Notes: generated from the sequence alone by a model not told the origin. A stretch of 64,000 bases of DNA from a virus (IMGVR_UViG_3300013137_000011:1-64000), one strand, 5' to 3'; positions 1 through 64,000 are shown, counted from the first letter of the stretch. Numbers and translations are program-made.

Positions 1-2
1 TC

Positions 3-113
3 AACAATCAGGCAGGCCCTGGATCACGCAAGGAAGTCAACAATCTCTGCGATGATATCAAGACGTGGAGAATTGATCTTGAAAAAAGAAAGGAGATAAA
101 ACATGGAAAATAG
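3..113 (+). CDS. C-terminal end of a gene cut by the left edge (frame uncertain)
   Basis: An open frame runs in from the left edge and stops at TAG 111-113, just inside the next gene; it reads hydrophilic sequence including NNLCDDIKTWRIDLEKRKE. A second frame, stopping at TAA 97-99, is also open to the edge. One of them should be the tail of a gene lying mostly outside, because the next gene's ribosome binding site (AAAGGAG, 89-95) sits within it as expected for tightly packed genes. Function cannot be judged. Confidence 0.3.
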   Translation, partial: NNQAGPGSRKEVNNLCDDIKTWRIDLEKRKEIKHGK

Positions 114-324
114 AATATATATCTTATTTCCAAATGGTAGCACAAAAACTCAGGTAATATTTTGTGGAAATTGTTTATCAGAATTAGATATATCAAGACT
201 CATGGGCGATATGATGCAATACATAGGAACGAATCAACCTGAACTCATAGGCTCGATATTTAATCCAATGAGGCTTGAATATCGAGACAGTAATAATATA
301 GTCAGATTCTCTTATATAATTTAG
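103..324 (+). CDS. Hypothetical protein, 73 aa
   Basis: A short open frame with a strong ribosome binding site (AAAGGAG, 7 bases before the ATG). The product is mixed, soluble-looking, with no membrane segment; it has one Cys in FCGNCLS-like context (residues about 27-30, CGNC) but no second Cys pair, so zinc binding is not supported. It is the last gene before a hairpin terminator at 351-396, so it probably ends a transcription unit. I do not recognise the family. Confidence 0.65.
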   Translation: MENRIYILFPNGSTKTQVIFCGNCLSELDISRLMGDMMQYIGTNQPELIGSIFNPMRLEYRDSNNIVRFSYII

Positions 325-350
325 GCATCGCAGAGTCTATAGGACATCGC

Positions 351-396
351 AAAGCCGTAGGATCATGATTTATATCATGGTTCTGCGGCTTTTATT
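351..396 (+). terminator. Rho-independent terminator
   Basis: An inverted repeat pairs AAAGCCGTAGGATCATGA (351-368) with TCATGGTTCTGCGGCTTT (375-392, a few G-U or mismatched positions) around a 6-base AT loop, and the 3' arm runs into TTTTATT. This is a standard intrinsic terminator shape and it lies directly after the 73 aa gene. Nearby, CCAGG-ATA-CCTGG (402-414) forms a second small hairpin of unknown use. I see nothing else in 397-468 and no clear promoter. Confidence 0.7.
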
Positions 397-468
397 CTGT
401 ACCAGGATACCTGGCTGATGAGTTCTTAAAATAGAACGAAACAGAAAATCAATTTAAGGAGTGATACT

Positions 469-966
469 ATGAGTATAACGTACAAGATTGCTAACACAGG
501 ATGCGGAGGATTTCTTGCCCCTCCAAACCATCCAACAAAGGACAAGTGCATTGAAGAGTATGAGGGATCCGAGTTAGTAGGAATATATTCTATAGAGCAT
601 ACCGACAGAACAAATTGTGATTCAATATTCATGCTTCGATGCCTTGAGTTGATTGATATCTGGAAAGAAAGTAAACTTGCAATCAACTGCGAAGAAACTG
701 AGGATTGGATACATCAGGTTTTAGGATACTTCAGAGGAGGTTATGGAAATCCTAACATCCCTGAACCTGAAAGATGGAATGTATCAAATCTAGAATTTGA
801 TAATCGTGATCCATTAATCAACTTTGCAGATAGCGCAGGAGTTCACTGTATTAGAAAATTCTATCCAGAATATATACCTATCAAATCGGATTTCGATAAT
901 GCTTATTGGGGGGAGAGAAAGGAGAATAATCATGGAATATGCAATCACAAAACACAAAGACATTAA
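469..966 (+). CDS. Hypothetical protein, 165 aa
   Basis: Start ATG follows AAGGAGTG at good spacing. The protein is soluble, rich in acidic and aromatic residues, with scattered Cys (for example NTGCGG near residue 12 and NCEE near 73) that do not form paired CxxC motifs. Its end overlaps the next gene by about 35 bases, so the two are probably translationally coupled. I do not recognise the family. Confidence 0.7.
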   Translation: MSITYKIANTGCGGFLAPPNHPTKDKCIEEYEGSELVGIYSIEHTDRTNCDSIFMLRCLELIDIWKESKLAINCEETEDWIHQVLGYFRGGYGNPNIPEPERWNVSNLEFDNRDPLINFADSAGVHCIRKFYPEYIPIKSDFDNAYWGERKENNHGICNHKTQRH

Positions 967-1522
967 AAAGAGTCAGGTTACGATGAAAAATGGCAAAACC
1001 TTCTGGTATCAAGCGATTTACAAATGTGAATATCCACCGTCAGAAAAAATGCCTGAAGGCTTGATTTTATACTCAGTAGGAAACAGAATTGGAACTAGAG
1101 TATGTCCGCCGCAATTATTATCTACTAGAATGTGGATAAAGTTGAACCCTGGAATAAGGACAGACTTTTTTGAACAACTTTCTATCAGACAAGATATAAA
1201 TCAACTAAACAATGTTCCGAAGCAGATTAAGGCAATTGAATATCTTCCATTTCAGGAAGTAGATATCAATAACGAGAAAACGCCCCCAGAACCTGCACCA
1301 AAAAAAGAGAAAGAAGTAACCAATAAAGACCTAGATGTGCTTACTACGATAATAGCAGATGGTGTATCTGCCAAACTACAGGCAAAAAAGATAATCATAC
1401 CAATAGGAAAAGCTGTTACAAAAGACGAATTGATGAACAGGGCTCTAAATTTACTTGAGGCGCATAATATCTTGAGTAATCGGATTCTCGATCTTGTCGA
1501 ATATATTATTAAGGAGGCATAA
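932..1522 (+). CDS. Hypothetical protein, 196 aa
   Basis: The frame is open from 824, but the ATG at 932 is preferred: it has GAAAGGAG 5-12 bases upstream, while the earlier ATG lies deep inside the previous gene with no binding site. The N-terminal 110 residues look globular (YKCEYPPSEKMPEGLILYSVGNR); a charged Pro/Lys linker (PPEPAPKKEKE, about 120-130) leads to a helical C-terminal domain of about 65 residues. The layout of domain, linker and helical tail could suit a binding adaptor, but no family is recognised. Confidence 0.75.
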   Translation: MEYAITKHKDIKKSQVTMKNGKTFWYQAIYKCEYPPSEKMPEGLILYSVGNRIGTRVCPPQLLSTRMWIKLNPGIRTDFFEQLSIRQDINQLNNVPKQIKAIEYLPFQEVDINNEKTPPEPAPKKEKEVTNKDLDVLTTIIADGVSAKLQAKKIIIPIGKAVTKDELMNRALNLLEAHNILSNRILDLVEYIIKEA

Positions 1523-1524
1523 TT

Positions 1525-1619
1525 ATGGAATACATGGAAGATATTATAAATGGAATGACCCTAAAGAACAAATAAAGGAGGTTATAAATCAATGTGCAAT
1601 CAATGCGAAGCAGTTATGA
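1525..1619 (+). pseudogene. Possible frameshifted small gene
   Basis: ATG 1525 has an ideal binding site (AAGGAGG) yet stops after 16 codons at 1573-1575. The -1 frame from about 1542 carries the protein-like stretch YYKWNDPKEQIKEVINQC and stays open to TGA 1617-1619, overlapping the next gene. Joining the two gives about 31 residues beginning MEYMED. This may be an indel-damaged or recoded peptide, or chance; there is no homopolymer slip site at the join. Confidence 0.3.
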
Positions 1620-1762
1620 TCAATGGCATCTTATGCCATGAAACAGGATGCCCAGATGCCTGGAAAGATGAAGTACGAGAATGTAAATGGTGCGGAACAA
1701 AATTTAAACCAGAAACAAAAGGTCAAAAATATTGTTCTGACGAATGTAATATCACAGAGTAG
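1592..1762 (+). CDS. Small zinc-ribbon-type protein, 56 aa
   Basis: ATG 1592 follows AAAGGAGG. The 56-residue product has three Cys groups: MCNQC at the start, CHETGC at 15-20, then CKWCG (31-35) and YCSDEC (47-52). The last two pairs, CxxC-x12-CxxxC, look like a treble-clef or zinc-ribbon site. Such mini-proteins recur through this genome. The exact role (DNA, RNA or protein binding) is unknown. The downstream neighbour is the SNF2 helicase, after a 250-base structured gap. Confidence 0.7.
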   Translation: MCNQCEAVMINGILCHETGCPDAWKDEVRECKWCGTKFKPETKGQKYCSDECNITE

Positions 1763-1778
1763 AAAGAATCTATGGGAA

Positions 1779-1899
1779 CAGGCTATTAAACATCGGATTT
1801 TGGACATTGTTCAAATTAATAGCCTGTAAACGATAATTGGTCTAGATAGTTGGAGAGATCCTTATCATTGATTGACTGACGATAGGGATTCTTGGACCA
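1779..1899. ncRNA. Tandem hairpins in a 252-base gap, possible structured RNA
   Basis: The gap 1763-2014 holds no convincing gene. Two strong inverted repeats lie side by side. The first pairs CAGGCTATTAA (1779-1789) with TTAATAGCCTG (1816-1826), 11 perfect pairs. The second is a long rod: TGGTCTAG (1838-1845) pairs with TTGGACCA (1892-1899), and inside it GATCCTTATC (1857-1866) pairs with GATAGGGATT (1881-1890), 10 pairs with G-U. A coding remnant reading INRHPNRFLSIIGKIK follows at about 1910-1990 without a start codon. It may be an untranslated leader of the helicase gene or a separate RNA. Confidence 0.45.
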
Positions 1900-2014
1900 A
1901 AACATATAGTGGAGATTAATAAATAGGCATCCAAACAGATTTCTTTCTATAATTGGAAAAATTAAAGTCCCTGATAATTTTCTTAATGATTGCAAGTAGT
2001 AAAGGAGTTGACTC

Positions 2015-4156
2015 ATGAAAATATTTTATATCAACAATAGATTCGAAGCAGAAAGCAAGTATGAAGAGAAGTCAATCTTAAATGAGGCAAGATGGGCATG
2101 GGATCCTGCTTTGAAAGTTTGGTTCGCCTTAAAGCATGATAAACTTGTTACTCTTCGTGATTTACGAAGGACAAGTTATCAACATATTGACATCAGACTT
2201 TCAGAATCTGCTGTCAATGAGTTGAAACTCAGATTAAAAGACGAAGAGTCGAAAAAGGAAAAGATAGAAGCAAGTAGATTCGATGGATCTGGTATACATT
2301 TTGATTTTCCAAGACCAGATGGATTAGAATACTTGCCATTTCAGATGGCAGGTATAAATGCCATGAAAGATATGGACAGAATACTTTTATCCGACGAGAT
2401 GGGATTGGGCAAAACTATCCAATCAATTGGTATCATTAATATTCACAAACCTGATCGTGTATTAGTGGTTTGTCCTGCTTCCCTGAAGTTTAATTGGAGA
2501 AATGAGTTCAAAACTTGGCTTGTAGATGAGTATGATATGATCATAGTTAATGGTGAATTTAGGATGCCTAATTCTAATAAATTCATCATCATAATTAACT
2601 ATGAAATGATTCAAAAATATTACAAGACTCTTATGTGTTTTGGACAATTCGATCTTATCGTTTGCGACGAAGCACATTATATGAAAAATCCTAAAGCTCA
2701 GAGAACAAGACTAATCTTAGGTGGAAGATTCAAATTTGATGATCAAGAAAAACCAGAAAAGATATCTGGTATTTCAGCAATTTGCAAAAATAGGATGTAT
2801 TTAACAGGTACTCCTATTCTTAATCGGCCTGTTGAGTTGTGGCCCATTATCCATAATCTAGCGCCAAAAGAGTTTCCTAACTATTTCTCTTATGTTAAAA
2901 GATACTGTAAAGCCACTAGAGACAGATTTGGATGGGATGTTAAAGGTGCTAGTAATCTTGATGAATTTCAAAAAAAACTTAGGGCTTCTGTTATGATAAG
3001 AAGACTAAAGAAGGATGTTCTCAAAGAACTGAAAGGAAAGCGTAGACAAGTTATCGAATTAAGTAGACCTTCTGGAATTGCTTCTATTATTGAAGAGGAG
3101 AAAAAACTTTTTGATCTATACATGGCAGAGAAAGATCAGATAAAAGCCATATTGGACGAAAATTCTGATGAAGAGAATCTTGAAGAAGAGTATAAAAATA
3201 AGATATACAAACTAAGAGAAGCGTCTAAAATCGCCTTCTCTGAAATGGCAAGGATAAGAAAAGAACTTGCAATAAAGAAAATACCACAAGCACTATCTTT
3301 TATAGAGGATATTCTTGACAATGAAGAAAAGATAGTAGTATTCTACCATCATCATGAAGTTGGAGATGCTATAAAAGCCAAGTTTGGTGATATTGTAACA
3401 GGTTTTGATGGGAGACTAGTAGACAAAGAAGAAAGAATAAATCGTGTAGATAAATTTCAGAACGATCCTAATATCAAAATATTCGCAGGTAGTATAGGAG
3501 CAGCAGGAGTTGGAATTACTCTAACATCTGCTGCTACTGTTATTTTCGTTGAACTTGATTGGACTCCTGGAAAGATGAGTCAGGCAGAAGACAGGCTTGA
3601 CAGGATTGGACAAGTAAATCTCGTGCTTGTTATTCATCTTGTATTCGAGGAATCACTTGACTGTAAAATTGCAAAGACTATTATCTCTAAACAAGAGATA
3701 ATAGAAAAAGCATTAGATGTAAATGTAGATAATACTAGTATAGGAACATCTGTTTTGAGCGATGTTAAAAATTCGGTACAAGTTTCACTAGTAGATAAAT
3801 TAAAAGACGCAGTAAATAACACTACACCTATCCCAGATGTAGTGGTTAATCTTGAACCTGAAAAACCCGAACCAAAGCAACAAGAAGACATTTGGGATGA
3901 TAGTGTTTCTGCTAAATTTGTACTAATAGCATTACAGAAATTAGCAGGAGTTTGTAATTATGCTCTAACTCATGATGGCAGAGGATTTAATAAACCTGAT
4001 GCTAATTTTGGGCATGAATTAGCAAAAAGATCAAGACTAACAAAAAGGCAGGTAATTGCTGCAAAATCAATGCTGAAGAAATATCACGGACAGATTGATC
4101 CTGGAGATTGGTACTTAATATATGACTATAAGGAGGATATCAATAATAATGGCTAG
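2015..4156 (+). CDS. SNF2-family DNA helicase/translocase
   Basis: A 713-residue SWI2/SNF2-type ATPase. The Walker A motif DEMGLGKT lies near residue 130, the DEAH box (CDEAHYMKNP) near 218, the motif III sequence LTGTP near 265, and the second RecA domain ends with motif VI QAEDRLDRIGQ near 525. These are hallmarks of the SMARCAL1/HepA-like group, which translocate on or anneal DNA rather than unwind it processively. The N-terminus has an RWAWDPALKVWFA element, a small WDP-K-W domain common before phage SNF2 ATPases. The C-terminal 90 residues after a Pro/Glu linker look like a separate globular module. Start follows AAAGGAG. It overlaps the next gene by 8 bases. Likely job: replication fork or recombination support, or gene expression control. 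Confidence 0.92.
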   Translation: MKIFYINNRFEAESKYEEKSILNEARWAWDPALKVWFALKHDKLVTLRDLRRTSYQHIDIRLSESAVNELKLRLKDEESKKEKIEASRFDGSGIHFDFPRPDGLEYLPFQMAGINAMKDMDRILLSDEMGLGKTIQSIGIINIHKPDRVLVVCPASLKFNWRNEFKTWLVDEYDMIIVNGEFRMPNSNKFIIIINYEMIQKYYKTLMCFGQFDLIVCDEAHYMKNPKAQRTRLILGGRFKFDDQEKPEKISGISAICKNRMYLTGTPILNRPVELWPIIHNLAPKEFPNYFSYVKRYCKATRDRFGWDVKGASNLDEFQKKLRASVMIRRLKKDVLKELKGKRRQVIELSRPSGIASIIEEEKKLFDLYMAEKDQIKAILDENSDEENLEEEYKNKIYKLREASKIAFSEMARIRKELAIKKIPQALSFIEDILDNEEKIVVFYHHHEVGDAIKAKFGDIVTGFDGRLVDKEERINRVDKFQNDPNIKIFAGSIGAAGVGITLTSAATVIFVELDWTPGKMSQAEDRLDRIGQVNLVLVIHLVFEESLDCKIAKTIISKQEIIEKALDVNVDNTSIGTSVLSDVKNSVQVSLVDKLKDAVNNTTPIPDVVVNLEPEKPEPKQQEDIWDDSVSAKFVLIALQKLAGVCNYALTHDGRGFNKPDANFGHELAKRSRLTKRQVIAAKSMLKKYHGQIDPGDWYLIYDYKEDINNNG

Positions 4157-4616
4157 AAGAAAATCTTTTGTTGAAATCGCAAATGAAATACCAGATTCAA
4201 GTTGCACTTGTGAAAAGTGTATTGATATGTGTAATAGGAGGCCATGTTGGGGAACTCCTAGCGATATAGAAAGAATAATTGAGAGTGGATTTATTGATCA
4301 TTTAATGCGAGAATATTGGGCAACGAAAAATGGAAACTTATATATGATTGTTCCTGCTATAGTCGGATTTGAATTAAGAACATCTCCATATTGGCTTAGA
4401 GTTAAAAATAGATGTTCTTTATTAGATTCAAACAACAGGTGCAAAATAAACCATATAAAACCTATAGAAGGTCGCAAAGCAATTTGTCTTGATAATACTA
4501 AATATAATATACAAATAGATCGTCTTCACATGAATATATATAGAACATGGGATACTAAATTTGGATCAAAAGTACTAAAAATATGGGAGGATTATGTAAA
4601 TGCAGATCAAGCGTAA
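4149..4616 (+). CDS. Cys-rich metal-binding protein (YkgJ-like), 155 aa
   Basis: ATG 4149 is chosen because AAGGAGG lies just upstream; the frame opens earlier inside the helicase gene without a binding site. An N-terminal cluster SCTCEKCIDMCNRRPCWGTP (about 17-36), then C at SRC-type position NRCSLLDSNNRCKIN near 100-112 and a late Cys, fits the YkgJ family (CxxCxxxCxxxPC... RCPLL...GxCxIH), which binds iron or zinc. The pattern LRVKNRCSLL--NRCKINHIKPIEGRKAIC supports this. The physiological role of the family is poorly known. Confidence 0.7.
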   Translation: MARRKSFVEIANEIPDSSCTCEKCIDMCNRRPCWGTPSDIERIIESGFIDHLMREYWATKNGNLYMIVPAIVGFELRTSPYWLRVKNRCSLLDSNNRCKINHIKPIEGRKAICLDNTKYNIQIDRLHMNIYRTWDTKFGSKVLKIWEDYVNADQA

Positions 4617-4740
4617 GTGTGGACACGTTGAGAAAATCAACAGGAATATATTTATGGTTCCTGAGTTGAAACATGAGCAGAATAAAGAGTGTGCAAAATG
4701 TGCAATTAAAAAATCTTTATCCAAAATACTAGCAAAATGA
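4600..4740 (+). CDS. Tiny zinc-knuckle protein, 46 aa
   Basis: ATG 4600 follows GGGAGG and overlaps the end of the preceding gene. The product begins MQIKRKCGHVEKI and has ECAKCAIKK near its end, so it offers a CGH plus CxxC metal site, the same CGH/CxxC layout seen in the small proteins at 24951 and 25136. It is basic overall. Function unknown; the repeated layout suggests a small family of related peptides. Confidence 0.6.
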   Translation: MQIKRKCGHVEKINRNIFMVPELKHEQNKECAKCAIKKSLSKILAK

Positions 4741-4762
4741 TAATCATAATTCTGTGGTAATA

Positions 4763-4791
4763 TTGACAAGGTAGGTCGTATACATTATAAT
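4763..4791 (+). promoter_or_regulatory. Consensus sigma70-type promoter
   Basis: TTGACA at 4763-4768 and TATAAT at 4786-4791 are both perfect consensus hexamers with an ideal 17-base spacer. Transcription should start near 4798, giving a very short leader before the AGGAGG and ATG of the PcfJ-like gene at 4813. It implies recognition by the host housekeeping RNA polymerase. Confidence 0.85.
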
Positions 4792-4812
4792 AAAAGAATA
4801 CAGGAGGCTTAG

Positions 4813-6750
4813 ATGTACTTAGAATATATAGTTGAGGACGGGCTTCGGGTTGGAGTAAAAATCAATATGTTCAAGAATGAACAGGAAGCACGAAAAAAAT
4901 CACATCCAACATCCGATGATCAAGCATTTATTCTTTCAAAATATCAAAAATGGCATGACGGGTCACTATACAGTATGTCATTTAGATATGACAATGGAAA
5001 AATCGAATATGAACTTATAGATATATTATTGAGCATATCTAAATATGAATCAAAAATAAATATGATCTTTCAGATTCTTCCAAAAAATATAGTAGATGGA
5101 ATACATCCATTTACAAGTCTAAATAAAAATAAACAGAAAAAGGGCGGTATACCGAAGTTTGTAATGAGTCAGATGTTAGAATCGGCAGAACATGTAGCAT
5201 TTAATATCATTTATAATGACATGATCGATTCATACAAAAAGGCGAAGAATCCAATGCAAATCCATACCAACGTATCCATTGCTTTCAGGAACAAGGCTCT
5301 AAGAATAATTAATGGAATGATCAATAATATCATTTCTGATATTGGAGATAAATACTCAAGAATCAAACAATCAAGGAGATTCAACCCTAATCGAAGAAAA
5401 TTGGTATATGATCTTTTCTATAAAGATATAAAGTTTGAGCAGTTGACTGATTCATGTCCATATCTGTTATTTTATATGACAGATATTTATATGACAGATA
5501 ATGGTATGCAGGATGTAAACTTCGTTAATGAAAAACTCGAAACACTTTCATCTGATATATTGTCTGGGAAAAGATTGAAATTGATTCTTGATTCTTATGG
5601 AATTCCAAGATTTGTGTCTAAAATCCATAATCCCCAAATGGCTTGGATTATGTATAAAGCCTTGCAAGGACAAGGTAGTAAAATCATAAGAGGTTCAATC
5701 GAAAATCATAAGGGATTTGTTCCAGAAAAAAATAAACGTAAGTATCTCAGATCATTGGTTATGTTAAGAGATTTCATAAATGGTAATGGAGTATTTTATA
5801 ATGGAGATGAACAAAAATATTTAGAAAATATGTATGAATGGATAGGAAATATAATTATTACATATTATATTTCTGGATCCTCAGATGGAATACAAATGAT
5901 TCCTAAAGAAAATAATAATCATTCATCATGCATGATACTACCAAATGACGCCAGATTCTTCAGCAAACTAGAAAATATGAAAGATTGGATAAAGTGTTGC
6001 CATAAAGCAAACGTCTTTGAGATAAATGGAAATATCGGATTAAGAAGACGAGAAGTAATGGAAATTGGATGCTTAACTGCTAGATTCAATAAAGACATGA
6101 GTTTTATGACGGCAGTAAGACTATCTAACGATTGGCACCATAATATCATAAATCTTACGTATACTATAGATAAAGATCCAATTAACTTTCCAGAACCCTG
6201 GCTCCCTGCTGATACGTTCAGAACACAAAGATTTCGAAATATTGATATCAATACGAATGATATCAGAACAGAAGACGCAGATCCAATAATAACAGAATAT
6301 GCAATAATACCAATTGAAACATCTCTAGACTTAATAGAAGAAGGAAAAGGGATGCATCATTGTGTTGGAACATACATTGATACTGTGAATAATGGTAAAT
6401 CATACATCTATTCAATACGAAAAATAGATGATGAGTCTAGAGTTGCTACTCTTGAGTTAAGAAAACGCAAAAGTATATATAGTGAAGTAGAAAAAAAGAT
6501 AGTAGAGATACCAGAAACAATTTCTATTTCTCAGTTGCGTGGGATTTGTAATGAAGCGATTAACAAAGATATAGAAATTCAAATACAAAATTGGATTTCT
6601 AAATGGGATAAAAAACAAAAGGAGGAAAAGGACAATGCCAACGAAGGAAAGGATTGCGAAGATGAAGGAAAAGGGATTGAAGAAAATGGAGGTGGATACG
6701 AAGAAGAAGAAATCAACGAAGAAGGAAGATGCGACGCCGTTGGAGCGTAA
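4813..6750 (+). CDS. PcfJ-like protein
   Basis: A 645-residue protein with the PcfJ signature near its C-terminus: GKGMHHCVGTYIDTVNNGKS (about 510-529) followed by YIYSIR and ATLELR strands. PcfJ domains were named from conjugative plasmids and also occur in phages; their biochemical role is not established, though the conserved HHCVG core looks catalytic or metal-binding. The N-terminal 400 residues are not recognised. The last 45 residues are a Glu/Gly/Asp-rich low-complexity tail that is overprinted by the next gene, which begins 116 bases before this stop. Transcribed from the consensus promoter immediately upstream; start follows AGGAGG. Confidence 0.85.
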   Translation: MYLEYIVEDGLRVGVKINMFKNEQEARKKSHPTSDDQAFILSKYQKWHDGSLYSMSFRYDNGKIEYELIDILLSISKYESKINMIFQILPKNIVDGIHPFTSLNKNKQKKGGIPKFVMSQMLESAEHVAFNIIYNDMIDSYKKAKNPMQIHTNVSIAFRNKALRIINGMINNIISDIGDKYSRIKQSRRFNPNRRKLVYDLFYKDIKFEQLTDSCPYLLFYMTDIYMTDNGMQDVNFVNEKLETLSSDILSGKRLKLILDSYGIPRFVSKIHNPQMAWIMYKALQGQGSKIIRGSIENHKGFVPEKNKRKYLRSLVMLRDFINGNGVFYNGDEQKYLENMYEWIGNIIITYYISGSSDGIQMIPKENNNHSSCMILPNDARFFSKLENMKDWIKCCHKANVFEINGNIGLRRREVMEIGCLTARFNKDMSFMTAVRLSNDWHHNIINLTYTIDKDPINFPEPWLPADTFRTQRFRNIDINTNDIRTEDADPIITEYAIIPIETSLDLIEEGKGMHHCVGTYIDTVNNGKSYIYSIRKIDDESRVATLELRKRKSIYSEVEKKIVEIPETISISQLRGICNEAINKDIEIQIQNWISKWDKKQKEEKDNANEGKDCEDEGKGIEENGGGYEEEEINEEGRCDAVGA

Positions 6751-6928
6751 GTACTACTTTGTTTCATGGCTTGCAGGTATGTCTCCTGGTCAGAGCGTGA
6801 TGGATTCTAATCCTCTTTTGAGGAATGAATTCATCTCTGGACAGCTAAAGTTGAATTTTATGTGCGAAATCGGAAAGGAGGTATATGATGCTTGGGATGT
6901 ATATGATTCTTTGATAGATAGTATCTAA
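6635..6928 (+). CDS. Hypothetical protein with basic N-terminus, overlapping PcfJ-like gene
   Basis: ATG 6635 has AAAAGGAGG upstream. The first 35 residues are extremely Lys-rich (KKKKSTKK), the alternate-frame reading of the Glu-rich tail of the PcfJ-like gene; the remaining 60 residues (YYFVSWLAGMSPGQSVMD and onward) look like a small globular domain. The 116-base overlap in a different frame is unusually long for this genome. A basic tail plus small domain could bind nucleic acid, but that is inference. Confidence 0.7.
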   Translation: MPTKERIAKMKEKGLKKMEVDTKKKKSTKKEDATPLERKYYFVSWLAGMSPGQSVMDSNPLLRNEFISGQLKLNFMCEIGKEVYDAWDVYDSLIDSI

Positions 6929-6940
6929 CTATCACCAATT

Positions 6941-7041
6941 TCTCACAGTTAGAATCGGGAGACTATAGCGAACATCGCTAATATTAAGCATTAAAAATCT
7001 ATTAAAGTCTCATCGGGGGGTGGGGATGAGGCACTGTGAGA
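6941..7041 (+). promoter_or_regulatory. Structured leader with competing helices over a start codon
   Basis: TCTCACAG (6941-6948) pairs with CTGTGAGA (7034-7041) to close a multi-branch element. Inside, GAGACT (6959-6964) can pair with AGTCTC (7006-7011), enclosing the hairpin AGCG-AACAT-CGCT. CTCATC (7009-7014) can pair with GATGAG (7025-7030) around a GGGGGGTGGG loop; that helix contains the ATG at 7026 and traps its G-rich binding site. Because 7009-7011 belongs to both helices, they exclude each other, the logic of a riboswitch or translational operator. No known riboswitch class was recognised. Confidence 0.5.
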
Positions 7042-7154
7042 TATGGAAAATTAAAACAAAATACAGTATAGTAAGTGTATATGATTTAAAAACCAACAAA
7101 CTGAATGAATCCTGGTTCAAAATGGGTAAGAATAGTCAATGCGACTTTATTTAA
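7026..7154 (+). CDS. Small hypothetical protein, 42 aa
   Basis: An ATG lying in the 3' arm of the leader hairpin opens 42 codons reading MRHCEIWKIK and VYDLKTNKLNESWFKMG, which looks like normal protein sequence with a beta-strand pattern. The only binding site is the GGGGGGTGGGG tract directly upstream, itself held in the hairpin loop. It lies in the otherwise gene-free stretch 6929-7221. Could be a regulated peptide or a chance frame. Confidence 0.4.
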   Translation: MRHCEIWKIKTKYSIVSVYDLKTNKLNESWFKMGKNSQCDFI

Positions 7155-7183
7155 AATTTTTGAACTAAGTATGTAGATTAAAT

Positions 7184-7207
7184 CCAGAATGGAGGGTGGG
7201 ATTCTGG
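7184..7207 (+). other. Hairpin with G-rich loop before tRNA genes
   Basis: CCAGAAT (7184-7190) and ATTCTGG (7201-7207) form a perfect 7-pair stem around the loop GGAGGGTGGG. The loop is one base different from that of the leader hairpin at 7015-7024. It sits 15 bases before tRNA-Gln and may be a protein-binding or RNA-processing site. Confidence 0.5.
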
Positions 7208-7221
7208 AGCCAGGAAAAGAT

Positions 7222-7293
7222 AGATCCGTAGCCAAGTGGTAAGGCAGGAGACTTTGGATCTCCCATTCGTAGGTTCAAATCCTACCGGATCTG
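7222..7293 (+). tRNA. tRNA-Gln (anticodon TTG)
   Basis: A full 72-base cloverleaf. Acceptor AGATCCG pairs with CGGATCT; D stem GCC/GGC; anticodon stem GGAGA/TCTCC around loop CTTTGGA, giving anticodon TTG, which reads CAA; T arm GTAGG-TTCAAAT-CCTAC. Discriminator base is G and CCA is not encoded. CAA codons are frequent in this AT-rich genome, so the tRNA fits translation support. Confidence 0.93.
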
Positions 7294-7301
7294 ATAAACT
7301 A

Positions 7302-7384
7302 GCCGAGATGATGGAATGGCAGACATTTCTGACTTAAAATCAGATGGGAGATATCCCGTGCGGGTTCAAGTCCCGCTCTCGGCA
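7302..7384 (+). tRNA. tRNA-Leu (anticodon TAA)
   Basis: A class II tRNA of 83 bases. Acceptor GCCGAGA pairs with TCTCGGC; anticodon stem TCTGA/TCAGA around CTTAAAA gives anticodon TAA (reads TTA); a long variable arm TGGGAGATATCCCG is typical of tRNA-Leu; T arm GCGGG-TTCAAGT-CCCGC. CCA is not encoded. It lies 8 bases after tRNA-Gln, so the two are probably processed from one transcript. Confidence 0.93.
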
Positions 7385-7408
7385 AGATAAAATCAAAAGG
7401 AGAATAAA

Positions 7409-7792
7409 ATGAAAATAGAAATCAAAGATCCAGAAAAGTGCAAGATTACAGATTACTCTCTATGCGAAACCGACGGTGGAATAAACGGTTTTCCAATATT
7501 TTACTTAAATATATCCTCAGAGTTTAAGAGGTTATGTTTATCTTGCTCTGGTCATTCTGGAGATGGAGAAGAATCGTCATTCTTTATTTCAGAGTGCGAA
7601 AATGACAATCATGATCTTTGTTCTGAAATAGTTGTAACAAAAACGGATCTTAGTCGTAGTTATAATGATAGTTGTAATATTATTTGTTCGTATGAGTTCA
7701 TGACGATAGATTCAAGATATGGAATTGAAGTATATTTAATTCCTATCGTATGGCCTATCAAACATCTTGAAAAAATTGGAGGAAAAGAATAA
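7409..7792 (+). CDS. Hypothetical protein, 127 aa
   Basis: Follows AAAAGGAG. A Cys-containing soluble protein with LCLSCSGH at about residues 47-54 and further Cys at ECEND, LCSE and CNIICS, but no clean zinc-ribbon spacing. Predicted as mainly beta. Its stop overlaps the next start by one base (TAATG), so it is co-translated with the 69 aa gene and lies in the same unit as the MoxR-type ATPase. Family not recognised. Confidence 0.7.
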   Translation: MKIEIKDPEKCKITDYSLCETDGGINGFPIFYLNISSEFKRLCLSCSGHSGDGEESSFFISECENDNHDLCSEIVVTKTDLSRSYNDSCNIICSYEFMTIDSRYGIEVYLIPIVWPIKHLEKIGGKE

Positions 7793-8001
7793 TGAATATA
7801 AAAATAAATCCAAAAGCAAAAGCAGCATTAACAAAACTAATCAGAAATAATATGGACAAATTGTTTCTTTTTGGATTTGGAAGAACATATTCATTGAAAT
7901 GTAATATTTCAGTATTATCTGAAAAAATACTGGAATATATCATTAAAAAAGCAGATGAAGAAGGAATTAGTTTCTTCTTTACTAATAAAAACTGGAGGTA
8001 G
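7792..8001 (+). CDS. Hypothetical protein, 69 aa
   Basis: Start ATG overlaps the upstream stop; GGAGG lies 11 bases before. A small basic protein: MNIKINPKAKAALTKLIRNN, then a hydrophobic LFLFGFGRTYSLKCNISVL segment and a helical end. It may be a small alpha/beta domain. Placed between the 127 aa protein and the MoxR-type ATPase with no gaps. Function unknown. Confidence 0.65.
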   Translation: MNIKINPKAKAALTKLIRNNMDKLFLFGFGRTYSLKCNISVLSEKILEYIIKKADEEGISFFFTNKNWR

Positions 8002-8009
8002 ATGTAATA

Positions 8010-9086
8010 ATGGAAATGTTAGAAGTTGATGGAGTTGGCGATGTTAATCCGGTAGTAGAAGTTAAACCTTTCGAGATGCAAGAAAAAAAGCATATGATTC
8101 CAATTGAGGATTGGATCATGGATTATGCTAGACAAGCCGGAAATACCGTACATGAATCTGGAATAGAAATGATTGACCTTGCAGGTACAGGTTATATCAT
8201 GAACAACAGGATTAAGAGGGCTCTTAATCAGGCGATTAAACTGAAGAAGGGCCTTTTTCTTAGGGGGAAGCCTGGATGTGGAAAAACTGAAGTAGCAAAT
8301 TCACTCTGGAAAGCCTGTGGAGGACGTATCGAAATTGATAGTTTCGGTAATGAAATTCATCACGGACCAAAGTTTGTAAAGATTATTTGTAATCCTGACA
8401 TTGATTCTGAGAAGAAACTTGTAGGAGAATGGGATATCCAGAACCAGATGGTTCAATTAGAAATCATGAGAAGCATGATTAATGTAGGGGTTTCAGTAGA
8501 GGGAATAAAAAGAGAACTTTACTCAGAGAGGTTTCTCATTAAACGTGGCATAATAGAGGCTCTGACGGCTCCAGAAGGAGCGATCCTGCTCATAGACGAA
8601 GCAGACAAGTCCAGGAGGGTAGAGTCCTTCCTATTGGAGTTTTTGGACAAGTGGCGGGTGAGCATCCCACAGATGGGTGAGATAAAAGCATTGAAGATTC
8701 CTATGGTTATTATCACGGCAAATAGAGCCCGTGAATTTTCTGAAGAATTTCACAGAAGATGTGTTTTTGTTCCTATCAATTATCCAGATATTGACACTGA
8801 GATTAAGATTTTACACTCAAGATTGCCTAATATCAGAAAGAAAATTGCTGAACAAATATCAAGTATTATGAGTATTATTAGAAATAGGGAAGTTGACTTC
8901 AGATATACTCCTGGTACTAGTTCAGCATTAGATTGGGCTCAAATTCTTATAGAGATGAATATCGAGAGTATCAAAAGAGAGCAGTTGATTCTCGATGCTC
9001 AAATTATCATGAAGCACGAGGATGATATGACGATGCTTGAAAACATAAGTTATGATATTCAAAATAAAGTTGGACTGGAGGATTAG
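8010..9086 (+). CDS. MoxR-type AAA+ ATPase
   Basis: A 358-residue AAA+ protein of the MoxR/AAA_5 type. Walker A GKPGCGKT lies near residue 86, Walker B LLIDEADKS near 193, sensor I IITANR near 235 and the arginine finger in FHRRC near 247; the insert with FLLEFLDKWRVSIPQ after Walker B is typical of MoxR. MoxR ATPases act as chaperones that remodel protein complexes, usually with a von Willebrand factor A partner encoded nearby. Such a partner, with an intact MIDAS motif, lies at 9762. The pairing in a phage replication region is unusual. A patch of clearly higher GC covers about 8555-8700. Start follows GGAGG. Confidence 0.88.
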   Translation: MEMLEVDGVGDVNPVVEVKPFEMQEKKHMIPIEDWIMDYARQAGNTVHESGIEMIDLAGTGYIMNNRIKRALNQAIKLKKGLFLRGKPGCGKTEVANSLWKACGGRIEIDSFGNEIHHGPKFVKIICNPDIDSEKKLVGEWDIQNQMVQLEIMRSMINVGVSVEGIKRELYSERFLIKRGIIEALTAPEGAILLIDEADKSRRVESFLLEFLDKWRVSIPQMGEIKALKIPMVIITANRAREFSEEFHRRCVFVPINYPDIDTEIKILHSRLPNIRKKIAEQISSIMSIIRNREVDFRYTPGTSSALDWAQILIEMNIESIKREQLILDAQIIMKHEDDMTMLENISYDIQNKVGLED

Positions 9087-9088
9087 TC

Positions 9089-9343
9089 ATGTTTATATCG
9101 GTAAATAAAATAGAAATACCTGATTCGTGTCCAAAAAATTGTATGGGATTAGATCCAAAAACTAGACATATACACATATCACAAGGAGGGTTGTGTCATC
9201 GCTGTCCAATATTCTGTTGTAAAAAAAATATCGAATATGATTTCTGTCTACTAAAACCTGAAGGATATAGAGAAGATTGGGCTATAGTATGGAGAGATTG
9301 GTTTCTTGGAGATATGAAAACATATCCAGAACTAAAATTTTAG
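9089..9343 (+). CDS. Cys-rich small protein, 84 aa
   Basis: Follows CTGGAGG, 2 bases after the MoxR-type gene. Cys residues are arranged as SCPKNCMG (about 13-20), LCHRCPIFCCKK (about 35-46) and YDFC near 53, so a two-metal or Fe-S site is possible. The C-terminal third is aromatic (DWAIVWRDWFLGD). Its position between ATPase and VWA gene suggests it belongs to that module, but no family is recognised. Confidence 0.7.
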   Translation: MFISVNKIEIPDSCPKNCMGLDPKTRHIHISQGGLCHRCPIFCCKKNIEYDFCLLKPEGYREDWAIVWRDWFLGDMKTYPELKF

Positions 9344-9355
9344 GAGATGATATAA

Positions 9356-9550
9356 ATGAAAGAGAAAGTTTCACAACATATAACTAAAGTATTTGGGAAC
9401 ACTCTTGTTTTCTGGAGATATCCAGACACCAATGGAGATTTTGTAAGAATAGAACTATTAAATTTTATTTCAGGAGATAGTAATGGAAGAATTACACTAT
9501 CTTTTGATGAATTCAAAAATATGGTTAAAGAAATATTGGAGGAAGATTAG
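9356..9550 (+). CDS. Hypothetical protein, 64 aa
   Basis: Follows AGGAGATGATATAA. A small acidic protein with alternating beta pattern (NTLVFWRYPDTNGDFVRIELL) and a C-terminal helix SFDEFKNMVKEILEED. No Cys cluster, no membrane segment. Lies between MoxR-type and VWA genes. Function unknown. Confidence 0.65.
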   Translation: MKEKVSQHITKVFGNTLVFWRYPDTNGDFVRIELLNFISGDSNGRITLSFDEFKNMVKEILEED

Positions 9551-9551
9551 T

Positions 9552-9740
9552 ATGAATATAGTTATTCGACACTATACTAGAGTTATTCTTGATAGAAAAT
9601 TAATTATAACTCCTGTGATAGTGACAATAAATCCTATTGTATGGATTGCAATAAAAATAAATGCAATTCCTGTAAATAAGGTATATGTATGGGATAAAAG
9701 ATACCACCACTACTATAGCAATATGGGATGGGCATCTTAA
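9552..9740 (+). CDS. Doubtful small gene, 62 aa
   Basis: ATG 9552 follows TTGGAGGAAG, a good binding site inside the previous gene's end. The frame reads hydrophobic sequence (LIITPVIVTINPIVWIAIK) that could be one membrane segment, then YHHYYSNMGWAS. However another frame across 9614-9679 reads CDSDNKSYCMDCNKNKCNSC, a zinc-finger-like pattern, without a start codon and after stop codons. The site may be a decayed zinc-ribbon gene or a real membrane peptide. Confidence 0.4.
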   Translation: MNIVIRHYTRVILDRKLIITPVIVTINPIVWIAIKINAIPVNKVYVWDKRYHHYYSNMGWAS

Positions 9741-9761
9741 TTTAATAAATAGCGAGGATGT

Positions 9762-11486
9762 ATGCTTTATAATATCAATGATTATTTTGATAAACTTCAG
9801 ATATCTGGTATTGACATTCCAATTGGAATGAGGCTTGAGGCTTTCAAAGCAATAGATATTATGGGTTCTTTTTGTTTTGAAAAAGATACTTCAGCAGAAG
9901 TTTGGAAAAATCTTATGGATGATATATTTTCTGCTATTGCAATTCGTGAGAAAGACGAACTTATAGCAAAAATGATATTCATAAAGCACTTTAGAGTAGG
10001 AGACTACTCTAATTTCATTTCTAAGAATGAAAATAAAATAATCTATTCTATGCGAAAAAACAGCAAAAAAGAAGAATCTATTTCGCATGAAACAATAGAT
10101 AATAGTAGAGTTGTTTTAAATTTTGGTAATATAAAAACAGAAGCATCTGATAAAATTGAAGATTCTTATCATCAAATAGAAGAAGATAAAAAAGATAATG
10201 ATGATCAAAATACTCAACTTAAACAAAATGCAAACGATAACTATAGTATTTTCGATGAAATAGATGAAATGATAGAAGATGAGGAGTTTGATTTTGGTAA
10301 AAATGACGACGATGCAATAGCAGATGATGACGAAATCGAAGCATTTAATAACGGAGAAGTAGAAGATTTAGACGATATAGAAAAATTTGCAAATAGCATA
10401 TCTGGCTTCAAAGAAGCACTTGAAAAACTCTCTGAAAGTGGATATGATATTGACACTAAAGAGTCTGCAGATGAAATATCAAATGAAATATATAATATTG
10501 CAGCATCTATAAGAGTTGAGTTTTACGGTAAAAAGAATAAAAAAAGGCGTGAAGAGTTATTTGATTGTTTGAATATAGTTAAAAGACATAAAATAGATGA
10601 GGAAAAAATAGAAAGAGAAATCATAGGAGAAACTATAAAAGAGATAAACAAAAAAGAACTTAAACAAGAACTAAATAATGGAAATAACAACGATCCTGGA
10701 ATACAATATATAAGTATATCCAGAATACCTGAAAGCAAATTGATAATTGAGATAGAAAGAATTGCCAATGAGATTGTAACAGATAGATCAAGAGATATTT
10801 TTGTTGCTGAGTCTGGTACTGAAATAGATTTGTTTGATACAGTCACCGAAAGCTTGTCAAATTTGAGAGGTGTAATATCAAACATTTATTTTTATAAGAA
10901 AGATAAGGGAAAAGCAAGAATTCTTGCAATATGTGACTTATCTGGAAGCATGAGGAGATATATTAATATATCACTGAATCTAATGCTAAATATGAGAAAA
11001 GTACTAGATGACGTTCAAATAACGGCATTTAGCAGTAATGATACAATATTAACAGAAAACGTATTTAAAAACCAAGATATATCATGCAAAAATTGGAAAA
11101 AAGTATTCCAATCAATATTCAATATAGTATCCATAAGGGGTACTTCATTAGTCACTCATCTTGAGAACGTAAAAAATTGGGCTGAAAGTGGTAGATTAAA
11201 TATAGATGAAGAGACTATTGTTCTTCTAATTTCTGATATGTTAGCAACAGATGTAAATATGTATTACGAAGAACAATACTATTGCAAAGAACAATACTAT
11301 TACAAAGAAATTGCATCAAAAATAGTTCCGATCAAAAATATGTGTAAAGAAATAATAATACTGTCACCAAATGAATATAACCAAAACTTCAATAATCTTG
11401 AAAATTATAGAAAAAAACTTGGCATAAGATATGCTACAATTGACACAATCAACCAATTAAGAACAGCAATTTCATCAATAGTTTAG
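9762..11486 (+). CDS. VWA-domain protein (CoxE-like), partner of MoxR ATPase
   Basis: A 574-residue protein. The C-terminal 200 residues form a von Willebrand factor A domain with the metal-ion-dependent adhesion motif DLSGSM near residue 392, the Thr in RGTSL near 465 and LLISDML near 490, as in the CoxE/ViaA group that works with MoxR ATPases. Residues about 100-230 are a long acidic, probably disordered, region (DEIDEMIEDEEFDFG). The N-terminal 90 residues look helical. The known pairs load metals or remodel client proteins; the client here is unknown. Start follows AGCGAGG. An 18-base partial repeat (GAACAATACTATT-CAAAGAA) occurs near 11270-11300. Confidence 0.85.
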   Translation: MLYNINDYFDKLQISGIDIPIGMRLEAFKAIDIMGSFCFEKDTSAEVWKNLMDDIFSAIAIREKDELIAKMIFIKHFRVGDYSNFISKNENKIIYSMRKNSKKEESISHETIDNSRVVLNFGNIKTEASDKIEDSYHQIEEDKKDNDDQNTQLKQNANDNYSIFDEIDEMIEDEEFDFGKNDDDAIADDDEIEAFNNGEVEDLDDIEKFANSISGFKEALEKLSESGYDIDTKESADEISNEIYNIAASIRVEFYGKKNKKRREELFDCLNIVKRHKIDEEKIEREIIGETIKEINKKELKQELNNGNNNDPGIQYISISRIPESKLIIEIERIANEIVTDRSRDIFVAESGTEIDLFDTVTESLSNLRGVISNIYFYKKDKGKARILAICDLSGSMRRYINISLNLMLNMRKVLDDVQITAFSSNDTILTENVFKNQDISCKNWKKVFQSIFNIVSIRGTSLVTHLENVKNWAESGRLNIDEETIVLLISDMLATDVNMYYEEQYYCKEQYYYKEIASKIVPIKNMCKEIIILSPNEYNQNFNNLENYRKKLGIRYATIDTINQLRTAISSIV

Positions 11487-11509
11487 CAGCATTTTTTAAA
11501 GAGGTGTTT

Positions 11510-11647
11510 ATGATTATCCCTATATATAATATATACTATAAACATGAATATTATATATATAATATTAAGAATAATATACCTGATTATTCTATTAGCTATA
11601 GTATAGATATATATCCTATTAGTTATGGTATAAATATATATATATAA
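11510..11647 (+). CDS. Tyr/Ile-rich peptide in an AT tract, 45 aa
   Basis: ATG 11510 follows AAAGAGGTG. The 45 codons use almost only A and T, giving a peptide with about 11 Tyr and 14 Ile (NIYYKHEYYIYNIKNN). The binding site supports translation, but composition is so biased that the region may simply be a simple-sequence AT tract. Nothing else occupies 11487-11652. Confidence 0.35.
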   Translation: MIIPIYNIYYKHEYYIYNIKNNIPDYSISYSIDIYPISYGINIYI

Positions 11648-11652
11648 AAAAT

Positions 11653-11919
11653 ATGAATAATAAACATGAAATAGAAGTGATTAATAGTATTAATACAGTA
11701 TTAGTAGATAATATAGGATTAAGAAGTATTAATTTATATTATATATACATGATAAAGTATTATAATTATGTCATGTATATTAATATAATAAGCGATAATC
11801 CAAAACCATCAAACAAAAAAAGTAATGATGAAATAGCAGATTTGTATGGAAGTGACAAAATCTTCGATCTTTTTGTTGAAAATGATGAAATATTTAATTT
11901 ATTGGATGAGGAGGGCTAA
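11653..11919 (+). CDS. Hypothetical protein, 88 aa
   Basis: Starts in the same AT-rich stretch without a clear binding site. The first half is Asn/Ile/Tyr-rich (LYYIYMIKYYNYVMYINII), the second half is acidic and normal looking (DEIADLYGSDKIFDLFVEND). The real start might lie elsewhere in the frame. Ends 3 bases before the next ATG and carries its GAGGAGG site. Function unknown. Confidence 0.45.
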   Translation: MNNKHEIEVINSINTVLVDNIGLRSINLYYIYMIKYYNYVMYINIISDNPKPSNKKSNDEIADLYGSDKIFDLFVENDEIFNLLDEEG

Positions 11920-11922
11920 ATA

Positions 11923-12408
11923 ATGAAGGTTTTTTCTAGTACTTTTAGAGTTTCTGTGGATGCAGATTATGATGGTCTTGATATTCTACAGATGATTTCT
12001 GAGAAAAGAAAAGTTTTCAATGAGCTTCAGAAAAAATTATCAGAAAATAATGAAACTTCATATCATGGTGGACGTATTCAAAGATTATGCCTTGAGTGTA
12101 AATCTCCTATGTTTTCTGGATTTTGGAAATTTGAAGATAAAATTAGCGAAAATTCAAAGTGTTCAGTAAGATGTGGATATAATGAATTCATAGTTTATGA
12201 CTTGATTTCTGCTCAAGTAGAATATAAATCATGGTTTGATGATGAAGAAAGTAAGCAGTACGAAGAAACTATTGATAAACAAAAAGAATTAAACTATGGA
12301 ATAAGTAATAAAATAATGGAACATTGCATAGAAGTAGAAAAGGTTAATCTAAATGAAGAAGATAAAAACTTTATTGAGGACTGTGATCTTTCAGATTTAT
12401 TTGATTAG
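11923..12408 (+). CDS. Hypothetical protein with one zinc site, 161 aa
   Basis: Follows GAGGAGG. The central part has LCLECKSPMF (about 57-66) and KCSVRCGY (about 86-93), a CxxC plus CxxxC arrangement likely to bind one zinc. The N-terminus is a helix-rich segment and the C-terminus is strongly acidic (NEEDKNFIEDCDLSDLFD). It sits directly before the RuvB-like ATPase, 8 bases apart, so it may be an accessory factor. Family not recognised. Confidence 0.7.
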   Translation: MKVFSSTFRVSVDADYDGLDILQMISEKRKVFNELQKKLSENNETSYHGGRIQRLCLECKSPMFSGFWKFEDKISENSKCSVRCGYNEFIVYDLISAQVEYKSWFDDEESKQYEETIDKQKELNYGISNKIMEHCIEVEKVNLNEEDKNFIEDCDLSDLFD

Positions 12409-12416
12409 GAGTTTAG

Positions 12417-13322
12417 ATGGACATATTAAGACCTTCAGATTGGGATACATTTATAGGTAATTCAAATAATGTTGAACTTGTAAAAGAATCTCTTGAGGCT
12501 GCGCTGATTAAGATTGGACATATGCCTCATGTATTATTATCAGGTCCACCAGGAACAGGAAAAACGACAATAGCAAACATAATAAGAAATAAACTAGATA
12601 AAATTATGTTTCTAAATTTTCAGGATACTTCTGGATCTCTTCTTGACAATGTAAAATCAATAGAAGAAATAGTAGAGGAATTTAAAGATAATAATGGAGT
12701 CAACTATAATCTTGTTTTTATTGATGAGGTTGACATAATAGAAAAGAAAGCAGAAAAAACTCTACTAACTATTCTTGAAGATTTTAAATTCAAAGATAGA
12801 GTTGTTCCAAAATTTACTATGATCGCTGCTTGCAACGATCCTGGGAAAATTAGTAGTGCATTTATCCGAAGATTTCCGTTGAGACTGTCAATGGATGAAT
12901 ATTCGGATCAAGAAATGTACTTACTAATAAGAATGAATATAATCAAACTAGAAATCGAAATGGACGAAAATACAGTATTATTTATTCTTTCAAGAAGCAG
13001 AAATAATCCATCATTTGTAAACAATATATTGACTACACTCAAGGATCATAAAATCGCAAAATCTGGTATTCCTAATGACGGAATAATTTCACTAGAAGAT
13101 GTAAAATTAATCTGTGATAGGTTAGGAATTGACAGTTTAGGCTTGTTGAAGGACGAAAGGATAATCATTGACTATTTGAAATTCGTTTCCCGTCCAATTG
13201 GGGCCAAAATTATCTGTTCTGCCTGCCAATTAGAGTTGGACACTTATTTGAATGTTTATGAACCATACCTAATTCGTAAGAGATTAATAGCAGTTACCAA
13301 TAAGGGAAGGGTAATCGTCTAG
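12417..13322 (+). CDS. RuvB-like Holliday junction ATPase
   Basis: A 301-residue AAA+ ATPase. Walker A GPPGTGKT is at 43-50, Walker B VFIDEVD near 100-106, sensor I Asn near 140 and the RRF arginine finger at 151-153. The last 60 residues match the RuvB winged helix: a predicted WH domain ending VYEPYLIRKRLI and TNKGR, the pattern of bacterial RuvB (VYEPYLIQ-GfL-RTPRGR). RuvB drives branch migration with RuvA and RuvC. A RuvC-like resolvase is at 22217, but no RuvA is seen in the window. Length is slightly below the usual 330. An alternative is a clamp-loader subunit, less likely given the C-terminus. Start follows TTAGGAG. Confidence 0.8.
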   Translation: MDILRPSDWDTFIGNSNNVELVKESLEAALIKIGHMPHVLLSGPPGTGKTTIANIIRNKLDKIMFLNFQDTSGSLLDNVKSIEEIVEEFKDNNGVNYNLVFIDEVDIIEKKAEKTLLTILEDFKFKDRVVPKFTMIAACNDPGKISSAFIRRFPLRLSMDEYSDQEMYLLIRMNIIKLEIEMDENTVLFILSRSRNNPSFVNNILTTLKDHKIAKSGIPNDGIISLEDVKLICDRLGIDSLGLLKDERIIIDYLKFVSRPIGAKIICSACQLELDTYLNVYEPYLIRKRLIAVTNKGRVIV

Positions 13323-13325
13323 AAT

Positions 13326-14117
13326 ATGCAAACGGATAATCATAAAAAGTTTGGGTACTTGACATTCAAAACCAGGTGTAGTAGAATAGCAAGTACAGAA
13401 GGTTGTGGTAAATTTTGCAGTTTTATTCGAAACCATAGTCACTACCCTTCGAAAGAAAAAAACAGATGCAGGAACTTAGAGATTTCAAATATGCCAAAGT
13501 CAAGACTAAAGATCATAACTAATCAGTATGGCTCATGGGGAGAATATGCTGATTTCTTCGGCATTTCTTTGAGTACATACAAAAAATTAATCAATGATGA
13601 AATTATCCCAAGACCTCCAAAAGATCAGTATGGAAAAATCATAAAGAAAGATAACGCATATATAAAACTGGTTCTGTCAGCAATCAAGGTCAAGAAACTT
13701 GTTAATGGCAGGCATCGGATAGTTTTAGCAAAAGGGCCTAGAATTGTATCGGCGGCTTTTTATGCAAAACTAGTCAATGTCTGCCCTTCTACTTATCATA
13801 GGTGGATTCACGAGATAAATCTTGCTACCGGACAAACCTTTGTAAATCCCCCTCCCAAAAATGAAAAAGGAAGAATTATTTTTGACGAGGGATATGTAAC
13901 TTATCTGATGTCAATAGTATCTCCAAAAGGTCCAGAGAAGATTAAAGTCAAAAAAGAGAAGAGAGTTGATACTTCTAGGCTATTGACTCATGATGCAGAT
14001 CAATATCAACAAGAAATGGACAAAAAGGACAAAGAAAACGAAGAGAAAACAGCAAAAGATTCAATCCACAAAAAAGGTGGAAAGGTCTTTTACAAGGGTG
14101 TTCCAAGGGAGAAGTGA
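13326..14117 (+). CDS. Putative DNA-binding protein with HTH-like repeats
   Basis: 263 residues from ATG 13326, or 207 from ATG 13493. The first start has only a poor, distant site (GGGAAGGG); a consensus promoter at 13359-13387 lies inside the first 60 codons, so the shorter form is plausible. The body has two similar segments: SWGEYADFFGISLSTYKKLIN and, 90 residues later, SAAFYAKLVNVCPSTYHRWIH, each followed by a PP-K-G-I/F stretch. These look like duplicated helix-turn-helix or MerR-like recognition units. The C-terminus is Lys/Glu-rich. Likely a transcription regulator or DNA organiser; the family is not certain. Confidence 0.65.
   Translation: MQTDNHKKFGYLTFKTRCSRIASTEGCGKFCSFIRNHSHYPSKEKNRCRNLEISNMPKSRLKIITNQYGSWGEYADFFGISLSTYKKLINDEIIPRPPKDQYGKIIKKDNAYIKLVLSAIKVKKLVNGRHRIVLAKGPRIVSAAFYAKLVNVCPSTYHRWIHEINLATGQTFVNPPPKNEKGRIIFDEGYVTYLMSIVSPKGPEKIKVKKEKRVDTSRLLTHDADQYQQEMDKKDKENEEKTAKDSIHKKGGKVFYKGVPREK
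13359..13387 (+). promoter_or_regulatory. Sigma70-type promoter inside a gene start
   Basis: TTGACA (13359-13364) and TAGAAT (13382-13387) are separated by 17 bases. Transcription would begin near 13394, giving a 100-base leader before ATG 13493. The leader contains TTCGAA at about 13427 and again near 13448. Either the upstream ATG of this gene is not used, or the promoter gives a second, shorter product. Confidence 0.6.
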
Positions 14118-14134
14118 AAAATTTCCCCCTAAAA

Positions 14135-14188
14135 CCTGTCAATTTTACCACAAAAGGGGTTGACAGGGCACAAGAAACGTGCTATAAT
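14135..14188 (+). promoter_or_regulatory. Consensus promoter with overlapping inverted repeat
   Basis: TTGACA (14160-14165) and TATAAT (14183-14188) are perfect with a 17-base spacer. CCTGTCAA (14135-14142) is the inverted copy of TTGACAGG (14160-14167), so an 8-base palindromic arm covers the -35 box. This is the layout of a repressor operator. It drives the unusual gene at 14236. Confidence 0.85.
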
Positions 14189-14235
14189 AGGCTTAGGTTC
14201 CAAAGAATAACCAAATAATGAAAGGGGTAAGAAAA

Positions 14236-15036
14236 ATGCAGGCTGTAATCGAGAAGGATAGCAAGGGTAAGTTTACGGGGATTAATTACGATGAGTCGCT
14301 CGATGGATCGCTCGTCGAGCAGGGAAAAGCGATGAATCTCAAGGATAAGGTCGCTATGATTCTTCACTTCATGGCGACTCGTGATGCAGAGGAGAAGGCT
14401 TCGGATACTCCTAAGATTGATGTCGCTGCTACCAGGACTGAGATTAAGGAACTGAAGAAGCAGGTATCCGCTGTGTCGATGATCGATGAAAAGTTCATCG
14501 CAACTATTCCTGATGAAAATCTCAGAAACGAGCTGATGAAGAATCGGGATGATCTCGCAAAGGTCTGTGAGATGAAGCAGACCAGAATTAACGAACTTGA
14601 GAAGAGTATCGAGGATCAAAAAGAGGAAAACAAATCCAAGGAGCCTACCAATGATGATCTTCTGATGTGGGGGGTTATCCGTGGTCTTGGGGCAAAGGTC
14701 GTGAAACCCAAGTCTCATAAGGAAGATAAGCCCAAAGGTGAAAAGACGGATTCCGGTAATAGTGGTCGCTTCAATGGAAAGAAGTTCTCTGAGTTTGTAA
14801 AGGATAAGATTGCTCAGGGAAAGACCATTCTGATGAAGGGAATCGATGATAGGAAATGGGAGTACACTCCCGAGATTGCAAAGACCAAGAAGATGTCACA
14901 GGCAGTACAGGATCCCGCTCTTGGTGGATATGGATCCCCTAGAGATGCCTCCAATCTCTTCATTAAGGTTGTCGGAGAAGATCCCGTTGTCGTAGAAAAT
15001 CCTTCCGCCGCAGAACCCGTTCCTGCGACGGCGTAA
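14236..15036 (+). CDS. Unknown coiled-coil protein, probably highly expressed, 266 aa
   Basis: ATG 14236 follows AAAGGGG; an in-frame ATG at 14218 has no binding site. Codon use is clearly richer in G and C than in neighbours and resembles that of the major structural genes, which with the consensus promoter implies high expression. Residues about 75-150 form a charged coiled coil (TRTEIKELKKQVSAV; NELEKSIEDQKEENKSK); residues about 175-245 form a small domain with KKFSEFVKDKIAQGKTIL; the end is Ala/Pro/Val-rich. It stands alone between promoter and terminator hairpin. No family recognised. An abundant early DNA- or host-protein-binding factor is one possibility. Confidence 0.8.
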   Translation: MQAVIEKDSKGKFTGINYDESLDGSLVEQGKAMNLKDKVAMILHFMATRDAEEKASDTPKIDVAATRTEIKELKKQVSAVSMIDEKFIATIPDENLRNELMKNRDDLAKVCEMKQTRINELEKSIEDQKEENKSKEPTNDDLLMWGVIRGLGAKVVKPKSHKEDKPKGEKTDSGNSGRFNGKKFSEFVKDKIAQGKTILMKGIDDRKWEYTPEIAKTKKMSQAVQDPALGGYGSPRDASNLFIKVVGEDPVVVENPSAAEPVPATA

Positions 15037-15074
15037 GCACCTCCCCAATCTCATCAACCCCGTGTGTCCGGTTT

Positions 15075-15106
15075 TCCAGGGTTCCGGCTAAAAACCCTGG
15101 ATTAAA
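15075..15106 (+). terminator. Hairpin after the highly expressed gene
   Basis: TCCAGGGTT (15075-15083) pairs perfectly with AACCCTGGA (15093-15101) around a 9-base loop and is followed by TTAAATCATTTT. It is a GC-rich stem with a weak T tract, so a terminator or attenuator separating the 14236 gene from the Rad52-like gene. Read-through to the AGGAGG of the next gene remains possible. Confidence 0.6.
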
Positions 15107-15124
15107 TCATTTTAGGAGGAAAAT

Positions 15125-16285
15125 ATGGATAGTGCAGAACAGTTTTTCGGAGATATAGATAGTGTACTGGATGAATTTTCAGAATTAAAAGCAAAGACAC
15201 AAGAAACTCCTAAACAGGAAGATCCTCCTTCTGTAAATAGTATTGAAAATGATATTTCTGATTTATTCGAGGGTTCACAAAAGATGGAATCTATTGAACC
15301 TGAGATTAAATCTCAAGAAATGAATCCAGAAATTAAACCTGAACAAAAAATTGAAAAGAAGCAAGAAGAAATAATTAAACCTAAATCAGTAGACAAAGAT
15401 AATAAATTTCCTCTTGATTATATATCACCAAAAGACATAGACAGTATTATATATCCTGAACTTAAAAAAGAGTTAAAGAATGTATTAGATTCTGAGCAAT
15501 TTAAACAGTCTGTCCAAAAAGCAAAAACCAAATCCGAGAAAGGATATGACACAACTGGAATATCGTCATATTTCTTGATGGATCGTCTTAACGATGTTGT
15601 TGGTCCTTCTCATTGGAGGACTAATATTTTATCTGTCGAAACCAAAGAAAGTTCAACAGGTAGATCCTATCGTGGAATTGCAAGTGTAATTCTACAAATT
15701 GGAAATACGTTTGAATTGGATAGTAGTAAGTCTGTATGGAAATTTTATCCGGTATGGGAATCAAAACCCAATACTGGAACTTCTATCAATATGACGGAAG
15801 GAGATGCGCTCAAGGGTTGTGTTACGAACGCATTTAAGAAGGCTTGTGCAGATATTGGACTTGGAGCAGAGGCTTACCGTGGAACACTTGATGATGATCT
15901 TGAGGTTTTTGAGGAACAGGAAAAACAAAAGAAGAAGGAAGAGCAGACTCAGATAATTAATCAACAAGTCAAACTAAACACAGGAGAAGCAACGATACAA
16001 ACAAAGAACACTAAGCCCGATGTTATGGCTCAGTTTAAGCCTTGGGTTTCAGATAATCCAGATACTGAACACAATCGTGCAGGACTCTTAAAGACTGTTC
16101 ATAATTTATATCATGCTCTTAGCCTCAACTCAACACAATATCTGGATTGGGTAATTAGGAAAAAGGATGAGTTAAAACTCGTCGTTGTTCCTGAAGATGA
16201 AACTCAGATCGCATTTGAACCTCTCCAAAAGATTTACAATGCTTTGTATGAAACATACAAGAAAAAGATAGAATCCGCAAAGTGA
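15125..16285 (+). CDS. Rad52-like single-strand annealing protein
   Basis: 386 residues. The central domain (about 140-245) carries the Rad52/Rad22 pattern: SYFLMDRLNDVVGPSHWRTN, then strands ending GDALKGCVTNAFKKACADIG and GLGAEAYRG. This family binds single-stranded DNA and anneals complementary strands in phage recombination. The N-terminal 90 residues are acidic and Pro-rich, probably disordered; the C-terminal 120 residues form another helical unit, perhaps for contacting SSB or other proteins. It is followed by a small unknown protein and then primase-helicase, and a Cas4-like exonuclease lies downstream, giving a likely exonuclease-plus-annealase pair. Start follows AGGAGG. Confidence 0.85.
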   Translation: MDSAEQFFGDIDSVLDEFSELKAKTQETPKQEDPPSVNSIENDISDLFEGSQKMESIEPEIKSQEMNPEIKPEQKIEKKQEEIIKPKSVDKDNKFPLDYISPKDIDSIIYPELKKELKNVLDSEQFKQSVQKAKTKSEKGYDTTGISSYFLMDRLNDVVGPSHWRTNILSVETKESSTGRSYRGIASVILQIGNTFELDSSKSVWKFYPVWESKPNTGTSINMTEGDALKGCVTNAFKKACADIGLGAEAYRGTLDDDLEVFEEQEKQKKKEEQTQIINQQVKLNTGEATIQTKNTKPDVMAQFKPWVSDNPDTEHNRAGLLKTVHNLYHALSLNSTQYLDWVIRKKDELKLVVVPEDETQIAFEPLQKIYNALYETYKKKIESAK

Positions 16286-16328
16286 AGACGGGTATAATAT
16301 CAATTAAATAAGAGGAGGATTGTAAGTA

Positions 16329-16646
16329 ATGTCTGCGATGTTATCGTACAGGGTGATCAACGGTAAAAAATTCGAAAATGATTATGGAGTTACATTCTAC
16401 GTCGATGTAGAAGTATCAGTAATCACAAATGAATTTGCAAACCCTCCAGATGTTGTTCCTGTTCTCGATATTTTCAAGATCAAGGTTCTTCCAAAGAAAG
16501 ATAAGAGTGGATGGAATGTGTTTATGCCGTCGCCTCCTTATAACAAGGAGACAAAGGCAAAGACGTATCCATTCGTTAGAACCAAGATTAAGGAAGACTA
16601 TGAGAATTTAATAAGTTTGCTGTCCAAGTGGGCTGATAATAACTAA
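16329..16646 (+). CDS. Hypothetical protein, 105 aa
   Basis: Follows AGAGGAGG. A small mainly beta protein: VTFYVDVEVSVITNEF, FKIKVLPKKDKSGWNVFMPS and a PFVRTKIKEDYENLI helix at the end. The outline faintly resembles SpoVG-like nucleic-acid binding proteins, but the match is too weak to assert. Codons are slightly GC-richer than neighbours. Its place between the annealing protein and primase suggests a role in DNA metabolism. A TATAAT at 16293-16298 has no good -35 box. Confidence 0.7.
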   Translation: MSAMLSYRVINGKKFENDYGVTFYVDVEVSVITNEFANPPDVVPVLDIFKIKVLPKKDKSGWNVFMPSPPYNKETKAKTYPFVRTKIKEDYENLISLLSKWADNN

Positions 16647-16661
16647 GCCCGCTCTATAGTA

Positions 16662-16727
16662 ATCGTGTCTGAAGTAGAACAGACTACTTGTGACTGATCA
16701 TCACGGGTTTTGAATCCCAGACACGAT
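16662..16727 (+). ncRNA. tRNA-like cloverleaf of unknown type
   Basis: ATCGTGTCTG (16662-16671) pairs with CAGACACGAT (16718-16727), 10 perfect pairs. Within are three arms: AAGTAG-AACAGA-CTACTT (16672-16689), GTGA-CTGATCA-TCAC (16690-16704, a 7-base loop like an anticodon loop) and GGG-TTTTGAAT-CCC (16705-16718), close to a T arm GGGTTCGAATCCC. It is too short and has too long an acceptor for a normal tRNA, so it may be a degenerate tRNA or a tRNA-like regulatory structure. It ends just before the primase-helicase coding region. Confidence 0.5.
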
Positions 16728-16775
16728 AACTTTTCTTTTATAAAAATATATAAAGAGGGGACAGGGTTAGGTAGG

Positions 16776-18935
16776 GTGCGTACAGAAAGTGTAAATATCC
16801 ACAAATTAGTCATAGAAAAATTTGTAGAATTATTTCAGGGTCGTCCTGATGTTTATGCAATACAACTTCAGGATGGTCAATATAAACCACAAGATGCAGA
16901 ATATTCAATAAACGTCATAGGAGAACATCTAGCAGGAAGAAGAACAGTAGGGATATATCCGGTACATAATAATAGGGTTAGGTTTACATGTATTGATCTA
17001 GATGAGGTAAATCTAGAAAAGATGGAAAAAATAAGAGAGTCGATAGCCAATCTTGGCTTGTCCAGTAATGAATACCTAATAGAATTTTCTGGAAAGAAAG
17101 GGTATCATTTCTGGCTTTTTTATTCTAATTGGATTGAAGCAAAATATGCCAGAGCGTTAGGTAAATTAATAACGTATAACGCAGGTTTGGAATCTCTTGA
17201 AGTATTCCCAAAGCAAGAAACAGTAGATCAATATTCTGCTAATGATAATGGTAAAAGAAATCTTGGAAGTTTAATTAAACTTCCAATGGGAATACACATG
17301 GTATCTAAGAAAAGAAGTGAAACATTAGATCAAACTTTAACGCCAAGATCAACAAGAATACTCGAAATAAAACCACTAAATATAGATGGAGCAATAGAAT
17401 TACTAAAAGCAAATTACAAGGTATATGAAAACTCTAGAGTAGAAAAAATGACTTCTACTATAAATAGTAGAACTTATCCTTGTTTCCAGAAAATGCAATT
17501 TGGTACAGACCAAGGCGATAGGGATGAGGTAGCATTTAGACTCTCAATTCATTGTTATAGAAATGGAATAGAATCTGACCTAGCATTAAAATTATTGCAA
17601 TCATGGAACGAAAGAAACGCTCCACCTCTATCTTCAAAAGAAATAGAAACTAAAATAAGATCAGCATATTCAGGAAAATATACTGGATTTGGTTGCGAAA
17701 AAACTTTCATGGCAAAGTACTGTTCTGATTCGTGTAAATTAAAAAAGAACAGGAAAAAGTCAGAAGATGTAAATATACTTATACCTCCTAATGGATTTGT
17801 TAGAGAATATATTGACTTCGCTATAGAGTGTACTGATGCGCCGGTACAATATCATATTATGTCGGCGTTTATTATTTTATCAACAATAATGAAGGGTGAT
17901 CTATGGCTTGAATTTGGTAATACAATGTTGAAACCTAACATCTGGGCGATTATTGTTGGACCGTCTAGCGGATTTAGAAAAACTGAGAGTTTGGGTATAG
18001 CAAGAACAATTATAGGAATGTATGATCCTAAACTCATATATCCAAAAGAATTTACTGGCGAAAGATTAATGGAAATAATGTCAGATAGGGCTCAAGGAGC
18101 ATTTTTCTTCTCTGAGTTTGGATCATTCATAAGTAACTTAAATAAATCATATATGGTTGGTGTTAAAGAAGTTCTTACTGAACTTTATGATTGTAAAGAT
18201 GATCCATCTCCACAAAGATCAACTAAATCTGGTGGAGATATATATATAAGAAATCCTTACATAAATATGTACGCAGCATCTACGTTAGACTGGATTACAG
18301 GTAAAATAACAGAAGAAGATATTATGAGTGGCTTTCTTCCACGCTGGCTATTAATGCCTGCAGTAAGAAAAACTCTTCACTATGGGTTGCCTCCGAAAGC
18401 AGATAAGTTAAAGAGAAATGCTCTTGTTCAGCAATTACATCATATAGCAACATTGGGAGGGGAGGTCGATAGGTCCAGAATTGAGGACAGATTTGAAACT
18501 TGGTCAAAAGAACTGGATGATAGAATAAATGGACTTTCTGGTAAACTACAACCATTTTTGACTAGATATGAAATATATGCTCTAAAGATTGCTATGTTAT
18601 ATGAAATTTCGTATAACTTCAGAAAGCCAGTTTCAATATCTCCAGAATCATTAGAATATGCAATATCTTTCATGGAGTTTATGTTTACTCAAACTAGAGA
18701 AATAATTGAAACTAAGATGGCGTTCTCTAAATTTGAAAAAGACAGACTCAAAGTTGTAGAATTAATTGATAATAAGAATGGTTCTATTTCAAGATCAATG
18801 CTTATAAGATATGCTCATATGCTTTCTTCCGATCTTGACAAAATAGTAAATAATTTAGTAAATGATGGAACAATTGAAATAGAGAATCAACAGGGCGGTG
18901 GTCCAATAATTTATAAGATGAGGGAGACTGAATAA
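16776..18935 (+). CDS. AEP-type primase fused to helicase-like ATPase
   Basis: 719 residues from GTG 16776; the frame extends up to TTG 16710, but that codon lies inside the cloverleaf and has no binding site, so the start is uncertain. The N-terminal domain matches the archaeo-eukaryotic primase group seen in TOTE-type proteins: TCIDLDE catalytic acids near residue 70, SGKKGYHFW near 105, GSLIKLPMG near 170. Then a Cys cluster (PCF near 228; GCEKTFMAKYCSDSC near 305) suggests a metal or Fe-S site. The C-terminal half has a P-loop VGPSSGFRKTES near 393 and resembles DUF3987-type helicases. It should prime and unwind DNA for phage replication. Confidence 0.8.
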   Translation: MRTESVNIHKLVIEKFVELFQGRPDVYAIQLQDGQYKPQDAEYSINVIGEHLAGRRTVGIYPVHNNRVRFTCIDLDEVNLEKMEKIRESIANLGLSSNEYLIEFSGKKGYHFWLFYSNWIEAKYARALGKLITYNAGLESLEVFPKQETVDQYSANDNGKRNLGSLIKLPMGIHMVSKKRSETLDQTLTPRSTRILEIKPLNIDGAIELLKANYKVYENSRVEKMTSTINSRTYPCFQKMQFGTDQGDRDEVAFRLSIHCYRNGIESDLALKLLQSWNERNAPPLSSKEIETKIRSAYSGKYTGFGCEKTFMAKYCSDSCKLKKNRKKSEDVNILIPPNGFVREYIDFAIECTDAPVQYHIMSAFIILSTIMKGDLWLEFGNTMLKPNIWAIIVGPSSGFRKTESLGIARTIIGMYDPKLIYPKEFTGERLMEIMSDRAQGAFFFSEFGSFISNLNKSYMVGVKEVLTELYDCKDDPSPQRSTKSGGDIYIRNPYINMYAASTLDWITGKITEEDIMSGFLPRWLLMPAVRKTLHYGLPPKADKLKRNALVQQLHHIATLGGEVDRSRIEDRFETWSKELDDRINGLSGKLQPFLTRYEIYALKIAMLYEISYNFRKPVSISPESLEYAISFMEFMFTQTREIIETKMAFSKFEKDRLKVVELIDNKNGSISRSMLIRYAHMLSSDLDKIVNNLVNDGTIEIENQQGGGPIIYKMRETE

Positions 18936-18936
18936 A

Positions 18937-19182
18937 ATGTTTATGTTTCCATATATTTATAATATGGTATTAGTTTTTGCAGATCAAGAATTACTTGATT
19001 TACATAGAAAAAATCCATCAGCATGGCCGAAACCAGAAGTATGGCTTAATTATGGAATAAAAATATTTGATGTTATTTTTATCAATCAAATCTTTTATGG
19101 AATTAAACATAAATTGCGTTTATTGATAAAACTAGATAAGCCAATCACTAATGATAAAGTGTTTATGCAAAGTTATATTTGA
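18937..19182 (+). CDS. Hypothetical protein starting MFMFPY, 81 aa
   Basis: ATG 18937 lies just after the primase stop; GAGGGAG upstream serves as binding site. A hydrophobic protein (IKIFDVIFINQIFYGIKHKLRLLIKL) that may associate with membranes. Its first 18 bases, ATGTTTATGTTTCCATAT, recur at 19207, where a second, interrupted frame begins with the same six residues. A local gene duplication or conserved N-terminal tag is likely. Function unknown. Confidence 0.6.
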   Translation: MFMFPYIYNMVLVFADQELLDLHRKNPSAWPKPEVWLNYGIKIFDVIFINQIFYGIKHKLRLLIKLDKPITNDKVFMQSYI

Positions 19183-19206
19183 ATTAAAAGGATGGTATTG
19201 AATAAT

Positions 19207-19434
19207 ATGTTTATGTTTCCATATTTATTAAGTCTTGTCGGAAACGAAAACTTGGCCCACCAAGTCAATATGAAATTGTTATATCTTATAGGAATTTAAT
19301 CTCCTACCCAAAAACCAATCACACTATATCCAGTATGTTTGATGGTTCCTGGAATATTATTTTTTAACTATAAGGTTGTATTCGCTGCTATTGTTCAAAA
19401 ACCAAAATCTAAAATCATAGTTGTAAATAGATAG
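19207..19434 (+). pseudogene. Small gene interrupted by an in-frame stop
   Basis: ATG 19207 follows AAAAGGATG and opens with the same MFMFPY as the previous gene, then stops at TAA 19297-19299 after 30 residues. The same frame stays open for 44 more codons to TAG 19432, reading a hydrophobic PVCLMVPGILFFNYKVV segment. TAA is used normally as stop elsewhere here. The simplest reading is a pseudogene or a sequence error; a 30-residue peptide alone is also possible. Confidence 0.5.
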
Positions 19435-19445
19435 GAGAAATTAAG

Positions 19446-20246
19446 ATGCCTTTGGTTGGTATAATATGTAGTGTTGATGGATGTAACTGTTCCTTGGAAC
19501 ATTGTTTAGAATGTTCATTGAATAGAAAAAATAAATATTGTCATTTCTCATATCCAATACTTAAATCAATGTTTGAAAGATTAAGAATTGCTCCTAGAAC
19601 ATCTGTAACTACAATATTTGGATGTGCTAGACAATTTTATCTTCTTTCAACAAAGAAATATTATATGGATTTACAAAAGAACTTTAAGCCGTATTTTGGA
19701 CAAGTAATTCATAGTGAACTTGAAAGAAATAAAGAGTTTGATTCAGATGCTGAATTTTCAATGGAAATGATAAAAGATTATGCTCCTATGGGAGAAAATG
19801 TATTTAGATTTACAATAACAGGAACTTGTGATTCTATAAGAATATCTCATGACCTAATCAGAGATTGGAAATTCACAGAGAAAGTTCCGTATAATAAATA
19901 TCCCTGGCCTAAGCATACACTTCAGATAAATATGTATAGGTGGATGTTAATCCTACAAAATCCAAACGCAATAGGGATCAAAAATCTTGAACTATGCTAT
20001 ATAAGCCCCTCTGAGAGCAAAATATGCAGGGCTAAGGTTTCTGACCTAAACGACCTTGAGAAGGCTCTAGAGAAGTCCCTGGAGCCCTATTACTGGCTAT
20101 TCACGAAGGGGGTTGTTCCCGCTCCGAATGTGGAGAAAGAGGACAAGGTTTTATGCCCTTTTTGTCAGGTAGAAAAAGAATGTTATCAAGAATATCACAA
20201 TATAGCATCAGCAAAACAAGTAGATAATATACTTGGAGGACTCTAA
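19446..20246 (+). CDS. Cas4/RecB-like PD-(D/E)xK exonuclease
   Basis: 266 residues. Nuclease core: GTCDS (about 125-129) supplies the acidic residue, IRDWKFT (about 137-143) the D-x-K pair, and QINMYRWML near 160 the QxxxY motif. Cys in FGCARQF near 60 together with LCPFCQVEKECYQ (about 236-248) match the four-Cys Fe-S cluster of Cas4-type exonucleases. An extra N-terminal cluster (CSVDGCNCSLEHCLECS) could bind zinc and is not typical. With the Rad52-like protein it would process DNA ends for recombination. Bases about 20005-20165 are clearly GC-richer than the rest of the gene. Start follows TAGGAG. Confidence 0.8.
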   Translation: MPLVGIICSVDGCNCSLEHCLECSLNRKNKYCHFSYPILKSMFERLRIAPRTSVTTIFGCARQFYLLSTKKYYMDLQKNFKPYFGQVIHSELERNKEFDSDAEFSMEMIKDYAPMGENVFRFTITGTCDSIRISHDLIRDWKFTEKVPYNKYPWPKHTLQINMYRWMLILQNPNAIGIKNLELCYISPSESKICRAKVSDLNDLEKALEKSLEPYYWLFTKGVVPAPNVEKEDKVLCPFCQVEKECYQEYHNIASAKQVDNILGGL

Positions 20247-20250
20247 ATTA

Positions 20251-20598
20251 ATGAGATATAATATTCCTGCTCCAAATGAACCAATTGAGGTTGATTCATT
20301 ATTTGCCAAAAAAGTAGGAATGACATCTGATAAATTTGCTCAAGAATGTATATTATTTTGGGATAACTCCACAAAAACAACAACAATAAATTTCATGTAT
20401 ATAGAGAAATATAACCGTGGAAAAGGATATTTTAGTGAACTAGTAAAAAATCTTGAGAAGATATCTAAAAGAATAGTTATAATTTGTCCAACAGGTATAA
20501 TGCAAAAGATAATGAAACCAAAAGGATATGGACCTATTTCCAGATCAAAATCAAAAGATTTAGAAAATTCAGTCTGGCATAAAATAGTTATGAGTTGA
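20251..20598 (+). CDS. GNAT-like acetyltransferase, 115 aa
   Basis: ATG 20251 follows GGAGG. The segment FMYIEKYNRGKGYFSELVKNL (broken here as FMYIEKYNRGKGYF then SELVKNL, about 48-68) matches the acetyl-CoA binding motif A of the GNAT fold (R/Q-x-x-G-x-G/A), followed by a helix, then strands RIVIICP and a C-terminal tail. At 115 residues it is short for a complete GNAT enzyme. Substrate unknown; phage GNAT proteins may modify host proteins or DNA bases. Confidence 0.55.
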   Translation: MRYNIPAPNEPIEVDSLFAKKVGMTSDKFAQECILFWDNSTKTTTINFMYIEKYNRGKGYFSELVKNLEKISKRIVIICPTGIMQKIMKPKGYGPISRSKSKDLENSVWHKIVMS

Positions 20599-20603
20599 TA
20601 GAT

Positions 20604-20918
20604 ATGAATAATGCAAAAATTATATTTGATGTAAGAATAGAGCAACTAAAAAATTCTATAATAGGAAAATTAATAGAATTTGACGAGAAACAAGAAAATT
20701 CTATATCAATAGAATTGGAAAGACAAATAAAAAATTTCGATTATGTTGAATTTATTAAATCTGAAGTTAAAAAACAGATAAATATAGAATTACAAGAAGC
20801 AATAAAATCAACAGTAAAAAGATTGTTTTGGTCCGATGGATTTAGAAATGCTTTAGCAGATATAGTAGCAAAAGAATTAGCATCAGAACTTAAAGCATAT
20901 AAAGATAGAGGATATTAG
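20604..20918 (+). CDS. Hypothetical helical protein, 104 aa
   Basis: ATG 20604, with an alternative TTG at 20595; binding site is weak. The protein is almost wholly helical and charged (RIEQLKNSIIGKLIEFDEKQ; SEVKKQINIELQEAIKSTVK), likely a coiled coil or helical bundle. It lies between the GNAT-like gene and the DNA methyltransferase, 3 bases before the latter. Family not recognised. Confidence 0.65.
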   Translation: MNNAKIIFDVRIEQLKNSIIGKLIEFDEKQENSISIELERQIKNFDYVEFIKSEVKKQINIELQEAIKSTVKRLFWSDGFRNALADIVAKELASELKAYKDRGY

Positions 20919-20921
20919 TAG

Positions 20922-21752
20922 ATGAATATATTCAAGTATAAAACAGACAAAACATTCGTAAAATTCTTTAATTGCGACAGTTTTGATATTGCTCCTAAAA
21001 TTCCCAATGAGAGTATTGATATGGTATGTACTGATATACCATATGGAGAAACTTCAAAAGAAGGCAGAATGATGCTTCATAAGGATGGAGTAAAATTGAG
21101 TTCAAATATAATGGCTTCATATGATGTATTTAAAGATAAGGCAGAATTTGATAACTTTGTTATAAGATTTCTAAAACATGCATACAGATTGCTTAAAAAA
21201 TCAGGATCTATGTACGTTTGGATGGGAAGGGAGTATGCAGGATATTTCATAAGACTTGCAGAATCAATAACAAATAGACTAGACGATTCAGATAAAGATG
21301 GATCTGGATTTTATAGCCATAATGTAATTATATGGGAAAAAACAAATCCAGGATTTTCTCAATTTAAATCAGAATGGTTATCGGCATATGAAGCATGTGT
21401 ATATATGACTAAAGATTTCAAAAAACCTTTAGTATGGAATTGGCAAGGACACGATATTATGCAAAATGTATGGACAATAGGAAATGCATTTAAAAAGGAA
21501 ACAGAACATCCAAACGAAAAACCGATAGAATGTTTTTCTAGACCTATATTATCAAATACAAATCCTGGAGATGTCATTTGGGATCCATTTGCAGGATCTG
21601 GATCATGTCTTAGGGCCTGTGAAGTAACAGGAAGAAGTATTATTGCATCTGAAATAAAATCCGATTATTTCAAACAAGCCTGCAAAAGATTAGGTAAACC
21701 AACCAACGTAGGAAATTCGGCAGAATCCTTGCTTGATGATATGTTCGCATAA
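20922..21752 (+). CDS. DNA N6-adenine/N4-cytosine methyltransferase
   Basis: 276 residues. The catalytic motif DIPYGE (near residue 37, a DPPY variant) comes first, and the AdoMet-binding motif DPFAGSGSCL (near 220) is at the C-terminal side followed by GRSIIASEIKSDYF, the beta-class order of amino methyltransferases. It would methylate host or phage DNA, perhaps to evade restriction or to mark strands. There is no paired restriction enzyme nearby. Ile in place of the first Pro of DPPY is a tolerated variation. A second, MT-A70-type methyltransferase is at 32713. Start follows AGAGGA. Confidence 0.88.
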   Translation: MNIFKYKTDKTFVKFFNCDSFDIAPKIPNESIDMVCTDIPYGETSKEGRMMLHKDGVKLSSNIMASYDVFKDKAEFDNFVIRFLKHAYRLLKKSGSMYVWMGREYAGYFIRLAESITNRLDDSDKDGSGFYSHNVIIWEKTNPGFSQFKSEWLSAYEACVYMTKDFKKPLVWNWQGHDIMQNVWTIGNAFKKETEHPNEKPIECFSRPILSNTNPGDVIWDPFAGSGSCLRACEVTGRSIIASEIKSDYFKQACKRLGKPTNVGNSAESLLDDMFA

Positions 21753-21795
21753 AAATATATCCTTGTATAAAATATATTATAAAGAGGAGGAAGTC

Positions 21796-21960
21796 ATGTC
21801 TAGTGATAGTAAAGGAAACAAACTAGAAACTTGTGTTCATTGTAAAGGAAATGGATGTACATTTGATGGATACCAGAATGGAGATTGTCCGCAAAAGAAT
21901 TGTAAACATGTAGGATGCGAATATTTTTGCAAAAAGTGTATAGGAACTGGTGAAATATAA
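21796..21960 (+). CDS. DnaJ-type zinc finger mini-protein, 54 aa
   Basis: ATG 21796 follows AGAGGAGG. The product has CVHCKGNG (13-20) and CKKCIGTG (45-52), two copies of the CxxCxGxG motif of the DnaJ central zinc finger, with additional Cys between (DCPQKNCKH, GCEYFC). No J domain is present, so it is a freestanding zinc finger. Such mini-proteins could bind unfolded or regulatory proteins; this is inference. Confidence 0.7.
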   Translation: MSSDSKGNKLETCVHCKGNGCTFDGYQNGDCPQKNCKHVGCEYFCKKCIGTGEI

Positions 21961-22013
21961 ATATCAAAGATACTTTTATTTTCATAAAGGCAGAATTAGA
22001 GAGGAACAATATT

Positions 22014-22220
22014 ATGGTGTATGATTCAGGTGCAAATACTGGAGATCCTCCTGTAGATGATGGTAGAATCTATAGTTATAGTTATATTGATAAAGATATA
22101 AATACTAAATCCTTCAGGTTGACTAGTACTGGAAAATCGGTTAAGTGTAAATACTGCAAAACATATTACAAACCAAACAATTATTATAAATGTCCTAATT
22201 GTGGAGCAAGTGAACAATGA
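22014..22220 (+). CDS. Zinc-ribbon protein, 68 aa
   Basis: Follows AGAGAGGAAC. The N-terminal 40 residues are polar; the C-terminus has CKYCKTYY and KCPNCGA (about 45-65), a classic CxxC-x12-CxxC zinc ribbon. The stop overlaps the start of the RuvC-like gene (ATGA overlap), so the two are co-translated. Confidence 0.7.
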   Translation: MVYDSGANTGDPPVDDGRIYSYSYIDKDINTKSFRLTSTGKSVKCKYCKTYYKPNNYYKCPNCGASEQ

Positions 22221-22726
22221 ATTTTATGGGATTTGATATTGGATGGAATCAAATAGCATTTTCAGTAATAGATGAAAATGAAAAACTAATCTATTATAAT
22301 ATGCATTGTTACGAAGAACCAATACTTCATAATATTTTTGAAAAATGCTTAAATCTTATAGATAGATTTAATCCTACAGTAGTAGGAGTGGAGTGTCCAT
22401 TTGGAAGAAATCCAAAAGCTCTAATCATGCTTTCAGAAGTTAAAGGATCGATAAGATTAGCATGTCAGGAAAGAGAACGAATCTGTGTAGACATGACTCC
22501 AAATCAAGCAAGAGCCATGACTGGAAAAATTGCAAATTCAGATAAAGATAGAAAGAAGAAAGTTATAGAAAATACAAATAGGTACTACAAAGAAAAGAAT
22601 AAAAACTTTCCGTGGTTTGATAAATTAGATACAGAAAACGAACATATAGCGGATTCGGTAAATGTAGCATTGTATACTCTTAACATAGCAAAAAAAGAAT
22701 TAGGAAGTATATTCAAATGTCAATAA
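22217..22726 (+). CDS. RuvC-like Holliday junction resolvase
   Basis: 169 residues with the RuvC/RNase H fold signature: GFDIGWNQIAFSVID at the start (catalytic Asp7), VGVECPFG (Glu59) and HIADSVNVAL near the end (Asp146, with the His-x-x-Asp pair usual for RuvC). Size matches bacterial RuvC (about 170). It should cut four-way DNA junctions made during recombination or remove branches before packaging. The genome also encodes a RuvB-like ATPase at 12417. Start overlaps the previous stop by 4 bases. Confidence 0.78.
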   Translation: MNFMGFDIGWNQIAFSVIDENEKLIYYNMHCYEEPILHNIFEKCLNLIDRFNPTVVGVECPFGRNPKALIMLSEVKGSIRLACQERERICVDMTPNQARAMTGKIANSDKDRKKKVIENTNRYYKEKNKNFPWFDKLDTENEHIADSVNVALYTLNIAKKELGSIFKCQ

Positions 22727-23232
22727 TAAAAACAGATAAAAATGGAAATACTGTTTATGATGTCCATACTCACATAGATATGATAGACTTTATTAAAATA
22801 AATTTATTTTCAAAATCTTTAGAATTATCTCCAGGTAGATGTGCTAAATTTGTAGTAGAAATAGCAGTAGATATTTTTTATAGTAAAGGATATGAGGTTA
22901 TTGAAAAAGAGTTGTACGAACTATCTGAAAAGAGAGTTGGATATAAAAGTTTACATATAATATTATCAGAAGACTATCATAATAAACTTGGAAATATAGC
23001 AAATCTAATGAAATGCGGATTAGGAACTTGTATAAGAAAACTCATAAGATTATTATTTATAGTATATCCACTAAAATTTGTTAAGAGAAGATTAGATAAA
23101 ATAGATATTAGTAATGAAAGAATTATTAAGCCAAAAATATCTAAAAGATGGAGAAAATGGAGAAAACACGGAAAACCAATATACTCACACGAAATTAAAC
23201 CAAAGAGAGGACCTTATAAAACACATGAATAA
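22717..23232 (+). CDS. Hypothetical protein with ribbon-helix-helix-like segment, 171 aa
   Basis: Overlaps the RuvC-like gene by 10 bases. Residues about 85-115 read SLHIILSEDYHNKLGNIAN then GLGTCIRKLIRLL, similar to the strand-helix-helix of ribbon-helix-helix DNA-binding proteins. The C-terminal 60 residues are very basic (KRWRKWRKHGK, KPKRGPYK). Likely DNA- or RNA-binding; target unknown. The resemblance to the 25393 protein suggests a shared fold. Confidence 0.6.
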   Translation: MSIIKTDKNGNTVYDVHTHIDMIDFIKINLFSKSLELSPGRCAKFVVEIAVDIFYSKGYEVIEKELYELSEKRVGYKSLHIILSEDYHNKLGNIANLMKCGLGTCIRKLIRLLFIVYPLKFVKRRLDKIDISNERIIKPKISKRWRKWRKHGKPIYSHEIKPKRGPYKTHE

Positions 23233-23368
23233 TAGAATAGAAAAAGGACATATAACAATCAAAGGAAAAGAATATTTTGTTTTTGATTGTAGAGATAAAA
23301 TTGAAATGTTCGAGTTTCTAAAAATAGTCATAATGGTATGTGATAAATATAAATCTAGTTATAATTAG
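23225..23368 (+). CDS. Small hypothetical protein, 47 aa
   Basis: ATG 23225 overlaps the previous stop by 8 bases; AGAGAGGA lies about 13 bases upstream. Sequence begins MNNRIEKGHITIKGKEYFVF and ends with a helix FEFLKIVIMVCDKYK. It carries the GGAG site for the sliding clamp gene near its end. Function unknown. Confidence 0.5.
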   Translation: MNNRIEKGHITIKGKEYFVFDCRDKIEMFEFLKIVIMVCDKYKSSYN

Positions 23369-23376
23369 GAGATATA

Positions 23377-24564
23377 ATGATAATAGATTGCATAGATTTA
23401 AAAAACATTTGTAAAAACTTCGAGCCCTTATTTTCAAAGGCTGGAATATCACATCATCTTAGCAATATAAGAATATCTTATCTTCCAGATAAGAAAGTTG
23501 CTTTATTTGTATCAACAAATGGAAGTATATTCTGTAATGTAATGTTGAAAGTAGAATCAGAACCAAACGATGATAAATTTGACTTCTTAGTTGACGGATG
23601 TAAATTCGCAAATGCAATTTATTCTTCCAATTCTAATAATATATATATAAAGAGCAAAGGCCAATCTCTAATTGTGAACGACAAAGAGGCAAAATCTAAG
23701 TTCAAGTTTCAGACCATGCCTACCGATGTGTTCCCCGCTCCAATAATGAACAAGACAAATATTGAGCAATATAGCATAGATGTAAAAGAACTATATAAAA
23801 TAGTTTCAGCAATTGTTGATGTTGCTAATGACTCAAAAAAGTCTGATAATGTTAAACAGTTTGGAGTATTTCTTGAGTTCAAGAATAGTGGATTAAATGT
23901 ATTCAATATTTCTGGAATGAGATCATTTATAATATCTCCAGACATAGATACAGGTAATTCAAATGAGAATACAATTTGCTTCGATTCTAGAGAATTTCGT
24001 TATATTAAGCAGGTTGTTAGACTAAAAATACAACGTCAGGACGATAATACTAAGATAGTAATTTCAATCGACAAAAATATTGGAATAGTTTCTTTTAGGT
24101 TTTCTGATTCTGTGATATATCTTCGCAAACTGTCTCTAAGACTACCCAATATATATAATATATTAAATAAGAACCGTGACTGTTTACTAACTGTAGAGAA
24201 AGCAACATTCTCCGAACTTCTTAAAAAAGCCTCTCTAGTAGAAGACATTGAAGCAGGACAGTTTGTATTTATGTTTATAAAACAAGAAGACATTATAATC
24301 AGAGTAACCTCTAAACATGATTCAATAGACAGCATGTTTGATTCTGAGATGACAGCAACACAAAATAATGGCGAAAATTCATTCTTCATGTTTAATGCTT
24401 CTGCTCTTATGGATAGTATTTCTGTTATAAATGATCCATTTATTGAACTAAAAATACAATCACAAGCACAAGTACTAAATGGAGAGAGTATATATGGTTG
24501 GGAAATATCTGGAAAAGATAATAGAGAAGTAATTTTGATATTCACCCCAATGAGAGTAAAATAA
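23377..24564 (+). CDS. DNA polymerase sliding clamp (beta-clamp-like)
   Basis: 395 residues, close to the 370 usual for bacterial beta clamps. The layout of three similar beta-rich domains fits: KVALFVSTNGSIF early, KFKFQTMPTDVFPAP near 110 (like the PaEdFP-lP segment at the end of domain 1 in DnaN), VFLEFKNSGLNVFNISGMR near 170, and a C-terminal domain ending EVILIFTPMRVK, like the VIMPMR terminus of DnaN. It would tether a DNA polymerase, encoded elsewhere in the genome or by the host. Start follows TAGGAG. Confidence 0.8.
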   Translation: MIIDCIDLKNICKNFEPLFSKAGISHHLSNIRISYLPDKKVALFVSTNGSIFCNVMLKVESEPNDDKFDFLVDGCKFANAIYSSNSNNIYIKSKGQSLIVNDKEAKSKFKFQTMPTDVFPAPIMNKTNIEQYSIDVKELYKIVSAIVDVANDSKKSDNVKQFGVFLEFKNSGLNVFNISGMRSFIISPDIDTGNSNENTICFDSREFRYIKQVVRLKIQRQDDNTKIVISIDKNIGIVSFRFSDSVIYLRKLSLRLPNIYNILNKNRDCLLTVEKATFSELLKKASLVEDIEAGQFVFMFIKQEDIIIRVTSKHDSIDSMFDSEMTATQNNGENSFFMFNASALMDSISVINDPFIELKIQSQAQVLNGESIYGWEISGKDNREVILIFTPMRVK

Positions 24565-24575
24565 AGGAGGACAAA

Positions 24576-24938
24576 ATGGGAAAATATACTGAAGACGTAA
24601 CAATCATTCCTTCTGTAGAAGGAGAGGGAGAGGAACTTAAATGGAAATTCACACTTGATCTCGATAATAGAAGTGTTGTTGCTTCTGAAGTAGCAAAATC
24701 TCCTGCATTGGGTGAACTTATCGGAAGAAGAGGATATCTTGCAAGCGATTTTTATGAAATGTCTAAAGATGCAATTATGGCAGCAAGCAGGTTTAATATG
24801 TTAATAGAGAAGCAGGATAGAGGTGGAATCAAGAGAGTAGTAAATAAAGATGATGATGGGTCTGTAAATTTTGTTAGAATAGATTATATAGACAAGCTTA
24901 GGCATGAAAATGATACAGAAAAACCTACAGCGGGTTAG
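24576..24938 (+). CDS. Hypothetical protein, 120 aa
   Basis: Follows AAGGAGG, directly after the clamp. A soluble alpha/beta protein: ELKWKFTLDLDNRSVVASEV, then helices around GELIGRRGYLASDFYEMSKD. The compact, conserved look and the location suggest a DNA metabolism factor. Family not recognised. Confidence 0.7.
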   Translation: MGKYTEDVTIIPSVEGEGEELKWKFTLDLDNRSVVASEVAKSPALGELIGRRGYLASDFYEMSKDAIMAASRFNMLIEKQDRGGIKRVVNKDDDGSVNFVRIDYIDKLRHENDTEKPTAG

Positions 24939-24950
24939 GAGGATAAAATA

Positions 24951-25136
24951 ATGATAGATGAATCGAAAGTTATAGTCGCCTCCACAAAGAAAATACATGA
25001 TAAATATTTCAAGGGATATGCAACATTAGTTACGTCGTGTGGATTAAGACTTCATATTGGAGAATATGCATATACAGATAAAAATTTAACTTGTAAAAAC
25101 TGCATAAAAATAGTTAAAAAAGAAGGTAGAAAATAA
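24951..25136 (+). CDS. Small zinc-site protein, 61 aa
   Basis: Follows TAGGAGG. One Cys in TSCGLRLHIG (about 30-39) and a CKNC pair near 50 give a C..H + CxxC site like those at 4600 and 25136. Basic C-terminus KIVKKEGRK. The stop overlaps the next start (TAATG). Function unknown. Confidence 0.65.
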   Translation: MIDESKVIVASTKKIHDKYFKGYATLVTSCGLRLHIGEYAYTDKNLTCKNCIKIVKKEGRK

Positions 25137-25387
25137 TGGCTAAAAAGAAAGAAGAAATATATGATAATATATCTCCACAAGTAAATCAAATAATGCTAAC
25201 ATGTGGACATTTTGTAAATAATAAGGATGTTATCAATGATAACTTGATGGGACAATCTGTAATATGTAAATCATGTGAAAAAACAAAATTTACCGTAGGA
25301 GTAATAGCAAAAGTAATAAAAGAAGATCAAAATACTGCAACAGTAGTACTAATATCAAAAATAATAAAACCACTTAGGAGGATATAG
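25136..25387 (+). CDS. Small zinc-site protein, 83 aa
   Basis: Start overlaps the previous stop. LTCGHFVNN (about 20-28) and ICKSCEKTKF (about 43-52) repeat the CGH/CxxC layout of its neighbour, then a beta-hairpin-like region VGVIAKVIKEDQNTATVVLI follows. The two adjacent genes are probably paralogues. Function unknown. Confidence 0.65.
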   Translation: MAKKKEEIYDNISPQVNQIMLTCGHFVNNKDVINDNLMGQSVICKSCEKTKFTVGVIAKVIKEDQNTATVVLISKIIKPLRRI

Positions 25388-25392
25388 ATAAA

Positions 25393-25890
25393 ATGGAACT
25401 AGATGATAGAATGTTAAACCATATAGCATTAATGGCTGCAGATAGAAAAATAACTGAACTTAGAAATGGAATAAAACTAGATGATAGAGATGAGTTTATG
25501 GTTGGAAATGTCTCCGTTGCAGATTTTAAATCTATAACAGTATCTATAAAAAGAAGTAACTATAAAAGGTTATGGCTATTCTCACAAAAGAAGGGAATAA
25601 CATTATCTGAGTTAATAGATTCTATAATTGATACATTTGATGAGGATAGATATATAAAAAGAAAACTAGTAGTTCCAATTAAAGCAAGAAAACCAAATGC
25701 TATAGATATTATAGCAAAGGTTATGTTAGATGAGGCTAAAAAACTTGCAAATTCTGGATATATATCTAATAATATATTCGTAGAGAAAAAGCTAGAAGAT
25801 GAGACAATAGATGATAGCGAATTATACGATGTATTAGATGATATTTACGAATCTGATCAAGATATAATGGGGGATCTCTGTGGAGACTAG
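25393..25890 (+). CDS. Hypothetical protein with RHH-like motif, 165 aa
   Basis: Follows TAGGAGG. Residues about 43-80 (SITVSIKRSNYKRLWLFSQ then KKGITLSELIDSIID) have the strand-helix-helix pattern of ribbon-helix-helix proteins, where the strand dimerises and contacts DNA. The acidic C-terminus (LEDETIDDSELYDVLDD) is unlike a pure repressor. Could be an autoregulator of this small-gene operon. Overlaps the next gene by 11 bases. Confidence 0.6.
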   Translation: MELDDRMLNHIALMAADRKITELRNGIKLDDRDEFMVGNVSVADFKSITVSIKRSNYKRLWLFSQKKGITLSELIDSIIDTFDEDRYIKRKLVVPIKARKPNAIDIIAKVMLDEAKKLANSGYISNNIFVEKKLEDETIDDSELYDVLDDIYESDQDIMGDLCGD

Positions 25891-26146
25891 TAAATTTGTA
25901 GAAAAACTATTCAAAACGTCTACAAAATTATCTTCAATAATTTCTAATACAATAAAACATGTAGATTTTATAAGAATAGAAAGATCAAAAATAAAAACAA
26001 ATACAACAACAGATCATAATATACATAAATGTTTGGTAGAGATATTAGAATCTCTTGCTCTAATTAACATATGTATAGTAAAACTTATAAATAGAACATC
26101 TAGATTAGTAAAACTAGTTAGAACGGAGGAAAATAAAAATGGGTAA
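25880..26146 (+). CDS. Hypothetical helical protein, 88 aa
   Basis: Begins at GTG 25880 with GGGGGAT upstream, overlapping the previous gene. Helical, basic; the second half has LVEILESLALINICIVKLI, which could be a helix in a bundle. The end carries the CGGAGG site for the next gene. Function unknown. Confidence 0.55.
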   Translation: METSKFVEKLFKTSTKLSSIISNTIKHVDFIRIERSKIKTNTTTDHNIHKCLVEILESLALINICIVKLINRTSRLVKLVRTEENKNG

Positions 26147-26315
26147 GATTGTTGGACTCAGGGAGTTAAAAGAAGTAAAAACTCTGAATATGTTTCATCT
26201 TGGAATTAATGGAAATGTTTATTTAGAAGAATTATTAATAAAAATAGAATTTCTTTTTGAAATAGCATTGAAAGATAAAGTAGATTTAGATGCTCGGTGG
26301 CCTAACGCTGAATAA
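26139..26315 (+). CDS. Small hypothetical protein, 58 aa
   Basis: ATG 26139 follows CGGAGG and overlaps the previous gene by 8 bases. The product reads MGKIVGLRELKEVKTLNM, then a leucine-rich helix LEELLIKIEFLFEIALKD and ends DARWPNAE. It has no Cys and no membrane segment. Function unknown; it is co-transcribed with the EF-hand gene. Confidence 0.6.
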   Translation: MGKIVGLRELKEVKTLNMFHLGINGNVYLEELLIKIEFLFEIALKDKVDLDARWPNAE

Positions 26316-26331
26316 GAAAGGAGGTGTAATT

Positions 26332-26616
26332 ATGGATTTCTTTAAGATGATGATTCCGTTCCTTCCCAAACTCAAGGGATTTGACTATGCAAGGGCAATG
26401 CCTTTTCTTCTTGATTCGTATTCAATCGTAACTAAAATCGATGCAAATCACGATGACGTTATCGATGGGAAGGAAAAACTCCAGGCTGCGAAGAATGAAC
26501 TTCTTGAGATTCTTGAGCATTATCCAGAAATTAAGGATAAGTTTGCACTAGATCCTGAGAAGACCGAGAAGTTTATTAATTCGCTCGTCGAAACACTGAA
26601 CATCATTGTTAAGTAG
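26332..26616 (+). CDS. EF-hand-containing protein, 94 aa
   Basis: ATG 26332 follows AAAGGAGG. The loop DANHDDVIDGKE (about 38-49) matches the 12-residue calcium loop (acidic or Asn at 1, 3, 5, 9 and Glu at 12), flanked by helices SYSIVTKI and LQAAKNELLEILEH, so a single EF-hand is likely. Codon use is GC-richer than neighbours and like that of highly expressed genes. A single EF-hand in a phage early protein suggests calcium-dependent dimerisation or sensing, which is inference. A structured RNA follows immediately. Confidence 0.65.
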   Translation: MDFFKMMIPFLPKLKGFDYARAMPFLLDSYSIVTKIDANHDDVIDGKEKLQAAKNELLEILEHYPEIKDKFALDPEKTEKFINSLVETLNIIVK

Positions 26617-26621
26617 ATGAT

Positions 26622-26766
26622 AAATTCTATGTGCCATCTCCATAAGAGGCTGAGAATAGTGGTAAGTCCTGTGCCAACGTGGAATAAACTAAAAGTGATT
26701 TTTACATCGCCAAAATCAACAAGTAAGTTTATCTGCAGGCATAAAGCAGGATGGCATATAGAATTG
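26622..26766 (+). ncRNA. Structured RNA element, about 145 nt
   Basis: ATTCTATGTGCCATC (26624-26638) pairs with GATGGCATATAGAAT (26750-26764), 15 pairs with one G-U. Inside, ATAAACT (about 26685) pairs with AGTTTAT (about 26726), and TGATTTT pairs with AAAATCA around TACATCGCC; a further CTGC-AGGCATAAA-GCAG hairpin is possible. The stretch 26617-26777 has no gene. It may be a small RNA or a long 3' leader of the next gene. It matches no riboswitch class I recognise. Confidence 0.5.
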
Positions 26767-26777
26767 GAAAGGTTAAC

Positions 26778-26882
26778 ATGATAGAAATATATATAAGCAT
26801 TGTACTCTTATTTTTAATGATATTCATACCAGTAGAAATAATAATTAGGAGAAAAGATAATGAACAAAAAAGTAAAAGATAG
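26778..26882 (+). CDS. Small membrane protein, 34 aa
   Basis: ATG 26778 follows GGAAAGG. Reads a single membrane span (IYISIVLLFLMIFIPVEIII) followed by a positive cytoplasmic end RRKDNEQKSKR. Single-span phage peptides of this size often act at the host membrane. It overlaps the next gene by 23 bases. Function unknown. Confidence 0.55.
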   Translation: MIEIYISIVLLFLMIFIPVEIIIRRKDNEQKSKR

Positions 26883-27015
26883 TTGCTACTGGATTGTTGA
26901 AGGTCGTGGAACTTGTTCAGATTGTGGAAATATTGGATGCGAGAATAATATAAATCAAGAAGTATTAGATTCATTAAATGAAATTATGTTTTTAGAGCGA
27001 GAGGAATTTACTTAA
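26860..27015 (+). CDS. Small Cys-rich protein, 51 aa
   Basis: ATG 26860 follows TAGGAGAAAAG. Cys at SCYW (9), then TCSDCGNIGC (19-28), giving a compact metal site, with an acidic helical C-terminus (LDSLNEIMFLEREE). The stop overlaps the next start (TTAATGG). Function unknown. Confidence 0.6.
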   Translation: MNKKVKDSCYWIVEGRGTCSDCGNIGCENNINQEVLDSLNEIMFLEREEFT

Positions 27016-27203
27016 TGGATAAGATACCTGATAAATTTTGTATAATTTGCGGGAGAAAACTCACAGAAAATGATGTACTACCACTATGTAAAGAACATGA
27101 AATTCATAGACATGAAATCAATAAAATCATTGATGATAAACTCAGGGATATTCATAAACAAGCAAGAAACTTATATGGATTCTACAAAGAAGAAATTATG
27201 TAA
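27015..27203 (+). CDS. Small zinc-site protein, 62 aa
   Basis: Start overlaps the previous stop; GAGAGGAA upstream. FCIICGRKL (about 8-16) and PLCKEHEIHRHE (about 23-34) form a CxxC plus C-x-x-H site, the usual layout of a short HNH-less zinc knuckle or treble clef. A helical tail follows. It overlaps the next small gene in another frame. Function unknown. Confidence 0.6.
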   Translation: MDKIPDKFCIICGRKLTENDVLPLCKEHEIHRHEINKIIDDKLRDIHKQARNLYGFYKEEIM

Positions 27204-27324
27204 TACTTGTATGAATGAAATACAGGATGGAAAATATTTATATATAGGAGAATATAAAGAACCATATTGTTCAATACTATGTATAATAAATAAAGTTAGA
27301 GATATTAAACAAAAGGAGAATTAA
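27175..27324 (+). CDS. Small zinc-site protein, 49 aa
   Basis: ATG 27175 lies inside the previous gene; binding site is weak, so translation may depend on coupling. CNTCMNEI (9-16) and YCSILC (31-36) give a CxxC plus CxxxC site. Basic C-terminus. Ends just before the AAGGAG of the broken MazG gene. Function unknown. Confidence 0.55.
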   Translation: MDSTKKKLCNTCMNEIQDGKYLYIGEYKEPYCSILCIINKVRDIKQKEN

Positions 27325-27328
27325 TATA

Positions 27329-27821
27329 ATGCTTTTTAATGAATATCAAAAATTAGCATTACGAACTGCAGGCAAATTAGAATCTTTTGAAGATAAAATT
27401 ATACGTTTCTTTAGCATCTAATGCTTTAGATGTTCCACTTGAAGATGTAGCAAAAATAAATATATATAAACTAAAGAAAAGATATCCAAATGGATTTGAA
27501 GTAGAAAAATCTATAAATAAAGAAGAACAATATGAGACTATAGATGAAAATAAATTAATTAATTATAAGGCCTGTAAATTTAAAATGATAACAGAAATAA
27601 TATTTGATAAACTTAAAAATATCATTTATATTAAATTTAATAATATAAATCCTATATATAATGGATTAAACAATATAATAATTCCAATTAAACCAACATA
27701 TAATCTTAAAAAATTATTTGAAAACAACAACAAAGAAAGTATATTGTTTGAATCAGAAATAGTTGATCGTAAGTTAATTCTAATAAAGGAGATAAATGAT
27801 AATGCCATCAGCAATATGTAA
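27329..27821 (+). pseudogene. MazG-like pyrophosphohydrolase with deleted core
   Basis: ATG 27329 follows AAGGAG and reads FNEYQKLALRTAGKLESFED, the N-terminus of MazG-like nucleotide pyrophosphohydrolases, but stops at 27419-27421. From about 27403 another frame reads YVSLASNALDVPLEDVAK and KLKKRYPNGFEVEKSINKE, the C-terminal part of the same enzyme. The middle, with the metal-binding E-x-x-E and E-x-x-D helices, is missing and the parts are out of frame. The second frame continues 97 residues beyond the usual MazG end to TAA 27819. So this is a deletion pseudogene, unless the C-terminal part is still made from its own start (TTG 27387). Confidence 0.75.
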
Positions 27822-28023
27822 AGGATGTGGAAGAGCAACTAATTCTACTGTATCTAACTACTGGTGGTGTGAACCTGATAAACGACCGACAGAATGTTAT
27901 TCTGCATATGTAGATGGAAAATGGGTGGAGGGATGTGCATATAATCGAATAACTGGATTTGATAAATATTTTGCAACAAAGCTGATAAATGAAGATAAAA
28001 CAAAGGAGAACAAAAATGTTTAA
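27802..28023 (+). CDS. Cys-rich protein, 73 aa
   Basis: ATG 27802 (alternative 27796) follows AAAGGAG. CKGCGRATN (about 6-14), YWWCEPD (near 23), TECYSA and EGCAYN make four or five Cys for a zinc-type site, rich in Trp and Tyr. Overlaps the tail of the MazG remnant. Ends over the AAAGGAG of the next gene. Function unknown. Confidence 0.6.
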   Translation: MPSAICKGCGRATNSTVSNYWWCEPDKRPTECYSAYVDGKWVEGCAYNRITGFDKYFATKLINEDKTKENKNV

Positions 28024-28333
28024 AGAAATTGCACAAGAACTTGGAGAACTTGTTGACAAGAAACAAGAGGCTTATGGAGATTCAATTACCGGATGTGGTG
28101 AGATTCTAAAGCAACTATGCAGACATTGGAAGAAAGAAGATGGTCTATATCATATTCCAGAGTCCTTACTTATTCATCTTGCTATGTTAGTTAGAATTAT
28201 AGATAAACTTTCTAGAATATCAAGCAATCCAAATTTTGACTTAATGGGAGAGAGTCCATATAGAGATATAGCCGGATATGGATTACTTGGATATAAGTTA
28301 ATGAATCAAGTAGATAATTCTAAAAAGGAGTAA
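28016..28333 (+). CDS. Helical phage protein, possibly MazG-like superfamily, 105 aa
   Basis: Follows AAAGGAG. An all-helical protein: KKQEAYGDSITGCGEILKQL, ESLLIHLAMLVRIIDKLSRI and a C-terminal SPYRDIAGYGLLGYKLM. This pattern (YGDS near the start, RIxDKLxRI, then PxxDIAGYAxL) is common in phage genomes and may belong to the all-alpha nucleotide pyrophosphohydrolase-like group, where Asp and Glu bind magnesium. Its position next to a dead MazG gene and ThyX supports a nucleotide-related role. Not certain. Confidence 0.55.
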   Translation: MFKEIAQELGELVDKKQEAYGDSITGCGEILKQLCRHWKKEDGLYHIPESLLIHLAMLVRIIDKLSRISSNPNFDLMGESPYRDIAGYGLLGYKLMNQVDNSKKE

Positions 28334-28341
28334 TTAGTTAC

Positions 28342-28589
28342 ATGTCATTTTCATATTATGATATAGGAACATATACTTCAAGAGATGTTGATAGAGATAA
28401 AATTTTAGAAAGATTTGAAGCATCAAAATTAGTATGTGATACTTGTGGATTTATGTTTATAACAAGATTTGACCTAAAAAAACCATAAAACGGTGTCCTT
28501 CTTGTCCAGATAAAAAAGGACTAATAGAGAGATTGTTTGAGATGTTTATGAAAGCAAAAGAGAACAATAATGATAATAGTAAAGGATGA
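28342..28589 (+). CDS. Zinc-ribbon protein split by a possible -1 frameshift
   Basis: ATG 28342 (AAAAAGGAG upstream) reads 48 residues with VCDTCGFMF and stops at TAA 28486-28488. Just before lies the heptamer A-AAA-AAA (28476-28482). Shifting back one base there continues as KKTIKRCPSCPDKKG to TGA 28587-28589, completing a CxxC-x15-CxxC zinc ribbon of about 82 residues. GTCCTT (28494-28499) can pair with AAGGAC (28516-28521), a hairpin 11 bases after the heptamer. This is either programmed frameshifting or loss of one A in a homopolymer. Confidence 0.6.
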
Positions 28590-28594
28590 TATAA

Positions 28595-28840
28595 ATGAGT
28601 GAATTAGAAAATATATTAATTAAATCAAATTCTAATACTTTATATTATATCAATCTAATATATATAGCAAGCCATAATATATTTATAGTAGAATATGGAG
28701 AAGCCTATAGAGGTGATGAATACATCATGTTTGACAATTTAAAAGAAGCCGATGAATTTTATAATAACAGAAAATCAACATATAAAATAGATTCTCAAGA
28801 TGAAATATACAATCAGGAGGTTATAGATGAAAATAGTTGA
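28595..28840 (+). CDS. Hypothetical protein, 81 aa
   Basis: Follows AAAGGATGATAT. Reads a beta-rich start (YYINLIYIASHNIFIVEYG) and then FDNLKEADEFYNNRKSTY. The phrase DNLKEADEFYNN compares with DNIKSCYNNLQKAIE in the 29503 protein, so the two may be distant relatives flanking thyX. Overlaps thyX by 14 bases. Function unknown. Confidence 0.6.
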   Translation: MSELENILIKSNSNTLYYINLIYIASHNIFIVEYGEAYRGDEYIMFDNLKEADEFYNNRKSTYKIDSQDEIYNQEVIDENS

Positions 28841-29444
28841 ACAATCAGTAGAAATCTTGGATGAACTCGATGGTTTAGAGATTCTCCAAAAACTAGAACT
28901 ATGTGGAAGAACTGCATATAAAAGTGAAGATAAGATAACAGAAGGATCTTCTACAACATTCATAAAAAATATAATAAAACGTAAACATGAATCAGTACTA
29001 GAACATGTATCAATTTCAGTAAAATGTATAACTGATAGAGCAATATCTCATCAATTGGTAAGGCATAGAATCGCTTCATATACACAGGAAAGTCAAAGAT
29101 TTTGTAAATATAAAGATGGTATAATTGTAATTGATTCAGGTTTTGAAGAAGATACTAGAGAAAGAAATAGATGGTTATTACTTATTTCTCTAGCAGAAGA
29201 AATATATATTGAATATCTTGACAACGGAGTTTCTCCACAAAAAGCCAGAAAAATACTTCCTAACTGCACCAAAACAGAGATTATTATAACACAAAATTTA
29301 CGTCAATGGAGACACTTCTTTAATGTAAGATGTGCCAAAGACGCCGACCCAGATATGCAAGTACTGGCAAAAATGATATTAGAAAAATTCTTAAAAAAAA
29401 TTCCAGTCGTGTTTGATGATATTGAATATAGATTGAGAGAATAG
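28827..29444 (+). CDS. thyX: FAD-dependent thymidylate synthase
   Basis: 205 residues, near the usual 220. The ThyX signature R-H-R-x7-S-x-R is intact: RHRIASYTQESQRF near residue 78-91. Other conserved parts include KRKHESVLEHVSISV (about 52-66) and a C-terminal NLRQWRHFFNVRCAKDADP segment with the catalytic Arg and Ser/Cys region. It makes dTMP from dUMP with methylene-tetrahydrofolate and FAD, supplying thymidine for an AT-rich genome. Start follows CAGGAGG. Flanked by nucleotide-related genes. Confidence 0.95.
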   Translation: MKIVEQSVEILDELDGLEILQKLELCGRTAYKSEDKITEGSSTTFIKNIIKRKHESVLEHVSISVKCITDRAISHQLVRHRIASYTQESQRFCKYKDGIIVIDSGFEEDTRERNRWLLLISLAEEIYIEYLDNGVSPQKARKILPNCTKTEIIITQNLRQWRHFFNVRCAKDADPDMQVLAKMILEKFLKKIPVVFDDIEYRLRE

Positions 29445-29502
29445 TATGCTAAAAACATATTTTTATTATTAAACAATTAATAATGATGGAGGAGACATAA
29501 AA

Positions 29503-29724
29503 ATGTATTATATAGCAAGTAAAATTACATCAATAACTAATAATGTAAAACCAGGTGATTATGTGATATATGGTGGAATTGATAATATCAAATCATGTTA
29601 TAATAATCTGCAAAAAGCAATTGAATCAATGAGGATTGCATTTTCTGAAAATGGAGATAAATTTAGAATATTCAAATTGGTTGAGGTTGATATTAATTTA
29701 GAGATAAAGGAGAAATTAATATAA
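29503..29724 (+). CDS. Hypothetical protein, 73 aa
   Basis: Follows TGGAGGAG. A small alpha/beta protein: YIASKITSITNNVKPGDYVI, then NLQKAIESMRIAF helix and FKLVEVDINLEIK strand. It begins with the same YIAS as the middle of the 28595 protein. Directly followed by a fragment of a duplicated gene. Function unknown. Confidence 0.6.
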   Translation: MYYIASKITSITNNVKPGDYVIYGGIDNIKSCYNNLQKAIESMRIAFSENGDKFRIFKLVEVDINLEIKEKLI

Positions 29725-29811
29725 AAGGATTTCGGCTGCAGATTCTGGAAAGTGGATGGGATGAGAAATGATGAAATTAAAATACAATTTGGTAAAGGAG
29801 AAAAACTTTGA
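29725..29811 (+). pseudogene. 3' fragment duplicated from the gene at 32064
   Basis: Bases 29725-29751 are identical over 27 bases to 32367-32393, the C-terminal part of the 32064 gene. The frame reads KDFGCRFWKVDGMRND as against KDFGCRFWKTMDGRFK and stops at TGA 29809-29811; the upstream stop leaves no start codon. The piece is GC-rich like its source and unlike the flanks. It is a truncated copy, indicating recombination between accessory genes. Confidence 0.7.
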
Positions 29812-30347
29812 TTATTGGAGATTTCCATACACATATCAATGGCGGAGGAGATAGGGTGCAAAATGCTAGATTTTTAGCTAAAAAAGCAGTTGAATCTGGA
29901 TTTACTCATATTGCATTAGGATGTCATGAATGGATATGTCCTATGCAATTAAAACAATTGATAGAATTTGAATTTAAAATAAAAGTAGTTAGATTTGCAG
30001 AGTGTTGGTGTGAATTCGATGATCATCTTCTTGCACTTAATATAGGTGATGCCAGATTTTATACGGAAAAATACAAACCTATAGAATGGTACATAGACTA
30101 TATTCATGGGATTGGTGGAAAAGCAGTTCTTGCACATCCTGATACACAAAAAACATTTGAAAGAGTAAAACACTTACTTGACGGAGTGGAAATAATTAAT
30201 GGAAGATCCGGTGGTTATGGATATGTAAAAGATTCTGGATTACAATTATTTCAAAATAGTGACTTCCATGTATGGGAAGATGACAAAGATAGTTATGGAA
30301 AACTACATACAATTCTCGATGATAATTGGTTTGGAATTCTAAAATAA
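29808..30347 (+). CDS. PHP-domain phosphoesterase
   Basis: 179 residues from TTG 29808, which has AAAGGAG at good spacing; there is no ATG nearby. Metal ligands of the PHP fold are visible: DFHTHI (5-10), LGCHEW (about 37-42), an acidic residue in RFAECWCEFDDH, LAHPDT near 110 and NSDFHVWED near 150. PHP domains hydrolyse phosphoesters, from histidinol phosphate to DNA 3' ends. A standalone phage copy might act in nucleotide or tRNA/DNA end metabolism; the substrate is unknown. Confidence 0.8.
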   Translation: MIIGDFHTHINGGGDRVQNARFLAKKAVESGFTHIALGCHEWICPMQLKQLIEFEFKIKVVRFAECWCEFDDHLLALNIGDARFYTEKYKPIEWYIDYIHGIGGKAVLAHPDTQKTFERVKHLLDGVEIINGRSGGYGYVKDSGLQLFQNSDFHVWEDDKDSYGKLHTILDDNWFGILK

Positions 30348-30360
30348 AAGGAGAAAAACA

Positions 30361-31083
30361 ATGAAACTTGTAACACCAGCAAATGATTGGAAAAATGTTA
30401 TTTTGGTAGATGATGAACATAAGGAATTTGCTATTGATCTATTAGGTGATGTGGCAAAGAAACTTAATCTACCATTTACTTATGATGATAAAAACAATAA
30501 ATTATATATAGATAAACCTAGAAATGTAATTCAAAAAATAGTATCCAGTGTTGTAAACACTGTCAAAAAAGTATTTACTAAACAAGATAAATATAGAATA
30601 GAATTTAAAATGCCCCTTCCAGAAAATCCAGTAGATCATTTAGTAGAGGGCTATTTAATATTATATTGTAATGATGTAGAATCGCTTAGAATAAGAGCTT
30701 CAAGTGGAGTAACCAGACATCAATATAAAAACCACTATTGGACTATAGGAAAATCTCCAATGCCTCCATCTAGTGAAATTGTTGGTTCTTATCAATATGC
30801 AACATTTTGGTATAAACCAGGAAACGTATCAGCTTGTGGATCAAGATTCTATCCTATTAAGCCAGATCCAATTATAAACAAATATAATAAGAAACAAAAA
30901 AGATCCGAAATAGGAGATCATTACGATGAAAATAATGTAGTTTCTCCAGGATCTGCAGGTTGTAATGTTGGTTTACCTAGAAAATCAACAGAAGAAAAAG
31001 GATGGAATGATTGGAAGGCAGCTTTAGATGAAATAAACAAACTAGGGATTAATTGGATTCCTGCTGAAGTAATTTATAATTAA
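30361..31083 (+). CDS. L,D-transpeptidase-like protein (candidate)
   Basis: 240 residues. The C-terminal 150 residues run YLILYCNDVESLRIRASSGV, then YWTIGKSPMPPSSEI, FYPIKPDP, IGDHYDENN and SPGSAGCNVGL. The order of a growing beta-sandwich, a G-x-(P)PP turn, a D-H-x-D/E segment and S-x-GC is reminiscent of YkuD-type L,D-transpeptidases with catalytic Cys (S-x-G-C). The N-terminal 60 residues may be a binding domain. No signal peptide. It could modify or cut peptidoglycan or act on another peptide; the assignment is tentative. Confidence 0.45.
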   Translation: MKLVTPANDWKNVILVDDEHKEFAIDLLGDVAKKLNLPFTYDDKNNKLYIDKPRNVIQKIVSSVVNTVKKVFTKQDKYRIEFKMPLPENPVDHLVEGYLILYCNDVESLRIRASSGVTRHQYKNHYWTIGKSPMPPSSEIVGSYQYATFWYKPGNVSACGSRFYPIKPDPIINKYNKKQKRSEIGDHYDENNVVSPGSAGCNVGLPRKSTEEKGWNDWKAALDEINKLGINWIPAEVIYN

Positions 31084-31103
31084 CATACGAAAGGATGTCT
31101 AAT

Positions 31104-31376
31104 ATGATAGTTGCTAGAGTGCCCATTGAAACATTACAAAATTCATATTATAAAGATCAACTCAATAAACTTGAATCTTTCGTGGCTAAGAATTTTCCAA
31201 AAGAGTATAATTCTGATGACTCTTCTGTAGTTACTGCGGTTATTAGGATACTTAAAAAATTTATAGACAAAGAATCAATGTGTGAAGATATATCTGAAAT
31301 ACTTTCCGAATTATCATTTATTCATGAAAATCATAAGCCGGAGGTACCCGATGCCGAAGATAGCGATAATCAATGA
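31104..31376 (+). CDS. Hypothetical protein, 90 aa
   Basis: ATG 31104 (alternative 31095) follows CGAAAGGA. Helical with one beta start (MIVARVPIETL) and an acidic end (EVPDAEDSDNQ). The last 25 bases overlap the next, GC-rich gene. Function unknown. Confidence 0.6.
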   Translation: MIVARVPIETLQNSYYKDQLNKLESFVAKNFPKEYNSDDSSVVTAVIRILKKFIDKESMCEDISEILSELSFIHENHKPEVPDAEDSDNQ

Positions 31377-31611
31377 GCATGAACCATGTCCCTACAATGA
31401 ACTTGGGAGCTGCACATACGACCTGTTAGCCGAGGAGGAGATTTGCGCCGGATACGACAAGTGCCTGCACCTCGAATCACTCACCGAGCACGATGCGGCG
31501 GTGTGGCGGAAGGCGATTGAGAAGATGGAGATGGCTATTCTAGGGTACGACAGGATGCTGTATTCGCATCAGGAAATTCGAACGATAGCCGCAATGCTGA
31601 AGGAGGCATAG
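31351..31611 (+). CDS. Hypothetical protein in GC-rich islet, 86 aa
   Basis: ATG 31351 follows GGAGGTACCCG. GC content jumps relative to both flanks and stays high until about 32440. Sequence: EHEPCPYNELGSCTYDL, ICAGYDKCLHLE, then a helical tail; the four Cys with CPY...GSC...C.GY.KC resemble short metal-binding phage proteins. The composition marks recent acquisition. Function unknown. Confidence 0.7.
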   Translation: MPKIAIINEHEPCPYNELGSCTYDLLAEEEICAGYDKCLHLESLTEHDAAVWRKAIEKMEMAILGYDRMLYSHQEIRTIAAMLKEA

Positions 31612-31615
31612 AAAA

Positions 31616-32002
31616 ATGGAAAAACTGACGGAAATGACCATCGAAGAATTTGAGGTGCTTTATACGGAACATCTCAAATGGCTGGAGGACAAGTCACAGG
31701 GGAAACGGCTTTTGTTGCGAAACGTCCTTATAAAATTCGATCTGATTGATCGGAATCTTTCGTACAGCCGCTTCGTGCGCAGCAGTTTCGAGGATAGCCG
31801 CTTCGAGCGCAGCAGTTTCGAGCGCAGCAGTTTCGAGCGCAGCAGTTTCGTGCGCAGCAGTTTCGTGCGCAGCCGCTTCGAGGATAGTAGCTTCAAGCGC
31901 AGTAGCTTCGAGGATAGCCGCTTCGAGGATAGTAGCTTCAAGCGCAGTAGCTTCGAGCGTAGTAGCTTCGTGCGTAGTACAGGCATAATCTGGATGGATT
32001 AG
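31616..32002 (+). CDS. Pentapeptide-repeat protein, 128 aa
   Basis: Follows AAGGAGG. After a 45-residue helical start, residues about 50-125 are about 14 tandem pentapeptides of the form (R/D)-S-(S/R)-F-(E/V/K), for example FERSSFERSSF, which fold as a right-handed four-sided beta helix. Pentapeptide proteins can mimic DNA and protect gyrase or act as scaffolds; in a phage the target is unknown. The underlying 15-base repeats are almost identical, so the array is young and may vary in length between isolates. Belongs to the GC-rich islet. Confidence 0.8.
   Translation: MEKLTEMTIEEFEVLYTEHLKWLEDKSQGKRLLLRNVLIKFDLIDRNLSYSRFVRSSFEDSRFERSSFERSSFERSSFVRSSFVRSRFEDSSFKRSSFEDSRFEDSSFKRSSFERSSFVRSTGIIWMD
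31764..31979 (+). repeat. 15-bp tandem repeat array (about 14 units)
   Basis: Units such as CGCAGCAGTTTCGAG, CGCAGTAGCTTCGAG and GATAGCCGCTTCGAG follow one another without spacers, all in the reading frame of the pentapeptide gene. Variation is mostly at two positions, consistent with slippage or unequal crossing-over. It is a coding minisatellite, not a CRISPR array. Confidence 0.85.
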
Positions 32003-32063
32003 TCGCAAGGTTGAAGGAAAAGACGACCATCCGATATGTGATAAAAAAATGGGAGGCACCAAA

Positions 32064-32438
32064 ATGAATGAAGAATCGCAGGTATGTAACGAGAGAATAG
32101 AGCCAACCTGCTGCTGCTTACAGAAGCAGCTCTCCGACCTCAAAGCGCAGGTGCAGGCGCTGACGGAGGAGCGGGATAATCTGCAAAAAACATTGAGCGA
32201 ACCACCTATCGTTGTGATGCAGTCACAGGCCGTAATGTTGCAAGAAATTGAGCGATTACGGGCCAAACTAGCCGCCTACAAGAAGAGGAGGTGTGGGAAT
32301 TGCGGGAATTATGGGACTGACGAGGATCATCATGAAATATGTTACGAGAGAAACGTATATACCTATAAGGATTTCGGCTGCAGATTCTGGAAAACGATGG
32401 ATGGGCGATTCAAAAGTAGTCTAAAGGAGAAAAAATGA
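32064..32438 (+). CDS. Coiled-coil protein with Cys-rich C-terminus, 124 aa
   Basis: ATG 32064 follows GGGAGG (an ATG at 32049 overlaps that site). CNERIEPTCCCLQKQL at the start, a long coiled coil LKAQVQALTEERDNLQKTL (about 27-45) and LQEIERLRAKLAAYKKR, then RCGNCGNYG and FGCRFWK at the end. The last part is the source of the duplicated fragment at 29725. GC-rich islet member. The dimeric coiled coil with terminal zinc sites suggests a scaffold or binding protein. Confidence 0.7.
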   Translation: MNEESQVCNERIEPTCCCLQKQLSDLKAQVQALTEERDNLQKTLSEPPIVVMQSQAVMLQEIERLRAKLAAYKKRRCGNCGNYGTDEDHHEICYERNVYTYKDFGCRFWKTMDGRFKSSLKEKK

Positions 32439-32704
32439 ACGGAAAATACGGATATTCATTTACTAAATTAGAAGATAAGTTCATAATAAAGATATTTATG
32501 TATGTAGTTCCAAACTACTTTAATAAATATAAAGATAGATCAAAACCAATCTTAACTATAATATCTGAACCAGAATATGAGTTTGATATGATAGATATTG
32601 CTATAATTATAGTAAAATCATTAAATGACAAATCAATGAACTTGCCTGCAGAGAAAACTATAAATTATAGACAAGCGAAAACTATTATTAATATAGGAAA
32701 GTAG
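32435..32704 (+). CDS. Hypothetical protein, 89 aa
   Basis: Follows TAAAGGAG and overlaps the previous stop by 4 bases. GC returns to the low genome level. Beta-rich start KYGYSFTKLEDKFIIKIFMY, then IDIAIIIVKSLND helix and a Lys-rich end. Function unknown. Confidence 0.6.
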   Translation: MNGKYGYSFTKLEDKFIIKIFMYVVPNYFNKYKDRSKPILTIISEPEYEFDMIDIAIIIVKSLNDKSMNLPAEKTINYRQAKTIINIGK

Positions 32705-32712
32705 AGATTAAA

Positions 32713-33303
32713 ATGAGTAATATGATAAAATTTCCAGACAAAAAATACAACATTATCTATATCGACCCACCTTGGAAATATAATTTAAGAAACAATCCGA
32801 ACACAAGATTTGGTTCAGGTATGCATATATATCCTGGAATGGAATTGCATGAAATTAAACGACTTCCAATTCAAACAATAGCGGATGAAAATTGTCTACT
32901 TTTTATGTGGACAACACCACCACAACTGATAAATCAAATATGGATTCCTGATCTGTGGGGGTTTGAGTATGTAACTAAAGCCTTCTGTTGGATAAAAATG
33001 AACGCTAGAAACGAAAAGTATAGGTTTGGAAACGGTTACTATTGTAAATCTAATACAGAAGATTGTTATTTGTATAGAAAAGGAAAAATACAAGTAATTA
33101 ATAATTCAATATCACAAATCATAGACAAAGAATTTCCTTCAGACATTATAACTCATATTAGAGATCATAGCAGAAAGCCAGATGAAGTTAGAGATAAGAT
33201 TGTTCAATTAGTTGGAGATTTACCAAGAATAGAACTTTTTGCACGAGGTCAATATCTAGGATGGGATGTATGGGGAAATCAGACATTTGAAACTATATAT
33301 TAG
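32713..33303 (+). CDS. MT-A70 family adenine methyltransferase
   Basis: 196 residues. The catalytic DPPW motif (IYIDPPWKY, near 15-23) begins the domain, followed by LLFMWTTPPQL near 57-67 and FCWIKMN near 92, and ends with RIELFARGQYLGWDVWGNQ near 178-194. All match the MT-A70 group, which methylates N6 of adenine in DNA or RNA. In phages this probably shields DNA from host restriction. It is a second, unrelated methyltransferase besides 20922. Start has a weak site. Confidence 0.88.
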   Translation: MSNMIKFPDKKYNIIYIDPPWKYNLRNNPNTRFGSGMHIYPGMELHEIKRLPIQTIADENCLLFMWTTPPQLINQIWIPDLWGFEYVTKAFCWIKMNARNEKYRFGNGYYCKSNTEDCYLYRKGKIQVINNSISQIIDKEFPSDIITHIRDHSRKPDEVRDKIVQLVGDLPRIELFARGQYLGWDVWGNQTFETIY

Positions 33304-33312
33304 GAGGTATAT

Positions 33313-33597
33313 ATGAGCAAAATACTTGAAACATATCAATGTACTAGGTGTAGTAAAGAATTTACGGTATTATTTCACTATGATAGAGATATGTCATTAT
33401 GTCCATCTTGTGAAATGGAAAGTATCACTAATATGATTGAAGGAATGGTGAATGATAATAATAAACTATGCCTATTAGTAAATAAAGTATTTGATATGCT
33501 ATCTGACATTGAGTGGGCGACCGACGAACTTAATAAGTATGATATAATGAATGAAATAGGTAAAATAAAAACAATTATTTATACAGAAAGCAAATAA
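33313..33597 (+). CDS. Zinc-ribbon protein, 94 aa
   Basis: Follows TAGGAGG. YQCTRCSKEF (8-17) and LCPSCEME (29-36) form a zinc ribbon resembling the N-terminal ribbon of transcription factors; the C-terminal 55 residues are helical (LLVNKVFDMLSDIEWATDEL). Fits a small DNA- or RNA polymerase-binding factor, but this is inference. Confidence 0.65.
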   Translation: MSKILETYQCTRCSKEFTVLFHYDRDMSLCPSCEMESITNMIEGMVNDNNKLCLLVNKVFDMLSDIEWATDELNKYDIMNEIGKIKTIIYTESK

Positions 33598-33602
33598 CAA
33601 TT

Positions 33603-33749
33603 ATGTCTAAAGTAAATTGTAGTAATCATAATTATAGATTTAATTGTGAGAAATTTAATGAATGTTATCTAGATGAAATAGTAATTGGAATGACAAAATT
33701 TGATGATATGGAGATATATGTTTGCGAATCTTCTGAAGTGGAGGAATAA
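33603..33749 (+). CDS. Small Cys-containing protein, 48 aa
   Basis: ATG 33603, only a weak binding site. Cys at positions about 6, 15, 21 and 42 in VNCSNHNYRFNCEKFNECY and YVCESSEVEE. Its last bases hold the GGAGG of the next gene and its stop overlaps the next start by one base. Function unknown. Confidence 0.5.
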   Translation: MSKVNCSNHNYRFNCEKFNECYLDEIVIGMTKFDDMEIYVCESSEVEE

Positions 33750-34246
33750 TGCAAGGATTAGTAAGTATATTGATCGGATGTCATTCAGTAATACATTCGA
33801 TACTCGTTCTAAAATCTTGGATTATACTTTATAAAAAATGGCCTAAACCATGGCAAATAATATGTATATTTCTTCATGACATTGGACACATTGGACTTAA
33901 TTATTTAGATAATATAGAATCTAAAAATAAACATTGGATTCTTGGAGCGAATATAGCAAGTTATTTATTTGGTTTAGATGGATATTTATTAATCGCAGGA
34001 CATAATACACACTCTGGATATAGTATAAGTGAATTATATAAAGCAGATAAGTATTCTTGGTACATAGCACCTTATTGGTGGCTATATTGGAATAATATAG
34101 TTGAACCAAAATTAAAATGTGGAATGAAAAATAAAGAGGCTGTTATAGACTTTATGAATCAAGTAAATAAAAGTATTGAGTCAGGCGAATTTATAGAAAC
34201 TCATAAAATGTATACAGAAAGAAAAGAAAAACTTGAGAACAATTAA
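33749..34246 (+). CDS. HD-domain-like hydrolase (candidate), 165 aa
   Basis: Start follows GTGGAGG. HSVIHS near 12, FLHDIGHIGLN (about 40-50), KHWILGA near 62 and AGHNTHSGYS (about 82-91) give the H..HD..H..H ligand pattern of HD phosphohydrolases. Several hydrophobic aromatic stretches (WQIICIF, YIAPYWWLYW) may bring it to the membrane. HD proteins cleave phosphate from nucleotides or lipids. The match is by motif spacing only. Confidence 0.5.
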   Translation: MQGLVSILIGCHSVIHSILVLKSWIILYKKWPKPWQIICIFLHDIGHIGLNYLDNIESKNKHWILGANIASYLFGLDGYLLIAGHNTHSGYSISELYKADKYSWYIAPYWWLYWNNIVEPKLKCGMKNKEAVIDFMNQVNKSIESGEFIETHKMYTERKEKLENN

Positions 34247-34430
34247 TTGTAAAGAATTATCTGTAATTTCTGGAAATAAACGAAAAAGAAAAAATACCAG
34301 AAATTCTCCATGCGATAAAATTCCAATAACATGTCCCAAATGTGGAAAAATTAGATATTATAATTCTGGGAAGGTTCCATATCTAACAACAAAATTATGC
34401 AGGAAATGTTATCTTAGGAGTTTTAGATGA
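34233..34430 (+). CDS. Zinc-ribbon protein, 65 aa
   Basis: Begins at TTG 34233 within the end of the previous gene; site is weak. Very basic (GNKRKRKNTRNS) with TCPKCGKIRYY and LCRKCYLRSF, a CxxC-x16-CxxC ribbon. Likely nucleic-acid binding. The start codon is uncertain. Confidence 0.55.
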   Translation: MRTINCKELSVISGNKRKRKNTRNSPCDKIPITCPKCGKIRYYNSGKVPYLTTKLCRKCYLRSFR

Positions 34431-34690
34431 TTAATATCAATACTAATAAAATAAATAGACAAGTACTACAACATGTACAAAACTTATTAATATCTGCATC
34501 ATCTAATTTAAATATAACATCAAGAATGATAAATCCATTTAGCATAAGCACATCTAGTATATATTTACAATATCGTAGAATGTGCATATGGTGCAAATGT
34601 GTGCAGGATATAGAAAACAAAATATGTATTGATTGCGGAGTAATACTTGATTGTACAGAAAATGTATATGATATTAGGAGGATTATTTAG
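34427..34690 (+). CDS. Small Cys-rich protein, 87 aa
   Basis: Follows TTAGGAG and overlaps the previous stop. The N-terminal 50 residues are polar Asn/Ser/Ile-rich; the C-terminus has MCIWCKCVQD and ICIDCGVILDC, a zinc ribbon. Function unknown. Confidence 0.6.
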   Translation: MININTNKINRQVLQHVQNLLISASSNLNITSRMINPFSISTSSIYLQYRRMCIWCKCVQDIENKICIDCGVILDCTENVYDIRRII

Positions 34691-34692
34691 TT

Positions 34693-35121
34693 ATGGAAGA
34701 ATTATTTAAAAAAATTCCTACAGTAACAGAAGAAAAATGGAAAGAAGATTTCATTTTAACAGACATGCATCTACCAAAATTATCTCCAAATTGGGGAGAT
34801 GTTAGCCCAGATAAGCATAGTGAATTATATGGATTAAAAATGTTTAAACATCAAATAAATGGACTAGGAGTATGTTTCTCTGTTTCTGTTCATGAAGATG
34901 GAAAAAGATGGATTCATGTTTCGGCATCAAAGAAAAGACAAATACCAACATATGATGAATTATGTTTCGTTAAAAAAGAATTTATAGGAGAAAATAGAAA
35001 AGCAATACAGATATTTGCTAAGTTAGATGAGCATATAAATATACATCCAAATTGTTTTCATTTGTGGTCATGTTTAGATAATGATGGATTACCAAATTTT
35101 GGAAAGGATGGTATGATATGA
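34693..35121 (+). CDS. Phage protein of unknown function (DUF7694-like), 142 aa
   Basis: The core WIHVSASKKRQIPTYDEL, FIGENRKAIQIFAK and HINIHPNCFHLWSC matches a widespread phage domain that I remember as DUF7694 (WxHVSxS...PxYxExxxVKxxFIG...AxQxFP...HVNxHPxxLHLW). It is about 60 residues in the second half; the first half varies. Conserved His and Trp could form an active site, but no activity is known. TTAGGAGG upstream. Confidence 0.6.
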   Translation: MEELFKKIPTVTEEKWKEDFILTDMHLPKLSPNWGDVSPDKHSELYGLKMFKHQINGLGVCFSVSVHEDGKRWIHVSASKKRQIPTYDELCFVKKEFIGENRKAIQIFAKLDEHINIHPNCFHLWSCLDNDGLPNFGKDGMI

Positions 35122-35122
35122 A

Positions 35123-35419
35123 ATGTCATATATAAAAGGTCATATATTAACAGTTAGTAGAGAAATTGGACCATGTTATAACACATGTAAAATGGAAATA
35201 GTTCTATCTCAAAATTCTTTCAATCAGTTTAATATTATTAATGATATACTAAATAGTGGAGGATTAATATTTATATGTAAAGATCCAGAAAAAAGTAATA
35301 TTATTAAAACCAAACCAGAAACATTTAGATGTATTTCTTGTGGAGCATATTTAGAAAAATATGAGAATAAATGTCAATTTTGTGATACACAACATTCATG
35401 GAAAAGGAGAGAAAAATAA
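35123..35419 (+). CDS. Zinc-ribbon protein, 98 aa
   Basis: Follows GGAAAGGATGG. Beta-rich N-terminal half (MEIVLSQNSFNQFNIINDIL) and a C-terminal ribbon RCISCGAYL and KCQFCDTQH. The next gene has the same plan and length, so these are tandem paralogues. Function unknown. Confidence 0.65.
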   Translation: MSYIKGHILTVSREIGPCYNTCKMEIVLSQNSFNQFNIINDILNSGGLIFICKDPEKSNIIKTKPETFRCISCGAYLEKYENKCQFCDTQHSWKRREK

Positions 35420-35748
35420 TGTCTTTTTTCGAATGTAAAATAGAACGCATTATCGACACTACCCCAAATTTAACAGAGTTAAATCATTGTGCCATGGATT
35501 TTACAGCATTAGTTCCAACACACATGGTCAAGGTAGAATTGACTATTTATGGAGTAAATTCTTTAGAAAGTATATTTAAATCAATCGAGAAAAGAGAAAA
35601 CTTATTACTTCTAAAAAATAATGATCATATTGATTCAAGATCATGTTTCTATTGCTCTGATTGTGGGGCATTAATATCTAACAATGATACAACAATTGAT
35701 AAGATGGAATATATTTGTAATTTCTGTGGAGCAAAATACGCTAGATAA
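35419..35748 (+). CDS. Zinc-ribbon protein, paralogue of 35123 gene, 109 aa
   Basis: ATG 35419 follows AAAAGGAG. Same plan: VKVELTIYGVNSLESIFKSI, then FYCSDCGALI and YICNFCGAKY. The paired CSDCGA / CNFCGA match CISCGA / CQFCD in the previous gene. Tandem duplication of a small ribbon protein is likely. Function unknown. Confidence 0.65.
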   Translation: MSFFECKIERIIDTTPNLTELNHCAMDFTALVPTHMVKVELTIYGVNSLESIFKSIEKRENLLLLKNNDHIDSRSCFYCSDCGALISNNDTTIDKMEYICNFCGAKYAR

Positions 35749-35760
35749 AAAGGAGTAGAA

Positions 35761-36798
35761 ATGAAAAACGTACTATTAGCGGGAGCCTATGGTTATAACA
35801 ATTTTGGCGATGATCTTGTAAGAGATATGATACTCAAATCACTAGACTCTTCAGGTATAAATATTAAATGGATGTCTCCTGGTATGAAAAATCCATTTGG
35901 AAATGAAAAAATAGATTTCTCTATTTTAGGCGGCGGAGGAACACTATATGATGATCCAATCGAGAACCTAAATAATTATATAGAACTACTAAATCTTGGA
36001 GAGAAAAAAATTATTTTCAACATAGGAATACAGGGTATTATAACAATGAAAGGATTTGAACTATTCAAAAAGATGCTCGATTCTACATGTTTTATAAGTG
36101 TTAGAGATACAACATCTAAAAATATAGTTGAATCTTCTGGAAAACAATGCGAATTGGGATCGGATCCAGGATTTATATTTGAACATTTTGAAAATAAAAA
36201 TACTGAGTCAATAGGTAAAACTGTTGGATTAATATTACATGGATATGAAAATAGTGAAAACGATTCAATGATAAATAGAATTAAAGATTCTGTAAAAGAA
36301 AAATATATTAATGAAATGATAAATTGTGTAAAAGAACTTCAGAATATTGGATATAACATTACACTATTTGTAATGTCAAACGATGATCTTAAATTAGAAC
36401 ATTATATTCAATATAAATGCAATTTATCATGTAAATCAATAATATATGATGGTATGAACAGAGAAGAAGTTTCAACAGAACTTAAAAAATGTGAATATAT
36501 AGTTACAGGAAGATATCATGGAGCAATAATGGCTATGATATATGATATTCCATTTGTTATGATAGGAAAATATTATTGTCTGAATTTCATTACTACAAAA
36601 CACCAAAGGCTACAATCTGAAATAGGAGTTAATTCATTATTAATTGATGTTTCAGATGTAAATATAAATCAAATTGCATTACGACTTAAAATAAATTCTA
36701 TAGATAAAGTAATGAATTCAATCAGAGAATATAAAGATTTTCAACAAAAACTTTATATGGATTCTTATCTTAAACTAAAGAAGATTATTTTGGAATAA
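35761..36798 (+). CDS. Polysaccharide pyruvyl transferase family protein
   Basis: 345 residues. GAYGYNNFGDDLVRDM at 8-23 is the N-terminal glycine-rich signature of the CsaB/PS_pyruv_trans family; LGGGGTLYD near 58, SVRDTTSK near 112 and TGRYHGAIMAMI near 245 are the remaining conserved blocks. The family adds pyruvyl groups from phosphoenolpyruvate to sugars of cell-surface polymers; it also has a GT-like two-domain fold. In a phage it may change the host surface, for instance to block superinfection. It is the last gene of the plus-strand half. AAAGGAG upstream. Confidence 0.82.
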   Translation: MKNVLLAGAYGYNNFGDDLVRDMILKSLDSSGINIKWMSPGMKNPFGNEKIDFSILGGGGTLYDDPIENLNNYIELLNLGEKKIIFNIGIQGIITMKGFELFKKMLDSTCFISVRDTTSKNIVESSGKQCELGSDPGFIFEHFENKNTESIGKTVGLILHGYENSENDSMINRIKDSVKEKYINEMINCVKELQNIGYNITLFVMSNDDLKLEHYIQYKCNLSCKSIIYDGMNREEVSTELKKCEYIVTGRYHGAIMAMIYDIPFVMIGKYYCLNFITTKHQRLQSEIGVNSLLIDVSDVNINQIALRLKINSIDKVMNSIREYKDFQQKLYMDSYLKLKKIILE

Positions 36799-36811
36799 CA
36801 ATAGAAATAGC

Positions 36812-36866
36812 AAAACACTCAAAAGAAGTTTCCTAATAAACAAGAAAAATTCAATTTGAGTGTTTT
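36812..36866. terminator. Bidirectional terminator hairpin
   Basis: AAAACACTCAAA (36812-36823) pairs with TTTGAGTGTTTT (36855-36866), 12 perfect pairs around a 31-base AT-rich loop. T runs occur at the 3' end in both directions. It lies 13 bases after the pyruvyl transferase and can stop plus-strand transcription and the minus-strand RNA that starts at about 36995. Confidence 0.6.
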
Positions 36867-36995
36867 ACGACCAATGTTTATCAACAATTTCATGTATCCC
36901 TAGACTTAGGGAATCTGTAGCAATTTTGTTGATAAGGTTTTGGAACCTTCTCGAAGGAGGGAGGCTGGAGGTCTTGTCCGGTCTTTCTCTTCGGT
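36812..36995 (-). ncRNA. Putative phage small RNA in the convergent gap
   Basis: A minus-strand promoter at 37002-37030 would start an RNA near 36995 that ends at the 36812-36866 hairpin, about 180 nt without an open frame. It contains TTATCAACAA / TTGTTGATAA (36877-36886 and 36926-36935 in window coordinates), 10 perfect pairs enclosing CCCTA / TAGGG, plus a CCTT-CGAG-AAGG hairpin. Between them and the 5' end is a pyrimidine tract with CCTCC three times (36954-36973 on the other strand), complementary to ribosome binding sites. No function is known. Confidence 0.5.
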
Positions 36996-37001
36996 AAAGC
37001 C

Positions 37002-37030
37002 ATTATAACAGGAAGGTAAAAGAAAGTCAA
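37002..37030 (-). promoter_or_regulatory. Minus-strand sigma70-type promoter
   Basis: Read on the minus strand, TTGACT (37030-37025) and TATAAT (37007-37002) are separated by 17 bases: five of six and six of six consensus. It points left, away from the late genes, into the gap at 36.8-37.0 kb, so it should make only the small RNA described there. The -35 box touches the stem of the plus-strand terminator at 37029. Confidence 0.65.
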
Positions 37031-37075
37031 GAGGTTCAGGGACATTTGATTATCTCCTGAACCTCTTTTGTTTTG
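37029..37075 (+). terminator. Rho-independent terminator
   Basis: AAGAGGTTCAGG (37029-37040) pairs perfectly with CCTGAACCTCTT (37056-37067), followed by TTGTTTT. A strong intrinsic terminator for rightward transcription; it guards the late genes from the plus-strand half. Its mirror may also end leftward late transcripts. Confidence 0.85.
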
Positions 37076-37089
37076 CTCCCAGGTTTATA

Positions 37090-37260
37090 TTATTTACTAA
37101 GTACCCCTGATATTACATTTACTGCTATATCTATAGATTTGATCAGTTTTACTGAACATTCTTCATACGCACCATTTGGAGATTTTATCATCTGATCTGT
37201 AACTTCTATGGCCTTATCTACGGCGATATGTGCCATAGCAATCTTGTCTCTTTTCTTCAT
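37090..37260 (-). CDS. Small hypothetical protein, 56 aa
   Basis: Minus-strand ATG at 37260 follows AAGGAGG. The product MKKRDKIAMAHIAVDKAIEV and KLIKSIDIAVNVISGVLSK is helical and mildly amphipathic. It is the last gene of the late unit, after a holin-like gene, so a lysis role is possible but not shown. Confidence 0.6.
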   Translation of the reverse strand: MKKRDKIAMAHIAVDKAIEVTDQMIKSPNGAYEECSVKLIKSIDIAVNVISGVLSK

Positions 37261-37275
37261 TGGCAAAAATCCTCC

Positions 37276-37572
37276 TTAATCGGGATCTAAGATGTCTTTA
37301 CATTTACTTATCACACCGACAAGTTTATCTGTTAGTTCATTATGTTTCTCCATTAATCTACATTGACATTCCATGGTTGCCTGAGTTTTTGTTGATGCTT
37401 CTGCTTGTTTTTCTGCCAACAAAATAACTCTATCTGTTAATTGATCCCTTCTAAGAATCATTCTGAACACTAGGATTACTAGGATTAGTACAACAAATGC
37501 AAGAACTCCTGGTACTCCATTATTCAAGAAATTTTCTATCGCTTCTTTTGTTACTGTTATGAATCCTAACAA
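37276..37572 (-). CDS. Holin-like single-span membrane protein, 98 aa
   Basis: Begins at TTG 37572 with GAAAGGTGGGG upstream. One membrane segment (GVLAFVVLILVILVFRMIL, about 22-40) follows a short N-terminus; the rest is a charged helical domain RRDQLTDRVILLAEKQAEAS with a CQC. The layout of short outside end, one span and cytoplasmic coiled coil fits some holins or spanin-like lysis proteins. It lies at the distal end of the late unit, where lysis genes are common. No endolysin is adjacent. Confidence 0.6.
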   Translation of the reverse strand: MLGFITVTKEAIENFLNNGVPGVLAFVVLILVILVFRMILRRDQLTDRVILLAEKQAEASTKTQATMECQCRLMEKHNELTDKLVGVISKCKDILDPD

Positions 37573-37603
37573 TCCGATATCCCCACCTTTCTGTATATTT
37601 TAT

Positions 37604-38950
37604 TTACGAGTGGGTTGCCCAACCAATACCAAGTGCCGTGGATCCGCTAACGATCAAGAACTGGCCCTCAGATCCAGGATCGAGGATACCAGGAACTCCA
37701 GAGGCAGAGAATCCAATAATACAGCCCTTTGCGGTTCCAATAGACTTTGCGATAAGAGTAGTAAGATCCTGATCTCCGGTGTTAACGCCAGAGGTAGAAA
37801 CCAATCCATTGAGAGCAGTATCAATCTGTGCATGAGTGTTGGTGCCAATATCAGTAAGTGAGGTATGAGATTTGGTAGTGATATCTGCAATATCACTAGT
37901 TCCCTTGTCTACATCTGCCCAAATAGGGCGAGTCTTACCGAAAGTTCCAGCAACAGCATCATAGGAACTGAAGAACTGATTGCTAGTACTAGAAGTGCTT
38001 ATCGGAGTAACCTGATCTCCAGTATTAGTACCAGAAGTCGATACCAATCTCGTAAGAGCAGTATCAATCTGTGCGTGAGTATTAGTACCAATATCAGTAA
38101 TTCCAGTATGCGAAGGTTGCGCTTTACCAAAAGTACCAGCAACAGCATCGTAGGAACTAAAAAATTGATTGGAAGTAGATGACGTACTTACAGGAGTTAC
38201 CTGATCACCAGTATTGGTACCTGAAGTAGAAATTAATCTAGTCAAAGCAGTATCAATCTGTGCATGGGTATTAGTACCGATATCAGTTAATGCTGTGTGT
38301 GATTTGGTAGTAATATCTGCGATACTACTAGTTGCCTTATCAACATTAGCCCAAGTTGGTCTAGCTTTGGTAAATGCACCAGTAACTGCATTATACTCAG
38401 TAAAGAACTGATTAGAAGTTGCAGAAGTACTTACAGGAACAACCTGATCTCCAGTATTAGTACCAGAAGTATTACTAACGACGGTTCTTTGTGCATCTGT
38501 AATATATCTTCTATTAGTAGAATCAGGAATATCTGCAGTAGTGACATCCTCATCTAACTCATGAGTAATAAGAATGGTTCCAGAATCATTCTTAACTCCA
38601 TCTAGATCCCAAGTATAATTAGGACGAAGAGTTACGTCATAAAGAACTCTCGTTCCACCAGCATCAACGATCTTAACATAGAATCTAACATTAGCAGTAT
38701 CACGATTTTCGATAAGAATGTTTTTAACTACAATCGTAATTTTTGCATTAGTAGGGGCAGGTACAATAGTAACAGGAGTAGCTCCTGCCAACTGATACGT
38801 TTTGCTCTTCTCCTCTCTAAGCGCAGTAGACTCAACCTTACCAGATTTTTCTTCATACACAACAGTACAATCTGGCTGAGTAGTAGCTGGAGCCCCAGAC
38901 ATCACTACCTGGATATATTCAGTAGTCTTTTCAAGTGCAATTTCTCTCAT
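37604..38950 (-). CDS. Tail fibre protein with internal repeats, 448 aa
   Basis: Start follows AAAGGAGG. The first 160 residues look like a structural adhesin-type start; the remainder has three repeats of about 75 residues, each with TSGTNTGDQV, STSSTSNQFFSSYDAVAGTF and DIGTNTHAQIDTALTRL. Repeats of this kind (TGTNTGDQ) are frequent in trimeric phage fibres. The C-terminus (SGSTALGIGWATHS) is a typical receptor-side end. Codon use is GC-richer, fitting an abundant virion protein. Repeat number may vary by recombination. Confidence 0.8.
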   Translation of the reverse strand: MREIALEKTTEYIQVVMSGAPATTQPDCTVVYEEKSGKVESTALREEKSKTYQLAGATPVTIVPAPTNAKITIVVKNILIENRDTANVRFYVKIVDAGGTRVLYDVTLRPNYTWDLDGVKNDSGTILITHELDEDVTTADIPDSTNRRYITDAQRTVVSNTSGTNTGDQVVPVSTSATSNQFFTEYNAVTGAFTKARPTWANVDKATSSIADITTKSHTALTDIGTNTHAQIDTALTRLISTSGTNTGDQVTPVSTSSTSNQFFSSYDAVAGTFGKAQPSHTGITDIGTNTHAQIDTALTRLVSTSGTNTGDQVTPISTSSTSNQFFSSYDAVAGTFGKTRPIWADVDKGTSDIADITTKSHTSLTDIGTNTHAQIDTALNGLVSTSGVNTGDQDLTTLIAKSIGTAKGCIIGFSASGVPGILDPGSEGQFLIVSGSTALGIGWATHS

Positions 38951-38962
38951 TTCAATCCTCCT

Positions 38963-39058
38963 TTATCGTACTTCGAGTTGTTTCATAAATGGCTTCGCCG
39001 GACAATTAAGTTTAGTAGAAGCCTTTTTCTTTTTACTAGAAGATTTTTTTCCTGCCAT
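38963..39058 (-). CDS. Tiny basic protein, 31 aa
   Basis: Minus-strand ATG at 39058 follows AAAGGAGGTGAG, a near-perfect site. Product MAGKKSSSKKKKASTKLN then CPAKPFMKQLEVR; Lys/Ser-rich, likely unstructured. It lies between the fibre gene and a methyltransferase. Similar small Lys-rich proteins are common near phage structural genes. Function unknown. Confidence 0.5.
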   Translation of the reverse strand: MAGKKSSSKKKKASTKLNCPAKPFMKQLEVR

Positions 39059-39116
39059 TCATCTCACCTCCTTTGCTATTTATTAACCCTGCCACTATAT
39101 TATTTACAACCTAAAA

Positions 39117-39896
39117 CTATCTTCTCTCATCTATTAAATCAGAACTAGGATCTGGTTTAACTGATTTTATAACATAACAAAATGCATACTTAGGACCAAC
39201 TAATCCTCCTAATGTCCTGAGAAGATTTATAACTTCCTCATCATTATCAGTAAGATGTCTAGCACCATCTAATCCAGGAACACCCCAATAAGGCATAAGA
39301 TGAATTCCTTTAGCCGAATCTATATAAAAACCTGTATTAAATAACATCTCTTTAGTCTCATCATAGGTTAATTCTTTGGTATGATCTTGGCAACATTTAA
39401 AATCTCTATATCCAAGAGCCCTATTCATAATAAGATGAAGACTATTTCTATTTGGAGAAGTCAAAAGAAATATCCCATTAGGTTTAAGAACTCTAAATGC
39501 TTCAGATATCATTTTTTCTGGATTCCCAACATGTTCTAATACTTCTTTAGCAACAACTATATCAAATGTATTATCTAGAAAAATTAGATTACAAGCATCC
39601 ATTTGCATAAACTCTGCTTCAGGATATTTTTTTTCAAACTTATTCCTAGCAATTGACATAGCAACTTCAGAAATATCAGTACAAACAATACTTTTACATC
39701 CTTTATATGAATGAAGAGATCCACATCCATCACCAGATCCAAGATCAAGTATGTGTTTTCCTTCAAATGGAACGCACATTTTTCTTGCTGTAGAATCAAT
39801 ATCTATTCCACGAACTCTATCCCATAAAAATTCTTGATTGTATGGTTTACCATTAGAGTATAAATCATTCATCATATCCCTACTATTACGTTCCAT
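39117..39896 (-). CDS. SAM-dependent methyltransferase (class I)
   Basis: 259 residues from ATG 39896, which overlaps the previous stop (TAATG) and has GAGGAGG at good spacing; ATG 39905 is too near the site. HILDLGSGDG (about 48-57) is AdoMet motif I, CTDISEVAM follows, then FDIVVAKEVLEHVGNP and VLKPNGIFLLTSPN, the Methyltransf_11 layout. It is the C-terminal partner of glycosyltransferases in this cluster, so a sugar or lipid methylation is likely. Confidence 0.82.
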   Translation of the reverse strand: MERNSRDMMNDLYSNGKPYNQEFLWDRVRGIDIDSTARKMCVPFEGKHILDLGSGDGCGSLHSYKGCKSIVCTDISEVAMSIARNKFEKKYPEAEFMQMDACNLIFLDNTFDIVVAKEVLEHVGNPEKMISEAFRVLKPNGIFLLTSPNRNSLHLIMNRALGYRDFKCCQDHTKELTYDETKEMLFNTGFYIDSAKGIHLMPYWGVPGLDGARHLTDNDEEVINLLRTLGGLVGPKYAFCYVIKSVKPDPSSDLIDERR

Positions 39897-40597
39897 TATA
39901 ACCATCCCTCCTCTGTAATAAGATAATTTTTCATAGCATCATTATTAAACGGAATAACAAATTTCTCTTGCCCTGGTGTACCTCCCCACTTTTTAATATA
40001 ATATCTTTGAAATATATCTGCAAAGATATTCATATTAAGAGTATTTCTCATTGGATCGGATGCAATAGTTTGGCTTCCTTCATGGTGAATTGGAAGTTTT
40101 TCTGTATATATTGCATGATATCCAGCAAGTTTGGCTCTATATATCTGATCGTTATCAGAGAAGTAGTTTGGGAGGTTTGGATCTACAAGTCCAATCTTTT
40201 TTATAGCACTAATACGCCATGCTATTACATACCATCTATCTGAATAGATCCACCAATTAGGATCCTCAAATGCTTTTTCTACACGTTCCATAAATTTCTT
40301 TAAAACATCGTCGCCAAGAAAGAATATATCAGAGTGTGTCCAAAACATAACATCATCTTCATTGTCAATACACTCTTTATAATACAGATTAAAGTTATCT
40401 GTAGATGATATATGCACTTTTGGTCTAATAATCTTTGGATTGAATCCAAATATTTTTTCTGGTTCTTTAAGATCAAAATTATCAGACACATCTGTTATAA
40501 CCAGTTTGTCATAAACCTCATGAACATTATAACTCTTAACTGCTTTTATAAGTAAATCTAATCTACTTTTGTGCATTATTTTGAATGACCATTTCAT
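39896..40597 (-). CDS. Glycosyltransferase (GT-A fold)
   Basis: 233 residues. FWTHSDIFFLGDDV (about 84-97) has the D-x-D-like acidic pair at the sugar-nucleotide site, and SDNDQIYRAKLAGYHAIY near 145-162 with LPIHHEGS following is a typical GT2-type acceptor side. The N-terminus HKSRLDLLIKAVKSYN is the first nucleotide-binding helix. Likely transfers a sugar to a fibre, capsid or host surface component. Lies directly before the methyltransferase. Confidence 0.7.
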   Translation of the reverse strand: MKWSFKIMHKSRLDLLIKAVKSYNVHEVYDKLVITDVSDNFDLKEPEKIFGFNPKIIRPKVHISSTDNFNLYYKECIDNEDDVMFWTHSDIFFLGDDVLKKFMERVEKAFEDPNWWIYSDRWYVIAWRISAIKKIGLVDPNLPNYFSDNDQIYRAKLAGYHAIYTEKLPIHHEGSQTIASDPMRNTLNMNIFADIFQRYYIKKWGGTPGQEKFVIPFNNDAMKNYLITEEGWL

Positions 40598-40603
40598 AAT
40601 TAA

Positions 40604-41482
40604 TTACCTCCAAGACCTATTAGTAAACATTGATGGAAGATTTCCATAAAAAGTAGCAGTACCACTATCAACACTATGAACTGCATTTGTATAATGATAT
40701 CCAATTGTAGGAAGCCAAAATAGTTGTGATGTTAGTGCTATAACATAACTATTTCCACAATCCTCCTGGGTTCCATCTGGCCCATCTGCCCTATCAACTC
40801 CGATACTCCATCTAGTTGGACCAGGATTACCCCCTGTTGTTTGAACAAAAGCAGTACAATCATGTGTATTTTCAGTAATTCCTACTACAAACTCATGTTT
40901 CCAATTAGCATTACCACCATTTGCTGCTGCTGGAGTCGAAGAATTATATGTCCATGATGCAGTAGTATCTTGTTGAGATGATATAACTAATATTTTATTA
41001 TAGTAATTATGCACAAATCTTTTCGCATTAGTGTTTTGAAATTTACTTGCAGCATCAACATGAACAGTACCAATATATCTTCTGGTTGTTGCTCCAGATT
41101 TAGATAGTACTCCATCCTGATAAACTAATGCTGTTGCTCTTGTAGCAGTACTAGCCCATGCAAGTTTTTCTAACGTAGGAGTTCCATTATCATCATAACA
41201 AAATATATCATGAGGTGTATTAGCAGTAAATCCAGAATTAGATATTGACAGTTCGGTAAAATGCCTAAGATGCCAAAAAGTTCCATCATATAAAGATATA
41301 AAATCTCCTATATATGGTGTAAAATATAGAGAAGTTTTGTCTGATTCATCGGCAGATGTAACAACAGGAGAACCACTAGTTAGTGTCAATCTTCCATTAA
41401 CAGTACTATTAGTGACAATAGAAAGGACTTCTTCTTCAGTAGCCATCTCTGGATTAAGAGATTGTTTTCCAGGTTTTCCCAT
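40604..41482 (-). CDS. Tail fibre/receptor-binding-like protein, 292 aa
   Basis: Beta-rich: GRLTLTSGSPVVTSAD, SLYFTPYIGDFISLYDGT, HDIFCYDDNGTPTLEKLAW, RATALVYQDGVLSKSGATTR and RYIGTVHVD. The chain of phrases TLYxTPYxGxxIxLYDG-W and TRRYxGTxxxD is common to phage and prophage fibre or adsorption proteins. The C-terminal half is also beta and ends SMFTNRSWR. Embedded between glycosyltransferase genes. Confidence 0.75.
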   Translation of the reverse strand: MGKPGKQSLNPEMATEEEVLSIVTNSTVNGRLTLTSGSPVVTSADESDKTSLYFTPYIGDFISLYDGTFWHLRHFTELSISNSGFTANTPHDIFCYDDNGTPTLEKLAWASTATRATALVYQDGVLSKSGATTRRYIGTVHVDAASKFQNTNAKRFVHNYYNKILVISSQQDTTASWTYNSSTPAAANGGNANWKHEFVVGITENTHDCTAFVQTTGGNPGPTRWSIGVDRADGPDGTQEDCGNSYVIALTSQLFWLPTIGYHYTNAVHSVDSGTATFYGNLPSMFTNRSWR

Positions 41483-43500
41483 TACTTTTTCCTCCTTATA
41501 TCAATCCAAAGTTGATCTCCAGAGTGATGTTTGATTACTGGTTTACAATAAATAATTTCATATCCAAATACATTTGCAAGATGCTCTAAACTACTTTTGT
41601 TATAAACAATGGTATGTTCACCAACAAAAGAAGCATTTAGGTATATCCAATTATTATTTCTTTCATTCCATTTATCTGTATCTGGAGTTATAATTGAAAT
41701 TACTCCATTTTCTGTTAACAACTCTTCAAGTTTCTCGAATAGTTTTATAGGATCATGTATATGTTCAATAACATGATTCATTAATATTAAATCATACTTA
41801 TATTTATTGTCAAAGTTTTCTACTGTTTTATCATATACATTTATTTCTAATTTATCATAAGTTAGTTTATAGTTGTCTCCGGTTTCTAATCCATCTGATA
41901 TCCATCCTAACTTTTCCATTTTATCTACTATAGTTCCTGCTCCACAACCAACATCAAGAAACCTTCCTATATTTCCATAATGTTTATTAAATCTATTGTT
42001 TAACTCAACAGCCAACTCAGATTCACGTTTTCTATAATCTTTTGTAAGATAACATCCAGTATACGATTTATCGTCATAGTATTTAGAACCATCTACAATA
42101 ATATCTGTATATATTGCTTCACAGTTCTTACATCTCAAGAATTTAATGTAACTTCTCCTCATTACAAATTCACATTCAGTATCTCCACATACAGGACAAT
42201 ACTCACGATATCCAGTATATGTTTCATCTTCTATATCTTTTAACTCAACAAATGGAGTTGAATCCATTGGAACTAAATCAATAGTTTTCTGTATTTCTTT
42301 CATTATTTCATCAATTTTAAATTGTTTCATACAATGTGGATAATTTGGGATCCCTCCTGTATCTAAACATGAGTGTCCGTGCAACATGCATGGACCACAT
42401 TTATCAGTTTTTTGAATCCATCTTCCATATTTGTAATATCTCATTCTAAGATCACCATCAAAAGGACCATATAAACCTAAACAAGGTTTATCAAATGCTC
42501 CTGCAATATGAACACAACAACTATCTAGACCAACAACAAATTCACAATTCTTAATAAATAAAATAATTTCTCTAAGAATAAGTTGATCTGGAAATATGAT
42601 CTTCTTATCAATATCATCAAACACCTTACTATCAAATCCAATCTTATTTCCACATTCCTCGCATCTTACTATGGTGTAGTGTATTCTTGGTCCTACATTT
42701 AAATCAACAATCTTTCCACAAGAACTACACTTTTTTTCTTGATAATATTTATATATAGACTTATCTCCAATCATTATAACATAATATCCATACTTTTCAA
42801 CAATTTCTCTAGCCAATTGAATCATCTTCGGTATTTCAAGATTTCTTAACATAGATGACGTTTCATACTGAAGTACAACAAACTTTTCTTTATTCATATC
42901 TATTTTATATATCTTTTTAAGATTCTTCTTAAATACTTTCATCTCTTTATCTGTAACATATAATGTTGGATTTTTCTCTTCGTCACTCATTTCATTAATT
43001 GGTGCGCCGACACAATCTAAGAATATATCATAAACATTATAAAGTTGTGCAAATGGATTTAATGTTATTTCTCCGTCAAAACAGAATACCATATCATATT
43101 CATCGGTAGAAATGTTATGGTAAACTTGTTTTGTTTCTTCTATATTTAACAGAGTTAAATCTGTATTATTCATGAACACATCTGCTCCACGAGCAGAAGA
43201 AGATACTGTAATCATGCAATTTGGATATTGTTTATGAAACCATTTGATCGCAGGCGTCATAAAAAGAACATCACCAACACCACCATGATGTATAAATAAC
43301 GCAGTTTTTGGATCTTGATGTACCGATCTTTTAGTGCCAATTGGAGTTATATCTTTAAATCCAAGATGTCTAATAAAATAATTCTTCCAATATTGTTGTT
43401 CTACAAATACAATACCATTAGAAAATCTATGTTCATATGCTTTTCCTGTTGCGTTTGAAGGAAATTTTTTACTTTTATTAGAATCAAGAATCCATGTCAT
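41482..43500 (-). CDS. Glycosyltransferase (GT9-like) fused to a methyltransferase, 672 aa
   Basis: Residues about 65-385 look like a GT9 heptosyltransferase: HHGGVGDVLFMTPAIKWF near 70-87, VGLDSCCVHIAGAFDKPCLG near 320-340 and GPFDGDLRMRY follow. Two zinc-type clusters CSSCG...CEECG (near 247-275) interrupt it. About 435-470 has EYCPVCGD and LRCKNCEAIY, then a class I methyltransferase with FLDVGCGAGTIVDKM near 510 and LMNHVIEHIHDP. The two-domain fusion would glycosylate and methylate the same target. Stop overlaps the next start. Confidence 0.8.
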   Translation of the reverse strand: MTWILDSNKSKKFPSNATGKAYEHRFSNGIVFVEQQYWKNYFIRHLGFKDITPIGTKRSVHQDPKTALFIHHGGVGDVLFMTPAIKWFHKQYPNCMITVSSSARGADVFMNNTDLTLLNIEETKQVYHNISTDEYDMVFCFDGEITLNPFAQLYNVYDIFLDCVGAPINEMSDEEKNPTLYVTDKEMKVFKKNLKKIYKIDMNKEKFVVLQYETSSMLRNLEIPKMIQLAREIVEKYGYYVIMIGDKSIYKYYQEKKCSSCGKIVDLNVGPRIHYTIVRCEECGNKIGFDSKVFDDIDKKIIFPDQLILREIILFIKNCEFVVGLDSCCVHIAGAFDKPCLGLYGPFDGDLRMRYYKYGRWIQKTDKCGPCMLHGHSCLDTGGIPNYPHCMKQFKIDEIMKEIQKTIDLVPMDSTPFVELKDIEDETYTGYREYCPVCGDTECEFVMRRSYIKFLRCKNCEAIYTDIIVDGSKYYDDKSYTGCYLTKDYRKRESELAVELNNRFNKHYGNIGRFLDVGCGAGTIVDKMEKLGWISDGLETGDNYKLTYDKLEINVYDKTVENFDNKYKYDLILMNHVIEHIHDPIKLFEKLEELLTENGVISIITPDTDKWNERNNNWIYLNASFVGEHTIVYNKSSLEHLANVFGYEIIYCKPVIKHHSGDQLWIDIRRKK

Positions 43501-43569
43501 TTTTATTATTCTCCTTTTATTTTATTATGAGGGGATTTGAGGTTATCTCCTCCCCTCCAACTTTCAAAA

Positions 43570-43995
43570 CTATTGGATAGTAAGAGTAAATACAGAACTA
43601 GTGCTAGGTGGGGCGGCCCCAAGAGTAAATACAACCGCATCGGTAGATGCAAAGTAAACCTGATTCATATCGGTTGCATCAGTAGCATCAGTAACATTAT
43701 CGTTACAAAAAATACCATCAACCATAGGATGAACGCCAAACGCAGTAGGAGTCAGCGTTCCAGTTGCAGTAAATACCTTATTAGTTCCATTACATAATCC
43801 ACCTGCCATACCCATCACGGATGGCTTACCAGATACTCCCGCTGCAAGATGCGAAGCCTGAATAACTCCTGCGCTGATATGACTACCAACAACGGCGTCA
43901 GCAGAGATATGGCTACCAACTACGGCGTTATCGGCAATCAGAGTACCACCAACAGAACCCGCAAGACCTCTTGCTCCTAAATCAATTCTTCCCAT
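43570..43995 (-). CDS. Small virion/fibre protein with repeats, 141 aa
   Basis: Repeats AVVGSHISADAVVGSHISAG and VIQASHLAAG near residues 20-50 form a short parallel coil as in the neck of fibres; the rest (FTATGTLTPTAFGVHPMVDG) is a beta domain. GC-rich, highly-expressed codon style, like the fibre at 37604 and tail tube. Start follows AAAGGAGG. Confidence 0.7.
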   Translation of the reverse strand: MGRIDLGARGLAGSVGGTLIADNAVVGSHISADAVVGSHISAGVIQASHLAAGVSGKPSVMGMAGGLCNGTNKVFTATGTLTPTAFGVHPMVDGIFCNDNVTDATDATDMNQVYFASTDAVVFTLGAAPPSTSSVFTLTIQ

Positions 43996-44016
43996 TTTGG
44001 TTTCCTCCTTTCTTAG

Positions 44017-45150
44017 TTATTTCCACCATCTTAATACTATCTTATCTCCTTCAGAGATAGAACCTAGACCGCCTATATCAAATGTAATCGATCTATCATT
44101 TGTTTCGGTATATTCATCACCAAGCCAACAAAATGAACTTTGCCATTCAACTTGCATTGAATCATCCCCAACAGTATATACGCTACTAGTGCTTACTATT
44201 CCAGATGCTGCCTGTGCAGCAGATATGATTACTCTATCACAATAATGTTGATGAGTAGCACTTGTCGATACTGTTATTATCTTTCCAGATTGTGATATAT
44301 TAGATGATCCTGCACCAATAATGGTAATATTTCCATTTATATAATCATAACCATCTGCTTTTATTCCAGTTACATCAGCAGAAGTTGAAAAATATACTGC
44401 ATCTCCTACATGAGTTATTCCTACAGAACCAAGTCCGATAAATGTAAGATCACCAGTTATTTCATCTCCATCTACATTAATTGACTGGACACCTGCAGAT
44501 GTTGAAACTTCGTTTATTTGAGTGTATAACCAATCAAGAGTGTCCTCTAATGTTGAGGTTCCTGAAGTTGATACAATATTAGGATCGTAATAATCTAATT
44601 TTCCAGTAGTTATTCCTGCGTCTGTTGCTACATGACGATTTCTAATTGTTAATCCAGAAATTGAGTCGATTGTGAGAAGGGGACCGTCTTGGGCCGTCCC
44701 TGTGTGTTTATGTCCACTAGAGGCGTCAAAGGAGCCATATATGGAGGAGAGATATGCCTTTACCGTGGCGAATGTATACTGAGGATCCGTTCCAAGGGTT
44801 GACTGAATTTGTGAAATCGCATCCTGAAGTTGGTTAATGTCATCAGCAACAATGTAATCGCCATCACAAAGAATAGTTATTCCTACAGTAGAATTAGCAC
44901 TAGATGAATTAAACACTATTTCATTGTTTTCATAATCTATATAAAACCTATCAGATAACGTAGGAGGATTACTTGACGTTGAAATATAACCTGGTATTGT
45001 AACAACTGAAGATGTAGAAACACTATGATGTAAATGTACTATAAAATCTGTTGCTGGAATAACATAAGAATCGGTAACGGCTGTTCCACCATCAATCTTA
45101 TTCACTCTATTATAGAATATATCTAATGTACCTGGAAATAATGATAACAT
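44017..45150 (-). CDS. Baseplate or fibre structural protein, 377 aa
   Basis: Beta-rich with many Ser-Thr runs (HHSVSTSSVVTIPGYISTSS) and repeated TSxxG phrases (NIVSTSGTSTLEDTL, VYFSTSADVTG, ITVSTSATH). SGHKHTGTAQDGPLLT near 145 is a His/Gly turn of the kind found in phage fibres. Bases about 44660-44780 are GC-richer than the rest. Likely peripheral tail component. Confidence 0.65.
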   Translation of the reverse strand: MLSLFPGTLDIFYNRVNKIDGGTAVTDSYVIPATDFIVHLHHSVSTSSVVTIPGYISTSSNPPTLSDRFYIDYENNEIVFNSSSANSTVGITILCDGDYIVADDINQLQDAISQIQSTLGTDPQYTFATVKAYLSSIYGSFDASSGHKHTGTAQDGPLLTIDSISGLTIRNRHVATDAGITTGKLDYYDPNIVSTSGTSTLEDTLDWLYTQINEVSTSAGVQSINVDGDEITGDLTFIGLGSVGITHVGDAVYFSTSADVTGIKADGYDYINGNITIIGAGSSNISQSGKIITVSTSATHQHYCDRVIISAAQAASGIVSTSSVYTVGDDSMQVEWQSSFCWLGDEYTETNDRSITFDIGGLGSISEGDKIVLRWWK

Positions 45151-45164
45151 TTGTTCACCTTCTT

Positions 45165-45665
45165 TTACTTATATTCACAGCCATCACCATATTTTTGAGT
45201 ATCATACTTATATCCCAAAAATGTATTAGATGCTCTACTAAAATATCCAGTTCTTTCTGCAAGATTTTCTAATCTTAAATAACACCAAAAATCTCCAGTA
45301 GTACTAGCACTAATAGGAATATCTATATCTATTGATGAATCTATAAATCCACCTTCTGAAAGTGAACCTATATTTAAAATAGATCCAGAAATCATTTGTT
45401 GGCTTCCGCCTCCAAAATCACATGAAATCCAACCTTCATCTACACATTCTTGTCCATATATATTTGAAGATCCACTTATAGTTTTTTCTCCAGTATATAT
45501 ATTAGCAGAAGATGAAATTACTGTAAAATAACTATCAACCTCTCCTAACATATATGACATACTAAAACTTACTGAAGAAGAATCACTAGTAAATAGATCC
45601 TGAAATTCTATTTCACTAAGGAAACTTTTATGATCGGTTTTAGTTAATTGTACTCCAGATTTCAT
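45165..45665 (-). CDS. Hypothetical tail protein, 166 aa
   Basis: Beta-rich with Ser/Gly loops (GEKTISGSSNIYGQECVDEG, GSILNIGSLSEGG). Possibly an immunoglobulin-like or carbohydrate-binding decoration. Two bases after the 630 aa protein in transcription order. Family not recognised. Confidence 0.6.
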   Translation of the reverse strand: MKSGVQLTKTDHKSFLSEIEFQDLFTSDSSSVSFSMSYMLGEVDSYFTVISSSANIYTGEKTISGSSNIYGQECVDEGWISCDFGGGSQQMISGSILNIGSLSEGGFIDSSIDIDIPISASTTGDFWCYLRLENLAERTGYFSRASNTFLGYKYDTQKYGDGCEYK

Positions 45666-45667
45666 CG

Positions 45668-47560
45668 TTATACTTCCTGATGATAATACGCATCTCTAGT
45701 ATACGTTGAATCCCATATTGCCTTGTTAAACCCTATACACTTCAAAGTCACCCCACGTTTATCTCCAAGAGAACTATACTGTAGGGCTCCTATAAATGAT
45801 CCGGTAGAAATATTGTATTGATTTATATAACTTATTTCAGATGTATAGTCATAGTCAAATAGATTTAATTTAGAATCTGTTATTATTGGAGTTTTGCATG
45901 AAGTTGAAATTGTAGATGAATTCCAATTATTTGTACCTATTAAATCAATAGAATACCAATCTGTTAATTTATCTGGATCGTTGTTTACTGTTGTTTGAGT
46001 TATTGATGTCCTTGATTCTTCTGGATATATTATATCATCCTCACTATGTTCAAGACCACGAAATATTACTTGATCGTCTATTCCAGAATGATATTTATCA
46101 GTTAAATCATATATTCTATGATACTTTCTCTCAGTATAATTAGTAATTTCACTAGAAGCATCCCAAGTAACGCTTATATCATAATTTTTTTCTACATAGT
46201 ATGACGTTAATGTTTTTCTATTTGTTATATTTCCAGTTGATAATTCTATTGAAACAATTCTTGATTCAGATGAACTAACATAGGCCCAACTTTCAGTTCC
46301 ATCTACTTCAGAATATGGAAATGATGCTCCCTGATAAAATTTTACAGGAATAACAGCAAGATCAAATACTATATATCTTTCTTCACATATCAATACATCA
46401 TCTATTATACATATTGGTTTGTATAGTTTTATATCTTTAATATATTTTATACTATACGATTCTTTGCTCATTATGGTTCCAGGAGGATCTGTGACAATAA
46501 CATATTTTTGAGCATCTATTGAGCATGAATTTATAGTTATATCATTCAATGTCCATATATTAGTTAAGTTTGATCCACTATAACAATTTATATTTGAACC
46601 AAATTCTAAATAATTATCAAATGTAATTATATAATTATTGTTTCCAATAAAACTAATATTCCTAGAAACTTCTAATGGATTTGTACTAAAATCATAACCA
46701 GAATATTCATCTCCAAGTATACTATTTATAACAATTTCTCCGCTTACTGTATTATATTTAGATTTAGTATTACACAAAAGACCATACGAATATTCTAACA
46801 AACTTGGATGAATTGGATAAGGTTTTGCCGGATAGAATGTTCCAATATCTGGACCCGATCCATATTCAGTAAAACCATATATAAACGGACCATCTCCAAT
46901 ATTATAAAAAGTTTCTGGATCAAAATCTATATATAAAGATAAATCTGAAGTATATGATCTTATTTTAACTCCAGTAACCTGATGATTCGCACTATACCAC
47001 CATTCATTTCCTGCATTATAACTTATAATTATCATAAAATAAGTATTATTTACAAAAGCATTTCTACTTTGAAAAGTAATATTATCGTTATCAATAACAT
47101 CTTCAATAATAGACAAATCTGTTTTGTCTATACATAATATATGATCATCGTTATTTGAATCTTTATAGTGAATATATATGTATGTAGAATTAACTCCAAT
47201 AATTTCTCCAGAAGAACAATCTATTGATAATATAGATTCTAGCATTTTTATTATTGTTTCGATATCTTTAGATATACTATATTTATATAATGTTTTAGAT
47301 GAATAGTTAAATCCAAACGCATTTGTATTATCTATTACATCTATTACTTGTCCTTCATCTAATTGTTTTAAGTCTCCAGAGGTGCTAATTCCATCTTCAT
47401 TATCTACTGATTTTGTGAAACTTGAATTACTTTCAAATGTTCTAAATAATTTAGAAATCCACTTCATAATAGTAGTTCTAATTAATGGAATAACATTAGG
47501 AGTTTTGATTAACTCTATTATATTCTTATCTCTAAACATCATTGGAATATAATTTGTCAT
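45668..47560 (-). CDS. Large tail/baseplate protein, 630 aa
   Basis: Starts MTNYIPMMFRDKNIIELIK; the rest is extended beta with many Tyr, Ser and Asn (for example TYIYIHYKDSNNDDHILCI, SYIISGNNNY-type strands). Probably a beta-propeller or side-fibre protein (repeated DLS-IxxDV/ID-like phrases). Overlaps its neighbour by one base. Assembly role inferred from place downstream of the tail hub. Confidence 0.65.
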   Translation of the reverse strand: MTNYIPMMFRDKNIIELIKTPNVIPLIRTTIMKWISKLFRTFESNSSFTKSVDNEDGISTSGDLKQLDEGQVIDVIDNTNAFGFNYSSKTLYKYSISKDIETIIKMLESILSIDCSSGEIIGVNSTYIYIHYKDSNNDDHILCIDKTDLSIIEDVIDNDNITFQSRNAFVNNTYFMIIISYNAGNEWWYSANHQVTGVKIRSYTSDLSLYIDFDPETFYNIGDGPFIYGFTEYGSGPDIGTFYPAKPYPIHPSLLEYSYGLLCNTKSKYNTVSGEIVINSILGDEYSGYDFSTNPLEVSRNISFIGNNNYIITFDNYLEFGSNINCYSGSNLTNIWTLNDITINSCSIDAQKYVIVTDPPGTIMSKESYSIKYIKDIKLYKPICIIDDVLICEERYIVFDLAVIPVKFYQGASFPYSEVDGTESWAYVSSSESRIVSIELSTGNITNRKTLTSYYVEKNYDISVTWDASSEITNYTERKYHRIYDLTDKYHSGIDDQVIFRGLEHSEDDIIYPEESRTSITQTTVNNDPDKLTDWYSIDLIGTNNWNSSTISTSCKTPIITDSKLNLFDYDYTSEISYINQYNISTGSFIGALQYSSLGDKRGVTLKCIGFNKAIWDSTYTRDAYYHQEV

Positions 47561-47844
47561 TATATCTCCATCATAGAAAACTTACTGGTTCCGAAATTAT
47601 CATATCCAGTAATAATTCTATTCCCAGACTGAGTTTTAGAAATCCTAACAATATCATTAACTTTATATAAATTAGTAGTTGTATTATCTCCTGGTCTAAC
47701 TTCTATGGGTTTTTTGTAGTATGTAACATTTCCAATTCTAAAATCATATAAATTGCCAGAATATGTTTTAGTTATAATTGCACGTTCAACTGCAACATTC
47801 TTTTTTATTTGGTTCATTACCAAACCATAGAAGAAATCATACAT
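47560..47844 (-). CDS. Small tail-associated protein, 94 aa
   Basis: A beta-barrel-like sequence, VERAIITKTYSGNLYDFRIG, VRPGDNTTTNLYKVNDIVRI and RIITGYDNFGTSK, similar in outline to an OB-type hub insertion. Overlaps the 630 aa and hub genes by one base each, so it is co-translated. Family not recognised. Confidence 0.6.
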   Translation of the reverse strand: MYDFFYGLVMNQIKKNVAVERAIITKTYSGNLYDFRIGNVTYYKKPIEVRPGDNTTTNLYKVNDIVRISKTQSGNRIITGYDNFGTSKFSMMEI

Positions 47845-50084
47845 TATAGTACAAACCTCAACACATCCAAATTATCCCACATTCCTTTTTTAGTCAAGTT
47901 TCTTTTTTGACTTATAACATATAGATTAAGATCAATATCAAGTCTTGTATCAACAATTCTAATAACTTTACCTTTAAGTCTGATTGGGACAGAAGGAATT
48001 TTAACATTCATTCTTCTTTTTCTAGCAACAGAAAGATTTAAAAATCCATTTGCTATATAATATGCTATTGCAGTATCAGTAATAATTTGATCTTCTATTG
48101 GATGTAATGGTTGAACAACTCTTCCGAAAGACTGAATTTCTGATAACTTATCAACAATTACTGTTCCTGTCCAATCGGTTGGAACAGGTATTGGAGCCCC
48201 AAATGGCTGATCGGTTGTTTTTGCGGTAACAACCCAATTATATTCTGTATCATTTATAATCTTTTTATACCTAGAAGGATCTTTACTTCCTCCAGAATGT
48301 GCATATTTATAGGTTTCCTCTATAACATCATAGGACGGATCGAATGTCATATCAGATTGATTTTTAAAATCATATCCATCCATTGATTTACTTCTAGTAT
48401 AATCCACGGAGCATATTGGAACCGATGGAAAATAAGCAACTCCATTTTCATCAGTAGTTTTTCTAAAAGCATCAGAACTAAAAACTGGTGCAGGTTTATC
48501 AGATCCATCTACAACTATATCTATATTAGGATATAGATATGGTCCATCTGGTTCATATAATCTTTCATTACTTACATCAGTAAATTTTGATGAATCATAT
48601 GAACTTGCTATTGTCCCCAAAGTCCCCCAAATACATACTATATCTGTATTCGTTTTCTTCTCTTTTAAATAAAACCATCTTCCAGTTTGTCCTTCTGGAA
48701 ATGTTACCGATAATGTATCTATAAGACCTTTAATTGGAGTTATATTTTCTATTCTTGTTTCAGAATATTCTTCTCCTGCTCCACTTCTATAAACAGTAGT
48801 TGTAGCATCATACCAAAGATCCCTAATTGCCATACTATCTTTTATATTAGGATTTGTTGGAACAGTATTCCAAGGCTGATATTCAGAATTGTCTGTTATT
48901 GTATAAGGAATCCTTACTCTTCCAATATTTAATCCATAAGATCCTACAATATACTCTGCACCACTATATGAATGTGATCCATTAGATTCTTTATGTACTC
49001 CACCATATGCTTTTAATGTAGATGAATTTATTACTGCACCAGTATTTAAAAATGACTTCTCAAAATAAACATTATCATCATTAGTATATTTAAAACTAGG
49101 CGCAGGTTCAATTCCACATGGAAGTTCATTATCTCTACTACTAAATAAATCTGATGTTATAATTCCTGCTCCGATTGTCGTAGCGTTTGCATCAGCCCAA
49201 TTATTGAAATTCTGCTCGTAAGTAGCAGGATCATCAGATCCATTAAGAGTTGGTATTTCTGGGGTATAGATATATCTATTAAAACCAGTAGGATAATAGT
49301 CAACTACTTTTTCATGTTCATCATTCTGATTTCTATTATTATAGAATCTTTGAGTACCACTAGATATTGCTATTCTATTAAAATATTGATCTGTTGAATT
49401 TCTTTCGTTATATATTACTATATCATTATTGTCTCTTATTGTTAAAACAACATTGTTCAAATCTCTAGGTATTTTAGGTGAAAAATAAACTATATTTCCA
49501 ATTACTTGAACCTGTGCATATATTTTATTTGCAAACTCTGAAATAACATCTATTGGATATTTACCAGACATATCGTAATTAGGTAACTCCCAATCAAATG
49601 CTGAGTATATACACGACATTCCTGCAAGACCTGCACAGTATCCGATAATTGTTGATATCTTTACTTTTGTCTCGTAATACTTGTTTAGGAGAGTATTATA
49701 CCATGGATGAGCAACTTTTGCAAGCATATCACGGGACATTATTGAGAAATTTTCAGATTTAGATGTTTCAGAAAGGTTCCTATCATCAATTATTCCACGA
49801 TATATTTCTAAGTAATTATTATTATAACCCTGTTCAACTGTTATTATTTTATCACATGACAATGGTAAATTTACATTATTCATTATTCCTACAAATTCAA
49901 CATCACAAGACGACATAGGATTGTCGAGATCCTCTGAAATGGTAACACTCTTAATATCTTCTAAAACTACTCCATCTAATTTAACTCTCCAACATGGATA
50001 TAGTTCTATTAATTTTCCATGATCAACTGGAAATTGATATTTTATTACTGTTAAATTTCCTATTTCTTCAGTGGTGAATCCCAT
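47844..50084 (-). CDS. Baseplate hub-like tail protein, 746 aa
   Basis: The first 180 residues (CWRVKLDGVVLEDIKSVTIS, SSCDVEFVGI, ITVEQGYNNNYLEIYRGIID and FSIMSRDMLAKVAHPW) match the late-control gpD / gp27-type hub domains, which form the tail tip ring. PIDVISEFANKIYAQVQVI near 175 is another typical part. About residues 250-560 are a large insertion with beta strands and Tyr/Asn loops. The end (VSVARKRRMNVKIPSVPIR) returns to the hub. Probably the tail-tip hub carrying fibre attachment. Confidence 0.7.
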   Translation of the reverse strand: MGFTTEEIGNLTVIKYQFPVDHGKLIELYPCWRVKLDGVVLEDIKSVTISEDLDNPMSSCDVEFVGIMNNVNLPLSCDKIITVEQGYNNNYLEIYRGIIDDRNLSETSKSENFSIMSRDMLAKVAHPWYNTLLNKYYETKVKISTIIGYCAGLAGMSCIYSAFDWELPNYDMSGKYPIDVISEFANKIYAQVQVIGNIVYFSPKIPRDLNNVVLTIRDNNDIVIYNERNSTDQYFNRIAISSGTQRFYNNRNQNDEHEKVVDYYPTGFNRYIYTPEIPTLNGSDDPATYEQNFNNWADANATTIGAGIITSDLFSSRDNELPCGIEPAPSFKYTNDDNVYFEKSFLNTGAVINSSTLKAYGGVHKESNGSHSYSGAEYIVGSYGLNIGRVRIPYTITDNSEYQPWNTVPTNPNIKDSMAIRDLWYDATTTVYRSGAGEEYSETRIENITPIKGLIDTLSVTFPEGQTGRWFYLKEKKTNTDIVCIWGTLGTIASSYDSSKFTDVSNERLYEPDGPYLYPNIDIVVDGSDKPAPVFSSDAFRKTTDENGVAYFPSVPICSVDYTRSKSMDGYDFKNQSDMTFDPSYDVIEETYKYAHSGGSKDPSRYKKIINDTEYNWVVTAKTTDQPFGAPIPVPTDWTGTVIVDKLSEIQSFGRVVQPLHPIEDQIITDTAIAYYIANGFLNLSVARKRRMNVKIPSVPIRLKGKVIRIVDTRLDIDLNLYVISQKRNLTKKGMWDNLDVLRFVL

Positions 50085-50842
50085 TATGATCCTACCTCAA
50101 AAGGAAAGTCTGTTCTATCAAATCCAATTATATTACAATGAATAGGAATCCACAATACACTATAAATATTTCTAGTACATAATCTGAAATAATTGTCTAC
50201 TAATTGATTGTCAATATATGCTTTTATCATTGTTGTTAATGGATTCTTATGCGAATCCCATGATTCGGGTACTGTTATTTTAACCCAAAACTTTAATTTG
50301 TCTCTATTATTAAAAGTAGTTACTTCTATTGATTTAGCGTAAGTTCCTGCAACTCCAGAATTGTCTTCTGCTAAATCAGTATGTATATGACCTTCTGAAA
50401 TTGCAAATCCAAAATCATCTATACTATTTAATATTGAATCTGAACGTAATATTATTCCAGGAATAACTTCTTTCATTTCTTTTAGTGGATCAAAATTCCT
50501 TACATCGTTCAATACGTTTCTGGGATTAATATATTTTAGTGGACGGACAAAAACTATTTCTTCGTATGAATTTATTCCAAATTTAAACAGATTGTCTATT
50601 ATTGCCTGCATATTAAGTTCGCTAAGTAACTGTGATCTATTATTAAAATACCATATTGACAAATCTGGATTTACCTGCAATTTTAATTTAGTATAATTAC
50701 TACCAGTATTATTGTTTATTTCAAACCAAGTTTCAATAACATCTCCAGACTTATATTTAGTAAGATCCTCATACCAAGAAATATTTAAACTATTCTTGGT
50801 TATTTGGGATCCTCCTTCTTTATTAAAGAAATTGATATTCAT
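50084..50842 (-). CDS. Tail protein of unknown function, 252 aa
   Basis: Lies between hub and the 137 aa protein in the same unit, 1-base overlap with the hub gene. Beta-rich: GDVIETWFEINNNTGSNYTK, KLKLQVNPDLSIWYFNNRS and LKFWVKITVPESWDSH. May be part of the tail tip. Family not recognised. Confidence 0.6.
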   Translation of the reverse strand: MNINFFNKEGGSQITKNSLNISWYEDLTKYKSGDVIETWFEINNNTGSNYTKLKLQVNPDLSIWYFNNRSQLLSELNMQAIIDNLFKFGINSYEEIVFVRPLKYINPRNVLNDVRNFDPLKEMKEVIPGIILRSDSILNSIDDFGFAISEGHIHTDLAEDNSGVAGTYAKSIEVTTFNNRDKLKFWVKITVPESWDSHKNPLTTMIKAYIDNQLVDNYFRLCTRNIYSVLWIPIHCNIIGFDRTDFPFEVGS

Positions 50843-50843
50843 T

Positions 50844-51257
50844 TTATGGTTCCTTGCATACTAAGAATGTTATTCTTGTTTTAAAGGCCCATGATCCATC
50901 ATTAAACTTAGCATTTTCCCAATCTATGTTTAGACCCTGTTTTCCAGGATGAAACCTAACAACTCTAGAATATCCATTCCAATTTGTATAAGTCCATTGA
51001 TACATAAGTTTTCTAGCATCTCTTAGATCATAAGCATAATTTTCTTTTAACCATGTTTCAATAGTAAGTTCCCTATCACACTCATGAAATCCAAAGGTTT
51101 GAAGAATTCTTTTTCCACCAATAGTATCTTCTATTTCATATCTTTCTTCATCTTCAAATAGATTTGTTGGATGTGGTTCAAGGTTAAACATAAAAGATGA
51201 AGAACTTATTCTTGTGAAAGTATACGAACCGTTATATCTTACTAGTTTTGATTTCAT
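50844..51257 (-). CDS. Tail tip-type protein, 137 aa
   Basis: Starts MKSKLVRYNGSYTFTRISSS; later FGFHECDRELTIETWLKENY, ARKLMYQWTYTNWNGYSRV and RVVRFHPGKQGLNIDWENA. The position next to the tape measure stop and the size suit a distal tail adapter. The strand-rich sequence is compatible. Overlaps the tape measure gene by 4 bases. Confidence 0.6.
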   Translation of the reverse strand: MKSKLVRYNGSYTFTRISSSSFMFNLEPHPTNLFEDEERYEIEDTIGGKRILQTFGFHECDRELTIETWLKENYAYDLRDARKLMYQWTYTNWNGYSRVVRFHPGKQGLNIDWENAKFNDGSWAFKTRITFLVCKEP

Positions 51258-54200
51258 TTTGCACCACCAGAAACAGCGTTCTTTCTTTTATCCTGATCTT
51301 GACAATATTTATTGATTTTGTTTATTTCTGCCTTAGCAATTTGTTCTGCAATCTTTTCTCCATCAAGATATATACTTGCATCTATGTGATAAATATCTGG
51401 ACCACTATTCTTTAATGGATGCTCTTGTGGCTTTACCTCTTCCTGTTTATTTTCATCGCCCTTTAGACGAATTCCATTATCCTTAGCCCAATCTTGTAAA
51501 TACTTTTTAAAATATTCATCAACATTAAATTTTCCAATATCATACTTCTTCATCATTTCTTCTAAATCTGCTTTTGCTGAACCAGTTATGGCATCAATAG
51601 AAACGCTTTGAATCTTTTCTGTTTTCATTGATAATTCTGCAATCAGTTTTGCTATAATATCTTGAGTTTTACTATCTGCTCTAAGTGCTAATTTTTTTAA
51701 TTCAGCAATACCTCTAGTCATATCGCTATCTGGACCATTTACTCTATCTCTATCTGATTTCATTCTATTATATATTTGAATTTGTTTTGCATAAGCCTGA
51801 CCTTCTGGGCTGTTGGCACCAACACCTCTTTCAACCATTGATCTTTGCCAATTAAATAAGAACTTGTGTCGTTCATCTATCTTATCCTGTTTTTCTGCTA
51901 TTTGATTTTTCATATATGGCAGATAGTCAATCCAACCTTTAACTCTCTTCTGTTCATCTCCAGATAAAACCTGACCAGATCCACCAGACTGAATCTTACC
52001 AAGTTCCGATCTATAAAGTTTTATCTGCTCAAAATCTCTTGAAGTTTTAAGTTTCTTACTTTCAAGAATCTTTAGATTATTTCTAAGCCTAGTCTCACGC
52101 TCTCCACCAACACCCATTTGACGCTCTTGTATGGCAATTCTATCTTCTTCTTCCTTTATCTGGGCATAGTAGAAAGGACGCATCCACGGATCAATACTAG
52201 GATCATTCATAGCCTTATACTTACTAGTATATAATCCAAATCTAGATCCAACAAGACTTCCTCTTTGATCTTGTCCTGTTCTCTGAGCATAAGATTGACT
52301 AGTAGAAACGAATATTCCCATTCCTTCCTGCATTGACTTAAATCTAGTGTCATATATTCTAGCATAAATACTTTTCCAAAGCATATATACTTTAGTTGAA
52401 AAATCTTTTTCGATTAGAAGTCTAAGTTCAATATCTCCATAATGTAATCTCATTCTATCGTTATACTCATTTTTGAGTGAATGATATTGTAAATTGTACT
52501 CTGCAGAAATTTCTTGCTTAGTTAAAGCAAATCTATTCTGCATAATACTCATATACATATCATTATATACTTTAGAATATTCTTCTTTAAATCTCCTGGC
52601 TTCTAATTCAAGTTCATTTTTAACATTAGCAGCAGCTTCTTTTCCCATTGGTGTATCTGGACCACCGGCATTTTGAACCTGTTGATATCCACTAGAGATA
52701 ATTTCTCTTATATTCTTATAGTGTTCCCCATATAAGTATCTTCCAGAAAGTTTTGCATTAAGTTGTTTTGTAGCGGTTTCAATTGCATACTGAATCGCAT
52801 AAATTCTTTCTTTATGATCTTTTACTGCTAGTTCTTCTTTTCCTTCATATATTTTCTTATTCTTTTTATAGGCATCTGATTCTGGATCTAAACTAGAAAG
52901 AATCCTATCTTTATCTGCTCTAATCTGCATTACAGTTTCAATAATATCTGCACGAAGAGTCTTGCCAATAAGTCTAAGTCTTGTCGCAACTGCACTAGCA
53001 TTTAAGGTATTAGTTTCACTTTGAAGATTAGATATATATACTTTATAATCTTGACCAAATGCTCTAGCATAGAATTTTCTTATTTCATTTTGCTTTATTA
53101 AATTATCCTTAGCAGTAAACATCTCATCATCAAATGATTTCTGATTCTGAATAGTTTTACTCTTATACTCTGCATCTGCATATTGTCCACGAAGTCTATA
53201 TTCTTCAATTATATTCCTTGCTTTAAGTTCTTTTAAGTTGTTCTCTTCATCTATTTTCTGTTTAGAGAACGTATGATTAAGTTCTCTTAAATTATAATAA
53301 TATTCAACTGCAAGCATCTTTAATTTATTAGTATCTTTCTCGTTATATGCCTGCCGTCTACTAGTTTCATAAGTATTCTGTAAACTACCTAGAGAAGAAA
53401 TATGATCTGCCTCTGGACCTCTTCCAGAAAGTCTTAATCCAATAGAACTAATAATACTTCTATATTGTTTAAGTTCTAACATTCTAGATGTTTCGATCAT
53501 AAACAATTTAGCAGTTTCAGTTAAATTTAAATCTTTTATAAGACCAGGAATAAGTTTTAATTCCTTTTGAAAAGTCTTTATTGCTGCATCTAATACCTTA
53601 ATTTTTTCTGGATCTTTTTCTTTTAATTTAGCATCTTTTGCTATATTAAGACTATCATTTATATCTTTATTTAATATATTAAACCAATCAAGTTGTTTTT
53701 TTGTGGAATCTTTAATTGACTTTTTCTTATTTTCATATGATGGAAAAAGTTGTGATATATCTGAATCTAATGTATTACGAGAATTTTCTATATCGTTATT
53801 CATTTCAAGAGCCATATTATGTAGTGACTCTATTCTTTCGATACTAAATTTTTTATTTATATCTATTCTTTGCTTTTCTAACTGTTTCTTCTTTTGGCTA
53901 AGACTAAGTATTTGAGTTTCCTCTTTTGTAATGCTAGTAGCATCTTTTTCATATTTCCTAGTTAATTCTTCTATTACTTTAGGTCCAGAAAATATTTTTA
54001 CAGAATCATAAGCACCATAATTTTTTAGATCACGATACAATTGTTTAGATACCTTATCTATTTGTTCATTAGATGATTTATTAAATTCATCTACCTCAAA
54101 TCTTCTTTTTCTAATATTATCAAACTGTCTTCTATACTTATTGTTTTGTGAAGAATACTCTAAATTAAATCCACTACCGGATTGTATATTAGATGTAAAC

Positions 54201-57200
54201 CAGCTACTTGTATTTAAATCTTTCCAATCTGGCACATTGGATAATTTTCCAGAAAGTTTATTATATTTTTTACTATATCCAGTTCTAGTATCAATAATAT
54301 CATATAATCCTGCAACAGACATTACTCCAATATCTAAAGATGGAATACCTTGCTTTTCTGCAAGTAATAGTGATGCAGTTAGTTTTCTATGTTTCATTAA
54401 TATCTTTTTATTAGTTTCTAAATCATCTCCAAATAGATTAAGATAACTTTCTTGACCAGAAACAAGTTTTTTATATTTTTCTACAGCATCTTCTGCTTGA
54501 TCTATAGATTTCTTAGCTAGACCAATTATCTCATTGGATAATGGTTCCATTTCTGTAGCAAAAGGTTCTCCAAATAGTGTTTTTAATAATTTAGACCATT
54601 CTTGTAATTTTTTTTCTCTTTCTGGACCAGAAACAGATGCAACATCTTTAAATATCTCATCTGTCTTAGACATTAAAGTGTTCATCCTTTCTGGAGTTAG
54701 GAACTGAAGTTTGTGTTTCCACTTATCTTTTAGTTCTTCTCTAACATTTTTTGATTCATCAAAACTCTTCTGAGGATCTGTTTTTGGAGCCATTCCCAAA
54801 TCTCCATAAAATCCTAATGAAGTCAATATATGACCCCAACCTTTTTTAACAGAATCATCATATTCTAGTGGATTTGTATCATAATTATTTAATTTCTCAA
54901 TTTCAAATTTAAATCTACTTCTTTGAGATTCTATTCTATCAGTAAGACCTATTGAAATAACCTTTTTTAGATTAATTAACTGCCTAAGTTCCTTTTCTGC
55001 TACATTTTCTTCTTGATAATTAGAAATACTCATTTTATATTTTTCGTATAGAATTAGAATATTTTTTAGTTTATTTATATCAGGATCAAATACACTAGTT
55101 GTATTTTCGACTGGAGCAATCATTCTCTCAATATATTTTCTAGTTATATTTGGAATAGTTGATATACTTTTTCCGGCATTTTGATCTCCAGTAGATTTAT
55201 ATAAATCTCTATAAAACTCTCCGCCACCAATATATCCAATTGATGTCTCAAATGCACGTTTAGAAACATTAGACTGTGCTATTTTTTGTTTTAAATCTTC
55301 TTCAAGTTTATCCTGGTTATCTTTATACCATTTTAATGCGGCAGAAGCAATAATACCAACAGAAATACCTACTGCAGGATTTAATACTGTTAATAATCCA
55401 CTAGCAATTCCTATTTTTGCTCCTGCACCTGCATCTCCTGTATATGCTGCTGCACCTATTCCCGCTAAAGCACCAACACCAAACATTCTGCTTCCTGCTC
55501 CAGGAAGTAATGTGCTTGGATATATATTTGAATTACCTGGATTAAATCCACCACTATAACCATATCCAGGTCTCTTTAAAAAATTATATATAGTTTCATC
55601 TTGTCCTAATATCTTATTTTTGGCCCAACCACCCATACTCCACAGAGCAGCAGAACCTCCCATAGCAACTATTGATTCAACTCCACCTGTAACGACACCT
55701 CCAATTCCAGGAGATCCTTGTGCTGCTTGCTTTAATCCAGTAAATAAATCAATACCCGCTTTTGCTATTTTTCCAATATCCTTAACTAATGGCTCTGCTA
55801 TTTCAATACCAAACTTGCCCATCTCATTAGAAAGAATCTTCCATTGATCTATAATATTATTAGTCATTACCTCAAATTGGCGTTGACCATCATTCATAGC
55901 CTTCTGCTTGTTAATTGCTTCATCAAAATCCGCTTTAGTATATCTCATCAATATTCTTCCAGCAGCGGAAGTTCTTTGTTCAAAGATATCTCCAAGATAC
56001 TTTTCTTGTTTTCCAGTTGGAAGTTTAGAAAGTCCTTCTTTAAGTCTATTTAATTTATCATAAAGACTTACAGCAGATCCATCTTCATTCATCATTTCTA
56101 TTCCCATATCCTTGAAAGCCTTTTGTGCTTCCTTAGATGGATCTGCAAGTCTCTTGATAACACCTCTCAATCTCTCACCCATATCAGTTCCACGAATACC
56201 TGCATCTGCTAGTTTCATCATCATTCCAAGAGTATCTTCAAATCCAAGACCTGACTCATTAGCAACAACACCTGCATATTTCATCGCTTCTGCAAGTTTA
56301 GGAATCTCTGTAGCAGATTTTGCTGCAGCATAAGAAAGCCCATCGAGAACTCTTTGAGATTCATCAGCACCCATATTAAACTGCTTCATTATAACAGCAA
56401 GATGAACTGCTGCTTCAGATGAATCATACATTCCTAAAGTAGCAAGTTTATTGGCATTTTCAGCATTTTTGATACTTGCAGCAACATCAAGATATCCATC
56501 CTTTGATTGACCTAATCCAGTAGAAACAATATGATACATAGTTTCTGCTGTCTGTGCAGACGAGAATACTGATTTATCCATATCAAGTATTCCCTTTTTA
56601 AGTAACTGCATCTGATCTCTACCATGTGCAGTTATTGATGCAACCCTAGTTAATCCCTTTTCAAATTGCGATTCTGCTTCAAATGCACGTTTAAATGCAT
56701 CGGCAACACCATATAGAACTGCTCCAGTAGCAACCCATTCAAGATGGCGTTTAACCATCCATCCCATTTCATTCGACCATTCTTTAGACTGTTCTCTACG
56801 AAGACCAATCTTTTCCTGACGAGTCATATCTTCTTTAGATATCTCGCCACGAAGAATCTGTTCTTTTCTTAATTGATCGTAAGACTCTTTTCTTTTACGA
56901 ATTTGTTCATTTTCTAATCCTATTGTACTACGAATATTATTAAGATCATTTTCATATTGTTCATTAGTAAAATTATACAAAGTATAACCTGTATATTTTT
57001 TTGTAGTCCAATTATTACCTTTATTTTCTTTTGGATCATATATATCTGGATCTTTAAGTCTAATACCAAGTTCTTGTGCTATTTTATGAACTTCTTGTCT
57101 AATTCTACTTACAGGGATATAATTATTATCTTGAGTTGTATTTAAATAAAATGGAAATTGTCTTGAAAGAGATTCGCTTCTTGCTCCAAAAACTTTATTT

Positions 57201-58594
57201 AAATATTCTTGTGTTCTAGGTGCTTGACGTTCATTTAATAGTTCAACATCTTTATCAAACATATGTCTTCTATTAGGAGCAAACCTAATTCTTCTTATAG
57301 TAGCATTTCTGGTATTTCTATCAACTACTCTACTACTATAATTATTTAATAAATCATTTTTTAAACTACTTAATTCTTCTTTCGATAGTTTCCTATTAGG
57401 ATCTCCAACAACACTACCAACTATATTTTCTGGACCTCCTGCAGTTCCAGCATATCTTCTATTTTGAATAATTGCTTGTTTTGTTAATGCAATCTGTTCT
57501 TTAATTGATTTATCCTCAAACTGCATCATTTGATACATTTCTTGTGATTCATTATGCATTTTCAACAAATAGTTTAGTTTTTGTTGTCTAAATTCATTCA
57601 TTAATTCTTTCATTAATGATGAAACACTAGAACCTTTTATTGATCCTTGTGTTATACCAAACTCTTTTTGTAGTTGTGCTATGTCGTTCTTTGAAAATAT
57701 TGCATCTGATATTTGAGTTGGTTGATTTCTAAGATCCTGAAATATTTTTCTAGACAAATCTATTACGCCAGTTTTTTCATCAAAACCACGACCAACATAA
57801 TTTCCAATTAAACTAATAATTGATCCTGGAAGTTTAGTTTCTCTTCCGCTAGGACCACTAGAAGATAATTTTCCTCCACCTGCCATAAGATGTGGAGTAT
57901 TAATAATTCCTTGTATTGTTTGATTTGCTTGATTCACCCTATCAACACTAGCAACAAGAGACTTCTCCAAGTCACTTAAACCCTTTACTCCTTTCTGTCC
58001 CTTCATGCTACTAATTAATTCTCTTAACGCACCCAACTCCCCAATTTCACCCATAGAACCTTGATTAAATAAAGGTTTAATACTTAATGACTGTAAATGA
58101 TCATTTATTTTCTTTACAGTATCAACTCTAGTTACATTGTTGTTTTTAATTATTTCTTCCATTGTTTGTTTAACAGATGCATTATATGCTCTTACATCTT
58201 GTGAAACAACATTCTGGAAATTCTGATTATTAGTACCAGACAAAGCACCAGCAAGACGTTGAATTTCTTCTCGTTGCGCTTTCATTCTGTGCAACATATT
58301 AGATGATTGCACAGTTATATTTCTCATCCTATCAACAAGTTGCTCTTCTGATTTTATGGCTGCTCTCTGTATTTCATTATATGCTTTATAAGAACCACCA
58401 AGTTTATTTAGTATTTCTGCTTGTTTTAAGAATGAGTTATTATAAGAATCAATTGCTTTCTGTCCCTGATAAATAGAGGGAGCCCATTTAGCCATGGCTC
58501 CCTGCACATCGTTAACCAATTTACCAATAACTTGAAATTTATCAAGTCCAGAAGTTTCGCAAGCAATTCTAATGATGTTATTTATTTCTGACAT
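51254..58594 (-). CDS. Tape measure protein (TP901-type core), 2446 aa
   Basis: By far the longest gene. Residues about 640-850 carry the TP901-type tape measure core: SQFEKGLTRVASITAHGRDQ, FSSAQTAETMYHIVSTGLGQ, EIPKLAEAMKYAGVVANESG and DAGIRGTDMGERLRGVIKRL. About 1010-1100 are hydrophobic glycine/alanine spans (GVGALAGIGAAAYTGDAGAG). Before and after are long helical coiled-coil stretches. The length sets tail length; at roughly 0.15 nm per residue a tail of about 350 nm is expected. Start overlaps the frameshifted chaperone end. Confidence 0.92.
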   Translation of the reverse strand: MSEINNIIRIACETSGLDKFQVIGKLVNDVQGAMAKWAPSIYQGQKAIDSYNNSFLKQAEILNKLGGSYKAYNEIQRAAIKSEEQLVDRMRNITVQSSNMLHRMKAQREEIQRLAGALSGTNNQNFQNVVSQDVRAYNASVKQTMEEIIKNNNVTRVDTVKKINDHLQSLSIKPLFNQGSMGEIGELGALRELISSMKGQKGVKGLSDLEKSLVASVDRVNQANQTIQGIINTPHLMAGGGKLSSSGPSGRETKLPGSIISLIGNYVGRGFDEKTGVIDLSRKIFQDLRNQPTQISDAIFSKNDIAQLQKEFGITQGSIKGSSVSSLMKELMNEFRQQKLNYLLKMHNESQEMYQMMQFEDKSIKEQIALTKQAIIQNRRYAGTAGGPENIVGSVVGDPNRKLSKEELSSLKNDLLNNYSSRVVDRNTRNATIRRIRFAPNRRHMFDKDVELLNERQAPRTQEYLNKVFGARSESLSRQFPFYLNTTQDNNYIPVSRIRQEVHKIAQELGIRLKDPDIYDPKENKGNNWTTKKYTGYTLYNFTNEQYENDLNNIRSTIGLENEQIRKRKESYDQLRKEQILRGEISKEDMTRQEKIGLRREQSKEWSNEMGWMVKRHLEWVATGAVLYGVADAFKRAFEAESQFEKGLTRVASITAHGRDQMQLLKKGILDMDKSVFSSAQTAETMYHIVSTGLGQSKDGYLDVAASIKNAENANKLATLGMYDSSEAAVHLAVIMKQFNMGADESQRVLDGLSYAAAKSATEIPKLAEAMKYAGVVANESGLGFEDTLGMMMKLADAGIRGTDMGERLRGVIKRLADPSKEAQKAFKDMGIEMMNEDGSAVSLYDKLNRLKEGLSKLPTGKQEKYLGDIFEQRTSAAGRILMRYTKADFDEAINKQKAMNDGQRQFEVMTNNIIDQWKILSNEMGKFGIEIAEPLVKDIGKIAKAGIDLFTGLKQAAQGSPGIGGVVTGGVESIVAMGGSAALWSMGGWAKNKILGQDETIYNFLKRPGYGYSGGFNPGNSNIYPSTLLPGAGSRMFGVGALAGIGAAAYTGDAGAGAKIGIASGLLTVLNPAVGISVGIIASAALKWYKDNQDKLEEDLKQKIAQSNVSKRAFETSIGYIGGGEFYRDLYKSTGDQNAGKSISTIPNITRKYIERMIAPVENTTSVFDPDINKLKNILILYEKYKMSISNYQEENVAEKELRQLINLKKVISIGLTDRIESQRSRFKFEIEKLNNYDTNPLEYDDSVKKGWGHILTSLGFYGDLGMAPKTDPQKSFDESKNVREELKDKWKHKLQFLTPERMNTLMSKTDEIFKDVASVSGPEREKKLQEWSKLLKTLFGEPFATEMEPLSNEIIGLAKKSIDQAEDAVEKYKKLVSGQESYLNLFGDDLETNKKILMKHRKLTASLLLAEKQGIPSLDIGVMSVAGLYDIIDTRTGYSKKYNKLSGKLSNVPDWKDLNTSSWFTSNIQSGSGFNLEYSSQNNKYRRQFDNIRKRRFEVDEFNKSSNEQIDKVSKQLYRDLKNYGAYDSVKIFSGPKVIEELTRKYEKDATSITKEETQILSLSQKKKQLEKQRIDINKKFSIERIESLHNMALEMNNDIENSRNTLDSDISQLFPSYENKKKSIKDSTKKQLDWFNILNKDINDSLNIAKDAKLKEKDPEKIKVLDAAIKTFQKELKLIPGLIKDLNLTETAKLFMIETSRMLELKQYRSIISSIGLRLSGRGPEADHISSLGSLQNTYETSRRQAYNEKDTNKLKMLAVEYYYNLRELNHTFSKQKIDEENNLKELKARNIIEEYRLRGQYADAEYKSKTIQNQKSFDDEMFTAKDNLIKQNEIRKFYARAFGQDYKVYISNLQSETNTLNASAVATRLRLIGKTLRADIIETVMQIRADKDRILSSLDPESDAYKKNKKIYEGKEELAVKDHKERIYAIQYAIETATKQLNAKLSGRYLYGEHYKNIREIISSGYQQVQNAGGPDTPMGKEAAANVKNELELEARRFKEEYSKVYNDMYMSIMQNRFALTKQEISAEYNLQYHSLKNEYNDRMRLHYGDIELRLLIEKDFSTKVYMLWKSIYARIYDTRFKSMQEGMGIFVSTSQSYAQRTGQDQRGSLVGSRFGLYTSKYKAMNDPSIDPWMRPFYYAQIKEEEDRIAIQERQMGVGGERETRLRNNLKILESKKLKTSRDFEQIKLYRSELGKIQSGGSGQVLSGDEQKRVKGWIDYLPYMKNQIAEKQDKIDERHKFLFNWQRSMVERGVGANSPEGQAYAKQIQIYNRMKSDRDRVNGPDSDMTRGIAELKKLALRADSKTQDIIAKLIAELSMKTEKIQSVSIDAITGSAKADLEEMMKKYDIGKFNVDEYFKKYLQDWAKDNGIRLKGDENKQEEVKPQEHPLKNSGPDIYHIDASIYLDGEKIAEQIAKAEINKINKYCQDQDKRKNAVSGGAK

Positions 58595-58823
58595 GTCTGG
58601 TCTGTTCCTCTAATTCCTTTTGCATAGCAGGAGTTAGTTTTATAGATAGACCGGAACTTTCATCACCTTTCTTGTCTTTCCCACTTCTTTTTGATTTCTC
58701 TAGTTCCTCATCTAAACATTTCTTTTGTATCAAATAATCCTGTTCTTCACAAAGTTCCGATATAAGTAACTGTTCGTCTGTTAATCCCCAGACTTCTCTA
58801 CTGAAGAGTCCGACTCCGTATCT
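58578..58823 (-). CDS. Frameshift extension of the tail assembly chaperone (gpT-like)
   Basis: The -1 frame within the end of the 58781 gene is open and reads RYGVGLFSREVWGLTDEQLL, then a charged helical region and LTPAMQKELEEQTRHV, ending at TAA 58578-58580 inside the tape measure start. It has no start codon. In many siphoviruses such a frame is made as a C-terminal extension by -1 shifting (gpG/gpGT). The A-rich slip point CAAAAAG is at 58828-58822. The 81-residue extension gives a fusion of about 328 residues that recruits the tape measure protein. Confidence 0.7.
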   Translation of the reverse strand, partial: RYGVGLFSREVWGLTDEQLLISELCEEQDYLIQKKCLDEELEKSKRSGKDKKGDESSGLSIKLTPAMQKELEEQTRHVRNK

Positions 58824-59563
58824 TTTTGCGTAGGATTGTCTTCTTCTGACTTCTGGGGATCTGATGAGTTTTTTAGTTCTTCCTCATCAATCATCAACTT
58901 AGTATAACATCCAACAAGATATCCCATTTCAGTTTCTTCAAGTCTATCTACAGAATCAATAGTCTTAAAAAATCTCTTCGAATGATTATCTGCATACTTG
59001 GTTTGTGCAAAAATCATCGCAATAGTTCTTGCTGCGATATACGACTCTCTATAAAGATCGTCCTCATAATGTTCGTAATCTGCATAAATTGAGTATGCAA
59101 GATACTTTCTATCAATATATACACCTTTAATAATATTTGATTCAACTACATTAAACAACTTCCAATCAATAGGTTTCTCTTCTTCATCCTTATTATCTGG
59201 ATCATCCTTCCAAAATAGTTTTAAAGTTCCTAAATCTGCTGAGTTATGCTCAATTGAATAGAATACATAATCATTAGTTTTCTTATTAGATTCATCATCC
59301 CTAAGAGGAGTGATTTCAACATGGGCTTTATTAGATTCAAGAGTTCCATCTTCCTTTGCTTTATTTAGAAGAGTCCTAAAAGCCTTCTTTTGAATTATTT
59401 TATCAGAATATCTTGGAGTATCCAGGAATAGTCTGTATTCTTTCTTGTTAATGTTTATTGTAACAATTCTATTAGGATTTTCGTCTGGATTTACAATATC
59501 CTGCAACGAACTAATATTTTCCGAATCAATAATCGGAAGTACCTTCTTTTCTTCTTCTGACAT
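58781..59563 (-). CDS. Tail assembly chaperone (gpG-like), 260 aa
   Basis: Follows TAGGAGG. Acidic with a folded part (RLFLDTPRYSDKIIQKKAF; WKLFNVVESNIIKGVYIDRK; RESYIAARTIAMIFAQTKYA) and a disordered Glu/Ser/Lys tail (SEEDNPTQKDTESDSSVEKS). Its place between tail tube and tape measure plus the overlapping -1 frame mark it as the gpG-type chaperone that keeps the tape measure soluble during tail assembly. Both forms are expected. Confidence 0.7.
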   Translation of the reverse strand: MSEEEKKVLPIIDSENISSLQDIVNPDENPNRIVTININKKEYRLFLDTPRYSDKIIQKKAFRTLLNKAKEDGTLESNKAHVEITPLRDDESNKKTNDYVFYSIEHNSADLGTLKLFWKDDPDNKDEEEKPIDWKLFNVVESNIIKGVYIDRKYLAYSIYADYEHYEDDLYRESYIAARTIAMIFAQTKYADNHSKRFFKTIDSVDRLEETEMGYLVGCYTKLMIDEEELKNSSDPQKSEEDNPTQKDTESDSSVEKSGD

Positions 59564-59631
59564 AATATCCTCCTAGTTTTTTATTACGACGAGGGTTTGA
59601 AATTATCTCGCCCTCGTCACAGATTCCATAC

Positions 59632-60426
59632 TTACAGAGCAGACTGGACCGCAGTACCGATGATAACAGTAGAACCAATATCAAGTCCGTGGAAAATCAC
59701 ACAGCCCTTTGCTCCAATGGCCTCTGCATCATCATAAGGCAGGAACTCGTAAGAAGGATCTGCGGTAACACCGTCATCTCCCTCTCTATCGGTGATGTCG
59801 ATATAATCAGTTCCTGCACCCTTATATCTAACATAAGCAATCGCAGAAGATTCATAAGTGCTACTAAACTGACTATCAGCACCGGCATGTGCCGTGCTAG
59901 AAGTAGTTCCAGCAGTATGATAAACCTTTCCTGCGAAAGTTCTTACTTCATCACATCTACCAGAAATCGTAAGCATAGTGGCGGCGCCAGTAGAATTAGT
60001 ATTGCCCTTATTATCCGCTTTACAATTTCTAAGATACTCAGTAGTAATAACCTTAGCAGTTCCTCTGCGAAGTTCAGATTCCGAAGCCTCTGGATGGCAG
60101 TACTCCTGTTGAAAATCAACGGGAAAACTATTAGCGATATTGAAATAGTTGTTAGCACTACTCGAAATATTGCCCCATCTCTGAAGATCGGCAAGATCCG
60201 TGAGTCTAAAATTACCACTCCAATTATATGAATTTCCCTGAGTCAGATACTTGGTTTTGAGAGATCCCTGCTCGGGACAATCAATCGAAGAACCTGCTTC
60301 ATTATTAGTAAGACTCTCTTTATGATAGAGTCTCTTAGTGGTTCCAGAATTAGGATCGACCGCCTTAGTGATGATATGGCTACCACCAATTCCAGGTACA
60401 TCGGTAAACTCGTTAGTTGCGCCCAT
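59632..60426 (-). CDS. Major tail tube protein
   Basis: 264 residues; gene lies just before the chaperone in transcription order. Beta-rich with a classic start MGATNEFTDVPGIGGSHI and segments NYFNIANSFPVDFQQEYCHP, YVRYKGAGTDYIDITDRE and YEFLPYDDAEAIGAKGCVIF. GC-rich codon style indicates very high expression. The major tail tube is the usual product at this location; no sheath gene is found beside it. Start has AAAGGAGG. Confidence 0.75.
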   Translation of the reverse strand: MGATNEFTDVPGIGGSHIITKAVDPNSGTTKRLYHKESLTNNEAGSSIDCPEQGSLKTKYLTQGNSYNWSGNFRLTDLADLQRWGNISSSANNYFNIANSFPVDFQQEYCHPEASESELRRGTAKVITTEYLRNCKADNKGNTNSTGAATMLTISGRCDEVRTFAGKVYHTAGTTSSTAHAGADSQFSSTYESSAIAYVRYKGAGTDYIDITDREGDDGVTADPSYEFLPYDDAEAIGAKGCVIFHGLDIGSTVIIGTAVQSAL

Positions 60427-60440
60427 TTATTTCCCTCCTT

Positions 60441-61145
60441 TCATTCGATATCATCAGGCAGTTTAACTTTTATAACCGCCGAACCTTCCATCCCATTTGC
60501 GAACCTTCCTGAATCTTCAATTCTATCTATTTTGACTCTACCAACTGTGATTATTCCGCTCGTAGAAATGGCAGGAGAGACTGAATAATCCTTTAGTTTG
60601 ATGTTAGAAGAAAGTGCTGATTTCAATTCTTCCTTGATTCCATCTCTTTGTGAGACATCGAAACTTCCATTCTTCCTAACATCTGCATAAAAACCAATCG
60701 ATAGAATCTTTGTATCCTCTACAGTACTTTTTCCCTGATCATACTCCTGATCTATTTCAGAATCTATTTCAAACCACACCGCAGGCGTGGAAACTTGCTC
60801 TTTGTCTATTTGATTAAATGTTTCTTGCCACGATAACATCAATACTGGTTTATATTGATATTCAATTTCTACATTTTGACTAGAATTTGATGCATTAAAT
60901 TGTAAGTTTGTGCTATTACCTTTTCCACCATAATTTATTACTGTATATTGATTGACCTGTGGATTTGAACTTACTCTTGTAAATCCATCTATATTATCAC
61001 TTCCAGAAATTACTCTATTCTTTAATAATGTTTTGGAAGTACTTATGCTAAATGGATTTTCAGAATAATTTCTAGTAGATAAGTATAAATCAATGTGATC
61101 ATAAATGGATCTTATTATATTATCTGCGTGTTGTTGTCTATTCAT
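60441..61145 (-). CDS. Tail completion/terminator-type protein, 234 aa
   Basis: Between a gp10-like protein and the tail tube. Starts MNRQQHADNIIRSIYDHIDL; then beta strands VEIEYQYKPVLMLSWQETF and ILSIGFYADVRKNGSFD. Size and neighbourhood suit a tail terminator or neck protein. No strong family match. Overlaps the gp10-like gene by 4 bases. Confidence 0.6.
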   Translation of the reverse strand: MNRQQHADNIIRSIYDHIDLYLSTRNYSENPFSISTSKTLLKNRVISGSDNIDGFTRVSSNPQVNQYTVINYGGKGNSTNLQFNASNSSQNVEIEYQYKPVLMLSWQETFNQIDKEQVSTPAVWFEIDSEIDQEYDQGKSTVEDTKILSIGFYADVRKNGSFDVSQRDGIKEELKSALSSNIKLKDYSVSPAISTSGIITVGRVKIDRIEDSGRFANGMEGSAVIKVKLPDDIE

Positions 61146-61873
61146 CTTCTTCTTATGATTGGAGTCAATCCCTGTTCAATTCCGCTTATTTGGAAGGCTG
61201 TCCTTGTATTTGCAAGATTATTTAAATCTCTCATTACTAATTCAGAAAATCTTCTAGTCAACGCTTCTGCTGATTCCATTATTCTTGTAACTACTTTTCT
61301 ATTTTTCCGCTCTCTTACTTTAAAATTTGTTCCAGTAGAAAATCTTATTCTGGTTTTACTTTCTGCTCCACCGTCACGAATCCTTTTGTATTCATATTTA
61401 CTTCCGGTTGGTTTTCCATTTATTACATGTCTTCTTATTTCTACTGTTTTATCTTGTTCGTCAAATTTCTTTTCAAAAAATATTATATTTCCTGCACTTA
61501 ATGGTTTCCTTCCCCTCTCCATAGCCTTCCAATAATCTATTGGTCTTTTTATGTATGTTTCAGAATGTTTTCCTTTACTGTATGTTACACTTTCTGAATA
61601 TTCTGGATCTATGAAAACATTCATAGACATTCCAGAAACTCTTCCAGACGATCTTATTTCTCTTGTTGGTTCCCCTACTTTTATCGATCTTGCAAGTATT
61701 CCGTAATGATATCCAGGTCCATCAGGTTTTAATATCGAATCTATTTTCTCTCTTATTTCAGTTGCTAGTGTTTTAAATCTATTAGTTAGTACATTCTGTA
61801 AATCTCTAGGAAATCTACCTAGTGTACTTGTTATCTCTTCAAGACTTATCTGAATTGATATTTTCGGAATCAT
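61142..61873 (-). CDS. HK97 gp10-like head-tail protein, 243 aa
   Basis: Helix start SLEEITSTLGRFPRDLQNVL, TEIREKIDSILKPDGPGYHY, then a beta part with the phrase YWKAMERGRKPLSAG. A small N-terminal helix with a variable beta domain and the G-rich AMERGRKP phrase are typical of the gp10-like neck family, also known from Siphoviridae connectors. Placed before the tail tube as expected. Confidence 0.65.
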   Translation of the reverse strand: MIPKISIQISLEEITSTLGRFPRDLQNVLTNRFKTLATEIREKIDSILKPDGPGYHYGILARSIKVGEPTREIRSSGRVSGMSMNVFIDPEYSESVTYSKGKHSETYIKRPIDYWKAMERGRKPLSAGNIIFFEKKFDEQDKTVEIRRHVINGKPTGSKYEYKRIRDGGAESKTRIRFSTGTNFKVRERKNRKVVTRIMESAEALTRRFSELVMRDLNNLANTRTAFQISGIEQGLTPIIRRR

Positions 61874-62312
61874 GTTCTTTCAATTCTCTTTGCATTTTAG
61901 GAGTAAGAAAGAGTATTAAAGACTTTTTAACAACAATTCCTACTGTTGTTAGAAGACAACTAAAATCTCTCCAAAGATCATTAGTCGAATCAAGAAACTT
62001 ATCTCTAATAGATTTCTTTTCTTCTATTGTAATAAACCAACCCTTATCACTTGAATTACTACCAACAGGAACACCATCCCTATTAGATTTAAGAACACTA
62101 TCAAGAAAGTTAAGAAAATACTTTTGCGTTCTTACCTTAATCCAAGTTTCAACATTATTATTAAGTTCTTCGTCAATTTCACCATCTTTTGCAATAAAAC
62201 TATCAGTCATTCCGTTTTTTACAATTTTCTTTTGTGTTGAGATTATTTTGCCATCTTTCCAAAAAGTCAATATCTGAATAGTTTTTTCCCAAATATTATC
62301 ATACTCTTTCAT
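61839..62312 (-). CDS. Head-tail region protein with shared C-terminal motif, 157 aa
   Basis: ATG 62312 is chosen because the upstream gene stops at 62314-62316 and AAAGGTC lies before it; the frame is open further upstream inside that gene. Helical, charged; C-terminus LILFLTPKMQRELKEHDSEN carries L-T-P-x-M-Q-(K/R)-E-L-x-E, also found in the chaperone frameshift extension. Overlaps the gp10-like gene by 35 bases. Family not recognised. Confidence 0.65.
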   Translation of the reverse strand: MKEYDNIWEKTIQILTFWKDGKIISTQKKIVKNGMTDSFIAKDGEIDEELNNNVETWIKVRTQKYFLNFLDSVLKSNRDGVPVGSNSSDKGWFITIEEKKSIRDKFLDSTNDLWRDFSCLLTTVGIVVKKSLILFLTPKMQRELKEHDSENINSDKS

Positions 62313-62313
62313 A

Positions 62314-62769
62314 TTAATTAGTTGACCTTTCTTTAATATTAAACAAAGCAGCAAATAAATATGGATCGTTATCTCCTACATTAAAACCTGGTTGAATTTT
62401 ATGAAGTATATATCTTTCATCATTATAGATCAATTCTGTGGTATTTTTAAAGTCTTCAAAATCATCGTATTTACCAACTATTAACAAATCTCCTTCAAGT
62501 TTTAATCCAAGTCTGGTGAATATCTTTTCTTCAAATGGATTTGTTACTGTATTTCTGCTTAATGATGCTACATATCTTGCAAGTACACGTTTTGATTTTA
62601 GGGTTTCTGTTTCAGAGAATCCACTATTAAATGGATTTGAGTCTTGAACAGTATCTGTAGTTCTAGTAGAAACTAATATCGAAACGTCTTGACCATCACC
62701 CAACTTTCTTATGAAAGTAGATTTTATTCCTTTATGTACCTGCGAAGTTATAAATCCTCTTGTTATCAT
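62314..62769 (-). CDS. Head-tail connector-type protein, 151 aa
   Basis: Between an adaptor-like protein and the 157 aa protein. Beta-rich: GDGQDVSILVSTRTTDTVQD, KIFTRLGLKLEGDLLIVGKY and EDFKNTTELIYNDERYILHK, resembling head-tail joining proteins of the stopper group. Function is inferred from gene order. Confidence 0.6.
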   Translation of the reverse strand: MITRGFITSQVHKGIKSTFIRKLGDGQDVSILVSTRTTDTVQDSNPFNSGFSETETLKSKRVLARYVASLSRNTVTNPFEEKIFTRLGLKLEGDLLIVGKYDDFEDFKNTTELIYNDERYILHKIQPGFNVGDNDPYLFAALFNIKERSTN

Positions 62770-62776
62770 TTTATCC

Positions 62777-63235
62777 TCAGTACTTGGTATCTAATCCAAT
62801 CGACCCAAGACTAGGTTTATCATAAACATCGTGAATACTTGCCATATGATCTGCCAAATCACTCTCAAGTTCCCTAATAATTTCTTTTCTATTCTTAGCA
62901 AGATCACGAGTATCTATAGTTCCAGAAATATCTTGATTATATACGCTATTATTCTGATCTTCAAAACGCTGAGATTTAGATATAGCCATTTGAGTTGCTA
63001 TAGATAAAGTTTGCAAATAATTATCGATATTTATATCTCCAGAAACTTCTACATTGAATCCACTATCTTCACTAACATACCATCCTTCACATGTTTCTGG
63101 ATATAAATCTCTTAAAATTCTGACACCCTGGAAAATCTTATTTCCAAGAAATGAAGCACTATAAGTATAAGGTTCAGTAGTATCTGCTATATCCTCTCTT
63201 ACTCTAGTGACAATATCAGAATAACTAATCGCCAT
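62777..63235 (-). CDS. Head-tail adaptor-like protein, 152 aa
   Basis: Helical: SYSDIVTRVREDIADTTEPY, QGVRILRDLYPETCEGWYVS, NYLQTLSIATQMAISKSQRF and KNRKEIIRELESDLADHMAS. All-alpha head-tail connector proteins (gp6-like) have this outline and come directly after the capsid genes. Stop of the next gene upstream overlaps the start by 1 base. Confidence 0.65.
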   Translation of the reverse strand: MAISYSDIVTRVREDIADTTEPYTYSASFLGNKIFQGVRILRDLYPETCEGWYVSEDSGFNVEVSGDINIDNYLQTLSIATQMAISKSQRFEDQNNSVYNQDISGTIDTRDLAKNRKEIIRELESDLADHMASIHDVYDKPSLGSIGLDTKY

Positions 63236-63627
63236 TACTTGCCTGCCCTATTCTTTCCAATCTTAGCCATTCTATCGTACTCTGCCTTAACAGCAAGTCT
63301 CGCATTTTGATTAGCAGGAATAACTTTATAATCTCTAATAAGTTCATTCTTGAGAAACTTTCTTCTTTGAATACTATCCATTTGTCCTCTTCTAATCAGA
63401 TCAACAAGATCAAAACTTTCTCCTGCCTCAATCATTTCCTTGTGAAGTCCAGAAAGATTAAGTTTAGCATCTCCAAACTTAATCTTAGTTGCTTTAGGAT
63501 TTTGCTGGATACCTCCACACCATACAAAAAGTTCACTAGTATCATCAACTGTTACGGTGTGTTCAAGTTTCTGTGCGGCAAGTTCAATGGAGAGCGGAGC
63601 GTCAATTATTTTTTGTGCAGTAGCCAT
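63235..63627 (-). CDS. Hypothetical connector-region protein, 130 aa
   Basis: ATG 63627 follows GAAGGAAGG; an extension to GTG 63702 is possible but overlaps the small basic gene. Helical: SIELAAQKLEHTVTVDDTSE, LVDLIRRGQMDSIQRRKFLK and ANQNARLAVKAEYDRMAKIG. Family not recognised; location beside the capsid suggests a head-completion or capsid-associated protein. Confidence 0.65.
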   Translation of the reverse strand: MATAQKIIDAPLSIELAAQKLEHTVTVDDTSELFVWCGGIQQNPKATKIKFGDAKLNLSGLHKEMIEAGESFDLVDLIRRGQMDSIQRRKFLKNELIRDYKVIPANQNARLAVKAEYDRMAKIGKNRAGK

Positions 63628-63658
63628 TTTATTATTCCTTCCTTCTTCTAAATAATTA

Positions 63659-63787
63659 TTATCTAAGTCCTCTAGAATATCCTCGAACTCTTCTATATCC
63701 ACGATTAAAACTTGTTCTCCTTCTATGATTAGAAACTAGATTTGCTTTTCTATTTGAAGATTTTTTTAGAGACAATCTTTTTTTCAT
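63659..63787 (-). CDS. Small arginine/lysine-rich protein, 42 aa
   Basis: Minus-strand ATG at 63787; no Shine-Dalgarno site is seen, only the hairpin at 63794-63822. Product MKKRLSLKKSSNRKANLVSN and then RRRTSFNRGYRRVRGYSRGL is extremely basic and would bind nucleic acid. The overlap with the next gene's extension is short. Either a real capsid-linked peptide or a chance frame. Confidence 0.45.
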   Translation of the reverse strand: MKKRLSLKKSSNRKANLVSNHRRRTSFNRGYRRVRGYSRGLR

Positions 63788-63793
63788 AGTTGT

Positions 63794-63822
63794 GCGGGAT
63801 TTTTGTGTTGGAGAAACCCCGC
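63794..63822. other. GC-rich hairpin after the capsid gene
   Basis: GCGGG (63794-63798) pairs with CCCGC (63818-63822) and the arms continue as ATTT / AAAC; loop is about 10 bases. On the minus strand it lies 14 bases beyond the capsid stop. No T tract follows, so an RNA-processing or mRNA-stability hairpin is more likely than a terminator. Confidence 0.45.
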
Positions 63823-63835
63823 AAAACCATAAGAC

Positions 63836-64000
63836 TTAACCTGATGCGTTGATCTTGTATCTGAAGAGAGTCTTGTCGGCAGCAACGATGCCAAGACTAA
63901 CCTTCATCACAAAATGCCATCCACGCAGAAGTTCTCTCATATCCTCCCAATCATAAACACTAATTCCGCCCTTCTGAGCGAACTTAATGCCTCCAATTTG
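63836..64000 (-). CDS. C-terminal end of a probable major capsid protein (partial)
   Basis: The open frame enters from the right edge and stops at TAA 63836-63838; 54 residues are seen, including ISVYDWEDMRELLRGWHFVM and LGIVAADKTLFRYKINASG. GC-rich codons like the tail tube show very high expression. Location just before head-tail genes fits the major capsid protein, but the fragment is too short to confirm the family. Confidence 0.6.
   Translation of the reverse strand, partial: QIGGIKFAQKGGISVYDWEDMRELLRGWHFVMKVSLGIVAADKTLFRYKINASG

Follow-up and report, generated by a model that had tools for sequence, protein, structure and literature searches.

A predicted AAA+/VWA remodelling pair of the CoxD/CoxE branch encoded by a divergent tailed phage

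CoxD and CoxE of Afipia (Oligotropha) carboxidovorans are an AAA+ ATPase and a VWA protein that serve the [CuSMoO2] site of CO dehydrogenase, and the clients of this system that have been studied are enzymes (PMC4240915). The same two-part logic is found in NorQ/NorD and CbbQ/CbbO, whose clients are cNOR and Rubisco. The studied clients of NorQD are enzymes (PMC9976466), and the linker of its VWA protein was found to be remodelled (PMC13036017). Viruses also carry pairs of this general kind. Two-gene cobST clusters occur widely among tailed viruses (PMC8651126), group 2.2 jumbo phages encode a MoxR-vWA couple with a fused metallopeptidase (PMC7824862), haloviruses possess AAA+/VWA pairs (PMC7911831), and the archaeal virus ATV encodes the MoxR ATPase p618 and its VWA partner p892, which act in tail development (PMC4124505). 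Phage pairs are generally assigned to CobST or taken for virion chaperones, whereas the pair described here falls in the CoxD/CoxE branch. No report of a CoxDE-type pair in phages was found in the literature searched, most subscription journals being outside it. AAA+/VWA pairs in phages have already been described, and this one is a rare CoxDE-type phage member, new as such.

The window, the whole stretch of 64,000 nucleotides analysed, comprised the first 64 kb of a 78.8-kb IMG/VR virus record with a G+C content of 32%. Its plus-strand arm (approximately 1–37 kb) contained genes for an SNF2 helicase, a PcfJ-like protein, two tRNAs, the AAA+/VWA pair, a RuvB-like ATPase, a Rad52-like protein, an AEP primase, a beta clamp, DNA methylases, a RuvC-like nuclease and ThyX. 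On the strand opposite to the pair lay a long minus-strand block and the head gene matched below; the minus-strand arm was read as structural because of this head gene, a 2446-aa ORF and the gene layout. The head protein, encoded in the remaining 15 kb of the record, matched a PHROG major head family (2e-5), and this match, together with the two arms of the genome, identified the record as a phage. Searches by tblastn of 50,697 phage records with the terminase candidate and the head protein returned no matches, and for this reason the phage was called remote from known ones; as judged from these comparisons, the source virus is a very divergent tailed phage. Pattern scans of IMG/VR with single proteins, namely the ATPase, the VWA protein, and the terminase and portal candidates, found no relatives. 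The sole match in the phage collection, 'Acinetobacter phage MD-2021a', contained bacterial housekeeping genes and was not treated as one.

The first gene of the pair (8010–9086, plus strand, as are all genes of the row described below) encodes a 358-aa MoxR-class AAA+ ATPase of the CoxD/MadB type with an N-terminal extension of about 60 aa, as assigned from family matches, the AlphaFold (AF2) model (pLDDT 85) and Foldseek. The Pfam matches were AAA_5 (E 2.5e-7) and AAA (E 6.9e-7). The best NCBIfam match was MadB_ATPase (E 2.7e-38), at 131.8 bits under an equivalog cut-off of 475 bits, and the protein was not assigned to MadB itself. Comparison with authentic CoxD of A. carboxidovorans gave 156 bits and 34% identity, the top of all small-tree rows, and the best Foldseek matches were AfCbbQ2 and NorQ. 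In alignment A3, the Walker A motif GKPGCGKT (residues 86–93; 8265–8288) was invariant at G86, G89, G91, K92 and T93, and the Walker B motif LLIDE (residues 193–197; 8586–8600) was invariant throughout. The Arg pair R249-R250 (8754–8759), also invariant in A3, is the likely arginine finger by comparison with the MoxR family. Walker A, Walker B, sensor-1 N238 and R249/R250 were conserved over 13 ATPase homologues and, judged by these residues, the ATPase keeps every catalytic element.

The second gene (9762–11486) encodes a 574-aa CoxE-type VWA protein (VWA_CoxE, E 3.6e-12). The AF2 model was predicted to consist of N-terminal helices (approximately residues 1–76), a low-confidence acidic stretch (approximately 78–311) and a C-terminal VWA domain. 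Residues 78–311 were Asp/Glu-rich and mostly had a pLDDT below 50; the overall pLDDT was 59, and only the C-terminal domain and the foremost helices at the N-terminus were modelled usably. These helices agree with the description of CoxE-type proteins (PMC7159879). The MIDAS residues D392, S394 and S396 of the DxSxS motif (10935–10949), T461 (11142–11144) and D492 (11235–11237) were invariant in alignment A2, and the full DxSxS-T-D set was invariant over 11 homologues. Among the few Foldseek matches under 1e-3 were NorD VWA chains. No match was registered to the NCBIfam MadC model or to a metallopeptidase domain, and neither this protein nor the VWA protein of virus record G003 matched any PHROGs v4 family significantly. 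The coordinates and families of the two proteins, and the intact MIDAS, agree with the initial annotation, which had also described them as a recognised bacterial pair.

Indeed, the pairing was evident in cellular genomes. Eighty bacterial and archaeal loci were fetched with the window ATPase aligned with one bacterial relative, the VWA protein not being used in the fetch. When all ORFs of the 80 loci were searched by phmmer with the window VWA protein, it repeatedly matched the gene directly downstream of the ATPase (best 4e-9). With the A2 and A3 profiles, a VWA homologue was adjacent to the ATPase in 71 of the 77 loci with room for one, bearing out its description as a recognised pair. A homologue lay 499 bp off in one locus, and none was found at E 1e-10 in five, two of which showed a VWA homologue with a looser profile that also took in ATPase ORFs. 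A protein beside a MoxR-like ATPase at L009/L010 appeared VWA-like by eye and was rejected after a profile comparison (0.7% probability).

A plasmid search retrieved the authentic coxD and coxE of A. carboxidovorans pHCG3. CoxE matched a profile that includes the window VWA protein with E 1e-53; the two proteins gave no match in a pairwise phmmer comparison and are linked by the profile only. The bacterial and viral relatives matched the NCBIfam models MadB and MadC (NF047784/NF047783), a name for which no publication was found in the literature searched. Because of the 156-bit match of the ATPase to CoxD and the match of CoxE to the VWA profile, the pair is placed, by sequence comparison, in the CoxD/CoxE branch, of which MadB/MadC is the NCBIfam name. 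Consistent with this placement, an ATPase related to CoxD, a VWA_CoxE domain and a helical N-terminal part were all found, as were the ATPase motifs, full MIDAS and gene linkage of a MoxR AAA+/VWA two-protein system.

The phage locus nevertheless differs from each described system. Like coxDE, it encodes an ATPase close to CoxD and a VWA protein of the CoxE Pfam family; unlike coxDE, it has three small genes inside the pair and the N-terminal ATPase extension, and it lacks CO dehydrogenase, XdhC and CoxG neighbours. A molybdenum hydroxylase (MoCoBD_1) was sought across the phage record and was absent, and the pair was therefore not filed as a functional CoxDE. Both proteins fell below the MadB/MadC equivalog cut-offs. 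NorQ/NorD and CbbQ/CbbO supplied the best solved-structure matches but at 15–17% identity. The CobS/CobT phage pairs and the jumbo-phage MoxR-vWA are likewise phage-borne pairs of AAA+ and VWA/MIDAS genes; the window pair differs from them in matching CoxE and MadB, in matching no CobS/CobT model and in giving no metallopeptidase domain match on its VWA protein. The ATV pair is also a virus-encoded MoxR ATPase with a VWA partner, whereas the window pair sits with DNA-metabolism genes.

The two genes lie 0.68 kb apart in a packed same-strand row in the order 127 aa, 69 aa, ATPase, 84 aa, 64 aa, 62 aa and VWA. The genes have good ribosome-binding sites, the spacing is mostly a few bases, and neighbouring genes abut. 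At the head of the row, the 127-aa gene (7409–7792; ribosome-binding site AAAAGGAG) had no matches in phages, and the 69-aa ORF (7792–8001), whose start overlaps the stop of the 127-aa gene, belonged to no Pfam or PHROG family. Between the ATPase and VWA genes lie the ORF for an 84-aa Cys-rich protein (9089–9343), preceded by a GGAGG site, a 64-aa gene with a ribosome-binding site (9356–9550), and an abutting 62-aa gene (9552–9740), which begins at a later start within the mechanical ORF 9483–9740 and has GGAGG shortly before its ATG. The Cys-rich protein matched no Pfam, PHROG, NCBIfam or PADLOC family and nothing significant in phages, and it is tied to the pair by position alone. The small genes of the row had no homologues at any cellular or viral pair locus examined.

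A perfect sigma-70 consensus (TTGACA-17-TATAAT, 12/12; 4763–4791, plus strand) precedes the PcfJ-like gene and is, by consensus match, a possible promoter for the whole unit. The next perfect site was at 14160–14188, and both stand directly 5′ of genes. Near-perfect sites are not rare in such composition, as 13 of 100 shuffles reached the four matches observed at ≤1 mismatch. Because of the two perfect sites, the likely unit is probably longer than the packed row, extending over 4813–14117 and including two tRNAs, a RuvB-like AAA+ ATPase (12417–13322, plus strand; RuvB_N E 1.5e-20, RuvB_C E 9.7e-11) and an HTH-like protein. The six-gene unit proposed initially is not supported, given the lack of homologues of the small genes at the pair loci. 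If the promoters are real, the pair would be co-transcribed with the PcfJ-like, tRNA, RuvB-like and HTH-like genes, which would place its expression with DNA metabolism. The pair also adjoins the Rad52/primase/clamp block, and its position suggests that it is probably made with the recombination and replication genes.

Scans of IMG/VR found both genes in three further virus records. In G006 (244 kb, with a terminase match) the ATPase and VWA genes overlap by 22 bases; in G003 (101 kb) they are 3 kb apart on one strand; and in G002 (224 kb) they are approximately 90 kb apart, and near-identical fragments carry either of them, so that adjacency is not essential. Because no terminase match was found in G001–G003, their viral status is that given by IMG/VR alone. 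A wider VWA scan added no virus groups. Given these records and the cellular loci, the two genes were conserved together at remote distance, no close phage relative being found, and at that distance the refuting condition of the initial annotation, a pair not kept together, did not apply. The six-gene order, by contrast, was absent from all three records. In one related virus a MazF-like gene lies beside the VWA gene.

In the ATPase tree, G002 and G003 were each other's nearest relatives, while the G006 sequence grouped with a Bacillota sequence (support 99/98). A single clade of all viral ATPases was rejected (p 1e-6), which implies at least two acquisitions. These trees suggest that viruses probably acquired the pair more than once and then kept it together. 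The branch leading to the window ATPase was very long, at 3.5 to 4.8 changes per column, and the function of this protein may therefore have drifted. Given this long branch, its grouping with L005/L008 (p 0.15) or with L092 (p 0.06) was not rejected.

We consider it probable that the pair is an AAA+/VWA remodelling chaperone of the CoxD/CoxE (MadB/MadC) class that belongs to the phage itself and acts on a client. In a mechanism taken from NorQD (PMC9976466, PMC13036017), the ATPase would assemble into a hexameric ring on which the VWA protein would dock, a finger of the VWA domain entering the ring pore. The MIDAS would hold a divalent metal ion and grip an acidic site or residue on the client, and ATP hydrolysis, acting through the VWA linker, would pull or twist the client into a mature or altered state. 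Residues 78–311 occupy the position of the NorQD linker and may be remodelled in the same way. The position of the genes points most of all to a host complex, or to a protein of phage DNA metabolism encountered in replication, as the client, and less to a tail part.

One alternative is that the pair helps to build the tail or to process structural proteins. A virion role was concluded for ATV p618/p892 (PMC4124505) and proposed for the group 2.2 jumbo phages (PMC7824862), and the large minus-strand block with its 2446-aa ORF could need such help. However, the pair lies in the recombination/replication arm, outside the presumed structural block, on the opposite strand and behind a separate promoter-like site; co-transcription with the genes of that arm, if the promoters are real, would speak against tail assembly. 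ATV p618 was, moreover, modelled on RavA (PMC4124505), whereas the window ATPase is nearest CoxD, CbbQ2 and NorQ. Virion assembly was therefore judged unlikely. A role in counter-defence or host take-over, raised in the initial annotation, would have the pair unfold or inhibit a host immune complex or disturb a host MoxR/VWA conflict system. Bacterial conflict systems do include MoxR-vWA couples (PMC7159879), the genes of the pair are probably early ones, as is usual for such functions, and the MazF-like neighbour in a related virus would fit. Yet PADLOC searches of the pair and of the small genes beside it yielded no family above noise, Pfam searches of the ATPase and VWA protein matched no conflict-system model such as bpMoxR, and no third component was recognised, the VMAP, iSTAND, FtsH and beta-propeller domains of ternary MoxR-vWA systems being absent from the pair and the neighbours scanned. 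This role is accordingly quite improbable.

Readings that centre on metal chemistry fared worse. The abundance of cobST clusters in tailed viruses, and a weak partial match of the ATPase to phrog_249 'porphyrin biosynthesis' (E 3e-7), would suit CobS/CobT auxiliary metabolic genes that use host CobN to raise the cobalamin supply. This seems very improbable, since no Pfam or NCBIfam CobS or CobT model was matched while the CoxE and MadB models were, CobN was sought in the phage record and was absent, and Foldseek prefers CbbQ2, NorQ and NorD. The Cys-rich 84-aa protein had been put forward as a substrate into which the pair loads metal; its gene lies between those of the pair, and CoxDE and NorQD serve metal insertion. 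With no homologue of this protein at other pair loci, nothing significant in phages, and studied clients that are enzymes rather than small Cys-rich proteins (PMC4240915, PMC9976466), the proposal is not supported and is the least probable of those considered.

The remodelling chaperone of the CoxD/CoxE class thus remains the preferred reading. A more far-reaching version, in which several unrelated phages independently took over a bacterial CoxDE-type metal-insertion machine and dedicated it to remodelling one particular host or phage complex early in infection, is speculative and rather doubtful; if true, such a remodeller would be a phage function not yet described. If phages repeatedly carry a CoxDE-type remodeller with DNA-metabolism genes, this would mean that infected cells contain a client not yet recognised, which could be found directly by means of Walker B trap mutants.

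Two perfect promoter-like sites (TTGACA-17-TATAAT) are present in the window, at 4763-4791 and 14160-14188. Each is directly followed by a gene start, and the unit containing the MoxR-class ATPase and CoxE-type VWA protein genes is framed between them. Within the unit, the 62 aa gene that immediately precedes the VWA gene (9552-9740) contains in another reading frame, at 9611-9679, a Cys-rich string, SCDSDNKSYCMDCNKNKCNSCK, which is followed by a stop and has no start of its own. Its occurrence may be fortuitous, or it may stem from a frameshift or from a fault in the assembly.

The phage of the window is a carrier of both RuvB- and RuvC-like genes: the RuvB-like ATPase (12417-13322) has RuvB_N and RuvB_C domains, and the RuvC-like nuclease (22217-22726) is encoded 9 kb beyond it. 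Methyltransferase and glycosyltransferase-family genes are located on the minus strand at 39117-43500, within the presumed structural arm.

Among the other stretches retrieved, CAKLQF020000010.1 (L003) and CAKLQH020000018.1 are both titled 'Acinetobacter phage MD-2021a'. The stretch of L003 that was read contains the bacterial housekeeping genes recR, rnd, aroC and trpB, and appears to be host DNA under a wrong label. In two virus records (L009 and L010), a MoxR-like ATPase is followed, within 7962-9728, by a protein of ~280 aa that has no assigned family and no recognisable VWA; this arrangement may be a MoxR operon of another type in viruses.

In the short contig L091, an ORF of 435 aa (1375-2682), IscB-like as judged by eye, is located between a MoxR gene and the start of a VWA gene, and in L095 a gene for a MazF-like growth inhibitor (8870-9661) adjoins a viral VWA gene. 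In the large virus record IMGVR_UViG_3300025009_000050 (L092, 7587-14715), the MoxR and VWA genes overlap and are followed by PRTRC-like genes C, B and A and then by ThiF. L092 is a virus record with a plasmid-type cassette adjoining a MoxR/VWA pair.
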